This document shows, in pieces, positions 1 through 49,821 of a stretch of 49,821 bases of DNA. Location of the stretch: the NCBI RefSeq assembly GCF_001418415.1, contig NZ_LIQT01000205.1, forward strand, positions 1-49,821, written 5' to 3'. The notes beneath the pieces were generated by a model that was given only the letters and a program-made list of their open reading frames with translations, had not been told where the DNA came from and did not search any database. Both the position numbers and the translations under genes were made by a program. Source of the DNA: Streptomyces hirsutus (GTDB lineage: Bacteria > Actinomycetota > Actinomycetes > Streptomycetales > Streptomycetaceae). Numbering within the stretch: position 1 is the stretch's first letter; every line of letters begins with the position of its first letter.

Positions 1-82
1 CCAGGGTCACATGGCGGGCGGGGCCGTAGGACGGTCGGAAAAGCGCGCGACACCTCCCGAGGGGGCGACCTACGGTGAAACC

Positions 83-1354
83 ATGACCCCCAGCGCCGGA
101 ACGCCCCGCACCGACATCGACGTACGCCCGATCACCGAGACCGAGTTCGCCGACTGGAACCGGGCCCTGAACACCGGGTTCCTGCGGGAGCCCACCCCCT
201 CTCCGGAGGTCCTCGACACCCGCCGTCTGCAGTTCCTGCCGGGCCGGTCACTGGGGGCCTTCGACGGCGGCCGCTGCGTCGCCACGTTCCGTTCCTTCCC
301 GCAGGACATCACCGCGGTCGGCGGGGCCGCCGTGCCCGCCGACGCCATAACGAACGTCACCGTCAGCCCCACACACCGCCGGTGCGGTCTGCTCACCCGC
401 ATGATGGCGCAGGACCTCGCCGCCGCGAAGGAGCGCGGCGACGTCGTCGCGACCCTCATCGCCGCCGAATACCCCATATACGGCCGCTACGGCTTCGGCC
501 CCGCCACCTGGGCCACCGAGTGGACCGTCGACGTCCCGCGCACCGGCCTCGACCCGCGCCGGTCCCGCCCGGAGGACGGCGGACGGGTGGACCTCGTGGA
601 CGCGGAGGACGTGCGCAAGCTCGGCCCGGAGCTGCACGAGCGGCTGCGCGGGATCCAGCCGGGCGCGGTCAGCCGGAGCGACCTGTGGTGGAAGACCGCC
701 ACCGGCGCCGTGCACGTCCCCCCGACGTGGAACGAGCCCTACTTCGCCGTGTACCGCTCGGCGGACGGCGAGGTCGAGGGACTGGTCTCCTACACGGCGG
801 ACGACAAGTGGAGCGACTCCAAGCAGCCGTTGAACACGGCGCGGGTGGACTGGCTGCTCGCGGTGAGCCCGGCCGCGGAACGGGCGCTGTGGCGCTACCT
901 GTGCTCGATCGACTGGATCGCGAAGGTGAAGAGCGGCTGGCGGGCCCCCGACGACCTGCTCCCCTTCCTCCTGCCCGACCCGCGCGCCGCCGCCGTGACG
1001 ACGTACGCGGACTGGCTGTGGGTGCGCCTCCTGGACGTCGTACGGGCGCTGGAGGCCCGGACGTACGAGGCGGCCGGATCGCTGGTGCTGGAGGTGGCCG
1101 ACGGTGCGGGGCTGGCCGGCGGGCGCTACCGACTCCAGGCGTCGGCGGACGGCACCGGGACGTGCGCGGCGACCACCGAGGACGCCGATCTGACCCTGGA
1201 CGTCGCCGAGTTGGCGACACTGTGGCTGGGCGACGAGTCGGCGGTGCGGCTGGCGGCGCTGGGCCGGGTCCGGGAAGAACGAGCGGGCGCCGCCCGTGAG
1301 GCCGACGCCCTGCTGCGTACGTCCAGGCGTCCATGGTGCCCGGACCTGTTCTGA
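83..1354 (+). CDS. Eis-family GNAT N-acetyltransferase
   Basis: Predicted cytoplasmic acetyl-CoA-dependent N-acetyltransferase of the Eis family. Eis enzymes acetylate amines, including aminoglycosides, at several positions. The 423-residue length fits the family layout of two GNAT folds plus a C-terminal SCP2-like domain. Visible are the acetyl-CoA motif region [17 protein letters not shown] (about residues 93-108), the Eis signature [16 protein letters not shown] (about 128-143) with the tyrosine that acts as general acid in the family, and a C-terminal Phe (ends CPDLF), whose carboxylate is the catalytic base in mycobacterial Eis. I chose ATG 83 because the protein begins aligning with the family just after it; an in-frame ATG at 11 would add 24 unconserved residues. 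The natural substrate is unknown. It is followed by a strong hairpin and looks monocistronic. Confidence 0.86.
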
Positions 1355-1475
1355 GCGCTGCCGCGCTCCCTCGGTGTCGTTCGCTCCTCCTCCCTCTCGT
1401 CCGGCGGGTGTCCGTGCATCCGTAGCCGTTCTTGCCGTTCTTGCTGTTCAGTTGTGGTTGTTGTGCTGGTGCTGA

Positions 1476-1519
1476 CCGACCGGGTTCCCGGCTCCCCTCC
1501 GGAAGGGAAGCCCGGTCGG
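1476..1519. terminator. Strong hairpin downstream of the Eis-like gene
   Basis: Arms CCGACCGGGTTCCC (1476-1489) and GGGAAGCCCGGTCGG (1505-1519) pair with one bulged base around a 15-nt loop. No U-tract follows, as is usual in Streptomyces. Apart from this hairpin and the promoter at 1588-1690, I see no gene in 1355-1690. Confidence 0.6.
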
Positions 1520-1587
1520 CGGCTCGAGGAGTGGTCCCCACCGTCACCGTGATGGCCAACCTCCTGGGAGGTCCGACCATGTTGCTC

Positions 1588-1690
1588 AAGTTGGCGACCA
1601 ACTTCTTTTAAGTTATCTCCGCTTGGATGCGGCTCATAACCACCTTTCCGTGAACTGCCAAAAGATGGCGAGAAGTTGTAGGGTTTCGGC
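1588..1690 (+). promoter_or_regulatory. Operator/leaderless promoter of first GntR paralogue
   Basis: A perfect palindrome AAGTTGG-CGA-CCAACTT lies at 1588-1604. A second, nested palindrome lies at 1653-1677 (AACT-GCCA-AAAGA-TGGC-GAGA-AGTT). Immediately after it TAGGGT (1679-1684) sits 6 nt before the GTG start at 1691, which is the spacing expected for a -10 box of a leaderless transcript. There is no Shine-Dalgarno sequence. The same elements occur at the same distances before the second GntR gene. The -35 box is not obvious. Confidence 0.6.
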
Positions 1691-2629
1691 GTGGACCCGG
1701 AATACGCCCCCGTCAATGGACGGAAGAGGCCCCAGCGGCCACAGAGGACACATCGCGAGGTGGCCGACGAGTTGCGCGCCCGGATCAGGTCCGGGGAGCT
1801 GCGACCTGGCCAGCGCATGCCCACTCAGGCGAAGCTCGCGGACGAGTTCGGCGTCGAGCGCGGTGCCGTACGCCAGGCGCTGCGCATCCTGCAGTCCGAG
1901 CAGTTGCTCACCAACGTCGCCAAGGGCGCCCCGGCGACCGTCGCCGGCCACCCCGGCAGTGCGCTGACCGGGCCGGAAGCGCCGCCCCGGCCCACCACGG
2001 CGGCCCTCACCCCCCGTATCGCCGCCGCCTTCGAGGCCGAGCACGTCCAGATCGACGCCGTCTGCCTGACCGCGATATCCCTCACCCTCGCCATCGGCGA
2101 ACCGCTGCGCCAGATCCATGCCGGGCGGATGAAACCGGCCAAGGTCGACGTCCGCGTCCTGCTGCCCGGCCGGAACATCGACCTCGCCTTCCCGGTGGCG
2201 GTCGAGGACTCCGCCGACGGCCGGCGCGGCGGCCGTCACGGCGGCCGCGGCGACGACCCCGTGCACGAGCGGTGGCTGGCGATGCGCAACGCCCAGGGGC
2301 AGGTGCTCCGGCACAGTCTGCTCGCCCTGCGCGCCACCCACGGCATCGACGTGCGGGTCTCCTTCCGGGCGCTGCCCTTCACCCCGCCGGTGAAGCTGTA
2401 CCTGCTCAATGGCGTGGAGGCGTTGTTCGCCTACTACACGCTGTCCCGCAGCGAGGCGCAGATCGACCAGGAGAACGTCCAGACGTACGACGCGCAGGGC
2501 ACCCGCTCCGCGCTGTTCGCGTTCGAGCAGGGCGCCGGGATGCGGGACAGCGCCTTCGTGACGCAGTCCCGGCTGTGGTTCGACGCGTTGTGGGAGACGA
2601 TCAGTTCGGAGTTGCAGCTCACGAGCTGA
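1691..2629 (+). CDS. GntR-type winged-helix regulator (paralogue 1)
   Basis: DNA-binding regulator of 312 residues. Residues about 20-85 form a GntR-type winged helix: VADELRARIRSGELRPGQRMPTQAKLADEFGVERGAVRQALRILQ, with the typical P-T/S-Q-x-LA-x-EFGV pattern. The C-terminal half (about 100-310) is not a recognisable FadR, HutC or MocR effector domain. It is clearly shared with the gene at 3034 (for example VHERWLxMRNAQxQVLxHxL and THGIDVxVxFRALPFTPPxKLYLLNG). The GTG start at 1691 has no ribosome binding site but lies 6 nt after a -10-like TAGGGT, so translation is probably leaderless. A low-complexity Gly/Arg insertion (about residues 176-188, DGRRGGRHGGRG) is absent from the paralogue. The ligand is unknown; autoregulation through the upstream palindromes is likely. 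Confidence 0.82.
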   Translation: MDPEYAPVNGRKRPQRPQRTHREVADELRARIRSGELRPGQRMPTQAKLADEFGVERGAVRQALRILQSEQLLTNVAKGAPATVAGHPGSALTGPEAPPRPTTAALTPRIAAAFEAEHVQIDAVCLTAISLTLAIGEPLRQIHAGRMKPAKVDVRVLLPGRNIDLAFPVAVEDSADGRRGGRHGGRGDDPVHERWLAMRNAQGQVLRHSLLALRATHGIDVRVSFRALPFTPPVKLYLLNGVEALFAYYTLSRSEAQIDQENVQTYDAQGTRSALFAFEQGAGMRDSAFVTQSRLWFDALWETISSELQLTS

Positions 2630-2637
2630 CGTCTCCC

Positions 2638-2657
2638 CGCCCCCTGCGCAGGGGGCG
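2638..2657. terminator. Bidirectional terminator between convergent genes
   Basis: A perfect palindrome centred on TGCGCA (CGCCCCC...GGGGGCG arms) lies 8 nt after the first GntR stop and 17 nt before the stop of the minus-strand membrane gene. It can serve both convergent genes. Confidence 0.65.
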
Positions 2658-2674
2658 CGGCACGTACGGGTGGT

Positions 2675-2863
2675 TCAGAGTGCGGGCCGCGTCACCAGCA
2701 GTGCGAGCAGGAGGGCGCCGGCGGAGCTGACGCCCGGACTGCGGGCCTTGATGCCGACGGTGAGCAGCAGCAGTCCGATGATGCCGGCGATGCCGTACTT
2801 CCATTCGACGTACTGCTCGAGGGTGACGACGAGGATCGCGGAGATGAGAGCGAGGACTGGCAC
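2675..2863 (-). CDS. Small membrane protein (62 aa)
   Basis: Hypothetical 62-residue membrane protein. It reads VPVLALISAILVV, then a short polar segment EQYVEWKYG, then IAGIIGLLLLTVGI, a polar turn KARSPG and a last hydrophobic stretch SAGALLLALLV, so two or three membrane helices. GTG 2863 is chosen because AAGGGGG precedes it by about 6 nt; longer in-frame starts lack this site and run into the neighbouring operator. It is divergent from the second GntR gene across about 170 bp and convergent with the first, so it may be a target of either regulator. Function unknown. A degraded look-alike may lie at 4673-4840. Confidence 0.62.
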   Translation of the reverse strand: MPVLALISAILVVTLEQYVEWKYGIAGIIGLLLLTVGIKARSPGVSSAGALLLALLVTRPAL

Positions 2864-2930
2864 GATGTTCCCCCTTCGTGCTACTTCGTGCTTTCCTGTG
2901 GGCGGAAGCGGAACTTCCGCCAACTCGGTC

Positions 2931-3033
2931 AAGTTGGTTACCAACTCTAGCTATGTTGTCCCCACTTGGCAGGTGCTTATAAACAACTTTCAAACAACTC
3001 CCCATAGATGGGTCAGAGTTGTAGCGTTTGGTC
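2931..3033 (+). promoter_or_regulatory. Operator/leaderless promoter of second GntR paralogue
   Basis: AAGTTGG-TTA-CCAACT lies at 2931-2946, exactly 103 bp before the GTG start, the same distance as in the first paralogue. A nested palindrome follows (ACAACTC...GAGTTGT enclosing CCCATAGATGGG, about 2994-3021). TAGCGT at 3022-3027 is 6 nt from GTG 3034. The region also separates this gene from the divergent membrane-protein gene. Confidence 0.62.
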
Positions 3034-3909
3034 GTGACTCAGGAGAACGTCGCCGTGGATGACAACAGCAGGAACTCGCCCCAGGAGATCGCCGACATCC
3101 TGCGCGAACGTATCCGCGCCGGGGAGCTCAGGGCCGGCGAACGCCTGCCCACCCAGGCCGAGCTCGCCGAGGAGTTCGGCGTGGAACGCGGCGTCGTCCG
3201 CCAGGCACTGCGCGTTCTCGCGGACGACGGTCTGCTGAGCAACGTCAGCAAGGGCAGCCCGCCCCGGATCGCCGAGCCGGCCCCCGCGTCGGGCGAGCCC
3301 CAGCCGACCATGGTCGGTCTCGCCCCCCGTCTCACCGAGGCCTTCTCCACGCCGCACGTCCGTATCGACGTCGTGTCCCACACCTCCGAGACGCTGATGG
3401 TCGCCGTCGGTGAACCCGTCCGGCTGATCCACGAGGGCAGACTCCGCCCCGAGTCGATCGAGTTCCGCGTCCTCCTGCCGTCCCGGACCATCAACCTGGC
3501 CTTCCCCGTCCTGGTCGACGAGAACGCCGGCGACGACGACCCGGTCCACGAGCGCTGGCTGCAGATGCGCAACGCCCAGGCCCAGGTGCTCCAGCACAAC
3601 CTGCAGTCCGTCCGCCACACCCACGGCATCGACGTCCACGTCAGGTTCCGCGCCCTGCCCTTCACCCCGCCGATGAAGCTCTACCTGCTCAACGGCCAGG
3701 AGGCGCTGATCGGTTACTACATGCTCGCCAGGCGCGAGGAGGAGTGGGGCACCCAGACCCTGGACATGTACGACGCCCTCGGCTCCCAGTCCCTGCTCTT
3801 CTCCTTCAGCAAGCAGGCCGGACAGCGGGACCAGGCGTTCGTGGAGGAATCCCAGAAGTGGTTCGACGCCCTCTGGGAAACCATCACCACGGACCTGACA
3901 CTCTCCTAG
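3034..3909 (+). CDS. GntR-type winged-helix regulator (paralogue 2)
   Basis: A 291-residue paralogue of the regulator at 1691. The winged helix spans about residues 15-80 (EIADILRERIRAGELRAGERLPTQAELAEEFGVERGVVRQALRVL). The same C-terminal domain follows, with VHERWLQMRNAQAQVLQHNL and THGIDVHVRFRALPFTPPMKLYLLNG. GTG 3034 is preferred over an in-frame TTG at 3028 because it sits 6 nt after the TAGCGT -10-like element and neither has a Shine-Dalgarno sequence. The stop codon overlaps a GTG of the downstream HAD gene (TAGTG), so the two are probably cotranscribed and coupled. The regulator may sense the substrate or product of that hydrolase; this is inference. Confidence 0.82.
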   Translation: MTQENVAVDDNSRNSPQEIADILRERIRAGELRAGERLPTQAELAEEFGVERGVVRQALRVLADDGLLSNVSKGSPPRIAEPAPASGEPQPTMVGLAPRLTEAFSTPHVRIDVVSHTSETLMVAVGEPVRLIHEGRLRPESIEFRVLLPSRTINLAFPVLVDENAGDDDPVHERWLQMRNAQAQVLQHNLQSVRHTHGIDVHVRFRALPFTPPMKLYLLNGQEALIGYYMLARREEEWGTQTLDMYDALGSQSLLFSFSKQAGQRDQAFVEESQKWFDALWETITTDLTLS

Positions 3910-4682
3910 TGACTTCTGATGCGACGCGGACCGAACCGGTGACACACGAGACCGAGAACGACCAGAAGGACCTCAACGACCCGGACGGACTGAAGGAACT
4001 GATCAGCGGCGCCCGTGTCGTGCTGTGGGACTTCGACGGGCCCATCTGCCGCCTCTTCGCGGGCCACTCGGCGGAGCGGGTGGCGACGGACCTCGTCGAG
4101 TGGCTGGAGGGCCGGGGCCTGCACGGCCTGCTCACGGAGCCCGAACGCGAGTCGCTGGACCCGCACGCGGTGCTCCGCGCCGTCGACCGCAGACACCCGG
4201 GCAGCGACCTGGTGGCCGAGCTGGAGGCGCGGCTCACCCAGGAGGAAATGCTGGCCGCCTCCTCGGCCCGGCCCACCCCCTACGCCGACCCGCTGATCCG
4301 CACCTGGACCGCGGTGGGCCCCCGGCCGGCCATCGCGACGAACAACTCCCCCCGCGTGGTCCGCAAGTACCTCACCGACCGCGGCCTCCTCGGCTGCTTC
4401 GCCCCCCACATCTACGGCCGCACCCAGCAGCTCAGCCGGCTCAAGCCGGACCCCCACTGCATCAACCGCGCCCTGAACGCCATGGGCGCAGCCCCGGACT
4501 CCGCCCTGATGATCGGCGACACCCCCTCCGACTTCCACGCCGCCACGGCGGCCGGCGTGCCCTTCCTCGGCTACGCCCGCAACGAGGACAAGGAAAAGGT
4601 CCTGCAAGCCGCGGGCGCCACCGTGATCCTGCCCTCCCTGGCACCTGTCCTCGCCCTGCTCCGCACGGCACCTCAGGCCTGA
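3909..4682 (+). CDS. HAD-superfamily hydrolase
   Basis: Predicted cytoplasmic Mg2+-dependent phosphatase or phosphotransferase, 257 residues, HAD type I (phosphoglycolate phosphatase-like). Motif I is LWDFDGPIC (about residues 39-47, nucleophile in DFDGP). Motif II is ATNNSP (about 143). The motif III lysine is in LKPDP (about 178). Motif IV is GDTPSDFHAA (about 203-212). A helical cap lies between motifs I and II. The start is either GTG 3909, overlapping the upstream stop, or GTG 3939; neither has a clear ribosome binding site, which fits translational coupling. Substrate unknown; some HAD proteins beside GntR regulators act on sugar or nucleotide phosphates. Confidence 0.82.
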   Translation: MTSDATRTEPVTHETENDQKDLNDPDGLKELISGARVVLWDFDGPICRLFAGHSAERVATDLVEWLEGRGLHGLLTEPERESLDPHAVLRAVDRRHPGSDLVAELEARLTQEEMLAASSARPTPYADPLIRTWTAVGPRPAIATNNSPRVVRKYLTDRGLLGCFAPHIYGRTQQLSRLKPDPHCINRALNAMGAAPDSALMIGDTPSDFHAATAAGVPFLGYARNEDKEKVLQAAGATVILPSLAPVLALLRTAPQA

Positions 4683-4840
4683 AGCGTCAGCGGGGCCGAC
4701 AGCAGGGCGGCGCCGACGGCACGCCCGTCCTGCCGAGTCCGCGCCCACACGCCGATGAGGAGCAGGACCGCCGGGCCGACCACGCCGAGCGCGGTCTCCG
4801 CGGCCGGTCCCGGCAACAGTTCCCCGAGCCCCGCACCGGC
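4673..4840 (-). pseudogene. Possible remnant of a small membrane protein
   Basis: On the minus strand, about 45 residues ending ALGVVGPAVLLLIGVWARTR...AVGAALLSAPLTLQA follow the hydrophobic pattern of the 62-residue protein at 2675-2863, including a xxARxx turn between two hydrophobic stretches. There is no convincing start codon or ribosome binding site, and it overlaps the HAD stop by 10 bp. I read it as a degraded copy, with chance resemblance possible. The rest of 4841-5246 shows only a 13-bp tandem duplication (5135-5160, unit GCGCCACTCCGTC) and no gene. Confidence 0.28.
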
Positions 4841-5246
4841 AGCCGCCCACCCGCGGTGACGGTCGTTCCTTCCGTCGCAGCGCGATCCGGCCGAGGAACT
4901 CGGTGCCTCCCGCGACACGGTTGACACGGTGCACCGGCATGCGGCACTGGTCCGAATCGGTGGGGAATCCGCTCTCCACCGATGGTTGATCCGGTTTCCG
5001 CCCGCCTTCCGATAGCATGCCCGCACCGACTGAGCAAACGCTCTCCCGCGTTCGTACAAGAGGCTGACAAGCCAACCTGGAACGAGCTTGCGCGCCCTCA
5101 CGCAGCAGGGGGCCAACCGCCTGTGCCGCCCAGCGCGCCACTCCGTCGCGCCACTCCGTCGCGCGACCCTCGTCGCGCGTGACACCGGCCTCGTGCTTAC
5201 CGTTTGCCATGTCGTGACTCCCCCTTCCGCGCTTCCGGAGTGGCCA

Positions 5247-7439
5247 GTGGGCGCATCGTCCCTTCCCCGTCCCGCCCCCGGGGGACGTCCCGCGCCCGAC
5301 CAGGGACACCGCGCCTTCTTCGACCTGGCCGTGCGGACGGGACAGGCGATCGGTGGCCACCACCACCAGAACTACGTCGTGCCGGTCACACCGGCCATGG
5401 CGAGGCCGCTCGGCCGTGCGGCCGGTACGCCGGTGACCGTGCGGGTCCGGCGTGCCGACGCGCTGCCGGTGGTGATCAGGACGTGGCGGAACGAGCAGGA
5501 GATCCTCGACGCCGTCAGGAGGACCCTGCCGCACGTGCCGGAGGTCCTGGCCAGGGGACACGGGTTCGCGATCCACAGCCATGTGCAGGGAGTCCCGCTC
5601 TCCCGCGTCTGCGGAAACGACAAACCCGTCGACACCCTGATGGTCCAGGAGATGGCCCGCCTGCTGGCCGAAACGGCCCAGGTGCGCCGCACCGGGCTCC
5701 CCCCGCTGCCGTCCGTCTGGCCCAGCAACGACACCGACAGCCAGGGCTTTCTGCGTACGCTGGCCCGTCTCGCGGACCAGCAGATCAGGAAGCCCCACCG
5801 GAAGTCGTTCGGAGGGCTGTTCGCGGCACTCGGCGTTCCCGAGGACGCCCTGACCGCGTTGGCCGAACGGGTGCCCGCCATGGCCCGGCGACCGTACAGT
5901 CTGCTCCACGCCGACCTGCACCGCGACAACGTGATCGTGTCGTACCCCGGTGACCTGTCACTCGTCCGCGTCGACTGGGAGCTGGCCACCTACGGTGACC
6001 CGCTGCACGACCTGGCGACCCATCTCGTGCGGATGCGGTACCCGGAACACCAGCGGTCCGCAGTGGTCGACGCCTGGGCGGACGCCATGCGGGAGGTCCG
6101 TCCGGCCGCGGTCAACGGGCTGGGCAAGGACCTGCGCCACTACCTGGCCTTCGAGCGGGCCCAGTCCGTGTACCCCGACGTCATGCGGGCGGCGCGGTCC
6201 CTGGAGGAATCGTTCACCCAGAAGAAGCTGGACGAGGCGGTGGCGGAGGTGCGCAGGGCGCTGGAGGCGGCGTCCGAACCGCTGCGGCTCAGGAGCGTGC
6301 CGGGGGAGCGGGAGATCGAACGTGCGCTGTTCCGCCGGCTGGCGGCCCACGACGACAGCGACCACCGCACCGGGCGCGGCCCGAGCGCCAGAGCCTTCAC
6401 CTGGGAACCGGACCGGCGCCTCGAGCAGCCCGCGGACTTCCCCGGGTCCGCGGTGCGGGAGGCCCTGGCGCTCGAGGGGGCGGCTCCGGCCGACCGCGTC
6501 TTCAAGGGCACCGCCCACCTCAACACGGTGGTGCGGGTGCCGAGCACCGGCCGCCTCGTGGTCGTCCGCCGGAAGCTGCCCGACGTATGCGGCCGGGAAC
6601 GCGGCATCCTCAGCGAGCACGCCGTTCTGCGGCTCATCGAACAAGCGCCCGTCCCGGTGGCCGCGCCGAGAACCCTGGCGCTCGGAGTCAGCCACCCGGA
6701 CGATCCCTTCGCCATCCACACCTACGAGGGCCCGGCCGATGCCGACCGCCCTCCGAACCACCCGGTCAACGGCCTGCTGCCGCACGAGGCGGACGGTCTC
6801 GTGGACCAGCTCCGCGCCCTGACACGGGTGGACTGCACACCACTCGATCCGCTGGTCGGGGCGGCAGGGTTCTACCCCTCGCTCAAAGACCAACTGGTCC
6901 TGCTGGTGGCCGAACTGCCGGAGAAGTCACAACGGTTGGCGCGGTATCTCGGGCTGCCGGACGCCGACCGCCTTCGGCAGATCCTGTCCCGCCACGAGGT
7001 GAGCCACCGCAAACTCTCCCTGCTGCACGGCGATCTCAACCCGTGGAACCTGGTGCGCAGGGACGACGCCTTCGCGCTGACCATCATCGACTGGGAGATG
7101 GCCCTGGTCGGCGACCCCCTCTACGACCTGGTGCGCCACATGCACCTGACACCCACCCGCCCGGAGATCCGCGACCGGATGTTCCGCCGCTGGGAACGCC
7201 GGCTGGCACCCGAGTGCACCCGCGACTGGCAGAAGGACTGGCAGGTGTACCGCCGGCTGGAGATCGTGCGCTCCGCCTACATCGACCTCGACCGCATCGT
7301 GACCGGAGCGAGCCTGGACGCCCCCAACGTCCGGCGCGCGGTGGACTCCTACGCCATGACGCTGGCGGTGGCGATCGGAACGCTGGGCCTGCCGTTCCGC
7401 AGCACCGCCGCTCCCCGTCTTGCCCGTGCCCTGGCGTAG
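5247..7439 (+). CDS. Tandem aminoglycoside-phosphotransferase-fold kinase
   Basis: Cytoplasmic ATP-dependent small-molecule kinase, unusual in carrying two APH-family (choline kinase/aminoglycoside phosphotransferase fold) domains in one 730-residue chain. The first has Brenner-type catalytic loop HADLHRDN (about 221-228) and Mg-binding DWE (about 243-245, VDWELATYGDPLHDL). The second has HGDLNPWN (about 594-601) and DWEM (about 615-618, IDWEMALVGDPLYDL). Each half also has its own N-lobe Lys/Arg candidate (VVIRTWR; LVVVRRKL), so both may be active. GTG 5247 is chosen for the CGGAG at 5236-5240; an in-frame GTG 5214 and TTG 5088 are alternatives. Substrate unknown: it may modify an antibiotic, a sugar or an amino alcohol. 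Confidence 0.78.
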   Translation: MGASSLPRPAPGGRPAPDQGHRAFFDLAVRTGQAIGGHHHQNYVVPVTPAMARPLGRAAGTPVTVRVRRADALPVVIRTWRNEQEILDAVRRTLPHVPEVLARGHGFAIHSHVQGVPLSRVCGNDKPVDTLMVQEMARLLAETAQVRRTGLPPLPSVWPSNDTDSQGFLRTLARLADQQIRKPHRKSFGGLFAALGVPEDALTALAERVPAMARRPYSLLHADLHRDNVIVSYPGDLSLVRVDWELATYGDPLHDLATHLVRMRYPEHQRSAVVDAWADAMREVRPAAVNGLGKDLRHYLAFERAQSVYPDVMRAARSLEESFTQKKLDEAVAEVRRALEAASEPLRLRSVPGEREIERALFRRLAAHDDSDHRTGRGPSARAFTWEPDRRLEQPADFPGSAVREALALEGAAPADRVFKGTAHLNTVVRVPSTGRLVVVRRKLPDVCGRERGILSEHAVLRLIEQAPVPVAAPRTLALGVSHPDDPFAIHTYEGPADADRPPNHPVNGLLPHEADGLVDQLRALTRVDCTPLDPLVGAAGFYPSLKDQLVLLVAELPEKSQRLARYLGLPDADRLRQILSRHEVSHRKLSLLHGDLNPWNLVRRDDAFALTIIDWEMALVGDPLYDLVRHMHLTPTRPEIRDRMFRRWERRLAPECTRDWQKDWQVYRRLEIVRSAYIDLDRIVTGASLDAPNVRRAVDSYAMTLAVAIGTLGLPFRSTAAPRLARALA

Positions 7440-7521
7440 GTGGACCATAAATCCTCCGAAAGCCGCTGCGAAGAACGGCAGGTGAGGCCCCGTCGGCCGC
7501 TGTGCGCGGAGGTGGTTCGGC

Positions 7522-7803
7522 ATGCCGGAGCGCGTGAACGGGGCAGCGGACGGAGGGGTGGTGGGGCAGCGACCGCGGCGTTTCCAGGAACGCTTCGAGC
7601 CCGCGGTGACCCGCGTCGTCCTGCCGGCCATCTGCGTGACCGGGCTGACCGCGCAGTTCGTCCAGCCCGTGGGGGACGCCCTGGAGGGCAAGGCATTCCT
7701 CGGCGGTGCCCTGTTCAGCCTGGTCGCCCACGTCCTCTACGACGACGTGACGTCACGGTCCTCGTCGATGCGGCTTCCGACGCCTGGGACGTATCCGCGG
7801 TGA
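7522..7803 (+). CDS. Small putative membrane protein, possibly truncated
   Basis: A 93-residue hypothetical protein. It has a charged N-terminus and two hydrophobic stretches, VTRVVLPAICVTGLTAQFV (about 29-47) and AFLGGALFSLVAHVLY (about 58-73), so two membrane helices. The tail DDVTSRSSSMRLPTPGTYPR looks unlike a conserved end. ATG 7522 is well supported by GGAGGTGG about 7 nt upstream. Its N-terminal part resembles the membrane anchor of longer Streptomyces proteins, so the gene may have lost its 3' portion; I cannot assign a family. It could be cotranscribed with the kinase 82 nt upstream. Confidence 0.5.
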   Translation: MPERVNGAADGGVVGQRPRRFQERFEPAVTRVVLPAICVTGLTAQFVQPVGDALEGKAFLGGALFSLVAHVLYDDVTSRSSSMRLPTPGTYPR

Positions 7804-7967
7804 GTCATCAGACGCCTCCCGCTGCGGAGTGCTTGTCAGGGCCGAAAATCCCGTGCCACCATCCCGAGTCGTCGTATGTCGTGAGTCTTTCCGCGCCGGA
7901 GGTCTGATGACCGCCGGTGCGAGAGCGCTGTATCCGGGGCTTCTCCCGGGACCCGGACGGGAGTCAT

Positions 7968-9215
7968 GTGAGCGAGACCGAGGTCACCACCGCACCGCGC
8001 CCCCTGCTGCTGGCCGACGGCCGGCCGGCCCTCCACGCGTGGTCGCTGGACCCGGCCCTGCGGCACCTCAACCACGGTTCGTTCGGGGCGGTCCCGCTGG
8101 TGGCGCAGGAACACCAGCAGCGGGTGCGGGAGGAGATGGAGAGCGCGCCGGTGGTCTGGTTCCCCGCGCTGCCGCGGCGGCTCGCGGAGGCCAGGACCGA
8201 CCTCGCCGCGTTCCTCGGGGCGGACCCCGGTGACCTCGCCCTGGTGCCGAACGCGAGCGCCGGCGCCAGCGTCGTCTACGCCAACCTCGAACGCCGCCAC
8301 GGCGGGGAGATCGTCGTCACCGACCACGGCTACGGCGCCGTCACCATGGGCGCCGAGCGCCTGGCACGGCGCTGGGGCGGCCGGGTCCGTACGGCCACGG
8401 TGCCACTGGACGCGGACGAGGAGCAGGCGTACGAGGCCGTGGCCGCCGAGCTGAGCGACGCCACCGACCTCGTGGTCGTCGACCAGATCACCTCGCCGAC
8501 CGCCCGTCGCATGCCGGTGGAGCGGATCGGCGCCGAGACGCGGCGGCGCGGTGTCCCGCTGCTCGTCGACGGCGCGCACGCGCCGGGGCTGATCGCCGCC
8601 CCGCTCACCGGGACGGCCTGCGACTTCTGGGTCGGCAACCTGCACAAGTGGGCCTGCGCGCCGCGCGGCACCGCCGCCCTGATCGCCCGTGGCCCGCAGC
8701 GGGACGACCTGTATCCGCTGATCGACTCCTGGGGGGCCGAGGACCCGTACCCCGACCGCTTCGACCAGCAGGGCACGATCGACGCCACCGGCCCTCTGGC
8801 CGCCGCCACCGCGATCGGCCTCGTCGAGAGCACCTGGGGCTGGCCCGCCGCCCGCCGCTACATGGACGACCTGGCCGATTACGCCGAGCGGACCATCGGC
8901 GCCGCGCTCGCCGGACTGACGGGCTTCGACGGCCCGGTGGACGTCGGCATGCCCGTGCCCGGGATGCGGCTGGTGCGGCTGCCCGAAGGACTGGCCGACA
9001 GCCGCGTCTCGGCCGACGCGCTGCGCGACCGGGCGGCCGGGGAGCTGGGGGTGGAGGCCGCCTTCACCAGTTTCGACGGCATCGGTTACCTGCGGCTCTC
9101 CGCCCACGTCTACAACACCGCCGAGGACTACGAGCACTTCGCCGAGCACTGCGTTCCGATCCTCGGAGAGTGGGCCCGCGCGGCCCGCGCAGAGCAGCGG
9201 CCCCGCGCTTCCTAG
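7968..9215 (+). CDS. PLP-dependent class V aminotransferase (isopenicillin N epimerase-like)
   Basis: Pyridoxal-phosphate enzyme of fold type I, class V, 415 residues, the usual length. Visible are the N-terminal LNHGSFGAVP (about 34-43), VDGAHAPG (about 201-208, with the Asp that contacts the pyridine ring and a following His), and the Schiff-base lysine in GNLHKWACAPRG (about K227). This pattern matches the isopenicillin N epimerase-like subgroup, whose members are epimerases, desulfurases or aminotransferases; no beta-lactam genes are nearby, so substrate is open. GTG 7968 is chosen because GGGAG lies about 4 nt upstream; an earlier in-frame ATG at 7917 lacks one. Confidence 0.83.
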   Translation: MSETEVTTAPRPLLLADGRPALHAWSLDPALRHLNHGSFGAVPLVAQEHQQRVREEMESAPVVWFPALPRRLAEARTDLAAFLGADPGDLALVPNASAGASVVYANLERRHGGEIVVTDHGYGAVTMGAERLARRWGGRVRTATVPLDADEEQAYEAVAAELSDATDLVVVDQITSPTARRMPVERIGAETRRRGVPLLVDGAHAPGLIAAPLTGTACDFWVGNLHKWACAPRGTAALIARGPQRDDLYPLIDSWGAEDPYPDRFDQQGTIDATGPLAAATAIGLVESTWGWPAARRYMDDLADYAERTIGAALAGLTGFDGPVDVGMPVPGMRLVRLPEGLADSRVSADALRDRAAGELGVEAAFTSFDGIGYLRLSAHVYNTAEDYEHFAEHCVPILGEWARAARAEQRPRAS

Positions 9216-9504
9216 CGGCGACCGGCGTTCCGCCCCACCCGCGTTCCGGAGGAACCGGCCGCGCAGGGCCGTGTGGCGGAGGACGTACGTGACGCTCCCG
9301 ACCGGCCGGGCGGGGAGTCCGTCCTCGTCGCGCGGCGTGCGTGAGGATCGCATGGAGGCGGGCTCGGCACTCCGTGACGAAGGCGGGAAAAGAGGGCGCG
9401 GCGCTCGGATCCGGCGGCGCGCGCCTCGCCTGCCGGGCGAGCCGGTACGCGTCGGCCTCCCGCATGAGTTCCTGAGCACGGATCCGATGCAACTCGACGC
9501 GCAT
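9064..9504 (-). CDS. Small Arg-rich protein, doubtful 3' part
   Basis: The N-terminus, MRVELHRIRAQELMREADAYRLARQARR, follows the pattern of short Streptomyces proteins that start with an amphipathic RxRAxEL..ADxxRLAR helix, and GGGGTGA precedes ATG 9504. The downstream part degenerates into Pro/Arg-rich sequence, and the reading frame stays open into the convergent aminotransferase gene (152-bp overlap). Either the real gene ends near 9215 after a frameshift or the 3' end is decayed. Function unknown. Confidence 0.35.
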   Translation of the reverse strand: MRVELHRIRAQELMREADAYRLARQARRAPPDPSAAPSFPAFVTECRARLHAILTHAARRGRTPRPAGRERHVRPPPHGPARPVPPERGWGGTPVAARKRGAAALRGPRGPTLRGSERSARRSARSPRRCCRRGRRAAGNRCRRNW

Positions 9505-9942
9505 ACCGTTCACCCCGGTTCCTGACGCCGAGCCCTCTGCCCGGCCCTCCTGAGGCTGCGGCCTCACCCAAGGTGAAGGTCAACCACCGGCGCCCGCACC
9601 GCCGGGACCGTCACGCCGACGGCGTTCGCGACCGGCGAAGGCGCGGGTCCGAGGCTCGGGGTGGTGTCGGGAAGAAGCCGCCGTCAGGACAGGAGCTTTT
9701 TCCTTCAGGCCCTGGCCGACGCCACCGACGGCTTCCACTGCGCGGCCGGGGAAGCATCCGCCACCGAGTCCCTGCACCTGCACCTGCTCGTGACCTGGAG
9801 TGGTTGTACGGGGGCTCGTAGCGTCCGTCCCGGTTCGGGTGGGCAGGTCGGCGAGGGGCCTGGGAGGCCGGGAGGGCTGAGCGGCTTGAGGAGTCTGAGA
9901 GGCCCGAGCGGCCTGGGAGGCCCGGGAGGACGAAACGACGAA

Positions 9943-9969
9943 GGCAAGGAGAGAACCCGTCTCCTTGCC
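9943..9969. terminator. Strong intergenic hairpin
   Basis: Perfect 10-bp stem GGCAAGGAGA/TCTCCTTGCC with a 7-nt loop, extended by GAAG/CTTC around a one-base bulge. It isolates the monooxygenase gene downstream. The stretch 9520-9940 before it contains only purine-biased imperfect repeats (about 9845-9930) and no supported gene. Confidence 0.55.
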
Positions 9970-9984
9970 CTTCTCAACGTATAG

Positions 9985-11667
<1,683 letters not shown>

Positions 11668-11670
11668 GTG

Positions 11671-11700
11671 CCGTCCCCGTCCCGGCCGGGACGGGGACGG
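11671..11700. terminator. Terminator of the monooxygenase gene
   Basis: Perfect 30-bp palindrome (15-bp arms, each CCGTCCCCGTCCCGG read 5'-3') beginning 3 nt after the stop codon. No gene is seen between it and 11866. Confidence 0.75.
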
Positions 11701-11866
11701 CGGATCACCGGCCACGGCACTGGGCGGATCAAACGGGATCGGAAACCTGGCCCGGGTGATCACTGGGTGCGGCGCGCTCGTGCAGAGGGTGCCGTGAGTA
11801 CACCAACCACTCGTGTGATCCTGCTACTGGCCTCCTGCACCGCAAGCTCGTTGATTCTCGACCGAC

Positions 11867-12739
11867 TTACGGTGCGGCATACGAGAAGTCGTACACAGCC
11901 CAGTCGGTGAGCGTGCGATAGCCGAGGCGCTGGTAGAGGGCGTTGCTGGTGGGGTTGGACAGGTCCGCGAACAGCACGACCTCCCTCGCGCCCGCGGCCA
12001 GCGCGGCCCGGCTCACCTCCGCCGTCACGGCGCCCGCGTAACCGTGTCCGCGCAGGTGGGCCGGGGTGTAGACGATGTCCACCTGGATCTGGCCGCCGAT
12101 CATCGGGTTCATGCCCGCGATGGAGACGGGAGTGCCGTCCGGGGTCTCCCAGAGCGTGTAGCGCTTGTCGGCGAAGCGGGTGCCGGCCCACGTGTCGTCG
12201 CTGATGGAGATGTCTTCCCCGACGGCCTTGGCGAACTCGCCGCACCAGAACATGACTTGGTCAAGGTCCTGCTCGCCCAGGACGCGGCCCCGGCCCGCCG
12301 GCAGCGGCTCCGGTGGGGTGAGCGTGCCGAGGCGGTACAGACGGAGCCGCGTGTCGCGGAGTTCCGGCGTCGCGCCGGTGTGCCGCTGCCAGGCCTCGGC
12401 GAAAACGGTGGCGGTGCCGTGGTCCGCGCTGACGCGGGAAAGGGAGTGCCCGAGGGCGGCCAGGTGGGCGGCGAGGGAGTCGGCCTCCTCGGGCGTGAGC
12501 GGGGAGAGGCCCAGCGCACGGGGCGGGAGGCGGTAGAAGGTGGCGCCGACCTCACCCGCTCGCTCCAGCACCCCGAAGACGGGGGCTTCGGTGCCGAACG
12601 CGTCCGCCCCGCGTGCTCGCACTCTCTCGGCCCACGTCAGTTGCATGACGTGCGAGCCGGGCCGCGAGCGCAGGAAGTCTCCGGCCCGGGTGAGAAAGTC
12701 GTCGACGTCTTCCGTGAGGTGCCAGTTGTCCGAGTGCAT
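11867..12739 (-). CDS. GNAT-family acetyltransferase
   Basis: Predicted acetyl-CoA-dependent N-acetyltransferase, 290 residues. The C-terminal GNAT domain (about 150-285) shows motif A as VYTPAHLRGHGYAGAVTAEVSRAAL (Q/RxxGxG/A, about 220-244) and motif B as LFADLSNPTSNALYQRLGY (about 258-276). The N-terminal half (about 30-140) looks like a second, degenerate GNAT-like or linker domain, a common arrangement. ATG 12739 is preceded by GGGGAATC about 10 nt away. Substrate unknown. It is monocistronic and convergent with the rox-like gene. Confidence 0.8.
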   Translation of the reverse strand: MHSDNWHLTEDVDDFLTRAGDFLRSRPGSHVMQLTWAERVRARGADAFGTEAPVFGVLERAGEVGATFYRLPPRALGLSPLTPEEADSLAAHLAALGHSLSRVSADHGTATVFAEAWQRHTGATPELRDTRLRLYRLGTLTPPEPLPAGRGRVLGEQDLDQVMFWCGEFAKAVGEDISISDDTWAGTRFADKRYTLWETPDGTPVSIAGMNPMIGGQIQVDIVYTPAHLRGHGYAGAVTAEVSRAALAAGAREVVLFADLSNPTSNALYQRLGYRTLTDWAVYDFSYAAP

Positions 12740-12799
12740 GCTTCATGATTCCCCGTGCTGGAGAGACACCCAACGGGTTTCCGCCAGGCGAGGAAGCGG

Positions 12800-12961
12800 A
12801 CCGTGGGCCTCAGGACCGGGCCGAGTTCGGGATTTCGGCTCCGCCGCGGCGAGGTCTGGATGGTCGCCGACGTTGGTGCCATCCCGGCGCGTGGTGACCA
12901 CGCATGGGGCTTCGAGGAGTGGGTGCGGCGCTGGCACGCCGGCGACGACTGGTGGGACTGA
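12800..12961 (+). pseudogene. C-terminal fragment of an SMI1/KNR4 (SUKH)-like protein
   Basis: The last about 48 residues before the TGA at 12959, with RRGEVWMVADVG, then a short loop and WGFEEWVRRWHAGDDWW, match the C-terminal strand-helix pattern of SUKH proteins (RGEVW...FxxWYxxWLDG). SUKH proteins are commonly immunity proteins or housekeeping binding proteins. The upstream two thirds of such a protein are missing and no good start exists, so this is probably a leftover. The rest of 12962-13160 carries no gene I can support. Confidence 0.4.
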
Positions 12962-13160
12962 ACGCTCCTTCCTGCGCAGTCGAAGCTCACGGGCCGTTCG
13001 ATTCCTTGGTGCCTCTGCTGCCTCCCGAAGTGGTGAACGTCTGCTGTCCGTTCTCGCGCACAGAGCCAGCTGGAGATCTCGACTGATGGGGGCACCAACA
13101 CCTCTGACGGCTGGGGAAATCGACTAGGCAGGCAAGCCCGGCCCCCATACGGTCGGCCGC

Positions 13161-13886
13161 ATGGCTGACGAGTGTTTCGGGCATCCACGACTCGCCGCGA
13201 TTTATGACCCGCTCGACCCCGATCGCAGCGACCTCGATGCGTACGTGGAGATGACGGAGGAGTTCGAGGCACGGCAGGTGTTGGACATCGGCTGTGGGAC
13301 AGGTGTGTTCGCACGTGCGCTGGCCGAACGCGGGATCGAGGTGGTCGGCGTCGACCCCGCGCAGGCGTCCATCGACGTGGCCCGAGCCAAGCCGGGCAGC
13401 GAGCGGGTGCGCTGGATCTGCGGCGATGCGACGACGCTCCCGCCGCTGCGGGTCGACCTGGCGACCATGACGGCGAACGTCGCCCAGCAGATCCTCGATC
13501 CGCAGGCATGGCGGGAGACCCTGCGTGGCGCGTACGAGGTACTGCGACCTGGCGGCCGTCTGGTGTTCGAGACCCGGGACCCGGCCGGACGCGCCTGGGA
13601 GGAGTGGAACCGCGAAGCCTCGTATCGCGTGACGGAGATCCCGGGCGTCGGCGCCGTCGAGAGCTGGGTCCAGGTGGTGGAGGTGAGCGAGCCGCTGGTG
13701 ACGTTCCGTTGGACCTATGTGTTCGCTGTCGACGGGCAGGTGCTGACGTCGGACTCCACCTTGCGCTTCCGTGAACGGCAGGAGGTCGGGACGGAGCTGA
13801 TCGCGCAGGGCTATGAGGTGGAGGGCGTCCGCGACGCGCCTGACAGGCCGGGTAAGGAGTTCGTCTTCGTCGCGCGACGTCCATAG
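13161..13886 (+). CDS. Class I SAM-dependent methyltransferase
   Basis: Soluble methyltransferase of 241 residues with a class I Rossmann core. Motif I is VLDIGCGTGVFARALAERG (about 40-58). The acidic end of strand 2 is VVGVDPAQAS (about 61-70). Motif II is WICGDATTLP. Motif III is LRPGGRLVFETRDP (about 128-141). The C-terminal strand hairpin (WTYVFAVDGQVLTSDSTLRFR) is typical of small UbiE/YafE-like methyltransferases. Substrate not predictable. ATG 13161 lacks a Shine-Dalgarno site but lies 7 nt after TACGGT (13148-13153), which suggests leaderless expression. Confidence 0.85.
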   Translation: MADECFGHPRLAAIYDPLDPDRSDLDAYVEMTEEFEARQVLDIGCGTGVFARALAERGIEVVGVDPAQASIDVARAKPGSERVRWICGDATTLPPLRVDLATMTANVAQQILDPQAWRETLRGAYEVLRPGGRLVFETRDPAGRAWEEWNREASYRVTEIPGVGAVESWVQVVEVSEPLVTFRWTYVFAVDGQVLTSDSTLRFRERQEVGTELIAQGYEVEGVRDAPDRPGKEFVFVARRP

Positions 13887-14029
13887 GCCGGCCCCCGAGG
13901 GACCTCGTCGCGCGGATCGACCGGGACTCGGTCACCTCGCCGAGCAGATCCCGCGGGAAACCCTCACAAGCGCTGGGAACGGACACGGCACCCGTCGTGC
14001 TCGTGCTCGACTCCGGCCCGGCATGGCGC

Positions 14030-14057
14030 ACTATTGCAAGCAGGTGCTTGCAATAGT
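14030..14057. promoter_or_regulatory. 28-bp palindromic operator upstream of XRE gene
   Basis: Perfect inverted repeat with 13-bp arms ACTATTGCAAGCA / TGCTTGCAATAGT around GG, ending 25 bp before the ATG of the XRE regulator. It includes a possible -35 (TTGCAA, 14034-14039) with TAGCGG 18 bp further on (14058-14063). This position would suit autorepression. Confidence 0.65.
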
Positions 14058-14082
14058 TAGCGGTGTGCGGCAGGGTGGAGGC

Positions 14083-14745
14083 ATGGCATCACTCAACGTC
14101 GGCAATCTCGGTGACTATCTGCGGGAGCAGCGGCGCAACGCGCAGTTGTCACTGCGGCAGCTCGCCGATGCCGCCGGGGTGTCCAATCCGTATCTGAGCC
14201 AGATCGAGCGCGGGCTGCGCAAGCCGAGCGCGGAGGTGCTGCAGCAGGTCGCCAAGGCGCTGCGGATCTCCGCCGAGACGCTGTACGTGCGCGCCGGCAT
14301 CCTCGACGCCGAGCGGGACCGTGACGACGTGGAGACACGGGCCGTCATCCTCGCCGATCTCACCCTGACCGAGCGTCAGAAGCAGGTGCTGCTCCAGATC
14401 TACGAGTCCTTCCGCAAGGAGAACGGGTTTGTGGGTCCCGAGGACGGTGAGACGACGGGGAGTGCCGGTGGCGTGGACGCCGTCGCCTCCGTCGACGTCG
14501 ATGTCGTGGGTGTCGTCGGGGGCGCCGGTGCTGCTCAGGGAGCCGAGGTTCCGGAAGCCGCGGAGGCTTCGGACGTGACGGACGGTTCCGGAGGTGGTGC
14601 CGGGATACGGCGGGGGCGTCAGGGCGGTGGCGGTTCGTCCGCCAAGCGCCGGACTCCCTCCCGCAGCAAGGGCGGTACGTCCGCCGAGCGCCGCCCCCGT
14701 AAGGCCGGCGGCACCGACACCGATCCGCAGCGGACGGCCGACTGA
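14083..14745 (+). CDS. XRE-family regulator (Rv0474-like)
   Basis: DNA-binding protein of 220 residues. The N-terminal lambda-repressor-like HTH is LGDYLREQRRNAQLSLRQLADAAGVSNPYLSQIERGLRKPSAEVLQQVAKAL (about 8-60). A short conserved segment, LTERQKQVLLQIYESFRKEN (about 95-114), follows. The rest is a low-complexity Gly/Val/Ala then basic Ser/Arg/Lys tail unlikely to fold. Order and orientation with the next two genes match Rv0474-hbhA-Rv0476 of mycobacteria, where Rv0474 is described as a copper-responsive repressor. The 28-bp palindrome just upstream is the likely binding site. ATG 14083 follows GGTGGAGG. Confidence 0.83.
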   Translation: MASLNVGNLGDYLREQRRNAQLSLRQLADAAGVSNPYLSQIERGLRKPSAEVLQQVAKALRISAETLYVRAGILDAERDRDDVETRAVILADLTLTERQKQVLLQIYESFRKENGFVGPEDGETTGSAGGVDAVASVDVDVVGVVGGAGAAQGAEVPEAAEASDVTDGSGGGAGIRRGRQGGGGSSAKRRTPSRSKGGTSAERRPRKAGGTDTDPQRTAD

Positions 14746-14821
14746 GCCGGACCAGGGCACCGGCCGCCGCCGCGGATCACACAGACCCTCAGCCGAAAAC
14801 GAATCCGGGAGGACCCTCACC

Positions 14822-15439
14822 ATGGCCATCACCGACGACCTGCGCAAGACCTTCAGCAACCCGACCCCCCTCTACTTCGCCGCCGGCACCGCCGACCTCG
14901 CTCTGCAGCAGGCCAAGAAGGTGCCGGGGCTGGTGGAGCAGATCCGCGCCGAGGCTCCTTCGCGCATCGAGGCCGTGCGTCACACCGACCCGAAGGCCGT
15001 CCAGGAGAAGGCGACCATCAGGGTCAAGGAGACGCAGGAGACCGTCCAGACCAAGGTCGGCGAGTTCTTCGGCTCGCTCGACACCGACCTCAAGAAGTTC
15101 GGCGAGACCGCTCAGGACCTCGCCCTGCGCGGCGTCGGCGTCGCCGCCGAGTACGCCGTCAAGGCCCGCGAGACGTACGAGAAGGTCGCCGAGCACGGCG
15201 AGCAGGCCGTGAAGACCTGGCGCGGCGAGGCCGCCGAGGGCATCGAGGACATCGCCGTCGCCGTCGAGCCGAAGGCCGAGCCCAAGCCGAAGCTCGAAGC
15301 CGTCGAGGTCAAGGAGGACGAGGCGGTCAAGGGCGGCAAGGCCGCTCCGACCGCCTCGGACGAGGAGAAGAAGGCCGCGGCCAAGAAGGCCCAGGTGCGC
15401 AAGAACACGGCCAAGAGGACGACGCCGCCCATCAAGTAG
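14822..15439 (+). CDS. HbhA-like Lys/Ala-rich surface or phasin-like protein
   Basis: A 205-residue, strongly helical protein. An N-terminal TPLYFAAGTADLALQQAKKVPGLVEQIR (about 15-42) resembles the start of the mycobacterial heparin-binding haemagglutinin. It is followed by coiled-coil-like amphipathic helices (about 45-140), an acidic/proline spacer, and a Lys/Ala-rich tail (EEKKAAAKKAQVRKNTAKR, about 180-198) comparable to the HbhA Lys-Pro-Ala tail. There is no signal peptide, as in HbhA. It lies 76 nt after the XRE gene and 150 nt before DUF2516. ATG 14822 has GGGAGG about 9 nt upstream. In Streptomyces the role may be lipid- or envelope-associated rather than adhesion. Confidence 0.78.
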   Translation: MAITDDLRKTFSNPTPLYFAAGTADLALQQAKKVPGLVEQIRAEAPSRIEAVRHTDPKAVQEKATIRVKETQETVQTKVGEFFGSLDTDLKKFGETAQDLALRGVGVAAEYAVKARETYEKVAEHGEQAVKTWRGEAAEGIEDIAVAVEPKAEPKPKLEAVEVKEDEAVKGGKAAPTASDEEKKAAAKKAQVRKNTAKRTTPPIK

Positions 15440-15586
15440 CCGCGAGCGGAGCGGCAGCGGTGAGCAAGGGATGGAACCGAACGGGCCGGGCACTCTCGTG
15501 GTGTCCGGCCCGTTCTACGGATAGCCGGCCGGCGGTTGCGGGTACGGTGACCGCGTAAGGACGAGCCGAGTCGGGTGGTGGACGTT

Positions 15587-15925
15587 GTGCTGATGCAGGG
15601 CTTCGCTGGGTTCCTGTGGCTGCTGAGTATGGCCCTGATTGTTTTCAGCGGCTTCGCGTTGATCGACGCGGCCACCCGCCGTGAGGACGCCTATCGCGCG
15701 GCGGACAAGAAGACCAAGCCGTTCTGGCTGATCATCCTCGGGCTCGCCTTCGTGGTGAACCTGATCTTCGACATTCTGTCGTTCCTGCCGATCATCGGGC
15801 TCATCGCGACCATCGTCTACATGGTCGACGTCCGTCCCGCCCTGCGCGGCCTCTCCGGCGGCGGGCGCAGCCACCGGGGCTCCAGCAGCGACGGCCCCTA
15901 CGGCCCGTACAACGGCGGACGGTAA
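15587..15925 (+). CDS. DUF2516 membrane protein
   Basis: Conserved actinobacterial integral membrane protein, about 112 residues. There are two main hydrophobic segments, LWLLSMALIVFSGFALIDA (about 9-27) and FWLIILGLAFVVNLIFDILSFLPIIGLIATIVYMVDV (about 47-83), with the conserved R-E-D-A-Y/F loop between them and a Gly/Ser/Tyr-rich tail. It is the orthologue-type neighbour of hbhA (Rv0476 in M. tuberculosis). Function unknown. The start is uncertain: GTG 15575, GTG 15587 and ATG 15593 are all in frame, and GTGGA precedes 15587 by 4 nt. Confidence 0.75.
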   Translation: MLMQGFAGFLWLLSMALIVFSGFALIDAATRREDAYRAADKKTKPFWLIILGLAFVVNLIFDILSFLPIIGLIATIVYMVDVRPALRGLSGGGRSHRGSSSDGPYGPYNGGR

Positions 15926-15931
15926 AAGGCG

Positions 15932-16012
15932 CCGGACCGGAACGGACCGGATCGAGCGGGGCCGGATCGAGCGGGGCCGGAACGCACCGGACCGGAACGC
16001 ACCGGACCGGCC
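15932..16012. repeat. Short tandem GC-rich repeats between convergent genes
   Basis: Imperfect repeats of CCGGA-containing units: GGCCGGATCGAGCGG occurs twice in near-identical form, then CCGGAACGCACCGGA twice. It fills the gap between the DUF2516 stop and the stop of the minus-strand phosphatase. Confidence 0.7.
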
Positions 16013-16016
16013 GTGG

Positions 16017-17558
16017 TCACGGCTGGGGCACCCGGTCCAGGAGGAGTACCGCCACGTCGTCGGTCAGCTCGCCGCCGTTGAGGTTGCGGACCTCGTTGAC
16101 CGCCGCCCGGAGCAGTTCCTTGCCGCGCAGGCCGTCGGTGAGCTGGCGGCTGACCATACCGACCATGCCGTCCTGGCCGAGCCGTTCCCCGCTGTCGCCG
16201 ACGCGGCCCTCTATCAGGCCGTCGGTGTAGAGCATCAGGCTCCACTCGGTGCCCAGGTCCACCTGTGTACGCGGCCAGCAGGCGCTGGGCAGCAGGCCGA
16301 GCGCGGGGCCGTTGTCGTCGTAGGGCAGCAGCCGTGCGGGGTGTCCCGGGCGGGCGAGCAGCGGTGACGGATGGCCGGCCAGGCACAGGCCCGCCTCCCG
16401 GCCGTCGGGGGAGATGTCCACCGCGCAGAGGGTCGCGAAGATCTCGTCGTCCGCGCGCTCGTGTTCCAGCACCTGCTGCAGCGTGCCCAGCAGCTCGTCC
16501 CCCGACAGGCCCGCCAGCGTCAGCGCCCGCCAGGCGATCCGCAGCTCCACGCCGAGGGCGGCCTCGTCCGGGCCGTGGCCGCAGACGTCGCCGATCATGG
16601 CGTGCACGGTGCCGTCCGGGGTGCGGACGACGTCGTAGAAGTCACCGCCGAGCAGGGCGCGCGAGCGGCCCGGACGGTAGCGGGCGGCGAAGCGGAGCGG
16701 GGAGCCGTCCAGGAGCGGTGTCGGCAGCAGTCCGCGTTCCAGCCGGCGGTTCTCCCGGGCGTGCAGTCTGCCCTCGGCGAGCCGGCGCTCGGCCGAGTCG
16801 GACCGCTTCCGCTCCACCGCGTACCGGATCGCCCTGCTCAGCAGCCTGCTGTCCAGCTCGTCACGGAAGAGATAGTCCTGGGCACCCACGCGCACCGCCT
16901 CGGCGCCCCGCTCGGCGTCGCCGGACGCGGTCAGCGCGAGGACGGCGTGCCGGGGCGCGAGTTCCAGCACGTGCTTGAGCACGGCGAGCTCGTCGTCGCC
17001 CTCACCGCCCTCACCGCCGTCGCCACCGTTGCCGCTCGCGCCGTTCGTCCCGTTTCCGCCGTTCGCCGGCCGGCTGCCGGGTGCGGGCAGGGCGAGGTCC
17101 AGGAGGATGCAGTGGACGTCGTCGGTCAGCAGCCGCTCGGCTTCGGTGAGGTTGCGGGCGGTGCGGACGCGGATCGGCTTGCCGCCCCGGTCGAGCAGGT
17201 CGGGCACGATCGGCGAGCCCGCCGGGTCGTCCTCGATCAGCAGCAGGGTGAGGTTGGTGGGGGCGGTCGAGGTCGCCTCGGCGCTGTCCGGCGTGATCCT
17301 GGTCCTGGCCTTCCCTGTGTGGTTCGCGGTGTCGATGTCGGTGTTGGTGTCAGTGTCGGTTTCGGCGCGGGTGGCGCCTTCGGCGCTGCCGTTCGCGGCG
17401 TTGCCGGTGGTGACGGTCGCGGGGTTTTCCGCCGTGTGCGGGGCCGTCGTCCCCGTCTCCGGGGCGCCCTCGGCGGGGCCGCTGGTCATGGATACGGCGT
17501 GCGCCTGACCGTTTTCCGCGGCCGGGAGCGTTCTCTGCCGCGGTACGGATGCGGGCAT
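16017..17558 (-). CDS. Response-regulator receiver fused to PP2C/SpoIIE-type phosphatase
   Basis: A 513-residue signalling protein. It has a disordered Thr/Ala-rich N-terminus (1-100), a receiver-like domain (about 102-235: LLLIEDDPAG, phospho-acceptor region CILLDLALP about 153, LTASGD about 208), a helical linker, and a PP2C/SpoIIE phosphatase domain (about 280-513: GGDFYDVV, GDVCGHGPDEA, LYTDGLIEGR, LTDDVAVLLL). Such proteins dephosphorylate anti-anti-sigma factors in partner-switching cascades. Two oddities: a Gly/Asn-rich insertion (about 160-186) within the receiver, and Arg in place of the invariant receiver Lys (YLFRDEL). ATG 17558 is chosen over longer frames because AAGGA lies about 11 nt upstream and the extension is unconserved. 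Confidence 0.85.
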   Translation of the reverse strand: MPASVPRQRTLPAAENGQAHAVSMTSGPAEGAPETGTTAPHTAENPATVTTGNAANGSAEGATRAETDTDTNTDIDTANHTGKARTRITPDSAEATSTAPTNLTLLLIEDDPAGSPIVPDLLDRGGKPIRVRTARNLTEAERLLTDDVHCILLDLALPAPGSRPANGGNGTNGASGNGGDGGEGGEGDDELAVLKHVLELAPRHAVLALTASGDAERGAEAVRVGAQDYLFRDELDSRLLSRAIRYAVERKRSDSAERRLAEGRLHARENRRLERGLLPTPLLDGSPLRFAARYRPGRSRALLGGDFYDVVRTPDGTVHAMIGDVCGHGPDEAALGVELRIAWRALTLAGLSGDELLGTLQQVLEHERADDEIFATLCAVDISPDGREAGLCLAGHPSPLLARPGHPARLLPYDDNGPALGLLPSACWPRTQVDLGTEWSLMLYTDGLIEGRVGDSGERLGQDGMVGMVSRQLTDGLRGKELLRAAVNEVRNLNGGELTDDVAVLLLDRVPQP

Positions 17559-17924
17559 GGTTCCGGGTTCCTTCCCTCCCCCCGAGGGCGTGGTGGGGGT
17601 GTGGGCTCTCGGCCCGTCCCGTGCTCGCCGACTCCGTGCGAGCAGGGGTGCCCCTTTCCAGCGGGGACGATAGCGGGTGCCGGTGCCGCAGCGGAATGGC
17701 GTGGAGCACGCCGTTCGGCCATCAGCCAGTGTCATATGCCGCGTAATGGGCAGCAGTTGGACAGGCTCGGGGATGCAGCCGGAATGACGAACGTCACGTC
17801 CGCGGAGGTTTGGCGGCGCCGATTACGTGGATTGGGTCACGTGGCGCAGGTCACGGGCGGATCGGGCGGGCGAGTCGAGTGGGCCGGTTCGGGGCGGAGT
17901 GGAAGGGCGCGAGACCCGGGTCAC

Positions 17925-19199
17925 TCAGTTCGCGGTTGTGTCCTTGTCCGCGTCCGGGCGCGTCTTCGCGGTCTCGGTCGTGTGCGATGCCGAGTTCGCG
18001 TTCCCGCTTCCGCTCCTGTTTCCGCGCCCGCTCTCCTTCTCCTTCTCCTTCTCCCTTTCCCTGTCCTTCTTGTTCTTGCTGCCGCTTCCGTCGGCGGTCC
18101 CGCCCGGGCGTACCACCCCGAGGATCGGCATCGAACCGGCACCGGCGGTCGTCACCGTCCGTCCCGGGCGCGGGGCGTGCACCATGGAGCCGTCGCCGAG
18201 GTACATGCCGACGTGGCTGGCGTCGTTCCAGTAGATGATGAGGTCGCCCGGCCGCATGTCCTCGACGGCGACGCGCGGCAGTTGTCTCCACTGTTCCTGC
18301 GAGGTGCGCGGGATGGTCTGCCCGGCCGATATCCAGGCCTGTGAGGTCAGCCCCGAGCAGTCGTACGCCTCCGGGCCCTCGGCGCCCCACACGTACGGCT
18401 TGCCGATCTGGGCGGTGGCGTATGCGACGGCCTTCTTGCCCTGCGCGGTCGCCGCGGCCGCGGTGCCTTCGAGGGCGCCGGATTTCAGCCAGGCGGCCTG
18501 GGCCTTCTGGGCGGCCTGTCGCTCCAGTTCGGCCAGGCGCTCCTTCTCCTCCTGCTCCAGCTCGGACTCGACCTTCTCGGCTTCCGCGATCTTCTTCTCG
18601 ATCTTCCTCTGCGCCTTGGCCCTGGCCTTGCGGCCCGTCTCCAGCTTCCGCCACTGGGCTTCGGCGTCCTCCGCGTACTGCTCCAGGTCCTCCTGGGCCC
18701 GCTGCATTTCGCCGAGCAGGCCCTTGGCCGCGTGCTGGCCCTGACGTATCCGGCCCGCGCCGACGAAGAAGTCCTGAGGGCTGTCGCTCAGCATCAGATG
18801 GGCCTCGGGCGGCAGCCCGCCGCCGCGGTACTGGGAGGCGGCCGCGGCGCCCGCGCGGTCCTTCAGGTCGTCCAGCTTCTCCTGGCCCTTGACGATCCTC
18901 CCGGTCAGCTTGACGATCTCGGCGGACTGCTGCTTCGTCTTCTCCTCGGCGGCGTTGTACTCCTCGGTGGCAACGGCCGCCGCGCGGTAGAGCTTCTCGA
19001 GCTTCTTGCGTACGGCTTCGAGGTCCTTGGACGGGGCGGCCTCGGGGTTCTCGCCGGCCTGCGCGCCGGGGCTCGCGGTCGCGCTCGGGGAAGGCTGAGG
19101 GGTGGGAGCCGCGAACGCCGTGCCCGGTGCCGCCAGCACGGTGATCGCGCAGACCAGGGTCACCGCCGTCGCCGTCAGAGTGCGCCTGCCCACCTTCAT
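17925..19199 (-). CDS. Secreted NlpC/P60 (C40) peptidoglycan hydrolase
   Basis: Exported cell-wall endopeptidase of 424 residues. The signal peptide is 1-30 (MKVGRRTLTA...GTAFA). A long coiled coil follows (about 60-230, rich in Glu/Lys/Gln/Ala). The C40 domain (about 255-380) has catalytic Cys in YDCSGLTSQAW (about 280), His in SHVGMYLGDG (about 327) and the third polar residue in MVHAPRPG (about 340). The tail is a Lys/Glu/Arg then Ser/Gly-rich low-complexity segment. The coiled coil resembles that of RipA/RpfB-partner hydrolases and probably autoinhibits or localises the enzyme. ATG 19199 is preceded by GGTGGAG. A leader hairpin lies at 19268-19296. Confidence 0.88.
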   Translation of the reverse strand: MKVGRRTLTATAVTLVCAITVLAAPGTAFAAPTPQPSPSATASPGAQAGENPEAAPSKDLEAVRKKLEKLYRAAAVATEEYNAAEEKTKQQSAEIVKLTGRIVKGQEKLDDLKDRAGAAAASQYRGGGLPPEAHLMLSDSPQDFFVGAGRIRQGQHAAKGLLGEMQRAQEDLEQYAEDAEAQWRKLETGRKARAKAQRKIEKKIAEAEKVESELEQEEKERLAELERQAAQKAQAAWLKSGALEGTAAAATAQGKKAVAYATAQIGKPYVWGAEGPEAYDCSGLTSQAWISAGQTIPRTSQEQWRQLPRVAVEDMRPGDLIIYWNDASHVGMYLGDGSMVHAPRPGRTVTTAGAGSMPILGVVRPGGTADGSGSKNKKDREREKEKEKESGRGNRSGSGNANSASHTTETAKTRPDADKDTTAN

Positions 19200-19267
19200 G
19201 ACTCCACCCCCAAGCTGGTTAACCGTCAGTAACATTCCGTCGCTCGGGGGATGTTGCCACGCCGACC

Positions 19268-19296
19268 TGGGAAGTGACCAGAGGTAACACTTCCCA
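19268..19296 (-). promoter_or_regulatory. Hairpin in the 5' region of the NlpC/P60 gene
   Basis: Perfect 9-bp stem TGGGAAGTG/CACTTCCCA with an 11-nt loop, 69 bp upstream of the start codon. It could be an operator or a leader structure. A second short inverted repeat (AACAT...ATGTT) lies between it and the start. It does not show the full core of a ydaO/c-di-AMP riboswitch that I can recognise. Confidence 0.4.
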
Positions 19297-19367
19297 CCTC
19301 CCCCGCCTCGCCATGACGATCGCCCCCTCGATGTGACGAACGACTCACGGGGATCGTCCCCGGCGTC

Positions 19368-19443
19368 GGTCCGGGTGTTGGTCCGGGTGTCGGTCCGGGC
19401 GTCGGAGTGCCGGAACGCCGGAACGCCGGAACGCCGGAGTGCC
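19368..19443. repeat. Compound tandem repeat (3 x 12 bp + 5 x 8 bp)
   Basis: Three units of GGTCCGGGTGTY-type 12-mers (19368-19403) are followed by five 8-mers of GGARYGCC type (19404-19443). It is intergenic, between the divergent NlpC/P60 start and the methyltransferase stop. Confidence 0.8.
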
Positions 19444-19480
19444 GACTGGCTCCCAGCTCGCCCCCAGGAGGAGCGCCGCC

Positions 19481-20371
19481 TCACCTCCGGGGTGCCAGGG
19501 CCTCCCACCGCACCGTGACCTCGCCCTGCCGCCACCGCGCCGGGCCGTCCGTCACCGGCCAGTCGGCCGCGAGGTCCCGCACCGTGCGGATCCAGCGCTG
19601 GCGGGCGCCGTACGAGGCGTAGGGTGCCGCCGCCGCCCAGGCGCGGTCGAAGTCGCGCAGGAAGGCGTGCACCGGTTCGCCGGGGACGTTGCGGTGGATG
19701 AGTGCCTTCGGCAGGCGTTCCGCCAGGTCGGAGGGGTGCTCCAGGGAGCCGAGGCGGGTCGCGAACGTGACCGTGCGCGGCCCTTCGGGGCCGAGGGCGA
19801 CCCATACGTGCCGCCGTCCGATCTCGTCGCAGGTCCCCTCGACCAGCAGCCCTCCGCGCGAGCCCCGTCCCGGGGCGGCCGGTGAGAGCCGCGCGCACAG
19901 TCGTTGCCATACGGCGGCGACCTCGGCCTCGTCGTACTGGCGCAGGACGTTCGCCGCGCGGACCAGCGTCGGCCGGCCGGGGAGCGGGAGCTCGAAGCCG
20001 CCGTGCCGGAAGGACAGCCCCTCGCGCTCGTACGGGCGGGCCGCCGTGACCCGGGCCGGTTCGATCTCGACGCCCACCACCCGTGCGCGCGGGGCCACGG
20101 TACGGAGGCGGTGCAGCAGCTCGACCGCCGTCCAGGGGGCGGCGCCGTAGCCGAGGTCGACGACGACGGGGTGGTCGGCGCGGCGCAGTTCGGCGCCGTG
20201 CGTGGCCGCGATCCAGCGGTCCATGCGGCGCAGGCGGTTCGGGTTGGTCGTTCCGCGCGTCACCGTGCCCACGATGGGGGTCCTCCCGCTCATGGGGGTC
20301 CTCCCGCTCGTGGGGGTCCCCCCGCTCGAGCGCAGTCGAGAGTGGGGGAGGGAGGCGGCGCGGGCGGTCAT
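19481..20371 (-). CDS. SAM-dependent methyltransferase-like protein
   Basis: A 296-residue class I methyltransferase-like protein. Motif I is modified: VVVDLGYGAAPWTAVELLHRL (about 66-86), with GYG rather than GxGxG. It then shows VVGVEIEPARVTAA (about 97-110), LSFRHGGFELPLPG and VRAANVLRQYDEAEV. The C-terminal part (about 180-296) contains conserved Trp/Arg-rich blocks such as ARQRWIRTVRDLAADWPV. The N-terminal 25 residues are encoded by an 18-bp tandem repeat and are probably not part of the fold, so a downstream GTG near VGTVTRGTTNPNR may be the true start. It is divergent from mshA, a pairing kept in other streptomycetes. Substrate unknown. Confidence 0.72.
   Translation of the reverse strand: MTARAASLPHSRLRSSGGTPTSGRTPMSGRTPIVGTVTRGTTNPNRLRRMDRWIAATHGAELRRADHPVVVDLGYGAAPWTAVELLHRLRTVAPRARVVGVEIEPARVTAARPYEREGLSFRHGGFELPLPGRPTLVRAANVLRQYDEAEVAAVWQRLCARLSPAAPGRGSRGGLLVEGTCDEIGRRHVWVALGPEGPRTVTFATRLGSLEHPSDLAERLPKALIHRNVPGEPVHAFLRDFDRAWAAAAPYASYGARQRWIRTVRDLAADWPVTDGPARWRQGEVTVRWEALAPRR
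20274..20327. repeat. Three tandem 18-bp units in the methyltransferase 5' end
   Basis: Units RTGGGGGTCCYCCCGCTC at 20274-20291, 20292-20309 and 20310-20327, followed by a hairpin half-site (GCTCGAGCGCAGTCGAGAG to 20342, then TGGGGGAG). It reads in frame as hexapeptides S-G-R/G-T-P-x. The unit looks like the short GTGGGGGTCCCCC hairpin repeat scattered through many Streptomyces genomes. Confidence 0.75.
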
Positions 20372-20613
20372 GCGTACGAGGGTATGCGGGGGCCCGGAAC
20401 GGGTCCGAATCGACCGGTACCGCGCACCCGGCGTGCCCCGCGTGCCTTCCGCACCCCACGTTCGAACGGTTGAGCGACATCCGGTAATGATTCGGCAAAG
20501 ACCCGATCCGGGAAGGTCGCCCGGAAATGGGAACGCATCCTTCCGGTGTTGGGGGACTCGAGGGCGCACCGCATGCCCCCGAAAGCCATGCCCGCAGCGA
20601 GGAGGACCGGCAC

Positions 20614-21951
20614 GTGAGCCAGTACATCGCCAGGCTCGGGCGGCGCTCCCCCGCCGCGCCCCCGCGGCTGCGACTGCACCGCCGGCCCCGCCGTGTGGCG
20701 ATGCTCTCCGTGCACACCTCCCCGCTCCACCAGCCGGGCACCGGCGACGCCGGCGGCATGAACGTCTACATCGTGGAGCTCGCCCAGTGCCTCGCCGCGA
20801 TCAACATCGAGGTCGAGATCTTCACGCGCGCGACCGCCGCCGCCCTCCCGCCCACCGTCGACCTGGCGCCCGGTGTCCTCGTCCGGCACGTCGACGCGGG
20901 CCCCTACGAGGGCCTCGCCAAGGAGGAGCTGCCGGCCCAGCTGTGCGCCTTCACGCACGGCGTGATGCAGGCGTGGGCCGGTCACCGGCCCGGGTACTAC
21001 GACCTGGTCCACTCCCACTACTGGCTCTCCGGTCACGTCGGCTGGCTCGCCGCCCAGCGCTGGGGCGTCCCCCTGGTGCACGCCATGCACACCATGGCCA
21101 AGGTCAAGAACGCCAGCCTCGCCGACGGCGACACCCCCGAACCGGCCGCTCGCGTCATCGGCGAGACCCAGATCGTCGCCGCCGCGGACCGGCTGATCGC
21201 CAACACCGCCGAGGAGGCGGACGAGCTCGTCCGGCACTACGAGGCCGAGCGGGACAAGGTCGCCGTCGTCCACCCCGGCGTCAACCTGTCCCGCTTCCGC
21301 CCCGCCGACGGAAGGGCCGCCGCGCGCGCCCGCCTCGGTCTGCCCCAGGACGCCCTGATCCCGCTCTTCGCGGGCCGCATCCAGCCCCTCAAGGCTCCGG
21401 ACGTGCTGCTCCGCGCGGTCGCCGTCCTGCTCGGCGAGCGTCCCGAGCTGCGCTCGAGGATCTGCGTCCCCGTGGTCGGCGGCCCCAGCGGCAGCGGCCT
21501 CGCCAAGCCCGAGGGGCTGCAGAAGCTCGCCGCCCGCCTGGGCATCGCCGACGTCGTACGGTTCTGTCCGCCGGTCGGGCAGGAGCAGCTCGCGGACTGG
21601 TTCCGGGCCGCGTCCGTCCTCGTCATGCCGTCCTACAGCGAGTCCTTCGGGCTGGTCGCCATAGAGGCGCAGGCGGCCGGTACCCCGGTGCTCGCGGCCT
21701 CGGTCGGCGGGCTGCCGGTGGCCGTACGGGACGGGGACACCGGTTTCCTCGTCCAGGGCCACGACCCGCGCGCGTACGCGCGCGTGCTGCGCGACTTCGC
21801 CGACGCGCCGCACCTCGTGGACCGGATGGGCGACGCCGCCGCCCTGCACGCCCGGTCCTTCGGCTGGGACAGGGCGGCCGCCGCCACGGCCGACGTCTAC
21901 ACGGCCGCGACGCAGGCGCACCGCCGTCACGTACGCTCCCACCATGGCTGA
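20614..21951 (+). CDS. mshA: D-inositol-3-phosphate glycosyltransferase
   Basis: First committed enzyme of mycothiol biosynthesis. It transfers GlcNAc from UDP-GlcNAc to 1L-myo-inositol-1-phosphate in the cytoplasm. It is 445 residues, GT4 family, GT-B fold. The N-lobe signature is [20 protein letters not shown] (about 34-53), then [15 protein letters not shown] (about 130-144), [11 protein letters not shown] (about 158-168), and [13 protein letters not shown]-lobe motifs are [15 protein letters not shown] (about 252-266) and the E-x7-E donor motif [16 protein letters not shown] (about 339-354). GTG 20614 has GAGGAGGA about 9 nt upstream. Its stop overlaps the next gene's start by 8 nt. Confidence 0.95.
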
Positions 21952-22465
21952 CAGGGCAGCGGCGGAAGCGGAGCAGCGGGCGGCACAGGTCGTCGAGGAC
22001 GTACTGAAGGACGCCGAGCTCGACTGGGAGAGTCCGGCCCCCGGGACGTACGTGGTGAAGCTGCCCGGCACCCGCAAGCTGTCCACGACGGTCTCCCTCA
22101 TCGTCGGCCGCCACTCGCTCTCCCTCAACGCCTTCGTCGTCCGCCACCCCGACGAGAACGAGGCCGCCGTCCACCGCTGGCTCCTCGAGCGCAACCTCAA
22201 GCTGTACGGCGTGGGTTACGCCGTGGACCCGCTCGGCGACATCTATGTCACCGGCCGCTTCCCGCTGGCCGCCGTCACCCCCGAGGAGATCGACCGGCTG
22301 CTCGGTCAGGTCCTGGAGGCGGCCGACGGAAGCTTCAACACCCTTCTGGAGCTCGGGTTCGCCACCGCGATCCGCAAGGAGCACGCCTGGCGGGTGTCGC
22401 GCGGCGAGTCGACCCGGAACCTGGACGCGTTCGCCCGGCTGATCGAGCGGCCTTCGGGCGAGTAG
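21944..22465 (+). CDS. YbjN domain protein
   Basis: A 173-residue soluble protein with the YbjN/type III secretion chaperone-like alpha/beta fold. It shows [81 protein letters not shown] in order across about residues 28-110. Family members beside mshA are conserved in actinobacteria; function is unproven, perhaps chaperone-like. ATG 21944 overlaps mshA by 8 nt, so the genes are cotranscribed and coupled. Confidence 0.88.
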
Positions 22466-22596
22466 GGACCGCGCAGGCCGGAGCAGGGACAGGTCCGGAG
22501 CAGAGACAGGTTCCGAGCGCACGCGCGAGAGCGTGCTGTTATTCTGCCGCGATTCGGACCCCGGTCTCAGGGGTCCCGTGCATGAAGAGGACGTGC

Positions 22597-23400
22597 ATGC
22601 GCACAGGCAGATCCACCCTGACGGCCGCGCTCACGGGCGCACTCGCCCTCGTGGCGTTCACCGCACCGCCCGCCCAGGCGGCGGACACCGGCGTCACGGT
22701 GACGAACATGGTCGTGAACAAGGGCAAGCCCATCGTCGTGGGCATCTCCGAGGAGAAGTACCCCAGCGTCAGCTTCCGCATGACCTGGCCCTCGGGCCAC
22801 TCGTCCCGCGACATCACCGCGTTCCCGTACCTGTACCACGACACCACGGCCGCCAAGGGCCTGGACAGGGGCGGCATCTACACGGGCTCCGTCGCCTACT
22901 ACGACGACACCCCCCGCGCGGCGGACGTCGACGGCGACCTCTACATCGACCCCCGCTGGACCCTGGACTCCCACAACGACGCCACCACCTGGAAGATCGC
23001 TGTCTGGGTCCGTCTCTGGGCCTCCGAGACCAAGCTCAAGGCCGAGGAGAACCTGACCGGTTTCGGCACGGTCCAGGTCAAGCGCGCCGCGCGGGCCACG
23101 GTCAACGCCTCGCCCGAGCCGGTCGCCAAGAACAAGACGCTCACGGTGACGGGCAAGCTGACGCGCGCCGACTGGGTGAAGCACGCGTACACCGGCTACG
23201 GCGACAAGCTGGCCAAGCTGCAGTTCCGCAAGGCGGGCACCGGCACCTACACGACGGTCAAGACCGTGCGGGCGAACTCCACGGGCGCACTGAAGACCAC
23301 GGTGAAGGCCACCACCGACGGCTACTGGCGCTGGACGTTCGGCGAGACGTCCACGACGGGCGGGGCGACGGCGGCGGGCGACTACGTCGACGTGAAGTGA
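22597..23400 (+). CDS. Secreted beta-rich protein, C-terminal Ig-like domain
   Basis: Exported protein of 267 residues. The signal peptide (about 1-28, ending PAQA|AD) is followed by VTVTNMVVNKGKPIVVGISEEKYPSVSFRMTWPSGHS, a beta-rich domain with aromatic residues. A second Ig-like domain (about 165-267: VNASPEPVAKNKTLTVTGKLTRADW, then LQFRKAGTGTYTTVKTVRANSTGALKTTVKA, ending GDYVDVK) resembles the repeats in the protein at 31135, which ends DYIDVR. ATG 22597 is chosen because AGAGGA lies 5 nt upstream; ATG 22582 is also possible. Often annotated only as a calcium-binding or hypothetical secreted protein; role unknown. Confidence 0.72.
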   Translation: MRTGRSTLTAALTGALALVAFTAPPAQAADTGVTVTNMVVNKGKPIVVGISEEKYPSVSFRMTWPSGHSSRDITAFPYLYHDTTAAKGLDRGGIYTGSVAYYDDTPRAADVDGDLYIDPRWTLDSHNDATTWKIAVWVRLWASETKLKAEENLTGFGTVQVKRAARATVNASPEPVAKNKTLTVTGKLTRADWVKHAYTGYGDKLAKLQFRKAGTGTYTTVKTVRANSTGALKTTVKATTDGYWRWTFGETSTTGGATAAGDYVDVK

Positions 23401-23485
23401 CGCGACGGCGGCACACGACAGCCGCCGTCCGGCCGTTCGGGGACGGTGCACCGGTTCCGGGGCCGGTGACCCGCTTTCGCAGGGG

Positions 23486-24301
23486 TCACCGGCCCTCCGC
23501 GCGGTAACGGCCCGGTGTGACGCCGACCAGTTTCCGGAAGTGCCGCGTGAGATGGGCCTGGTCGTAGAAACCGGTGGCCACCGCGACCTCGCTCGGCGCC
23601 CGGCCGTCGAGCAGCAGCCGACGGGCCCGCCCCACCCGGCGGGACATCAGGTACTGGTGCGGGGCGATGCCGTAGGCGCCGCTGAACGCCCGTACGAGAT
23701 GGGCGGGATGCGCGGCCAGCAGCCCCGCGGCCTCCGCCAGGCCGAGCCCTTCCACGACCCGCTCGTCGAGCAACTCCCGCAGCCGCCGCGCGAGGACGGG
23801 ATTCCGCAGGGGCTCCGGTGCGCCGGCCCGGGACCGCAGATGGGTGCGCAGCCGCTCCCCGACGAGCGTCAGCCTGCTCTCCGCCTCGAACTCGTCACCG
23901 GGCCCCACGAGCGCCGCGTGCACCTGCCCGACACGCCGCCGCAGCAGCGGGTCACGCAGGTCGGGGCGGTCGACGGCGGCCCCGATCAACTCGTCCCCGA
24001 GGTGCGTCCCGTCGAGGTACAGCACCCGCTTGCGGAAGCCGTCCGAGGTGGCGGGGGCGCCGTTGTGCGGAACGTGCGGCGGCAGCAGGGAGACGGTGTC
24101 GTGCGGGGTGCCGTGCTCGTGCCGGTCCAGGTCGTACCGCACGGCGCCGTCGTCGACGATGAGCAGCGTCCAGGCGTCGTGGACGTGCATCGGATAGGCG
24201 TACTCGGTGAAGCGGGCGTGGAACACCTCGACGACACCCGGAACCCGGGGCCGCCAGGCGGAAACGATCCGCTCGGGGCGATCCGCGCGCGCTGCGGCCA
24301 T
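23486..24301 (-). CDS. AraC-family transcriptional regulator
   Basis: A 271-residue regulator. The N-terminal cupin-like ligand domain (about 15-110) carries YPMHVHDAWTLLIVDDGAVRYDLD, and LLPPHVPHNG. The C-terminal double HTH (about 170-268) has LAEAAGLLAAHPAHLVRAFSGAYGIAPHQYLMSRRVGRARRLL and SEVAVATGFYDQAHLTRHFRKLVGVTPGRYR. It is divergent from a DUF2000 gene 49 bp away, a recurrent pairing in which the regulator probably controls the partner. ATG 24301 has no ribosome binding site but lies 6 nt after TACGTT (24308-24313 on this strand), which suggests leaderless translation. Confidence 0.88.
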   Translation of the reverse strand: MAAARADRPERIVSAWRPRVPGVVEVFHARFTEYAYPMHVHDAWTLLIVDDGAVRYDLDRHEHGTPHDTVSLLPPHVPHNGAPATSDGFRKRVLYLDGTHLGDELIGAAVDRPDLRDPLLRRRVGQVHAALVGPGDEFEAESRLTLVGERLRTHLRSRAGAPEPLRNPVLARRLRELLDERVVEGLGLAEAAGLLAAHPAHLVRAFSGAYGIAPHQYLMSRRVGRARRLLLDGRAPSEVAVATGFYDQAHLTRHFRKLVGVTPGRYRAEGR

Positions 24302-24350
24302 GCAAACAACGTACAAGACGGGGACGTACGCCGATCGGCAGTCTCAGGGC

Positions 24351-24767
24351 ATGAGCACTCGCTTCGACACGAAGATCGCCGTCCTGCTGCGCGAGGACCT
24401 GGAAACCTGGCAGCGCCTCAACGTCACCGCGTTCCTGGTCAGCGGCCTGGGCAGCCAGGTCCCCGAACTGATCGGCGAGCCCTACGAGGACGCGGACGGC
24501 GTGGCCTATCTGCCGATGTTCCGCCAGCCGGTGCTGGTCTTCGAGGGCACCAAGGAAACCCTGACGGCGGCCCACACGCGCGCGCTGTCCCGCGCCCTGC
24601 CCCGTGCGCTGTTCACCGGCGACCTGTTCGCCACGGGCCACGACGACGCCAACCGCGCGGCGGTACGGGCGGTGCCGACGGCGGACCTGGACCTGGTCGG
24701 CCTGGCCGTCCACGGTCCGAGGAACGCGGTCGACAAGGTACTCAAGGGAGCCCGCATGCACCCGTGA
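24351..24767 (+). CDS. DUF2000 family protein
   Basis: A 138-residue soluble protein matching DUF2000, a PTH2-like (peptidyl-tRNA hydrolase 2 fold) family. It begins FDTKIAVLLREDLETWQRLNVTAFLVSGL and ends LDLVGLAVHGPRNAVDKVLKGARMHP; the LVGLAxHGPRNAVDKxLKGA block is diagnostic. Enzymatic activity is not established. ATG 24351 follows AGGG. It shares a 49-bp intergenic region with the AraC gene that probably regulates it. Confidence 0.83.
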   Translation: MSTRFDTKIAVLLREDLETWQRLNVTAFLVSGLGSQVPELIGEPYEDADGVAYLPMFRQPVLVFEGTKETLTAAHTRALSRALPRALFTGDLFATGHDDANRAAVRAVPTADLDLVGLAVHGPRNAVDKVLKGARMHP

Positions 24768-24865
24768 GCGTGGCGTGGTGGGGGCTCGGAGCGGTCGTCA
24801 CCTCTGACGCGGCGAGTGTCTTTCCGGACCGTCCGCCGGCCGCGGCCCGCGCCCGCATCCGGTGG

Positions 24866-25190
24866 TCAGGGGGCCGGCATCCAGGTGCGGGCCGCGGTCA
24901 CGAGGGCGCGGACGCCCGTGCTCAGCGTGGGCTCGACGACGGGGGTGTACGGGGGGAGTGGTTCGAGGGCAGGCCGCGGACGACGCGTGCGAGGGTCTCG
25001 AAGTCCTGGGCGTCGCCGAAGGCCCGCGGGTCGGCTCCGCCGAGGAGCCAGTAGGCGCAGGGGGCGTGCGGGCTGTCGGCCAGGATGCCCACGTCCTCGC
25101 TGCCGGTGCCGGGTCCGGGGTCCACGACCCGGTTGGCGCCGACGACGCCGGCGAGGGCCTGCCGGGTGCGGGCGCACCCCGCGCGACGTA
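24866..25190 (-). pseudogene. Frameshifted C-terminal remnant of an M20 amidohydrolase
   Basis: One minus-strand frame reads VGANRVVDPGPGTGSEDVGILADSP, then CAYWLLGGADP and LPSNHSP, the C-terminal active-site region of M20-family amidohydrolases (GSEDF, Zn-site Glu/Asp, SNHSP). Another frame continues it as YTPVVEPTLSTGVRALVTAARTWM, the usual C-terminus. The change of frame falls near 24950. The N-terminal about 300 residues are absent. It is therefore non-functional. Confidence 0.6.
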
Positions 25191-25298
25191 ACGCCTCTTG
25201 GCCACGGCCCCTCCGGTCCCGTTCTGTCCGTGGCGTGACACGGCATGGCATGTCACGAATGTGACGCGGCTCAGGGTATGCGGAGACCGGTATGGCGA

Positions 25299-25331
25299 GG
25301 GCGGCCGCAGAAGCGTGGTCTGCGGCCGCCC
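25299..25331. terminator. Strong hairpin upstream of the YihY 3' end
   Basis: Perfect 13-bp stem GGGCGGCCGCAGA/TCTGCGGCCGCCC with a 7-nt loop. It lies about 175 bp beyond the stop of the minus-strand YihY gene. The stretch 25332-25505 has no supported gene. Confidence 0.6.
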
Positions 25332-25505
25332 GGGGCCTGCCCGTCCGGTGATTCCGGTGGGTCGGCCGCGGTCGAAGATCTTCTTGCTGGAGTTGAGACG
25401 TGGGGAGCGGTCTCGCCGGAGGCGTCGTCACGGACGGGGTCGGTGGGGCACCGCCGCCGTGGGCTCGACGGTGGTGCGGTGCCCCCCTTCGGCGAGGGCG
25501 GGCCG

Positions 25506-26675
25506 TCAGGAATCGAGGCGGCGGCGGTCCTCCTCGTCCCACTTCTGGGTGTCGCGCGGCTCCACGTAGGGCTCCTCGTGGGGCGGATGGCCCCCGGCGA
25601 CGGCGCGCTGGCGGGCCAGTTCCGCGTCGAACTCCAGGCCGAGCAGGATGGCCAGGTTGGTGATCCACAGCCACACCAGGAAGATGATCACACCGGCGAA
25701 GGTTCCGTAGGTCTTGTTGTAGGAGCCGAAGTTCGCCACGTACAGCGCGAACCCCGCCGAGGCGATCATCCAGATCACCAAGGCCAGGAAGCTGCCCAGC
25801 GTGATCCAGCGGAAGCCGCGGACCTTCGCGTTCGGGGTGGCCCAGTACAGGACCGCGATCATCACCGTGACCAGGAGAACCAGCACCGGCCACTTCGCGA
25901 TCGACCACACGGTCAGCGCCTCGTCACCGATCCCGAGCGCATCGCCGGCCTGCCGGGCCAGGCCGCCGGTGAAGACCACGATCAGCGAACTGATCACCGC
26001 CATCACCATCAGCAGCACGGTCACGCCGACCCGCACCGGCAGCACCTTCCACACCGGACGGCCCTCGGGGACGTCGTAGACCGCGTTGGCGCTGCGGATG
26101 AACGCGGCGACGTAGCCCGAGGCCGACCACACCGCCAGCACCAGACCCACGATCGCCACGAGCGAGCCGATCCCGCTCTGGCCCTGCATCTGCTGCACCG
26201 CGGTGCGCAGGACGTCCTGGGCCGGGCCCGGCGCGAGCTTCTGGATGCTGTCCAGGACCGACTGCGTGGCCGACTGCCCGACGACCCCCAGCAGCGACAC
26301 CAGCGCCAACAGCGCGGGGAACAGCGCCAGGATCGAGTAGTAGGTCAGCGCCGCGGCCCGGTCGGTCAGCTCGTCCCTCTGGAACTCCTTCAGGGTGCCT
26401 TTCAGGACCGCTTTCCAGGAGCGTTTGGGCAGCTCGGTGGGGCTGTCAGGCGCCCGCTCCTCCACCTGTTCGTCGGGCCCGGCGTCGGGGTCCCGCCCCG
26501 TCTCGGCTCGCTCTGTCCCGACTCGTCCTGTCCCGGCTTGTCCTGTCCCGGCTTGTCCCGTCCCGGCCTGGAGGGCTCCGGCCTGACGGTCCTCGGCCCG
26601 GCCGCCCTTGTCCCCGCGGCTCTCGGCAGAGGTCTGCCCGCCGTGCTTTCCGTGCCATCCCACTGTCCGCGCCAT
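25506..26675 (-). CDS. YihY/UPF0761 family inner-membrane protein
   Basis: Polytopic membrane protein of 389 residues, formerly misnamed ribonuclease BN. The N-terminal 100 residues are hydrophilic and partly built of a 5-residue repeat (QAGTG). The UPF0761 domain (about 105-370) carries the family signature LTDRAAALTYYSILALFPALLALVSLLG, then about five more helices, including VSASGYVAAFIRSANAVYDVPEGRPVWK-type loop residues and TYGTFAGVIIFLVWLWITNLAILLGLEFDAEL. The C-terminus is charged. Function is unknown; some members are linked to envelope or virulence traits. ATG 26675 has only AGGG close by. It is divergent from the FUSC gene. Confidence 0.88.
   Translation of the reverse strand: MARTVGWHGKHGGQTSAESRGDKGGRAEDRQAGALQAGTGQAGTGQAGTGRVGTERAETGRDPDAGPDEQVEERAPDSPTELPKRSWKAVLKGTLKEFQRDELTDRAAALTYYSILALFPALLALVSLLGVVGQSATQSVLDSIQKLAPGPAQDVLRTAVQQMQGQSGIGSLVAIVGLVLAVWSASGYVAAFIRSANAVYDVPEGRPVWKVLPVRVGVTVLLMVMAVISSLIVVFTGGLARQAGDALGIGDEALTVWSIAKWPVLVLLVTVMIAVLYWATPNAKVRGFRWITLGSFLALVIWMIASAGFALYVANFGSYNKTYGTFAGVIIFLVWLWITNLAILLGLEFDAELARQRAVAGGHPPHEEPYVEPRDTQKWDEEDRRRLDS
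26522..26566. repeat. 3 x 15-bp tandem repeat inside the YihY gene
   Basis: Units CTYGTCCYGTCCCGG at 26522-26536, 26537-26551 and 26552-26566 encode (on the minus strand) the repeated AGTGQ/AGTGR pentapeptide of the hydrophilic N-terminus. Confidence 0.8.
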
Positions 26676-26882
26676 TCCCTGCGGGTATCCGGCCCGCCGT
26701 CGCTCATGCGTGGAAGCGAGACATGTCAATCCTTTCGGATCCGGCTCCGGTGTCCTCTCCGATGTCCCCTCCGGTGCTCTCGGCCTTCCGCGCCGGTGGC
26801 GTCGTGGGCCGGGCGGCATCGGCCGGCTTCGATTCCGGGAACCGCAGGTGCGTCTCGTCCCTGGTGTGGCACTTGCTGTCCC

Positions 26883-28037
26883 ATGGAGTGGATGCACAGG
26901 GCGAACCGGGCTGCCCGGCGCTGGGCCGGAACGGCCGTCACGGCGGTGCGGCGGGCCTGGGAGGGGCCGGGCCGTGAGCGGGATCTGGCGGTGCAGGCGG
27001 GCAAGGGAGCGCTGGCCGCCTGGGTGGCGTGGGCGGTGATGGGCTGGTGGCTCGAGGCGCCGATGGCGTTCGTGGCGCCGTGGGTCGCGGTGGTGCTGGT
27101 GGAGTCGACGGTGTACCGGTCGGTCGCGCACGGGCTGCAGCAGCTCGCGGCGATCGCGGTGGGCACGGCGCTGGCGACGGCGGTGGCGTTGTTGCTGGAC
27201 AGCACGATGGCCGCGATGGCTTTGGTGCTTCCGGCGGTGCTGCTCCTCGGACAGTGGCAGCGCCTGGGGAGCCAGGGTGTCTACGCCGCCACCGGCGCGC
27301 TTTTCGTGCTGACCGGTGGCGAGGTCACCGTCGCCGGGGCGGCCGCCCGCGTCCTGGAGGCGGTCTTCGGCGCGGCGGTCGGAGTGACGGTCAACGTGCT
27401 GATCCGGCCTCCGGTGTACCTGCGGGACGCCCGCGCCGCGCTGGAGGACACGGCCCGTGAGGCGCACGAACTCCTGGGCGCGGTGGCCGACGGGCTGGCC
27501 ACCGGCGAGTGGGACGCCCATGCGGCCGGGGACTGGCATGTGCGGGCGCTGCGTCTGGGCCGTCTGGTCGACCAGGCGCGGTCGGCGATCGGCTGGGGTC
27601 GGGAAAGCATGCGCGTCAACCCGCTCGGGCGGCGCAAGCGGGCTCTCTCCCTGCCCGGGGAGAAGTACGCCGACGCGGTGGAGGTGCTCGACTACGTCGC
27701 CGTGCACATCGCGGGCGTGACCAGGACCGTGTGGGAGACGGCGGACAGCGAGGAGGCGGACCGGCCGGCCCCGGAGCTCACCCGTGCCTACGCGGAGTTC
27801 CTGCGCCATACGGCGCGCGCCATCCGGTTGTACGGCCGGACCCGGTTCGGCCCGAGCGGCAGTGACGACTCCGCCGCGGAGCAGCTGCGCGAGGCGGTCG
27901 AGGAACTCCACCGGACCCTGGACGAGTTCCGCCGACGGCTGCCGGGAGCCGTGCTCGACGACCCGGCCGCGCTGGCGACCTACGGGACGCTGCTGACCCA
28001 GGCGCACCGCCTGGCCGATCAACTCGTGCAGGACTGA
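26883..28037 (+). CDS. FUSC-family membrane protein
   Basis: Predicted aromatic-acid-exporter/FUSC-like membrane protein, 384 residues. The N-terminal half has about five or six helices (AALAAWVAWAVMGWW, FVAPWVAVVLVES, GLQQLAAIAVGTALATAVALLL, MAALALVLP-type stretch, GVYAATGALFVLTGG, VFGAAVGVTVNVLI), including the family-typical APW and G-x-x-x-G patterns. The C-terminal half is a long cytoplasmic helical domain (residues about 185-384). ATG 26883 is in frame but poorly supported by a ribosome binding site; ATG 26892 has GGAG 3 nt away. Transport substrate unknown. Confidence 0.78.
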   Translation: MEWMHRANRAARRWAGTAVTAVRRAWEGPGRERDLAVQAGKGALAAWVAWAVMGWWLEAPMAFVAPWVAVVLVESTVYRSVAHGLQQLAAIAVGTALATAVALLLDSTMAAMALVLPAVLLLGQWQRLGSQGVYAATGALFVLTGGEVTVAGAAARVLEAVFGAAVGVTVNVLIRPPVYLRDARAALEDTAREAHELLGAVADGLATGEWDAHAAGDWHVRALRLGRLVDQARSAIGWGRESMRVNPLGRRKRALSLPGEKYADAVEVLDYVAVHIAGVTRTVWETADSEEADRPAPELTRAYAEFLRHTARAIRLYGRTRFGPSGSDDSAAEQLREAVEELHRTLDEFRRRLPGAVLDDPAALATYGTLLTQAHRLADQLVQD

Positions 28038-28211
28038 CACCGCCGAGTAGCGGGGCGGGAGGCACGACGGCCGGGTGTTTGGGCGGATTCCCGGGGAACC
28101 CGTCGATCCCGACGGCCCCGCCACTGGCTGGAAGGGCTCGCCACCCGACCGCAGTCCGGACGAGAGCCCGGACAAGAGTCCGGACGAGACCGTGAGAGAG
28201 GGAGAACCACC

Positions 28212-28538
28212 ATGCCGGCCGGATCCAGCTCCAAGCGTGAACGTCAGTACGAACACATCAAGGGGAGCGCCGAGGACCGTGGCGAGTCGTCGAAGCGGGC
28301 CAAGGAGATCGCGGCCCGGACGGTCAACAAGGAGCGCGTCAGGTCGGGCGAGTCCAAGACCGCCGGCAAGGCCTCCCTGCGGGACCCGAAGTCGGCCTCC
28401 CAGCGCGGCGGGCAGCGCTCGCACAGCGGTGCGGAAGGCCCGACCAAGGACCAGCTGTACGAGGAGGCCAAGAAGCGCAACATCCACGGCCGCTCCTCGA
28501 TGACCAAGAAGCAGCTGAAGAACGCGCTCGACCACTGA
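28212..28538 (+). CDS. Small basic protein with C-terminal SAP/Rho_N-like motif
   Basis: A 108-residue, highly charged protein, of the type often annotated in Streptomyces as plasmid stabilisation protein without evidence. Residues 1-70 are disordered and Lys/Arg/Ser-rich. Residues about 77-107 (TKDQLYEEAKKRNIHGRSSMTKKQLKNALDH) form a helix-extended-helix SAP/Rho_N-like nucleic-acid-binding motif. It is probably DNA- or RNA-associated. ATG 28212 has GAGAGGGAG about 8 nt upstream. A terminator follows. Confidence 0.8.
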   Translation: MPAGSSSKRERQYEHIKGSAEDRGESSKRAKEIAARTVNKERVRSGESKTAGKASLRDPKSASQRGGQRSHSGAEGPTKDQLYEEAKKRNIHGRSSMTKKQLKNALDH

Positions 28539-28570
28539 CGTGCGACCGACCACTGACGCGCGATGTGAGA

Positions 28571-28607
28571 GGCCCGCCGGGAGGAGACGTCACACGCTCG
28601 GCGGGCC
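28571..28607. terminator. Hairpin between convergent genes
   Basis: Stem GGCCCGCCG/CGGCGGGCC with a 19-nt loop, 32 bp after the small basic protein's stop. Confidence 0.6.
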
Positions 28608-28617
28608 ACGCTCTTAC

Positions 28618-29239
28618 CTGTGGCTGAGAGAGAACCTCAGCCGGGGCCGACAACGGGTGCGCGGTCAGTGCCCGTGCGACGCCGAAGAGGTTGTCGGCCA
28701 TGGCGCGCCCGGTGTCGTGCGCCCACTCGCGGCCCCGTTGCTTGTCCAGGTAGTCGGGTCCCGGACCGGGTCCCAGGTGCCAGTACGTCCACGCCTGACC
28801 GGGAATCGTGTAACCGATGTCCGCGAGGCCCCCGGAGATCTCACTGATCACGTGGTGGGCGCCGTCCTCGTTCCCGGTGACCCACCACCCCCGCCACGCG
28901 GTTGTAGGCGACGGGGCGGTTCTCGTCGTCCGTCTCGGACATCATCGCGTTCATACGCTCGAGAACGCGCTGCGCCACTGAGGACGGCCGGCCCAGCCAC
29001 GTCGGCGACGCGATGATCAGGATCTCCGATTCCAGGAGCTTCGCGTGGGCCCGGGGCCACTCGTCGCCGTCGCCCCCGTCGGTGACCACACCGGGGACGA
29101 GATGGAGGTCGACGGCTCGTACGAAGTCCACTTCGACCTCGTGCTCGGACAGCCGCTCGGCGACCACGGCGGCCAGCGCCTCGGTAGGGGAGGGCTCGGG
29201 GGACGCCTTGAGAGTGCAGTTGACGACCAGTGCTTTCAC
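28618..29239 (-). pseudogene. Flavodoxin-family NADPH:FMN reductase-like gene with frameshift
   Basis: From GTG 29239 (GGAG 5 nt upstream) the frame encodes VKALVVNCTLKASPEPSPTEA, then LIIASPTWLGRPSSVAQRVLERM (FMN phosphate-binding region) and PVAYNRVAGVV. It then goes out of frame around 28880-28891, where a run of G/C bases carries one base too many. The correct continuation is in another frame: VTGNEDGAHHVISEISGGLADIGYTI, PGQAWTYWHLGPGPGPDYL and MADNLFGVARALTAHPL, the normal family C-terminus. The family reduces FMN or quinones. Either a genuine inactivating indel or a homopolymer sequencing error; the 3' end is also ill-defined. Confidence 0.65.
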
Positions 29240-29515
29240 GTTCGCTCCGAGGTCGGGGAGTGGGGGGCAGGCGGCCCGTTGCACACACGAGCCAACAGCG
29301 CCCCACGAGAACCCCTGGCAGCAGACGTAACGAAGCCCCGGTTCCCGCGGCCGGCCGACGAGCCGTGAGCCGAAGGCGGCCGCATCCGCATCCATGTCCA
29401 TGTCCGCGTCCGTGTTGCGTACAACCATTGGACGTCCGCGCGAGTCCAAGATCGCAGTTCAAGCGCCCCACGGGCACGTCGGGCCCTTCGGGCCCTTCAC
29501 GGACAACGGAGAACC

Positions 29516-30973
29516 ATGCGCGCCTCACGCACCGTCCTCGCCACCGCCACGGCACTCGCGGCGGCGCTCTGCACCTCCCTCCTCGCCGCCCCGACGGCGG
29601 TCGCGGCCCCCGCCAAGCTTGCCGACGACTTCAACGGCGACGGCTACCGCGACTTCGTCATGCTCGGCGGGACGCACGGCAAGGACGGCCGGGTCACCGT
29701 CGTCTATGGCACGTCGACCGGCCCCGGCACACGCGTCCAGACCATCCACCAGAACTCGCCCGGGATACCGGGTGCGGTGGAGGAGGGGGACGACTGGGGG
29801 TGGGCCGCGACCAGCGCCGACCTCGACCGCGACGGCTACGCGGACCTGGTCGTCGCCTCACCGGGCGAGAAGATCGGCGAGATCCAGACGCGCGGAGGCC
29901 TGACCGTCGTCTGGGGCGGATCGAAGGGGCTCGGCTCCGGCACCGTCTTCCACTCGCCCATCGCGCCGGAGAACGCGTACTCGGGCGACCAGTTCGGCCT
30001 GGACGTCGTCGCGGGCGACTTCGACGGTGACGGCGACCAGGACCTCGTCGCGATCAGCAGCAGCCGGGCCGGCGCGGTCCTGCTCAAGGGCCCTTTCACC
30101 CGTAAGGGCGGGAAGAGCGGCTGGCAGTCCCTCGGCAAGAGCTACGGCTACCTGAGCGCGTCCCAGTTGGCGGCGGGCCGGGTCACCGCCGACGGTGCCA
30201 CCGACCTGTACATCCTCGGCAGCGATCTCCAGGGCGGTGACGACGACGTGGACCTGCGGGCCTACTTCCACCGCGGCGGCACCGACTTCGCCCGGCGCGC
30301 GAGTGAGACCCGCGTACCGGACGACGGCGGCCACCAGGTGGGCGGCGGCTCCATCACCGCCATCGGCGACTTCGACAAGGACGGCTACGGCGACCTCGCC
30401 ATCGGGCGCGGCTACGAGCAGCCGGACGGTGAGAAGGGCTACGTCACGGTCCACTACGGCGGCTCCTCCGGTCCGAACACCGCCCGCAAGCCGGTGAAGT
30501 TCACGCAGAACACGGCGGGCGTGCCGGGCTCCTCGGAGAAGGAGGACTACTTCGGTGCCGCCGTCACCGCCGGCGACGTCAACGGCGACGGCTACGCGGA
30601 CCTCGCCGTCGGCGCCCCCGGGGAGGACCTGGAGGGCAAGCGCGATGGCGGCATGGTCACGGTCCTGCTCGGCCGCAAGGGCGGCCTGTCCGGCACCGGG
30701 GCCAAGGCGTACCACCAGAACACGTCCGGTGTCGGGGGAGCCGTCGAGAAGGACGACTACTTCGGCCAGAGCCTCAAGCTCACCGACTACACCCGCGACG
30801 GCCGTGCCGACCTGGTCGTCGACACGAACGACCAGCTCGACAACACCCGCTGGGGCCTGGTCCACCTGCTGAAGGGCTCCAAGTCCGGCATCACCGGCAC
30901 CGGTTCGAAGTCGTTCACGGTGAAGTCCCTCAAGCTGACGTACAAGACGCTCGGCGGCCCCTTCCCCCACTGA
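29516..30973 (+). CDS. Secreted FG-GAP (integrin alpha-like) repeat protein
   Basis: Exported 485-residue beta-propeller-like protein. The signal peptide is about 1-30 (ending TAVA|AP). About five to six FG-GAP/VCBS repeats follow, each with a Ca-binding D-x-D/N-x-D-G-x-x-D core: DDFNGDGYRD (about 37), DLDRDGYADLVVASPGE (about 103), GDFDGDGDQDLV (about 170), GDFDKDGYGDLAIG (about 285), GDVNGDGYADLAVGAPGE (about 358), and a final DYTRDGRADL. Such proteins are extracellular and bind calcium; ligands are unknown. ATG 29516 has CGGAG about 6 nt upstream. The stretch 29240-29515 upstream shows no gene. Confidence 0.87.
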   Translation: MRASRTVLATATALAAALCTSLLAAPTAVAAPAKLADDFNGDGYRDFVMLGGTHGKDGRVTVVYGTSTGPGTRVQTIHQNSPGIPGAVEEGDDWGWAATSADLDRDGYADLVVASPGEKIGEIQTRGGLTVVWGGSKGLGSGTVFHSPIAPENAYSGDQFGLDVVAGDFDGDGDQDLVAISSSRAGAVLLKGPFTRKGGKSGWQSLGKSYGYLSASQLAAGRVTADGATDLYILGSDLQGGDDDVDLRAYFHRGGTDFARRASETRVPDDGGHQVGGGSITAIGDFDKDGYGDLAIGRGYEQPDGEKGYVTVHYGGSSGPNTARKPVKFTQNTAGVPGSSEKEDYFGAAVTAGDVNGDGYADLAVGAPGEDLEGKRDGGMVTVLLGRKGGLSGTGAKAYHQNTSGVGGAVEKDDYFGQSLKLTDYTRDGRADLVVDTNDQLDNTRWGLVHLLKGSKSGITGTGSKSFTVKSLKLTYKTLGGPFPH

Positions 30974-31134
30974 TACCGGGCGGCCGAACAGGAGCCCTCC
31001 GCCAGCGAAGAAACCGCGGGCAGAGGGCTTGTACCACCCTCCCCCCACGAAACCCGCACATACAACCATTGATCCGGCGGAGAAAGCAGAGATCCGGTGG
31101 ATCGACGAGAACAGACAGACCTGGTGGGGAACCA

Positions 31135-32727
31135 TTGAAAAAGATCACGGCAGCGGTGGGCACGACGGCCCTCGCGGTCTTCGCCTCCACGCTGATCACC
31201 GCGCCGGCCGCGCAGGCGGCCTATGTCAGCCTCAAGTCGCAGGTCACGTCGAAGGAGAAGGACGGAAGAATACACGCCGTCTACGAGTCCTACGACTTCA
31301 ACGTGCGTCCCGAGGACGTCAGCATCCGTATCCGGAAGAAGGGAAGCGACCGGGTCCTCGACACCGTCCGGATCGCCGACCGGTGCGCCCCTGAGAGCGA
31401 CTGCTGGGACGATAAGTTCCTGAGCGAGCCGGTCACACTCCCCGAGCTGGGCGTCTACACCATGGACGTCGTGGTCAGGGAAGGGCAGCCGGACGAGTTC
31501 GTCAACCGGGACAAGGGCGACCTCGACTACGGACTCGCCCCCCGCCTGAAGGTCACCGGCGACCGGCAGTGGATCTCGTACGACAGCCCTCTCGTCAAGG
31601 TGTCCGGCACCCTCGTGGCCGAGGACCCGAATACGCGCGAGGTCAAGCCGTTCGCGGGGGCCATGCTCTCCTACCGCGACCGCATAGGGAGCATGGGGAG
31701 CGGTCTGCGGACGGACGAGGCGGGGCGCTTCACCGAGTCCCTGAGCTTCTCCGAGCGCAACACCGACACCGAGATCGAGTTCCGCTTCGGGACGGCGAAA
31801 GAGCAGCTCGTCCTGCCCTTCCGCAAGCAGGAATTGAAGCTGAGGATGGACACGCCCCTCGGCACCGTCAACGCCCCGTACGGGAGCGACGTTCCCGTGA
31901 AGGGCAAGCTCATCCGGATCGCCGACGACGGTACGGAGAAGCCGCTGTCCGGCCACGACGTCGTGATCGACCACCAGAAGACCCTGGTGACCCGGAAGGA
32001 CGGGACCTTCTCGACGGGGCACACCGTCAGGCATCGCGAAACGGTGAAGGTCGCGCCCAGGGCGTCGGGCTGGTTCAGCACACAGCCGACGCACTTCTTC
32101 GAGGTCGCCAAGCCTCCGATGACGAGCGAGTTCACCTCGGTGAAGGCCGGTGTGGACAAGTATCGGAAGGTCACCTTCACCGGCAAGCTGGGCGTCTCGA
32201 AGGGCTCGTACCCCGCGGGCACGTCGGCCGTCATCGCCGTCGAGCACTCCACGAACGGCAAGACCTGGTCGAGTGTGGACACCTTCACCGCGAAGTACGG
32301 CTCCACCTTCACCAAGTCCCCGGCCAAGAAGGGCTCGGCCGGCAGCCACTGGCGCCTGCGCCACACGGGCGCAGGCCTGACCAGCACGTCCTTCAAGCTC
32401 GGCCGCAAGTCCACCGAGCTCGTCAACGACGACATGACGCCCGAGGGCGTACGCAAGGGCAAGACGCTCACGGCCAAGGGCAGCCTGATCCAGAAGTCCG
32501 GCTCCTCCTGGAAGTCGTTCCCCAAGCAGACGGTCCGCATCTACTTCAAGGCCTCCACCAAGGGCGCCACCTGGAAGAAGATGGGCACCGCGAAGACCCT
32601 GTCCAACGGCACCTTCAGCAAGAAGTTCACCGCGAAGCAGGACGGCACCTGGCAGATCCGCTATGTCGACACCCCGAGCACCCACTACGCGGACTACGGA
32701 CGGGAGGACTACATCGACGTCCGCTAG
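31135..32727 (+). CDS. Secreted multi-domain Ig-like protein, TTG start
   Basis: Exported protein of 530 residues. The only start consistent with a signal peptide is TTG 31135, preceded by GGTGGGGA 5 nt away; the peptide then reads LKKITAAVGTTALAVFASTL, ending about residue 28 (PAAQA|AYVS). Several beta-sandwich domains follow: an N-terminal domain with two Cys (CAPESDCWDD, about 83-92), then Ig-like repeats with the pattern VxGxLx..(K)VxIxxxxxGxxWxxVxTxxTxxxGxF, ending YADYGREDYIDVR. It resembles the C-terminal domain of the protein at 22597. Probably cell-surface or matrix; function unknown. A 20-bp-stem terminator follows. Confidence 0.75.
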   Translation: MKKITAAVGTTALAVFASTLITAPAAQAAYVSLKSQVTSKEKDGRIHAVYESYDFNVRPEDVSIRIRKKGSDRVLDTVRIADRCAPESDCWDDKFLSEPVTLPELGVYTMDVVVREGQPDEFVNRDKGDLDYGLAPRLKVTGDRQWISYDSPLVKVSGTLVAEDPNTREVKPFAGAMLSYRDRIGSMGSGLRTDEAGRFTESLSFSERNTDTEIEFRFGTAKEQLVLPFRKQELKLRMDTPLGTVNAPYGSDVPVKGKLIRIADDGTEKPLSGHDVVIDHQKTLVTRKDGTFSTGHTVRHRETVKVAPRASGWFSTQPTHFFEVAKPPMTSEFTSVKAGVDKYRKVTFTGKLGVSKGSYPAGTSAVIAVEHSTNGKTWSSVDTFTAKYGSTFTKSPAKKGSAGSHWRLRHTGAGLTSTSFKLGRKSTELVNDDMTPEGVRKGKTLTAKGSLIQKSGSSWKSFPKQTVRIYFKASTKGATWKKMGTAKTLSNGTFSKKFTAKQDGTWQIRYVDTPSTHYADYGREDYIDVR

Positions 32728-32732
32728 AAGCA

Positions 32733-32777
32733 CACGGCGTCGGCCGGCCCCCCGCCCGGGGGCCGGCCGACGCCGTG
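32733..32777 (+). terminator. Very strong terminator (20-bp perfect stem)
   Basis: Arms of 20 bp (32733-32752 and 32758-32777), perfectly complementary with a 5-nt loop CGCCC, starting 5 nt after the stop of the secreted protein. Confidence 0.85.
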
Positions 32778-33001
32778 CCAAGACACCGCGGATCACCCGC
32801 TGCTCGCTTCATGAGGCGCTGGACGTCCTTGTCGCCGGTACGAAGTGTCGAGGACCGAAATCAGAGGCTGTCGGCATCTCGTACGGTGCGCGGGTGAAGC
32901 GGTGAAGTGCGCGGTGCCGGGCAGCGGTGGAACGGTTCGGTGTCCGCCGTCGTCGTCCCTCTTCGGGGCACGGTGGTCGCGCCCCGGGGAGGGGAGACCG
33001 G

Positions 33002-33733
33002 GTGCACACGGGCGGCTTCGCCACATGGACAAGGCGGTTCGAGGACGAGCGCGAGCGCAGGCGCGTCCAGGGAGACCCGGACTGGGGGCAAGGCGCGACG
33101 CTGCATCCGGCGGTGTGGGCCGGCATCCAGCGCTTCCAGGTCGGCGAGGACGGTGACGGCGCCAACCTCATCGGCAAAGCGGACGAGGCCGGCGACGGCG
33201 ACTACGCGCGGGCAGTCCGGCTCTTCGTCGCCGAGGAACAGAACCACGCCCGTCTGCTTGCCCGGTTGCTGGCTGCGGGGCACATACCGACGTTGACCGG
33301 GCACTGGAGCGACACGGTCTTCGTACGGCTGCGGCGTCTCATGGGCCTGCGCCTGGAACTGCTGGTGCTGATGATCGCGGAAGTGGTGGCGCTGCGTTAT
33401 TACCGGGCCCTGCGCGACGGCACCGACGACTCGCTCACTTCGGAGGTGGCGGGGCGGATCCTGTCCGACGAGCAGCGCCACGTCCCGTTCCACTGCGAGC
33501 GGCTGCACGCCTCCATGGCGGAGCTGCCCCGAGCGACGCGCCGCCCGGTGATGGCCCTGTGGCGACTCCTGCTGCTCGCGGTCTCCCTCGCCGTCGCCGC
33601 CGACCACGGCCCGGGGCTGCGACGACTCGGCATCGGACGCCTGCGATTCGTGGCTGAGGTGGTGGCCTCGTCCGGCGCGGTCGTCTCTGCGGTGCTCGCG
33701 CCCCGCCCGGAGGCATGGACCGGCGCGGACTGA
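33002..33733 (+). CDS. Ferritin-like-fold hypothetical protein
   Basis: A 243-residue, mostly helical protein. Two helices carry metal-ligand-like patterns spaced as in ferritin-like di-iron proteins: RLFVAEEQNHARLLARLL (about 70-87, E-x-x-H) and RILSDEQRHVPFHCERL (about 152-168, E-x-x-H). A hydrophobic helix (LRLELLVLMIAEVVALRYYRAL, about 117-138) also carries a Glu. It is plausibly a di-iron or degenerate ferritin-like enzyme; substrate unknown. GTG 33002 has GGGGAGGGGAG 4 nt upstream. Confidence 0.65.
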   Translation: MHTGGFATWTRRFEDERERRRVQGDPDWGQGATLHPAVWAGIQRFQVGEDGDGANLIGKADEAGDGDYARAVRLFVAEEQNHARLLARLLAAGHIPTLTGHWSDTVFVRLRRLMGLRLELLVLMIAEVVALRYYRALRDGTDDSLTSEVAGRILSDEQRHVPFHCERLHASMAELPRATRRPVMALWRLLLLAVSLAVAADHGPGLRRLGIGRLRFVAEVVASSGAVVSAVLAPRPEAWTGAD

Positions 33734-34064
33734 CGACGGACAGCCCACCGCTTCCCGCCCACCTCTTCAAAGGTTCGGCCCTTTGGGCGTTCTGGAGCCT
33801 TGGTGGTTGCCGGACATGTGCGCTCGGGCACTCAAGTCCACCTGAATTCAACGCCGTTGAGGTGATCTGGTGATGTCGGGTTGGATGACAGCCGTGGATG
33901 TCGGAAGTCTGCTGATCCGTAGCTTTGCAGGAATCGGCCCGTGCTGATCGGACGGGTCGCTTCCTGGTTTCCGACGGGCGCTGCCGGACCGGGACGGCTG
34001 CCGGGGGCGCTGTACTCACTGAGGTGCAGCGACCCCAGCAGTTCGCGATGGCTGCGCCCGTCGC
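33734..34064. other. Intergenic region without a supported gene
   Basis: A 330-bp gap between a ferritin-like gene and the convergent DUF1540 gene. GC is lower than in neighbours around 33835-33935. There are short repeats of GGATG and an imperfect inverted repeat around CCTGAATTCAACGCC, but no ribosome binding site with a credible frame. It could be a scar of a past insertion. Confidence 0.4.
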
Positions 34065-34379
34065 TCAGGCCCGCGCGTAGGTGAGGCAGTCGACTTGCTC
34101 CCGCTCGTAACCGACGGTGATGGACGGGGCATGGCACTCCAGCCCGGTGTTGTGCCGGCAGTCAGCCATCTTGCATGCGCCGACCCGGCCGGTGACGGAC
34201 GGCTCTCCACCCTCTATGTCTGCGTCCATGAACGTGTCGCAGACGGGGTTGCTGACGGGGTTGCTGACGTCTCCCACGGTGATTGCCACGGCGTGGCAGG
34301 TGTGGTCGTGGTTGTAGGCGCAGCTCTCGGCCACGCATTCGCTGATGACTGGCAGTTGCATGACGGGCGTGGCTGCCAT
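34065..34379 (-). CDS. DUF1540 protein (two Cys-rich repeats)
   Basis: A 104-residue protein with two DUF1540 motifs: CVAESCAYNHDHTCHAVAITVG...CDTF (about 15-50) and CKMADCRHNTGLECHAPSITVG...CLTY (about 69-101). Each contributes four Cys and one or more His, suggesting a small metal-binding unit. The linker contains a duplicated VSNP from an 11-bp DNA repeat. Common in spore-formers and streptomycetes; function unknown. ATG 34379 has GCAGG about 9 nt upstream. Confidence 0.83.
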   Translation of the reverse strand: MAATPVMQLPVISECVAESCAYNHDHTCHAVAITVGDVSNPVSNPVCDTFMDADIEGGEPSVTGRVGACKMADCRHNTGLECHAPSITVGYEREQVDCLTYARA

Positions 34380-34473
34380 GAGAGGGCCTGCTTTCTTGAG
34401 GTGCTGTACGGATTGGTCGCCGCGGTAGTGGTCCTCTCCGGGCGACGCGGCACGCCGCCACCACGATCAGTGG

Positions 34474-34704
34474 TCACTGCTCCGGCTCGCTGGACCGGCG
34501 CCTCAGCTCATCCACGTCCCGCCGATGCCTGGCAAGCTCGTCCTGGAGCTGCCGTAGACAGTCCCTGGTTCCCTCCGCAGCTACGGCGCGGGCGCGAGGC
34601 TCCAGCGGCGGTACGTAAGGATGAAGTGCCGGACAGTAGCCATGGGGCGGCGGGTATGGATGGACAGGGTGGTGCCGGGGGCCGCGTCCACACCAACAGC
34701 TCAT
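34474..34704 (-). CDS. Small WCG-motif protein with C-terminal coiled coil
   Basis: A 76-residue protein. The N-terminus MSCWCGRGPRHHPVHPYPPP is rich in His/Pro with a CWCG motif. The C-terminal half (DCLRQLQDELARHRRDVDELRRR) is a heptad-like helix. Similar small WCG/His-Pro proteins occur in many streptomycetes, frequently beside gas-vesicle- or DUF1540-type genes; function unknown. ATG 34704 is preceded by GGAAGGGA. It lies 94 bp upstream of the DUF1540 gene on the same strand, so they may form an operon. Confidence 0.6.
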   Translation of the reverse strand: MSCWCGRGPRHHPVHPYPPPHGYCPALHPYVPPLEPRARAVAAEGTRDCLRQLQDELARHRRDVDELRRRSSEPEQ

Positions 34705-34854
34705 GGAACGTTCCCTTCCTGGCTTCCACTTTCCGCGATGTTCGGTGTTGACGCACTTTGGCCGGAGGCAGAAGGTCTGAGCCGACAGGCCGACCGCTTC
34801 CCTCTTCCCCAGGGGGATGGGGGTGATCGTCCCTCCCGGCGTGGTCCGTACAGC

Positions 34855-35126
34855 CGTGGACGTCGACGGTGATCGGGGCGGTCCGTAGCAGCCACCGGGC
34901 GCCGGGCTGGAGAGCGACGACGAGTGCCACGCCGGCTGCCCCGTCCCTGGCATGCACGTCCACGGTTCGCTCGGACAAGGTTTCCGTACCGGTGAAGATC
35001 GCCGGCCAACCCCTCCCGCTCAAGGCCGTGCGGAGTTGGGCGAAGATTTTTCGCGCGACTCGTATCGCATGTCGGTCGGCGCCGCCGACGGTCCAGCGGC
35101 TCCAGCCGCGGGCCTCGCCCAGGGCT
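34855..35126 (-). pseudogene. Possible decayed open reading frame
   Basis: An open minus-strand frame reads ALGEARGWSRWTVGGADRH, then VARKIFAQLRTALSGRGW, FTGTETLSERTVDVHARDG and VALVVALQPGARWLLRTAP, with protein-like alternation of charged and hydrophobic residues, preceded directly by a TGA and with no usable start codon. After about 34855 it degenerates. I cannot name a family. It may be a gene that lost its start and 3' end, or chance coding character in high-GC DNA. Confidence 0.22.
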
Positions 35127-35592
35127 CAAGCCACCCGCCGGGCCCGAGCCGGCCGGGACCGGCCAGGTCGACGTGCCGTTTCCGGCCGGGGCGTATGGGG
35201 CGCATGGGGCGTGTAGGGCGCAAGTGGTGCACTATCGCATGGCATCCCATACTGGGCCAGGTGTCACGGGAAGCGGGCCGCTTGACGAAGAGCGCCTGCG
35301 TCTCCTCCCGGCGGCCGGGATCGAAGTGCTGGGCCCCATGCAAGGACCCGCCCGGGCAGCCCGCCCTCACTTCCGACAGCACGGCTGACAGGACCAGTGG
35401 CACCACTCCCGACAGCACCCATGACACCCGACCCCGACCGCGGCCGCGTGCGACAGCACGACGGACGCCGGACGCCGGTAAGGGGGCGCTGGGCGCCCGG
35501 CCGAAGAACTCGTCGCGCGATGCATCCGAGAAGCCGCTCACCCGGAAGCCGGGCCCCACGTGTGACCGGGGTCCCCCACGAAGGGAGTTCCG
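35127..35592. other. Intergenic region upstream of the DUF4397 gene
   Basis: No gene is supported. It contains a G-rich repeated stretch (GGGGCGTATGGGGCGCATGG-type, 35175-35222) and, beyond it, AT-richer bases around 35228-35262 that could hold promoter elements of the DUF4397-sortase operon, although no clear -35/-10 pair stands out. Confidence 0.35.
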
Positions 35593-36429
35593 ATGATGAA
35601 CTCGCGCAGCAGGAAGATCGCCACCGCCAGTGCTTGCGTACTGTCCCTCGCCGTGGCCGCCCCCGCCTCCGCGGAGGGTACGGCGCAGGAGGACGGCAAG
35701 GCGTCCGTGACCGTCTTCCACGGCGTTCCGGGCCTCACCGTCGACGTGTACGCCAACGGGAACGAACTGCTTCCCGACTTCAAGCCCGGCACCTTGACCG
35801 AATCCCAGTCCCTGGACCCGGGCACCTACGACATCGAGGTCTTCGCCGACGGCGAGGGCCCCGACGGCGATCCCGCCATCCAGAAGAGCGTCGAGATCCC
35901 GGCCGGAGCGAACGCCACGCTCGCGGCCCACCTCGACGCACAGGGCGCCCCCGTGCTCACCGCGTTCGTCAACGACACCTCCAAGGTCCCGACCGGTCAG
36001 TCGCGGCTGACCGTCCGTCACGTGGCCGCGGCACCCGCCGTGGACGTCCGCGCGGGCGGCGAGCCGGTCATCGAGGGCCTGACCAACCCGAACGAGAAGT
36101 CGCTCGAGGTGCCCGCCGGCACGGTGAGCGCCGATGTCGTCCTGGCCGGGACCGACACCGTGGCCATCGGCCCTGCCGACCTCGACCTTGCCGAGGGCGT
36201 CAGCACGGTCGTCTACGCCTGGGGCAGCGCCGAGGACAAAAACCTCGCGCTGAAGACGCAGACGATCAGCGGCATGGACTCCGCGCCGCGCGGTGTGGAC
36301 GCCGGTGAGAGCGGCGCGATGGCCGCCGACAACGAGTCCGCCACCGTCTGGCTCGCCTGGGGCGCCACGGGTGCCATCGCGGTCGCCGGTCTGCTGGCCG
36401 CCCGCCGCCGGTACACCCGGAGCGACTGA
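35593..36429 (+). CDS. DUF4397 surface protein with C-terminal membrane anchor
   Basis: Exported protein of 278 residues. The signal peptide is about 1-27 (ending ASA|EG). Two DUF4397 domains follow: ASVTVFHGVPGLTVDVYANGNELLPDFKPGTLTESQSLDPGTYDIEVFADG (about 36-90) and SRLTVRHVAAAPAVDVRAGGEPVIEGLTN (about 136-165). A C-terminal hydrophobic helix (WLAWGATGAIAVAGLLA) and RRRYTRSD tail follow. This sorting-signal layout lacks an evident LPxTG. ATG 35593 has AAGGGAG 5 nt upstream. The sortase gene starts 5 nt after its stop, so this is probably the sortase substrate. Confidence 0.85.
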   Translation: MMNSRSRKIATASACVLSLAVAAPASAEGTAQEDGKASVTVFHGVPGLTVDVYANGNELLPDFKPGTLTESQSLDPGTYDIEVFADGEGPDGDPAIQKSVEIPAGANATLAAHLDAQGAPVLTAFVNDTSKVPTGQSRLTVRHVAAAPAVDVRAGGEPVIEGLTNPNEKSLEVPAGTVSADVVLAGTDTVAIGPADLDLAEGVSTVVYAWGSAEDKNLALKTQTISGMDSAPRGVDAGESGAMAADNESATVWLAWGATGAIAVAGLLAARRRYTRSD

Positions 36430-36434
36430 CGGCC

Positions 36435-37121
36435 ATGCGTTCCTCCCGCGAGGGCGGGCGGCCCTCCGCGGCGGCCGTCGGGGCCGCCGCGGTGGTCGCC
36501 GTCGTCCTGGCGGTGCTGCTGGTCTGGTCGCTGAGGCCGTCCGGAGCCTCGGTGCCGTCGGACTTCGGCACCCGACCGAGGGCCCAGGAGCCTACGGCCG
36601 GGCCCTCGTTCGGGGTCCACGACAGTGGACCGGGCGAGGCGGAGAACGCGTCCGGCCCCGTACCCGAGCCGACGGCGCTGCGCATCCCACGGGTCTCCCT
36701 GGACGCCCGGCTCCAGGGCGTCGGCGTCAAGGACGACGGAACGGTGGAGATCCCCGACAGCGTGGGGCAGGCCGGCTGGTACCGCTACGGCCCTGCACCG
36801 GGCGCCCCCGCCGGATCCGCCGTCCTCATCGGCCATGTGGACGACCGCACCGGCGACCTGGGCGCTTTCGCCAGGCTGTACGGGGTCCGGAAGGGCGACG
36901 ACGTCACCGTCGCCCGCGAGGACGCGCCCCCCGTGAGGTACAAGGTGGCGGCCCGCGAGGTGGTCGACAAGGACAGGCTCCCCGACGAGGTGTTCCGGCG
37001 CCACGGACGGCCGGTCCTGACCCTGGTCACCTGCGCGCCCCCGTACGACCGCGAACGCGGCGGCTACCAGAGGAACTTGCTGGTGTACGCCGTGCCTACC
37101 CCGGAGCACGGCCAGGGGTGA
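36435..37121 (+). CDS. Class F sortase
   Basis: Membrane-anchored transpeptidase of 228 residues. The N-terminal anchor is about 13-32 (VGAAAVVAVVLAVLLVWSL). The catalytic domain (about 80-225) carries RIPRVSLDARLQGVGV, catalytic His in LIGHVDDR (about 133), catalytic Cys in LTLVTCAPPYD (about 200) and Arg in YQRNLLVYA (about 214). Class F enzymes are actinobacterial and attach or process surface proteins. It forms an operon with the DUF4397 gene, its likely substrate. ATG 36435 comes 5 nt after the upstream stop. Confidence 0.9.
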   Translation: MRSSREGGRPSAAAVGAAAVVAVVLAVLLVWSLRPSGASVPSDFGTRPRAQEPTAGPSFGVHDSGPGEAENASGPVPEPTALRIPRVSLDARLQGVGVKDDGTVEIPDSVGQAGWYRYGPAPGAPAGSAVLIGHVDDRTGDLGAFARLYGVRKGDDVTVAREDAPPVRYKVAAREVVDKDRLPDEVFRRHGRPVLTLVTCAPPYDRERGGYQRNLLVYAVPTPEHGQG

Positions 37122-37176
37122 CCGGTGACGAGGCCTACGGCCAGGGCCCCGCCAACGAACCGGAGGCGGCGGTCTG

Positions 37177-37347
37177 ATGGCCCAGCAGCCCCAGCAGCCC
37201 CAGCAGCCCCAGCAGCGCAAGCGGCGGCTGCTCGGTGACCGGTTCCACCTTGATGCGCGACAGGGCTCAGCTGAGGCATGGTGGGGCCTACTGTGCTGCG
37301 GTTGTCGCGATGAAGTGTGGTACGCGAGATGTCGAGGGGGACCGTGA
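37177..37347 (+). pseudogene. Short Gln/Pro-repeat reading frame, probably truncated
   Basis: ATG 37177, with GGAGG about 10 nt upstream, opens a 56-codon frame beginning MAQQPQQPQQPQQPQQRKRRLLGDRF, where the 9-bp unit CAGCAGCCC is repeated. After about 28 residues it loses protein character and stops. It could be the 5' end of a gene (a regulator or sigma factor would be typical after a sortase) cut off by recombination. Confidence 0.25.
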
Positions 37348-37976
37348 GGCCATGTGATCACGAGACGACGTCTGCAGGCAGTCGTACGAGGACTGTGCTC
37401 CGCAGCGCGGCAGCACACCTCGCCGCTGTGCATTTGAGCGGAGTGCTGCTGTTGTTCACCTTTCTTGTGCCGCCGGCCTGGGCTCTGGACGCTTACGGGG
37501 CAGTCCCGGACCATGATCTTTCTGCGGATGTGCCGCCGTTCGTGGTCCTCCTCGCGATCGTGTTCAACGGTTTGAGTTTTCACGTGGTGGTGCAGATCCC
37601 CTCGGGGCTGCTGGGCACTTGGCTCGGCCGGAACCGCACTGCCGGCGTCTGCTACGTATCCGTCCTGGCGGTAGCGGGTGTCCTGACGATCGTTCTGCTG
37701 TGGGGAGTCCTGGGGGCCGACAGCGTTGCCCAGGCCCTTCCCCTATGGGCCGACTTCATGGCACGCGGCTCGTTGGCCCTGGCTGCGCATGTCTGGCTGA
37801 GCCGCCGTCTCCGGGCTTGGCCTGTGCGGCCTTGTCCGCGGGTTTCGACGGCAGATGTCCGCCTCGACGGGAGGCACCCGATCCCGGCCGGACTCGATGG
37901 TCACGAGAGGGGACAGCACCCCGCGCAGAGCGTGACACGAAACGGCCGCCGGCAGTCCCGCAGGATGATCAGGTGA
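37329..37976 (+). CDS. Integral membrane protein of unknown function
   Basis: About 215 residues with four predicted membrane helices: HLAAVHLSGVLLLFTFLVP, FVVLLAIVFNGLSFHVVVQI, YVSVLAVAGVLTIVLLWGVL and RGSLALAAHVWL, then a polar Arg-rich tail (residues about 155-215). I recognise no family. The start is uncertain among GTG 37317, ATG 37329 and GTG 37344; the last has AGGGGG 3 nt upstream. It is convergent with the DUF7691-like gene. Confidence 0.5.
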   Translation: MSRGTVRPCDHETTSAGSRTRTVLRSAAAHLAAVHLSGVLLLFTFLVPPAWALDAYGAVPDHDLSADVPPFVVLLAIVFNGLSFHVVVQIPSGLLGTWLGRNRTAGVCYVSVLAVAGVLTIVLLWGVLGADSVAQALPLWADFMARGSLALAAHVWLSRRLRAWPVRPCPRVSTADVRLDGRHPIPAGLDGHERGQHPAQSVTRNGRRQSRRMIR

Positions 37977-38619
37977 GCTTGAAGAAGAGTGTGTCCTGGG
38001 TGTATCAGCCGATGTTCTTCGTGGCGTACTCCCACTCGTTGTGCTCGCACTCAAGCTTTTCGATCAGCTCCTGGACGTCGTACCTGAAGTCAGGGGCCAT
38101 CCGGTCCAGGACGGCGCGATAGGCGTCGGCGGCGGGCTTGGTCTTGGCAAGCGGCAGATGGCCGATGGCGGGGTAGCCGTCCATCGAGTGCGGTACGAAC
38201 GGGAAGTCGTCGGGCGGCCCGCCGAAGAGGTAGCCGTGGGGCAGGAGGTCGGCGGGTACGCCGAGGCGTCGCATCTCGTGGTCGACCAGGCCGAAGAACG
38301 TCGAGGGCTTCGAGTAGGTGCCCAGGTGGGCCGGGTCGGATGCGTTGTGGTCGATGATGTGCTGCAAAGCTGAGTTGTAGGCGTTGCCCGCGTACTCCGC
38401 GTCCGAGTCGGTGCGCCCGGCGATGAGGTCATCGAGGGCGTCGGGGACGGACAAGCCCCAGTCGACGCGCTGGTGATCGAGGTCGTCCTGGTGGGCCCGG
38501 GCGTCCTTGCGCATTCCGTTGAGGCGGCGTCGTTGGTCTGCGGTCAGGCTGCCGTTGCCGCCGAGGTAGGCCAGGACGTCGGCCTTGTCCGCGGTGGAGT
38601 ACGCGATGTTGTGGCTCAT
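37969..38619 (-). pseudogene. DUF7691-like gene interrupted by an in-frame TGA
   Basis: From ATG 38619 the frame encodes 204 residues (SHNIAYSTADKADVLAYLGG ... GTYSKPSTFFGLVDHEMRRL, LLPHGYLFGGPPDDFPFVP, FRYDVQELIEKLECEHNEWEYATKNIG) and stops at TGA 38005-38007. Translation beyond that TGA continues sensibly as YTQDTLFFKLT and reaches a second TGA at 37969-37971. Proteins of this type that I recall end ...WYTQDTLFF..., so the TGA replaces a Trp codon (TGG). The truncated 204-residue form loses only 12 residues and may still be partly functional. Function of the family unknown. Confidence 0.6.
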
Positions 38620-38762
38620 GATCGCAATCGTGCCAAGCGGCACTGACATCCGGTGATGCCCACCCCCTCCAGGGTGCTCTCGCGCGGGCCTGGAGAGCGG
38701 AAAGGGCTTCATCCGTTCGTGGAGAGGCACCTGGGACAAGGTTGCGGCTGCTTCGTTTATTG

Positions 38763-38773
38763 CGAATAATTCG
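38763..38773. promoter_or_regulatory. Candidate operator of the HTH/PIN operon
   Basis: Palindrome CGAAT-A-ATTCG in an AT-rich patch 21 bp before the antitoxin start. TA antitoxins generally bind such sites to repress their own operon. Confidence 0.4.
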
Positions 38774-38794
38774 AATACGACAGTGGAGGGCGTC

Positions 38795-39259
38795 ATGGGG
38801 ACTGCGACAGGCAAGAAGCTCGAACCAGGCGTGGTGGACGCGAACGATGCGCAGCGGGCTCTGCGGCGGATCAACGGCTACCTTTCACGCGCAGCGCAGA
38901 GCGACGAGGACATCCAGGTTCACCTGGAGACGGGCGCCGGCGACGAAGCTCTCGTCCTGCCGCGGCCGGTGGCGGAAATGTTCGCATCGATACTGGCAGC
39001 TCTCGCCAATGGACAAGGCGTCCAGATCATGCCGGTCGACGCGGAGCTGACGACCCAGCAGGCCGCCGACATGCTGAACGTGTCCCGTCCGTACTTGATC
39101 GGTCTGCTTGAGTCCGGCGAGATCCCCTTCAGGCTCGTGGGGCGTCACCGCCGTATCCGCTTCGCCGATCTGCGCCAGTATCTGCGTGAGGACGACGCGA
39201 GGCGCAAGGGCGCGGCCGACGAGTTGATGGAGCTGGACCAGGAGCTGGGGCTGCTCTGA
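38795..39259 (+). CDS. HTH (excisionase/MerR-like) antitoxin
   Basis: A 154-residue protein. N-terminal residues 1-75 form a helical region; about 85-135 is an excisionase-type winged helix: LTTQQAADMLNVSRPYLIGLLESGEIPFRLVGRHRRIRFADLRQYL. It is followed, with one base between stop and start, by a PIN-domain gene, so it is the cognate antitoxin and operon repressor of a type II toxin-antitoxin pair. ATG 38795 has GGAGGG 4 nt upstream; GTG 38783 is less likely. Confidence 0.82.
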   Translation: MGTATGKKLEPGVVDANDAQRALRRINGYLSRAAQSDEDIQVHLETGAGDEALVLPRPVAEMFASILAALANGQGVQIMPVDAELTTQQAADMLNVSRPYLIGLLESGEIPFRLVGRHRRIRFADLRQYLREDDARRKGAADELMELDQELGLL

Positions 39260-39260
39260 C

Positions 39261-39827
39261 ATGACCTTCGTCGTGATCTATGACGCGTGCGTCTTATATC
39301 CCAACACGCTGCGTGACCTGCTGATCCGTGTCAGCCGGAGGGGATTCGTCTGTGCCAGGTGGACAGAAGTGATCCTCGACGAGGTGGACCGGAACATTGC
39401 GCGGGACTACGACATCGCTCCTGAAACTCTGGCGCGTCGGAGAGCTCTCATGAACGGAGCCGTACGCGACTGCTTGGTCAGGGGCTTTGAGCCCCTTGTC
39501 GAGGGGCTCAAGTTGCCGGACATGGACGACAGGCACGTCCTGGCTGCTGCCATCCAGGCGGGCGCGCAAGTGATCGTCACGAACAACCGCAAGGACTTCC
39601 CATCCGACTACCTGGCCAATTGGGGGATTGAACGCAAGAACGCCGACGAGTTCATGATGGATCTCATAGGGCTGGACGATCGTGTCGTGTATGCCTGCGT
39701 GCAGGAGATCGCCACCTCTCGACGGCGTCCGCCGCAGACGTTCGACGACGTACTGGGGCAACTGGAAAGATCAGGTCTCACCGAGTCCGTGGCCGCCCTA
39801 CGCCATGGACCGGGAGCCGTGAGCTAG
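39261..39827 (+). CDS. PIN-domain ribonuclease toxin
   Basis: A 188-residue predicted Mg2+-dependent RNase of the PIN fold. The acidic residues are visible: Asp in VVIYDACVLYP (about D8), Glu in EVILDEVDRNI (about E40), Asp in LKLPDMDDRHVLAAAI (about 91-94) and the VIVTNNRKDFP strand (about 109-119), where the family usually has a fourth acidic residue. It is coupled to the upstream HTH antitoxin. Free toxin probably cleaves RNA; specificity unknown. It lies just outside the left repeat of the putative island. Confidence 0.86.
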   Translation: MTFVVIYDACVLYPNTLRDLLIRVSRRGFVCARWTEVILDEVDRNIARDYDIAPETLARRRALMNGAVRDCLVRGFEPLVEGLKLPDMDDRHVLAAAIQAGAQVIVTNNRKDFPSDYLANWGIERKNADEFMMDLIGLDDRVVYACVQEIATSRRRPPQTFDDVLGQLERSGLTESVAALRHGPGAVS

Positions 39828-39946
39828 CGAGCGGCTGATGGGAGCGGTGCTCAGCCGGCAGCTCTCCGGTACCCCGGCTGTTGCCCGACGTCCCCCCAAG
39901 ACTCTCTGCTGGATCCGGCACTCCTCTGGCACACCCGGGTGGGCTC

Positions 39947-40055
39947 GGCCGGGCAACTGGCGGCTCAGGGATGGCGCTACCCCAGCAAGAAGCCCCCGAC
40001 CTGCCAGGACGTCGCAGGCCGGGGGCTTACTGGTGTCGGCTTACTTCTTCTTGCC
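39947..40055. repeat. Left copy of the gpmA 3'-end duplication (putative att)
   Basis: Positions 39990-40055 match 47560-47625 at 64 of 66 bases (mismatches at 39999 and 40038). A further 22 bases (39947-39968) match 47528-47549 at 20 of 22 after an 11-nt length difference. The copied segment includes the terminator and the last codons (GKKK-stop) of gpmA. The two copies are direct repeats about 7.57 kb apart. Confidence 0.85.
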
Positions 40056-40243
40056 GGGTCTTGTCGGGGATCTTGGTGACCTGCGTTTTCCCTGCTCAAG
40101 AGCGGTGGGCCCATGCGCTTGGTGGTCGTCGTTGGTCGTCATTGGCTACTGTCGAGCGGCCTCGGACGGCCCAGAGACGGGCCCCGGCCGAGCTGTGCAG
40201 CAGCGCTTCGCAGACCGCTACCGACAGGGCCTCCCTGCAGCGC

Positions 40244-40531
40244 TCATGCCTGGCGCTTCTTGCGGCGGCGAGGCATCTTCGATGCTTTCGACGTGACGTC
40301 GTGGGCCCACAGGGTGCCAACTGAGGACACCGGCGGCTTCCCAACCGGCACTCGTCGCCTTCCACGCTTCGCCGGCTTTGCGGACTGGCGGACCTCTTCA
40401 GGCGGCGCCTTTGGCCTGACGGCTCGCAAGCATGTCAAACACCACCACTTGTTGACCATGGCATGCGTGGCCGTACGCGCACAAATATGCCCCTTACGGA
40501 CGCCGTGATTAGCCGTGCATTGGCACTTCAA
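40244..40531 (-). CDS. Small Cys-rich (zinc-ribbon-like) protein
   Basis: A 95-residue reading frame from TTG 40531 (GGGGGAA 2-3 nt upstream). The N-terminus LKCQCTANHGVRKGHIC and WWCLTC give a C-x-C...C...C-x2-C pattern that could bind one zinc ion; the C-terminus is Lys/Arg/Pro-rich (MPRRRKKRQA). No family is recognised. Similar small Cys-rich proteins accompany mobile elements, which suits its position just inside the putative island. Coding status is moderate. Confidence 0.42.
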   Translation of the reverse strand: MKCQCTANHGVRKGHICARTATHAMVNKWWCLTCLRAVRPKAPPEEVRQSAKPAKRGRRRVPVGKPPVSSVGTLWAHDVTSKASKMPRRRKKRQA

Positions 40532-40810
40532 GATTCCCCCCGCAGTACGAGCCGCAATGCTGGTACTACACAGCTCCCCACATCCCAGCGTGCGGTAAAC
40601 AACGCAGCACGATGGGTAGCATCCGGCGCCTGCGCCTGCCGCAATGTTTGGCACGGCGGCGTGCCCATCACCGCTCTGGGAGAGAGGCTGGGGCATCGGG
40701 CCGGTGACCTGCGGCTTCGATGCCTGGTGAGATGCCCGGCAACTCGACAGTCAGACAATCTTGTTGACCGTGGCTGACCGCTGCATCTGGCACGACAGTG
40801 GCACGAATCT

Positions 40811-40924
40811 CAGCCGACGACAGTCAGCCACGACGGCGGGTGCGCCGGCCGACCAGCGCGCGTGTGCCTTGCTGCACCCCCACTGGCCTCCGCCACGCTG
40901 CCGTCGACCAGAGCAAGCCGCGAC
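40811..40924. repeat. Degenerate direct repeat, copy A (flanks endonuclease gene)
   Basis: Begins CAGCCGACGACAGTCAGCC and ends AAGCCGCGAC. It matches 42242-42365 in the same orientation over most of its length (shared blocks GTCAGCCACGACGGCGGG, GCTGCACCCCCAC, GTCGACCA) with small indels. Confidence 0.65.
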
Positions 40925-40995
40925 GGCCGTCCCGTAACCACGGTGCCTGAGCCCTCAGCTTGGGAAGCTGGGGTCCTTGAGGGGAATTTCCCTGG

Positions 40996-41802
40996 TTAGT
41001 CAGAGGACATGTTGCGAATCGCAGCCAAAAGGTCTGTTAGCTCTGGAGGCTGCAAGTCTTGCCAACGAATATCGCTATTTCCGTAACCTATCATGTGGCC
41101 ATAGATTCGATCACATGTCTCAAGGGTTTTTTCGGCGACGAATAGAAGCCCATCCCAGTTTTTGACGTCGATCAGACCGTTTGAGTAGTCTTCAGCCTGG
41201 TCTAGTGGCCGGTAGGGTACGGGCCATCGATTGAAACTCGCAGCCTCAAGAGAATCTTTCAACATACTAAGGCATGCTCTTACTGCAATCGGTTCTTTTA
41301 GGCCAAAGGACTCGGGACCTATATACCGCGAGTTGACCCTATTCCGCTCGGCCGCATTCAGGTTCCAAATGGAATGAAATTTGTTCTCAAGCTCTGCGAT
41401 CCTTCCAACCAGGTCGCTCACCTTGATTGAGGAAAGTTCGTTTGCCGAGTTGCTGACGAAGTCTATCAGGTTGGTAAGCGTAATACTACTGTTGCGGGAT
41501 GCGCGCACTGCGCCGGCCTGAAAACCTCCTTCCGCAAAGATCAGGCCGCGGTCCGCCCCGACGTCGTCAATAATTGAGGCAAAGGCTAGGACGCGCTCTT
41601 TCGGCACAGGCCGCTTCCATTTCTTGCACTCGACGATCCAAAGTTGATCAATCCCGGCGTATCTGATTCGCGCTGTGACATCGACTTCATGTCTCCCTCT
41701 AGCTCCTTCGATTACCTCTTCAACCTTTGTGGCGAAGCCGAATTCGGACAATGTTTCAGATACTTTGATCTGATATTTTTCCCATTCTTTCCTTTGGTTC
41801 AC
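40996..41802 (-). CDS. Mrr-like restriction endonuclease-fold protein
   Basis: A 268-residue protein of visibly lower GC than its surroundings. The N-terminal PD-(D/E)xK nuclease domain (about 1-110) has RHEVDVTARIRYAGIDQLWIVECKKWKRPVPKERVLAFASII, with catalytic Asp in EVDV, Glu/Lys in VECKKW, and VGADRGLIFAEGGFQAGAV completing the Mrr_cat pattern. The C-terminal half (about 120-268) is helical and unrecognised. GTG 41802 has TAGGAG 4 nt upstream. A solitary Mrr-type nuclease would cut modified or invading DNA; no methyltransferase partner is nearby. Probably horizontally acquired. Confidence 0.75.
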   Translation of the reverse strand: MNQRKEWEKYQIKVSETLSEFGFATKVEEVIEGARGRHEVDVTARIRYAGIDQLWIVECKKWKRPVPKERVLAFASIIDDVGADRGLIFAEGGFQAGAVRASRNSSITLTNLIDFVSNSANELSSIKVSDLVGRIAELENKFHSIWNLNAAERNRVNSRYIGPESFGLKEPIAVRACLSMLKDSLEAASFNRWPVPYRPLDQAEDYSNGLIDVKNWDGLLFVAEKTLETCDRIYGHMIGYGNSDIRWQDLQPPELTDLLAAIRNMSSD

Positions 41803-42241
41803 GAGACTCCTAAAAACTCAATCGAAAGACGGTAGATCGGCTTGCAGCACCGCATACATTTTAGGGCTTTCCATCACTTCGCGAACAAGGCCATTTCGGG
41901 AATGGCGAGGGTCTGTGCACCGCTTGCTTTGACAGCTGAGGGGAGATCTCGGAGGGGGCTGTCCCGCGAGTGTTTCGTCAACACGCATGTATCAAGAATT
42001 ACCAATCTTCACCTCTAGCTCTGGGCAAGTGTGCACTTTGTCATTGACGCTTCCCCTGCGAGCCTGAAATTTTTCCACAGGTAACGGGAGTTGGGAGCTA
42101 GTGACTGAGAGGCGCGGGAGCTGCAGGGGAGCGACCGGTCGGTGGAGCGGCTTTAGACTGGAATTTCGATGACTGAGTCAAGGCCGTGGGGCGCTCTCCG
42201 CCAAGGCGTGTGGCATGTCGTCTCGGTGATCGGTTGCGCCT
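41803..42241. other. AT-richer intergenic region inside the island
   Basis: No gene is supported. It carries the promoter side of the endonuclease gene and isolated sequence features such as TTTTTCCACAGG near 42070 (resembling a single DnaA box), without a cluster that would indicate an origin. Confidence 0.35.
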
Positions 42242-42365
42242 GAGCCGACGAAAGTCAGCCACGACGGCGGGCATGCCGACCGGTCAGGCGCGTGTGTGTC
42301 TCGCTGCACCCCCACCGACATCAGCCACGCTATCGGGCCTGTCGTCGACCACAGCAGGCCGCGAC
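42242..42365. repeat. Degenerate direct repeat, copy B
   Basis: Second copy of the repeat at 40811-40924, ending 50 bp before the DUF262 stop. The two copies bracket the endonuclease gene and could mark its insertion as a unit. Confidence 0.65.
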
Positions 42366-42414
42366 TGCCGACGCGGACGAGTGTGTCTAGCTAATCTCAG
42401 TTCACGAGGGCCAG

Positions 42415-43425
42415 TTACGAAGAAATCGTGACGAGAATCCCTTGAATAACTCCACCCCGATTAATCCTACTGTTCCGATCGTTGATTCCAGACCTCACGC
42501 GCCGATAGTACTCAGCCGCTTCAGGTGAGGGATTTGGTGCGCGCGTGACATCCTCAACTTCTTCATAAAAGGCGATGAGTTTGGCCGCCGCATCGGCGGA
42601 AGGCAGCGATCTCTTGTCGTACACGAGTGTGCGGTAGAGTTCGACAATCAACGTAAACAAATCGGCCTTTTGCCACACCCGGCTCTTGGTAGGAAATTGG
42701 CACTCATCAATGAATGAGAATACTTTCTCGAACCCTTCCTTAACTTCCCCGCTCATGGGGAAATCATCATTGTACTGATCAAGGTACTGCTCGTGCTCTT
42801 CATCGCGCCTGAAGTACCCACTCATGACGGTAATGGTCAGAGTGAGCGCAAATCGAATATCGTTCATGCGTCGACCGTCGAGCGACGTGAAAATTTTTCT
42901 GCTTTGAAAGAACGAGTGATTCGCGACTTCTTCGGCAAACCGCTTCAAGGCCCCGTCGAAACGGGAGTTGTTTACCTCCATGGCATTAAGTGAGTAGTTG
43001 GTAGAGTTAATGCGATGGAAAATCTGCCGAGTCTCTTCCTCGGTAAGGGGGCCGAGGTCTCTAATCACCACTTCATATTCGAGAAACTCGCGCTTCTTTT
43101 CGTCGGTGAGTTCTCTGTATTTCGGGATCACGTTGTTAGTGATACGCAAATCGGTCGAGGCCGTAAAGTACTGATGGAGTGTAGTAATCCGCTGCTGTCC
43201 ATCCACGATCAACTCGGTTCCGTCACCAGTGTCCGGATTTACATCTCCGGCAGAGATGAAGATTTCAGGGAACGGAAGTCCGTCTAGCACGGTGGCGACG
43301 AATGCGACTTTGTGCTCGTTCGACCACACGAGACGACGCTGGAAGTGAGGATTAGGGATGAGTGTCTTGTCGCGGATCCCGGTGAGCAGCATCCGCAGCC
43401 TCTTGTTCGTCGCTGAAGTCTGCAT
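42415..43425 (-). CDS. DUF262 (GmrS-like, ParB/Srx-fold) protein
   Basis: A 336-residue protein. The DUF262 core has NPHFQRRLVWSNEHKVAFVATVLDGLPFPEIFI (about 26-58) and the signature VDGQQRITTLHQYF (about 74-87), the nucleotide-binding/hydrolysing motif of GmrS and DndB/ParB-like folds. A helical domain follows. There is no DUF1524/HNH nuclease domain, so only the sensor/NTPase half of a GmrSD-type protein is present. ATG 43425 shares its A with the upstream TGA (TGATG) and has GGAGG 7 nt upstream, so it is translationally coupled to the nucleotidyltransferase gene. Low GC for this genome. Likely role in defence against modified or foreign DNA, by inference. Confidence 0.84.
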   Translation of the reverse strand: MQTSATNKRLRMLLTGIRDKTLIPNPHFQRRLVWSNEHKVAFVATVLDGLPFPEIFISAGDVNPDTGDGTELIVDGQQRITTLHQYFTASTDLRITNNVIPKYRELTDEKKREFLEYEVVIRDLGPLTEEETRQIFHRINSTNYSLNAMEVNNSRFDGALKRFAEEVANHSFFQSRKIFTSLDGRRMNDIRFALTLTITVMSGYFRRDEEHEQYLDQYNDDFPMSGEVKEGFEKVFSFIDECQFPTKSRVWQKADLFTLIVELYRTLVYDKRSLPSADAAAKLIAFYEEVEDVTRAPNPSPEAAEYYRRVRSGINDRNSRINRGGVIQGILVTISS

Positions 43426-44027
43426 CACAAATCCTCCATAGCCTCGCGACAGGATTTAACTGCTCGCTGTTGGTATTGGGTCAGGAAGCGCATGTCGTGA
43501 TACAAGGCTCCGGCGATCTTATATGGGCCGAATTTTCGGCTTTGTTGTAGCTGTCTGAAGAACTGTCGCCAATCCTCAGAGAATTGAAATGAGGGGGATC
43601 TTGGTAGCATGTCCGGGCGAATCCATCCCCATGAGATGTACTGTTCGAATCGACTTTGTCTTGGCCAGTCAGCTCCTGAGTCCGCATAGGTGTGAGCTTC
43701 GTGCCAGACCTTCTCATATAGATCGTGACTCACGATTGCGACATCAATATCTGATACATCTCCGAAGCGGCGATATCTTTTATGGGGAGCGATGCTGAAA
43801 CCAAGTCTCGCTGACCCTACAAGGAAAATGTCTTGATGTGGCGCAATAGAGAATCGCTCCGAAATGGCTTCTTTAAGAGCGAAGTGCTGGTCATCCGAAA
43901 GTGCGTAGCACGCTCCGTGGAGAAGCTTTGAATTGACTATGCGTTCATCGCTCGGCTCGGCTGAGAGGAAACTCTCAAAATGTTTCTTTGGGTCTGTAGT
44001 GAACTGTTCGGAGCTATTCGGCCCCAC
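43425..44027 (-). CDS. Nucleotidyltransferase-fold protein (partner of DUF262)
   Basis: About 200 residues. The core motif of polymerase-beta-like nucleotidyltransferases is visible: DIFLVGSARLGFSIAP (hG-S pattern, about 65-80) followed by GDVSDIDVAIVSHDLY (Dh-D-h metal-binding pair, about 88-103). The C-terminus is helical and aromatic (FEQYISWGWIRPDMLP, FRQLQQSRKFGPYKIAGALYHDMRFL). GTG 44027 with GGGGGGA 2 nt upstream and an earlier TTG 44075 are both possible starts. Its TGA overlaps the DUF262 ATG. The pair may modify nucleic acid or protein, such as by AMPylation. Low GC; horizontal origin likely. Confidence 0.75.
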   Translation of the reverse strand: MGPNSSEQFTTDPKKHFESFLSAEPSDERIVNSKLLHGACYALSDDQHFALKEAISERFSIAPHQDIFLVGSARLGFSIAPHKRYRRFGDVSDIDVAIVSHDLYEKVWHEAHTYADSGADWPRQSRFEQYISWGWIRPDMLPRSPSFQFSEDWRQFFRQLQQSRKFGPYKIAGALYHDMRFLTQYQQRAVKSCREAMEDL

Positions 44028-44254
44028 GGTCCCCCCATAGCCGGTTCGAGTATGCTGCCGAGAATATACAACCAACTCCGGCTGCCTGTCAGGAGATGCG
44101 TAAGATGTCCAGCTCGCGGGCGCAGGGCGGAGTCAGAAGCCACCTGGCTGGAGAGGCGTGGACCCCGCGACGACATTCCTCGTTGGCAACAGTTGGCTAT
44201 ACATTGCTGCGCGCGGCGCGGGCGCCGGCCGGGCTGGAGCGGGACGAAGGCAGG

Positions 44255-44283
44255 AGCGCGGCCCGGCCGGGGGTCGGGCCGCG
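44255..44283. terminator. GC-rich hairpin in the spacer
   Basis: 10-bp perfect stem GCGCGGCCCG/CGGGCCGCGC with a 9-nt loop. It separates the low-GC minus-strand pair from the plus-strand regulator cluster. The rest of 44028-44449 holds no gene; TTGACA at 44370-44375 could be a -35 for the XRE gene. Confidence 0.5.
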
Positions 44284-44449
44284 CGCGGGGAGCGGAGCGA
44301 GCCGCCTTGAACCAGTAGAGAAGGTTGTAACTCAGTGAGGTTCAGGAGCCTGTCCGGTCCCGGGAGAGGCTTGACACTTCGGTTCCAGAGGGTGGTTGGT
44401 GAGGCTCACGCTCCCGGCTCCTGCTGGCAGGTGGTGTAGAACCCTGGGC

Positions 44450-45301
44450 ATGGGGAGTGAACGGCGGGAGCGGATGAAGGCCCTCGGAGCGCGTCTTCGC
44501 GGGCTTCGTGCGGAGGCTGGTCTGACAGGTGCCGCGTTGGCGCAGCGGGCTGGGGTGGGTCAGCCAACCGTGTCCAAAGTTGAGAACGGACGCATGGTTC
44601 CGAGTATCGATGTACTTGACCGGCTCTCAGGTGCCCTCGGCCTTGATGAGCTGACCGCGGGTGAAGTGCGTGATCTCTTGGCCGTGGTGGAGACTGCGTC
44701 AGATGTCGATCAGCCGGTTGAGGGAACTGCTCCGGCTGGCCTGACGGTCGATGAAGAGGTTCGGTCCGCTCGGTTGGTGCGCTCGTTCCAATGCGTCGTT
44801 CTGCCGGCTGTGCTCCAGAGTGCGGAGTATGCCCGGCACGTCTTTGAGAGTGTGCCGGGTGTTACTCCTGAGACGGTCGGCCGGTCTGTCGCTGCTCGTG
44901 TGGAGCGGCAGAGTGTCCTGTACGAGCCGGGTCGGGAGTCGGTGTTCGTGCTGACCGAGGCCGTGTTGCGGACCTGGCCGGGTTCCCCGGCTCTCATGCT
45001 CGCGCAGTTCGACCGCCTGCTGGCTGTTGAGAGTCTGAGCACGGTGCGGCTCGGGGTCATCCCCTGGCGTCGGCCGGTGCCGGCCCTGCCGCGTCACGGG
45101 TTCACGTTGTGCGATCGGCGGGCGGTTGTGGTGGAGACCTTCGATGGCGAGCACGTGTCGGTCGATTCAGGTGAACTTGCCTCGTATGAGGAGACGTTCG
45201 GATGCTTTGAGCAGGCTGCGGTCTTCGGCGGGGAGGCGCGGGAGCTGTTGTTGCACGTGATGAAGGAGTTTCGCGACTTGGGAGGTGCCGTCACCCCTTA
45301 G
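44450..45301 (+). CDS. XRE-family regulator with DUF5753 domain
   Basis: A 283-residue regulator common in Streptomyces. The N-terminal HTH is LGARLRGLRAEAGLTGAALAQRAGVGQPTVSKVENGRMVPSIDVLDRL (about 11-58). The DUF5753 effector-type domain (about 100-275) shows VVLPAVLQSAEYARHVF, VAARVERQSVLYEP, FVLTEAVLR, QFDRLLAVESLSTVRLGVIPW and the C-terminal SYEETFGCFEQAAVFGGEARELL. Such regulators usually pair with DUF397 proteins or RsbW-like ATPases (whiJ-type clusters); here the ATPase follows after 96 bp. Start at ATG 44450, or ATG 44474 with GGGAG 3 nt upstream. Confidence 0.87.
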   Translation: MGSERRERMKALGARLRGLRAEAGLTGAALAQRAGVGQPTVSKVENGRMVPSIDVLDRLSGALGLDELTAGEVRDLLAVVETASDVDQPVEGTAPAGLTVDEEVRSARLVRSFQCVVLPAVLQSAEYARHVFESVPGVTPETVGRSVAARVERQSVLYEPGRESVFVLTEAVLRTWPGSPALMLAQFDRLLAVESLSTVRLGVIPWRRPVPALPRHGFTLCDRRAVVVETFDGEHVSVDSGELASYEETFGCFEQAAVFGGEARELLLHVMKEFRDLGGAVTP

Positions 45302-45361
45302 GGGAATAATTCCTCATGATTCCTGAGTCGTGGCCCTCTCTAGGAATACTCTGCCGCTGTG

Positions 45362-45381
45362 ATGTCTAGCCCTCTAGACAT
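45362..45381. promoter_or_regulatory. Operator palindrome 1 (GTCTAG-N4-CTAGAC)
   Basis: ATGTCTAG-CCCT-CTAGACAT, with 8-bp perfect arms, overlaps the region just before the RsbW-like ATPase start. The same core recurs at 45921-45936. Another palindrome, GGAATAATTCC, lies at 45303-45313. Confidence 0.65.
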
Positions 45382-45397
45382 GAGTGAGGAGAGTGCC

Positions 45398-45787
45398 ATG
45401 CGATCCAAGTGGTGCCGTGCCTTCCCCGGCATGGCTGAGGAAGTGGCCCATGCCCGCCACTTCGTCGCCGCCCTGCTGCGCGAGCGGGGTCCTGCCGATG
45501 ATGCCGTCCTGGTGGTGAGCGAGCTCGCGACGAATGCTGTGCGGCATACGCTGAGTGGCTCGGTCGGTGGCTGGTTCCTTGTGGTGGTCGGCTTTGGCGA
45601 TGACCTCGTGCGTATCGGGGTGGTCGACCAGGGAGGTCACCGCGTACCGCACTTGTGTGACATGACCAGCCAGGAGGAGGGCGGTCGTGGGCTGCAGATG
45701 ATCGCGGCCTGCGCGAAGGACTGGGGTGTGAAGGACTGGCCCGATGGGCGTTCCGTGTGGGCCGATCTTGCGCGTGAGGGTGTGTGA
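45398..45787 (+). CDS. RsbW-like anti-sigma/ATP-binding protein
   Basis: A 129-residue GHKL ATPase of the serine kinase anti-sigma type. The N-box is LVVSELATNAVRHT (about 45-58), followed by RIGVVDQGGHRVP (G1 box, about 79-91) and GGRGLQMIAACAKDWGV (G2 box, about 100-116). This fits a short Streptomyces ATPase that binds a regulator or sigma factor in a partner-switching way. ATG 45398 has GAGGAG 6 nt upstream; ATG 45380 is in frame but overlaps the operator. Predicted to act with the XRE-DUF5753 regulator upstream. Confidence 0.85.
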   Translation: MRSKWCRAFPGMAEEVAHARHFVAALLRERGPADDAVLVVSELATNAVRHTLSGSVGGWFLVVVGFGDDLVRIGVVDQGGHRVPHLCDMTSQEEGGRGLQMIAACAKDWGVKDWPDGRSVWADLAREGV

Positions 45788-45920
45788 ACGAGCTCCGCTC
45801 GATGGTGGCCCGCAGTTCCCTTACGGCCGGTAACTGGTGAGTCCTCGGGGGTATTTATCGGCGGCCGGCCAGGTTTTACATGGCAGTCGTTCGCTCAGGA
45901 CGACGACTCTCGCTCCTTTC

Positions 45921-45936
45921 GTCTAGGGCCCTAGAC
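45921..45936. promoter_or_regulatory. Operator palindrome 2 (GTCTAG-N4-CTAGAC)
   Basis: GTCTAGGG-CCCTAGAC, a perfect 16-bp palindrome 27 bp before the sigma-like gene's start, sharing the GTCTAG-N4-CTAGAC core of the site at 45362-45381. Confidence 0.65.
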
Positions 45937-45963
45937 TCCTGGTGGGTGCCAGGAGGTGAGGTC

Positions 45964-46815
45964 ATGTCGGAAGAGCTGCAACGGATCATGGCGATCGACG
46001 ATCCGTACCTGCTCCTGCGCGAGGTCACGGCCCGGCTGGCCGATGCGCAGCACGAGGTGACCGAACTGGCCCGGCTCCGTCGGCGTGTGGTGCAGGACCT
46101 CCATGCGCAAGGGCTGTCGTACGCGCAGATCGCGGTACAGGCCGGTCTGAGCCGTGGGCGGATTCACCAGATCCGGCACACCGGCCCGGCACCGGAAGGC
46201 GCCTTTCTCGGCAGGGGAGCCGTCACAGTTGCTACTCCGCTGCGGCGCGACGACGAACGCGGGCGGACGGTCGTCGCCGTTGACGACGTCAGTTCCGGCA
46301 AGCGGCTGGAAGGCCTGGCAAGGTCGTACGGGCTCGACGTCACCTCGGAGCACGTGCCGGTGAGTGGCGAGATCGACCTCAACCGGAACGGCCTGGTCGT
46401 GGTCTGCGGGCCGCGCATGTCCCAGGAGATGTGGGAGACGTACGCGCAGGATCCCGTACTGCGCTGGGAGCGGGCGGAAGACGGGCCCTGGACGGTAATG
46501 GATCGCCGCACCGGCACGGTGTACCGGTCGGGACAGGACAGTGATCCGGCCCGCCCGTACGACATCGGATACCTCGGCAGGCTGCCACGTCCGGACGGCG
46601 CGGGCTCGCTGCTCGCCATCGCCGGTATCCACACTCAAGGTTCCCTCGGTGTCGTGCAGTTGCTCGCCTCCGACCTCAACACGCTTTGGGGGCAGGTGGG
46701 AGACCGCCGCTTCTCCGCGTTGGTGGGCGTCGAGTATGACCCCGATACCAGCGAACCGCAGTCCGTCGAACTCCTCTGTCCCCTGTACCGGCACGACCAG
46801 GAAGCGCCGGCGTGA
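45964..46815 (+). CDS. Sigma-region-4-like HTH protein with conserved C-terminal domain
   Basis: A 283-residue protein. The N-terminal helix bundle (about 1-70) ends in a sigma-70 region-4-like HTH: LRRRVVQDLHAQGLSYAQIAVQAGLSRGRIHQIRHTG (about 35-71). The C-terminal domain (about 90-283) includes a Rossmann-like RTVVAVDDVSSGKRLEGLARSYG and GLVVVCGPRMSQEMWETYAQDPVLRWER, then IAGIHTQGSLGVVQLLASDLNTLWGQVGDRRFSALVGVEYD; I recognise this as recurrent in streptomycetes but cannot assign a function. ATG 45964 has GGAGGTGAGG 2-10 nt upstream. Likely regulated through the GTCTAG-N4-CTAGAC palindrome. Confidence 0.72.
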   Translation: MSEELQRIMAIDDPYLLLREVTARLADAQHEVTELARLRRRVVQDLHAQGLSYAQIAVQAGLSRGRIHQIRHTGPAPEGAFLGRGAVTVATPLRRDDERGRTVVAVDDVSSGKRLEGLARSYGLDVTSEHVPVSGEIDLNRNGLVVVCGPRMSQEMWETYAQDPVLRWERAEDGPWTVMDRRTGTVYRSGQDSDPARPYDIGYLGRLPRPDGAGSLLAIAGIHTQGSLGVVQLLASDLNTLWGQVGDRRFSALVGVEYDPDTSEPQSVELLCPLYRHDQEAPA

Positions 46816-46860
46816 GGGAGCGGCCCTTCGGTGGCCGTGCCGGCTCACCGGCCTGCGTGA

Positions 46861-47019
46861 CTCCTGGGCAGCCAGGACGTTCAGTTCCCGGGCAAGTCTT
46901 CTCGCTCGGCTTTGTTGCTCCTCGGCGGTGACAAGGCCGGAAACTGGGAGCGCTGGTACCGCGACAACATCCCCCTGGCCGAGCAGCTCTACCACGAGTA
47001 CACCGGCGACGAGGATTAG
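46861..47019 (+). pseudogene. 3' remnant of a RelE/HigB-type toxin
   Basis: The open frame after a TGA at 46858 ends in SALLLLGGDKAGNWERWYRDNIPLAEQLYHEYTGDED, the standard C-terminus of a RelE/ParE-superfamily toxin that precedes XRE antitoxins. The about 60 N-terminal residues are missing, and GSQDVQFPGKSSRSALLLL looks like a degraded GSRDVR...WRSAVLL strand. There is no start codon, so the toxin is dead. Confidence 0.62.
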
Positions 47020-47027
47020 GAGTAGCC

Positions 47028-47378
47028 ATGCCCAAGAAGGCTGCGCAGGACTGGGAGGTTCTGGAGCAGGAGCTGTACGCGGCCGGTGTGGAGCCGGCCG
47101 AGGTGGAGGCGGGGTCTCGCCGGCTCCTCGCCGAGGCGCGTGGCCATCAGCTCGCCGAGGCGCGCAAGCAGTCCGGTCTCGCCCAACGGGAAGTGGCGGC
47201 CCGGATGGGAGTCAGCATCGCCAGGGTCTCCCAGATCGAGCACGGCGAGGGGGCCACACTGGACGTCATCGCCCGCTACGTGGAGGCGCTCGGCGGCCGA
47301 CTGGACCTGGTTGCGGACTTCGGTGATCACACGGTGCGGATGCCGGCCAGTAGTGATCACGACAGTGCGGCGGCGTAG
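47028..47378 (+). CDS. XRE-type antitoxin, orphaned
   Basis: A 116-residue HTH protein. The N-terminal helix (about 5-40) is followed by a lambda-repressor-like domain, LAEARKQSGLAQREVAARMGVSIARVSQIEHGEGATLDVIARYVEALGGRLDLVADFGD (about 42-100). This matches antitoxins of higBA-like systems in which the toxin comes first. Its GGAG ribosome binding site overlaps the end of the toxin remnant, showing that they were coupled. ATG 47028. Confidence 0.83.
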   Translation: MPKKAAQDWEVLEQELYAAGVEPAEVEAGSRRLLAEARGHQLAEARKQSGLAQREVAARMGVSIARVSQIEHGEGATLDVIARYVEALGGRLDLVADFGDHTVRMPASSDHDSAAA

Positions 47379-47473
47379 CGACTGACGGGAGGGCACGGGT
47401 TGGGGAGCCGTCTCTTCGCCGATGACGGCTCTTACGAGGGCTCTCAGTACCCGTCGACTGGTCTGGACACAAA

Positions 47474-47502
47474 GAACCCCCGGGTCGGCGGCCTGGGGGT
47501 TC
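47474..47502. terminator. Terminator after the antitoxin gene
   Basis: Stem GAACCCCC/GGGGGTTC extended by a G-U and two G-C pairs, with a 7-nt loop (TCGGCGG). Confidence 0.6.
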
Positions 47503-47527
47503 GCACCCCGCCGGCGTCTGACGACTG

Positions 47528-47625
47528 GGCCGGGCAACTGACGGCCCAGCCCCACCAAAAAGCCCCCGCCCTGCCAGGACGTCGCAGGCCGGGGGCTTAC
47601 TGGTGTCTGCTTACTTCTTCTTGCC
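47528..47625. repeat. Right copy of the gpmA 3'-end duplication (putative att)
   Basis: Direct repeat of 39947-40055: 64 of 66 identical bases across 47560-47625, plus 20 of 22 across 47528-47549. It covers the gpmA terminator and its last five codons, that is, the intact end of the gene. Confidence 0.85.
47560..47598 (-). terminator. gpmA terminator
   Basis: Stem AAGCCCCC/GGGGGCTT with inner paired bases (CCTGC/GCAGG), beginning 12 bp after the gpmA stop. Confidence 0.7.
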
Positions 47626-48372
47626 CTGGTTCTTGACCGCCTCGATGGCCGCCGCCGCGGCGTCCGGGTCGAGGTAGGTGCCGCCCGGGTTGAGCGGCTT
47701 GAAGTCGGCGTCGAGCTCGTAGGACAGGGGGATGCCCGTCGGGATGTTCAGGCCCGCGATGTCGGCGTCGGAGACGCCGTCGAGGTGCTTGACCAGGGCG
47801 CGCAGGCTGTTGCCGTGGGCGGCGACCAGGACCGTGCGGCCGGTCAGGAGGTCGGGGACGATGTTGTCGAACCAGTACGGCAGCATGCGGACGACGACGT
47901 CCTTGAGGCACTCCGTGCGCGGGCGCAGCTCCGGCGGGAGGGTGGCGTAGCGCGGGTCGTCGAACTGGGAGTACTCGTCGTCGGTGTCCAGCGGGGGCGG
48001 CGGGGTGTCGTAGGAGCGGCGCCACAGCATGAACTGCTCCTCGCCGTACTGCGCGAGGGTCTGCGCCTTGTCCTTGCCCTGGAGGGCGCCGTAGTGGCGC
48101 TCGTTCAGGCGCCAGCTGCGGTTCACGGGGATCCACAGGCGGTCGGCGGACTCCAGCGCGAGCTGGGCGGTGCGGATGGCGCGCTTCTGGAGCGACGTGT
48201 GCAGTACGTCGGGCAGCAGGCCGGCGTCCTTCAGCAGCTCACCGCCGCGGACTGCCTCCTTCTCGCCCTTCTCGGTGAGGTTGACGTCCACCCAGCCGGT
48301 GAACAGGTTCTTCGCGTTCCATTCGCTCTCGCCGTGGCGGAGGAGGATCAGCTTGTACGGTGCGTCGGCCAT
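47611..48372 (-). CDS. gpmA: 2,3-bisphosphoglycerate-dependent phosphoglycerate mutase
   Basis: Glycolytic enzyme converting 3- and 2-phosphoglycerate, 253 residues, cytoplasmic. Phosphohistidine motif: [29 protein letters not shown] (His about 13). Other signatures are [12 protein letters not shown] (about 59-70), [21 protein letters not shown] (Glu about 93), and [19 protein letters not shown] (second catalytic His, about 191). The C-terminus ends [13 protein letters not shown] 48372. The 3' end is duplicated 7.57 kb away, so this is a plausible attachment site. Divergent from an MFS gene. Confidence 0.96.
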
Positions 48373-48534
48373 GGCTCCGAGCGTAATCGAAGCCCCGCGC
48401 GGGCCGCGCCCCTGTCCGGTGGGTGAGGAGCGGGCTCGACGGGTTGACGGGATCTGTTAATCGAGTGGTGGGTTCCCCGACGGCCTTCGTAATGTGTGCC
48501 TGCCAGTTCAGGTGCTTACATTCGGGGGGTCTTC

Positions 48535-49821
48535 GTGGTGTCCATCGGGCGTACCGGGCGTGCGATGCGGGAGACCGTGTCCGGGCTGCCACCTGCCTTC
48601 TGGTGGCTGTGGACGAGCACCCTCGTCAACCGGCTCGGCGGGTTCGTCGCCACCTTCATGGCGCTCTACCTCACCCTCGACCGCGGCTACTCCGCCACCT
48701 ACGCCGGTCTGGTCGCCGCCCTGCACGGCCTCGGCGGGGTGCTGTCGTCCCTGGGCGCCGGCGTGATGACCGACCGGCTCGGGCGGCGGCCCACCCTGCT
48801 GGTCGCGCAGGCGTCCACCGCGGTGTCCGTCGCCCTGCTCGGCTTCGTGCGCGACCCCGTCGCCATCGCCGGCGTCGCCTTCCTCGTCGGGATGGCCTCC
48901 AACGCCTCCCGGCCCGCCGTCCAGGCGATGATGGCCGACATCGTCCGGCCCGAGGACCGTATCCGCGCCTTCTCCCTCAATTACTGGGCCATCAACCTCG
49001 GCTTCGCCGTCTCCACCATGGCCGCCGGGTTCATCGCCGAGCACAGCTACGCCGCCGGGTTCCTCCTCGAGGCGGTGATGACGATGGCCTGCGCGATCGT
49101 CGTCTTCGTGAAGCTCCCCGAGTCGAAGCCCGTCCAGGTCGCGGGGGAGGCGCGCGAGGACTCCGTCGGGCTCGGGACGGTGCTCCGCGACGGGCGGTTC
49201 ATGGGCGTCGTCGGGCTGTCCTTCCTCGTCGCGCTGATCTTCCAGCAGGGGGCCGTCGGACTGCCCGTCGCGATGGGTGCGGCCGGGTTCACCCCGGCCG
49301 ACTACGGCATGGCCATCGCGGTCAACGGCGTCCTCATCGTCGTCCTGCAGATCCCGGTCACCCGGTTCATCGAGCACCGCGACCCCGGCCGCCTGCTGGT
49401 GCTCTCCGCGCTGCTCGCCGGGTACGGCTTCGGCCTGACCGCCTTCGCCGGGTCCGTCGGGGTCTTCGCCCTCACCGTCTGCGTGTGGACGCTTGCCGAG
49501 ATCGTCAACGCGCCCACCCAGACCGGACTCGTCGTCCAGTTGTCGCCGGCCCACGGGCGCGGGCGCTACCAGGGCATGTACACCATGTCCTGGGCCGTCG
49601 CCGCGCTCGTCGCCCCGCTGATGTCGGGACTCGTCATCGACCGGTACGGGGCGGAGTGGCTGTGGGGCATGTGCGCCGTCGTCGGCACGGTGGCGGGACT
49701 CGGATACGCGCTGCTGATGCGGCGGCTGCCGTCCGGGACCTTCACCCTCGCCGCCCCGGCATCACGGCCTTCTCCCCGCTCGCGTCCGCTCCGGCGGCGA
49801 CCACCGGCGCCTCCTCTACGG
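48535..49821 (+). CDS. MFS transporter, runs off the window
   Basis: Major facilitator superfamily efflux-type transporter; 429 codons are in frame up to the window edge with no stop. It begins PAFWWLWTSTLVNRLGGFVATFMALYL (TM1) and TYAGLVAALHGLGGVLSSLGAGVMTDRLGRRPTLL, with motif A as GVMTDRLGRRP (about 75-85). Further helices include AIVVFVKLPES, VALIFQQGAVGLPVAM, ALLAGYGFGLTAF and WAVAALVAPLMSGLVIDRYG; there are 12 membrane segments. A Pro/Arg-rich tail follows. GTG 48535 has GGGGGG 6 nt upstream. Substrate unknown, probably drug-type. Confidence 0.85.
   Translation, partial: MVSIGRTGRAMRETVSGLPPAFWWLWTSTLVNRLGGFVATFMALYLTLDRGYSATYAGLVAALHGLGGVLSSLGAGVMTDRLGRRPTLLVAQASTAVSVALLGFVRDPVAIAGVAFLVGMASNASRPAVQAMMADIVRPEDRIRAFSLNYWAINLGFAVSTMAAGFIAEHSYAAGFLLEAVMTMACAIVVFVKLPESKPVQVAGEAREDSVGLGTVLRDGRFMGVVGLSFLVALIFQQGAVGLPVAMGAAGFTPADYGMAIAVNGVLIVVLQIPVTRFIEHRDPGRLLVLSALLAGYGFGLTAFAGSVGVFALTVCVWTLAEIVNAPTQTGLVVQLSPAHGRGRYQGMYTMSWAVAALVAPLMSGLVIDRYGAEWLWGMCAVVGTVAGLGYALLMRRLPSGTFTLAAPASRPSPRSRPLRRRPPAPPLR

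Follow-up and report, generated by a model that had tools for sequence, protein, structure and literature searches.

Across distant bacteria and viral elements, a small nucleotidyltransferase (NTase) is inherited together with a DUF262 protein that stands alone, and the placement of this gene pair at known defense sites indicates that it is probably an undescribed anti-phage system. We describe the pair from a window of 49,821 nucleotides of the Streptomyces hirsutus genome (the whole stretch of DNA that was analyzed, contig NZ_LIQT01000205.1), in which it occupies positions 42415-44075 of the reverse strand. Our best reading as a whole, to which we assign a probability slightly above one half, is a two-component anti-phage system in which the DUF262 protein would act as sensor and the NTase as effector, with RNA as a possible target. 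The features of the window on which the argument draws are as follows.

40808-40934, no strand: non-coding direct repeat, copy 1, close to the left end of the variable site, with a match in each of the 5 related genomes compared at length
40996-41802, reverse strand: Mrr_cat restriction-endonuclease-like gene (Pfam, 1.2e-10)
42239-42375, no strand: second copy of the direct repeat, separating the Mrr gene from the pair; 4 of these 5 genomes match it
42415-43425, reverse strand: stand-alone DUF262 (GmrSD_N) gene, 336 aa from its ATG (ORF and Pfam)
43189-43203, reverse strand: DGQQR, the predicted nucleotide-pocket motif of DUF262, invariant in 21/21 intact pairs
43324-43344, reverse strand: FQR..VW motif of the DUF262 fold, with Q, R, V and W invariant in 21/21
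43423-43427, reverse strand: TGATG stop-start overlap, translational coupling (read directly)
43425-44075, reverse strand: NTase gene (ORF list and family alignment)
43743-43754, reverse strand: SDID of the NTase, residues 100-103, with S100, D101 and D103 invariant in 21/21
43812-43817, reverse strand: GS of the NTase active-site motif, G79-S80 of the 208-aa form, invariant in 21/21
44207-44398, no strand: conserved right boundary of the variable site, preceding an HTH-DUF5753 gene, with a whole or partial match in 5 of 5 related genomes

A preliminary description had presented the pair as two low-GC genes overlapping as TGATG, and this is borne out: both ORFs are intact, the overlap is read from the sequence, and the GC content of the pair is 0.506 versus 0.701 in the window outside 40996-44075. 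The NTase gene has two candidate starts, a TTG at 44075 and a GTG at 44027, the latter being the one chosen in that description. The DUF262 ORF spans 42415-43428 on the reverse strand, with its ATG at 43425 and a GGAGG just upstream. All motif coordinates were counted out on the sequence.

The adjacency of the two genes is far beyond chance. Searches of genomes, viral contigs and plasmids with the NTase only returned 25 loci (window included), 24 of which have a DUF262 gene directly 3' on the same strand, in agreement with the earlier claim that the two belong together; in one of the 24 (L005) it is reduced to a 75-aa remnant, with transposase-like ORFs nearby when read by eye. Only on an Aliarcobacter plasmid (L016) is the NTase followed by something else, a DUF4365 protein. 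Searching with the DNA of two entire pairs led to a 26th locus, in Escherichia coli strain 1500, and this too has DUF262 directly 3'. Motif counts and Mantel tests took 21 of these 26 loci, leaving out the broken L005, L016 with its missing DUF262, a frameshifted NTase (L029), L028 (its scores are identical to those of L027, and the two are probably the same sequence) and the later-found L097. Across the 21 pairs, distances between NTases and between DUF262 proteins are strongly correlated (Mantel r 0.88, 0/9999 permutations as high), as they are after dereplication to 10 pairs (r 0.52, 0/9999), and GS, SDxD and DGQQR are invariant, so that the active-site motifs singled out at the outset are conserved. 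With the starts chosen, the two genes overlap by at most 50 bases or stand at most 49 bases apart in 20/21 pairs; the 371-base overlap in L020 is due to an over-long ORF start. The adjacency, the invariant motifs and the correlated distances therefore indicate that the pair moves and diverges as one system, and we regard it as near certain that NTase and DUF262 form a conserved unit. This unit is present in Actinomycetota (Streptosporangium as well as the genus and phylum of the window), in Pseudomonadota (Pseudoalteromonas, Cronobacter and E. coli), and in viral contigs and small plasmids such as a 6.2 kb Cronobacter plasmid. It is rare, occurring in 6/295 genomes of the window's genus and 4/396 of a draw from its phylum (the window's genome being in both), and in 1/5426 E. 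coli genomes (blastn).

As judged from its motif, the first protein of the pair carries the GS...DxD active site of the pol-beta-type superfamily, which upholds the original assignment from a GS ... SDID signature. The family motif, GS-x17..35-D[ILVF]D, is found in 21/21 intact pairs with a spacing of x20 in 15/21; the window protein reads GS-x20-DID. From the invariant GS and SDxD the NTase is probably an active enzyme, with D101 and D103 as the presumed metal-binding carboxylates; D147, a candidate third catalytic carboxylate, is aligned in 15/21 and is not clearly conserved. The window NTase has zero matches in Pfam, PADLOC or NCBIfam models. Among 20 family members, 7 weakly match NTP_transf_2 (PF01909, best 0.0095) and 2 weakly match the PADLOC Cyclase model (best 0.0054), and at E <= 1 none matches SMODS or AbiEii (PF08843), the latter being the model under which we take the MenT toxins to fall. 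HEPN gave no Pfam match at E <= 1 in the window NTase or in these 20. A profile comparison of the family against 8 SMODS, 11 AbiEii and 12 NTP_transf_2 proteins gave at best 27% probability over 29 columns, to NTP_transf_2, with 0.4% for AbiEii and 0.1% for SMODS, in a test too insensitive to put them in order, since these three score just 0.2-1.2% against each other. Membership in MNT or AbiE was rejected, as it is supported by no profile; CBASS has no profile clearly in its favor either, and we likewise regard it as improbable. PDB sequence searches with the pair proteins returned nothing informative, a match to 7mcd having been set aside as its record names a designed TIM barrel, and three NTase queries of phage records found no match.

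We predicted both structures with AlphaFold2 on alignments of 12 (NTase) and 13 (DUF262) sequences, obtaining mean pLDDT values of 88.4 and 89.1. For the NTase model, Foldseek gave nothing under E 0.79, and VIA-align placed a ribosomal protein on top (Z 5.5) with MNT antitoxins, AadA and CdnD at Z 3.6-5.2; because these rows lie under the ribosomal protein, the model fits the NTase superfamily with no closer kinship visible. The MNT antitoxins (8xeo and 8xeh, Z 5.2 and 5.0) are among the highest of these matches, and PMC7641770 describes MntA as AMPylating HepT, which would accord with a toxin-antitoxin module of the HEPN/MNT kind in which the NTase is an antitoxin that AMPylates a toxic DUF262 protein, as would a coupled two-gene unit with the NTase gene first. 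However, the family spacing of x17 to x35 departs from the GSX10DXD of MntA, the DUF262 protein has no nuclease or HEPN domain in Pfam, and a constant DUF262 with changing toxin-like partners (see below) points to the partner as the effector, making such a module rather unlikely. CdnD is a weaker match still (Z 3.6-3.7) and, with the nucleotide pocket of DUF262 and the two members matching the Cyclase model, is what might be expected of CBASS-like signaling, with the NTase making a nucleotide messenger on infection and the DUF262 protein receiving it. We find this distinctly improbable given that SMODS is unmatched in the 20 members at E <= 1, that the profile comparison with SMODS, though insensitive, gave only 0.1%, and that the DUF262 protein has no recognizable killing domain.

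The second protein had been described as a stand-alone DUF262 lacking the HNH/DUF1524 half of GmrSD, and the Pfam search concurs: GmrSD_N (DUF262, PF03235) matches at 1.2e-20, AbiJ_NTD3 alone joins it within E <= 1 but fails its own cut-off (0.047), and neither a DUF1524/HNH domain (at E <= 1) nor any other nuclease, HEPN or recognizable killing domain was found. Its best PADLOC match is NsnA (96 bits, 5.6e-28), and it also matches PD-T4-2_A (4.3e-15). The top Foldseek match of the DUF262 model is BrxU (E 1.6e-3, prob 0.99). VIA-align extends the resemblance over almost the whole length of the model for both BrxU (Z 8.4, 272 aligned, rmsd 11.5) and DndI (Z 6.0, 264 aligned, rmsd 8.0), with 264-278 residues aligned over the rows of these two proteins together, and over 140 residues for SspE (Z 7.6), while the N-terminus resembles Noc/ParB (up to Z 9.1, 99 aligned, rmsd 2.7). 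The BrxU match stops at residue 422 of 580, ahead of the BrxU nuclease part.

The division of labor between the two proteins is suggested by the partners of related DUF262 genes. A DUF262 search of 396 genomes gave 30 matches (window included), whose partners we read as an NTase in 4, a HEPN-motif protein in 8, a methyltransferase in 6, an OLD-type ATPase in 3 and a RelA protein in 1, with 8 left unassigned; Pfam was run on 10 partners, and the remaining assignments are from sequence and motif. The HEPN-motif partners carry an Rx4H motif, and among the five of them run on Pfam only L070 reached the HEPN cut-off (4.1e-16), the three in the pair's own DUF262 group falling below it. The methyltransferase partners are EcoRI-type, the RelA_SpoT partner matches Pfam at 3e-7, and one locus (L067) is Menshen-like, with an NsnA of 405 bits beside an NsnB of 344 bits in PADLOC. 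In a midpoint-rooted tree of 38 DUF262 proteins (22 of them NTase-paired; L066, L068 and L069 left out), the NTase-paired proteins lie behind a supported branch (95/91) with only one RelA-paired and three HEPN-like-paired proteins, and the Menshen OLD, PD-T4-2-like HEPN and methyltransferase-paired DUF262 proteins lie outside it. The best tree requires 3 changes to NTase pairing, although the AU test does not reject a single origin (p 0.374). Gene order differs as well: the NTase is 5' of DUF262, whereas HEPN-motif, RelA and OLD partners are 3'. With DUF262 constant and the partners of this group apparently directed at RNA or nucleotides, it is simplest to read DUF262 as the switch and the NTase as the effector. 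DUF262 is probably the constant sensor, and we lean, with some reserve, toward the NTase as effector; the preliminary description had arrived at the same role for the NTase, which this exchange of partners places on a better foundation, although it is still a role that we infer.

The genomic setting of the pair is consistent with a defense role. The E. coli strain 1500 copy belongs to a P2-like prophage, where it is flanked by the genes for the replication endonuclease (gpA) and the portal (gpQ), the interval that in P2 is home to old and tin and that is described in parts of PMC9122126 as an anti-phage system hotspot. In a second element (L026), which has a replication gene of P2 type (3.7e-49), the pair has a repressor-like ORF upstream (with one 424-aa ORF between) and an integrase-like ORF downstream, as read by eye, a layout in a P2-related element that resembles the cI-integrase hotspot described in the same source. 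We scanned 98 flanking proteins from ten pair loci with PADLOC at 1e-8 and found scattered matches, given here as raw, uncontrolled counts: mad2 in 4, type II methyltransferases in 2 (best 6.7e-110), a SoFic-like protein in L009 and a DruE-like helicase in L088. Three of the 98 are phage integrases by Pfam. The methyltransferases bear on a restriction-like alternative, in which DUF262 would target phage DNA directly, with the NTase modifying DNA ends or helping to tell self from non-self, sometimes together with a DNA methyltransferase. Two loci (L030 and L031) have a C5-methyltransferase-like gene directly upstream of the pair, and the EcoRI-type partners of related DUF262 genes are of a piece with this, but the C5-methyltransferase occurs in only 2/26 sources scanned and the HNH nuclease half is missing; we consider this alternative very unlikely.

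The window's own site is variable in related genomes. Seven such genomes have a 2.4 kb match to the right flank; five of them were compared over a long stretch (the loci of the other two, L102 and L103, are short), and in these five the HTH-DUF5753 side and the non-coding repeat match while the interior differs and is mostly of lower GC. Nine cargo or edge proteins were scanned from four of the five (L107, L108, L109 and L111). One genome (L109) has a PD-Lambda-5_B-like methyltransferase and a HerA-like ATPase at the site, and another (L107) combines a mad8-like protein at the site with a CBASS SAVED-nuclease effector (770 bits) immediately beyond the repeat; the two proteins scanned from L108 and the one from L111 had no match. 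The site thus holds different cargo in the five related genomes, with defense-type genes in two. The neighboring Mrr gene was considered as a third component and dropped, as phmmer found no homologue of it in the other 25 sources scanned and hence none beside other pairs, and it is apparently separate cargo outside the unit. The pair had been placed in a mobile-looking island beside an Mrr-like nuclease; the nuclease is confirmed by its Mrr_cat match, and mobility is apparent in the relatives. On unsystematic reading we recognized no integrase in the window's island.

One further alternative is that the pair has no part in defense and serves mobile elements as a selfish addiction module or in a housekeeping role. 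Its rarity and its presence on small plasmids could be accommodated in this way, but the sites are those of defense cargo (the P2-like prophage and the window's variable site), and DUF262 relatives at greater distance are found in Menshen and PD-T4-2-like pairs; we hold this alternative to be very improbable. The P2 hotspot, the P2-related L026 and the defense-type cargo in relatives make a defense role well supported by context, and we think an anti-phage role of the pair likely; the preliminary description, in calling the pair a candidate defense system, therefore has genomic context on its side, with the function itself still an inferred one.

We hypothesize that the pair is carried as cargo at variable defense sites, where DUF262 would be a sensor or switch responding to some feature of invading DNA. 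Its ParB/sulfiredoxin-like DGQQR pocket may bind and probably hydrolyze NTP, as in BrxU and SspE. The NTase, made in step with DUF262, would be released or activated on sensing and would then add nucleotides to a cellular target, such that growth or phage replication stops. The most likely target would be RNA, perhaps tRNA 3' ends, because the DUF262 partners in the same subfamily are HEPN-motif (RNase-like) and RelA/SpoT-type proteins; RNA or tRNA as the target is by analogy a guess, and a doubtful one. Equally tentative is the idea of a hybrid between type IV restriction and a toxin, in which a GmrSD-type DNA sensor would not cut DNA but turn on a dedicated NTase, which would add nucleotides to host or phage RNA, tRNA ends among the candidates, and thereby halt translation.

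The best-understood role of DUF262 is that of a regulatory half in enzymes that cut DNA, and passages of PMC10952713 describe it as common to several defense systems. Were the hybrid idea true, the pair would belong, as a single branch, to a plug-in family whose DUF262 sensor drives HEPN RNases, a RelA/SpoT enzyme, OLD nucleases or an NTase. The position of the NTase branch in the tree, near HEPN-motif and RelA partners, suggests that DUF262 senses infection in general and that its effectors, directed at RNA or nucleotides, can be exchanged. The pair is readily tractable: it is small, E. coli itself has a copy within a P2-like prophage, and clear point-mutant controls are available.

Among known systems, Menshen shares with the pair a stand-alone DUF262 protein, and its NsnA is the best PADLOC match of the window protein. 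Menshen consists of NsnA (DUF262), NsnB (an OLD-type ATPase) and NsnC. We rejected identity with it: the window pair lacks NsnB and NsnC, its DUF262 protein scores 96 bits where the NsnA of L067 scores 405, and the two fall in different groups of the tree. The window genome has 6 matches to the NsnB profile, all partial and on other contigs, and 0 matches to NsnC at E <= 1. The pairing of DUF262 with an OLD nuclease in Menshen and with HEPN in PD-T4-2 is given in passages of PMC10952713, and PD-T4-2 is reported in part of PMC9519451 to protect native E. coli against T4. PD-T4-2 is likewise a DUF262 system, and the window protein matches PD-T4-2_A, but the partner here is an NTase located 5' of DUF262 rather than HEPN, the DUF262 proteins are in different tree groups, and identity was rejected since the window partner has no HEPN match (Pfam, E <= 1). 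GmrSD, BrxU, SspE and DndI have the DUF262 fold and DGQQR pocket in common with the window protein, which differs from them in having no DUF1524/HNH nuclease domain.

For the NTase, HEPN/MNT modules are likewise coupled units of two genes, with a small NTase to which the window protein bears a weak structural resemblance; they differ in motif (GS-x17..35-DxD here versus the MntA GSX10DXD) and in partner, which is DUF262 here. MenT, which according to PMC11541572 and PMC10435456 transfers nucleotides to tRNA acceptor ends, is a possible model for NTase action, although the NTase family has no AbiEii (PF08843) match and the partner differs. No Pfam, NCBIfam or PADLOC model covers the NTase-DUF262 pair, and our searches of openly licensed PMC papers turned up no report of it. 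It is absent from the DUF262 passages of PMC10952713, PMC3710099, PMC12409362, PMC4619093, PMC8565348, PMC13119452, PMC12373910 and PMC12707154; the DUF262 partners known from such passages are DUF1524/HNH, HEPN and OLD (e.g., PMC10952713), and the 20 commonest GmrSD-family clusters of Enterobacteria are surveyed in PMC12373910. The preliminary description had likewise called the composition undescribed, and with no characterized system matched in the libraries and literature searched, the pair is, within these, apparently an undescribed variant of DUF262-based defense.

The nucleotidyltransferase-DUF262 pair lies in a variable cargo site, which is also present in same-genus relatives (L107-L111) and is edged, in the window and in these relatives, by non-coding direct repeats. 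In the relatives, the cargo in or at this site includes HerA-like, methyltransferase and CBASS-effector genes. A further two genes in the window likely form a toxin-antitoxin pair.

40808-44398, window: variable cargo site, adjoining the HTH-DUF5753 gene block
38783-39827 (+), window: HTH_17 gene, then PIN_3 gene

The pair stands directly downstream of a C5 DNA methyltransferase-like gene at two loci, and three others show no intact pair in their sequence.

L030, 4231-5823: C5 methyltransferase-like gene preceding the pair
L031, 4703-5851: C5 methyltransferase-like gene preceding the pair
L016, 7929-10588, Aliarcobacter plasmid: nucleotidyltransferase gene followed by the gene for a 647-aa DUF4365 protein
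L041, 6001-6614 (same place as L029): nucleotidyltransferase gene broken by a frameshift close to a run of A
L010, 9057-9655: broken pair copy, with a short nucleotidyltransferase ORF and a 75-aa DUF262 remnant

The Aliarcobacter nucleotidyltransferase is the only one found to lack a DUF262 neighbor. The frameshift may be natural or a sequencing error, and the broken pair copy is adjoined by transposase-like ORFs, read by eye in the smaller locus L005.

DUF262 genes also occur with other partners, including in phages.

L059, 490-2490 (-): DUF262 gene, RelA_SpoT-domain gene directly after (PF04607, 3e-7; PADLOC PDC-S33, 3.6e-7)
L100, 2501-4212, Escherichia phage vB_EcoM-689R6: DUF262 gene adjoining an integrase, then an Rx4H (HEPN-like) protein

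The RelA_SpoT arrangement, seen only once, is apparently another two-gene DUF262 system. The Rx4H-motif protein of vB_EcoM-689R6 had no match in a PADLOC scan. Vibrio phage L9-1 (L098) carries a relative (433 bits) of the C5 methyltransferase-like gene of L031, placed ahead of a DUF262-containing gene. At six loci, DUF262 lies directly 3' of an EcoRI-type adenine methyltransferase gene, assigned by Pfam in L068 and L073 and by reading of the sequence in L071, L075, L082 and L085; in these pairings, the restriction role may fall to DUF262.
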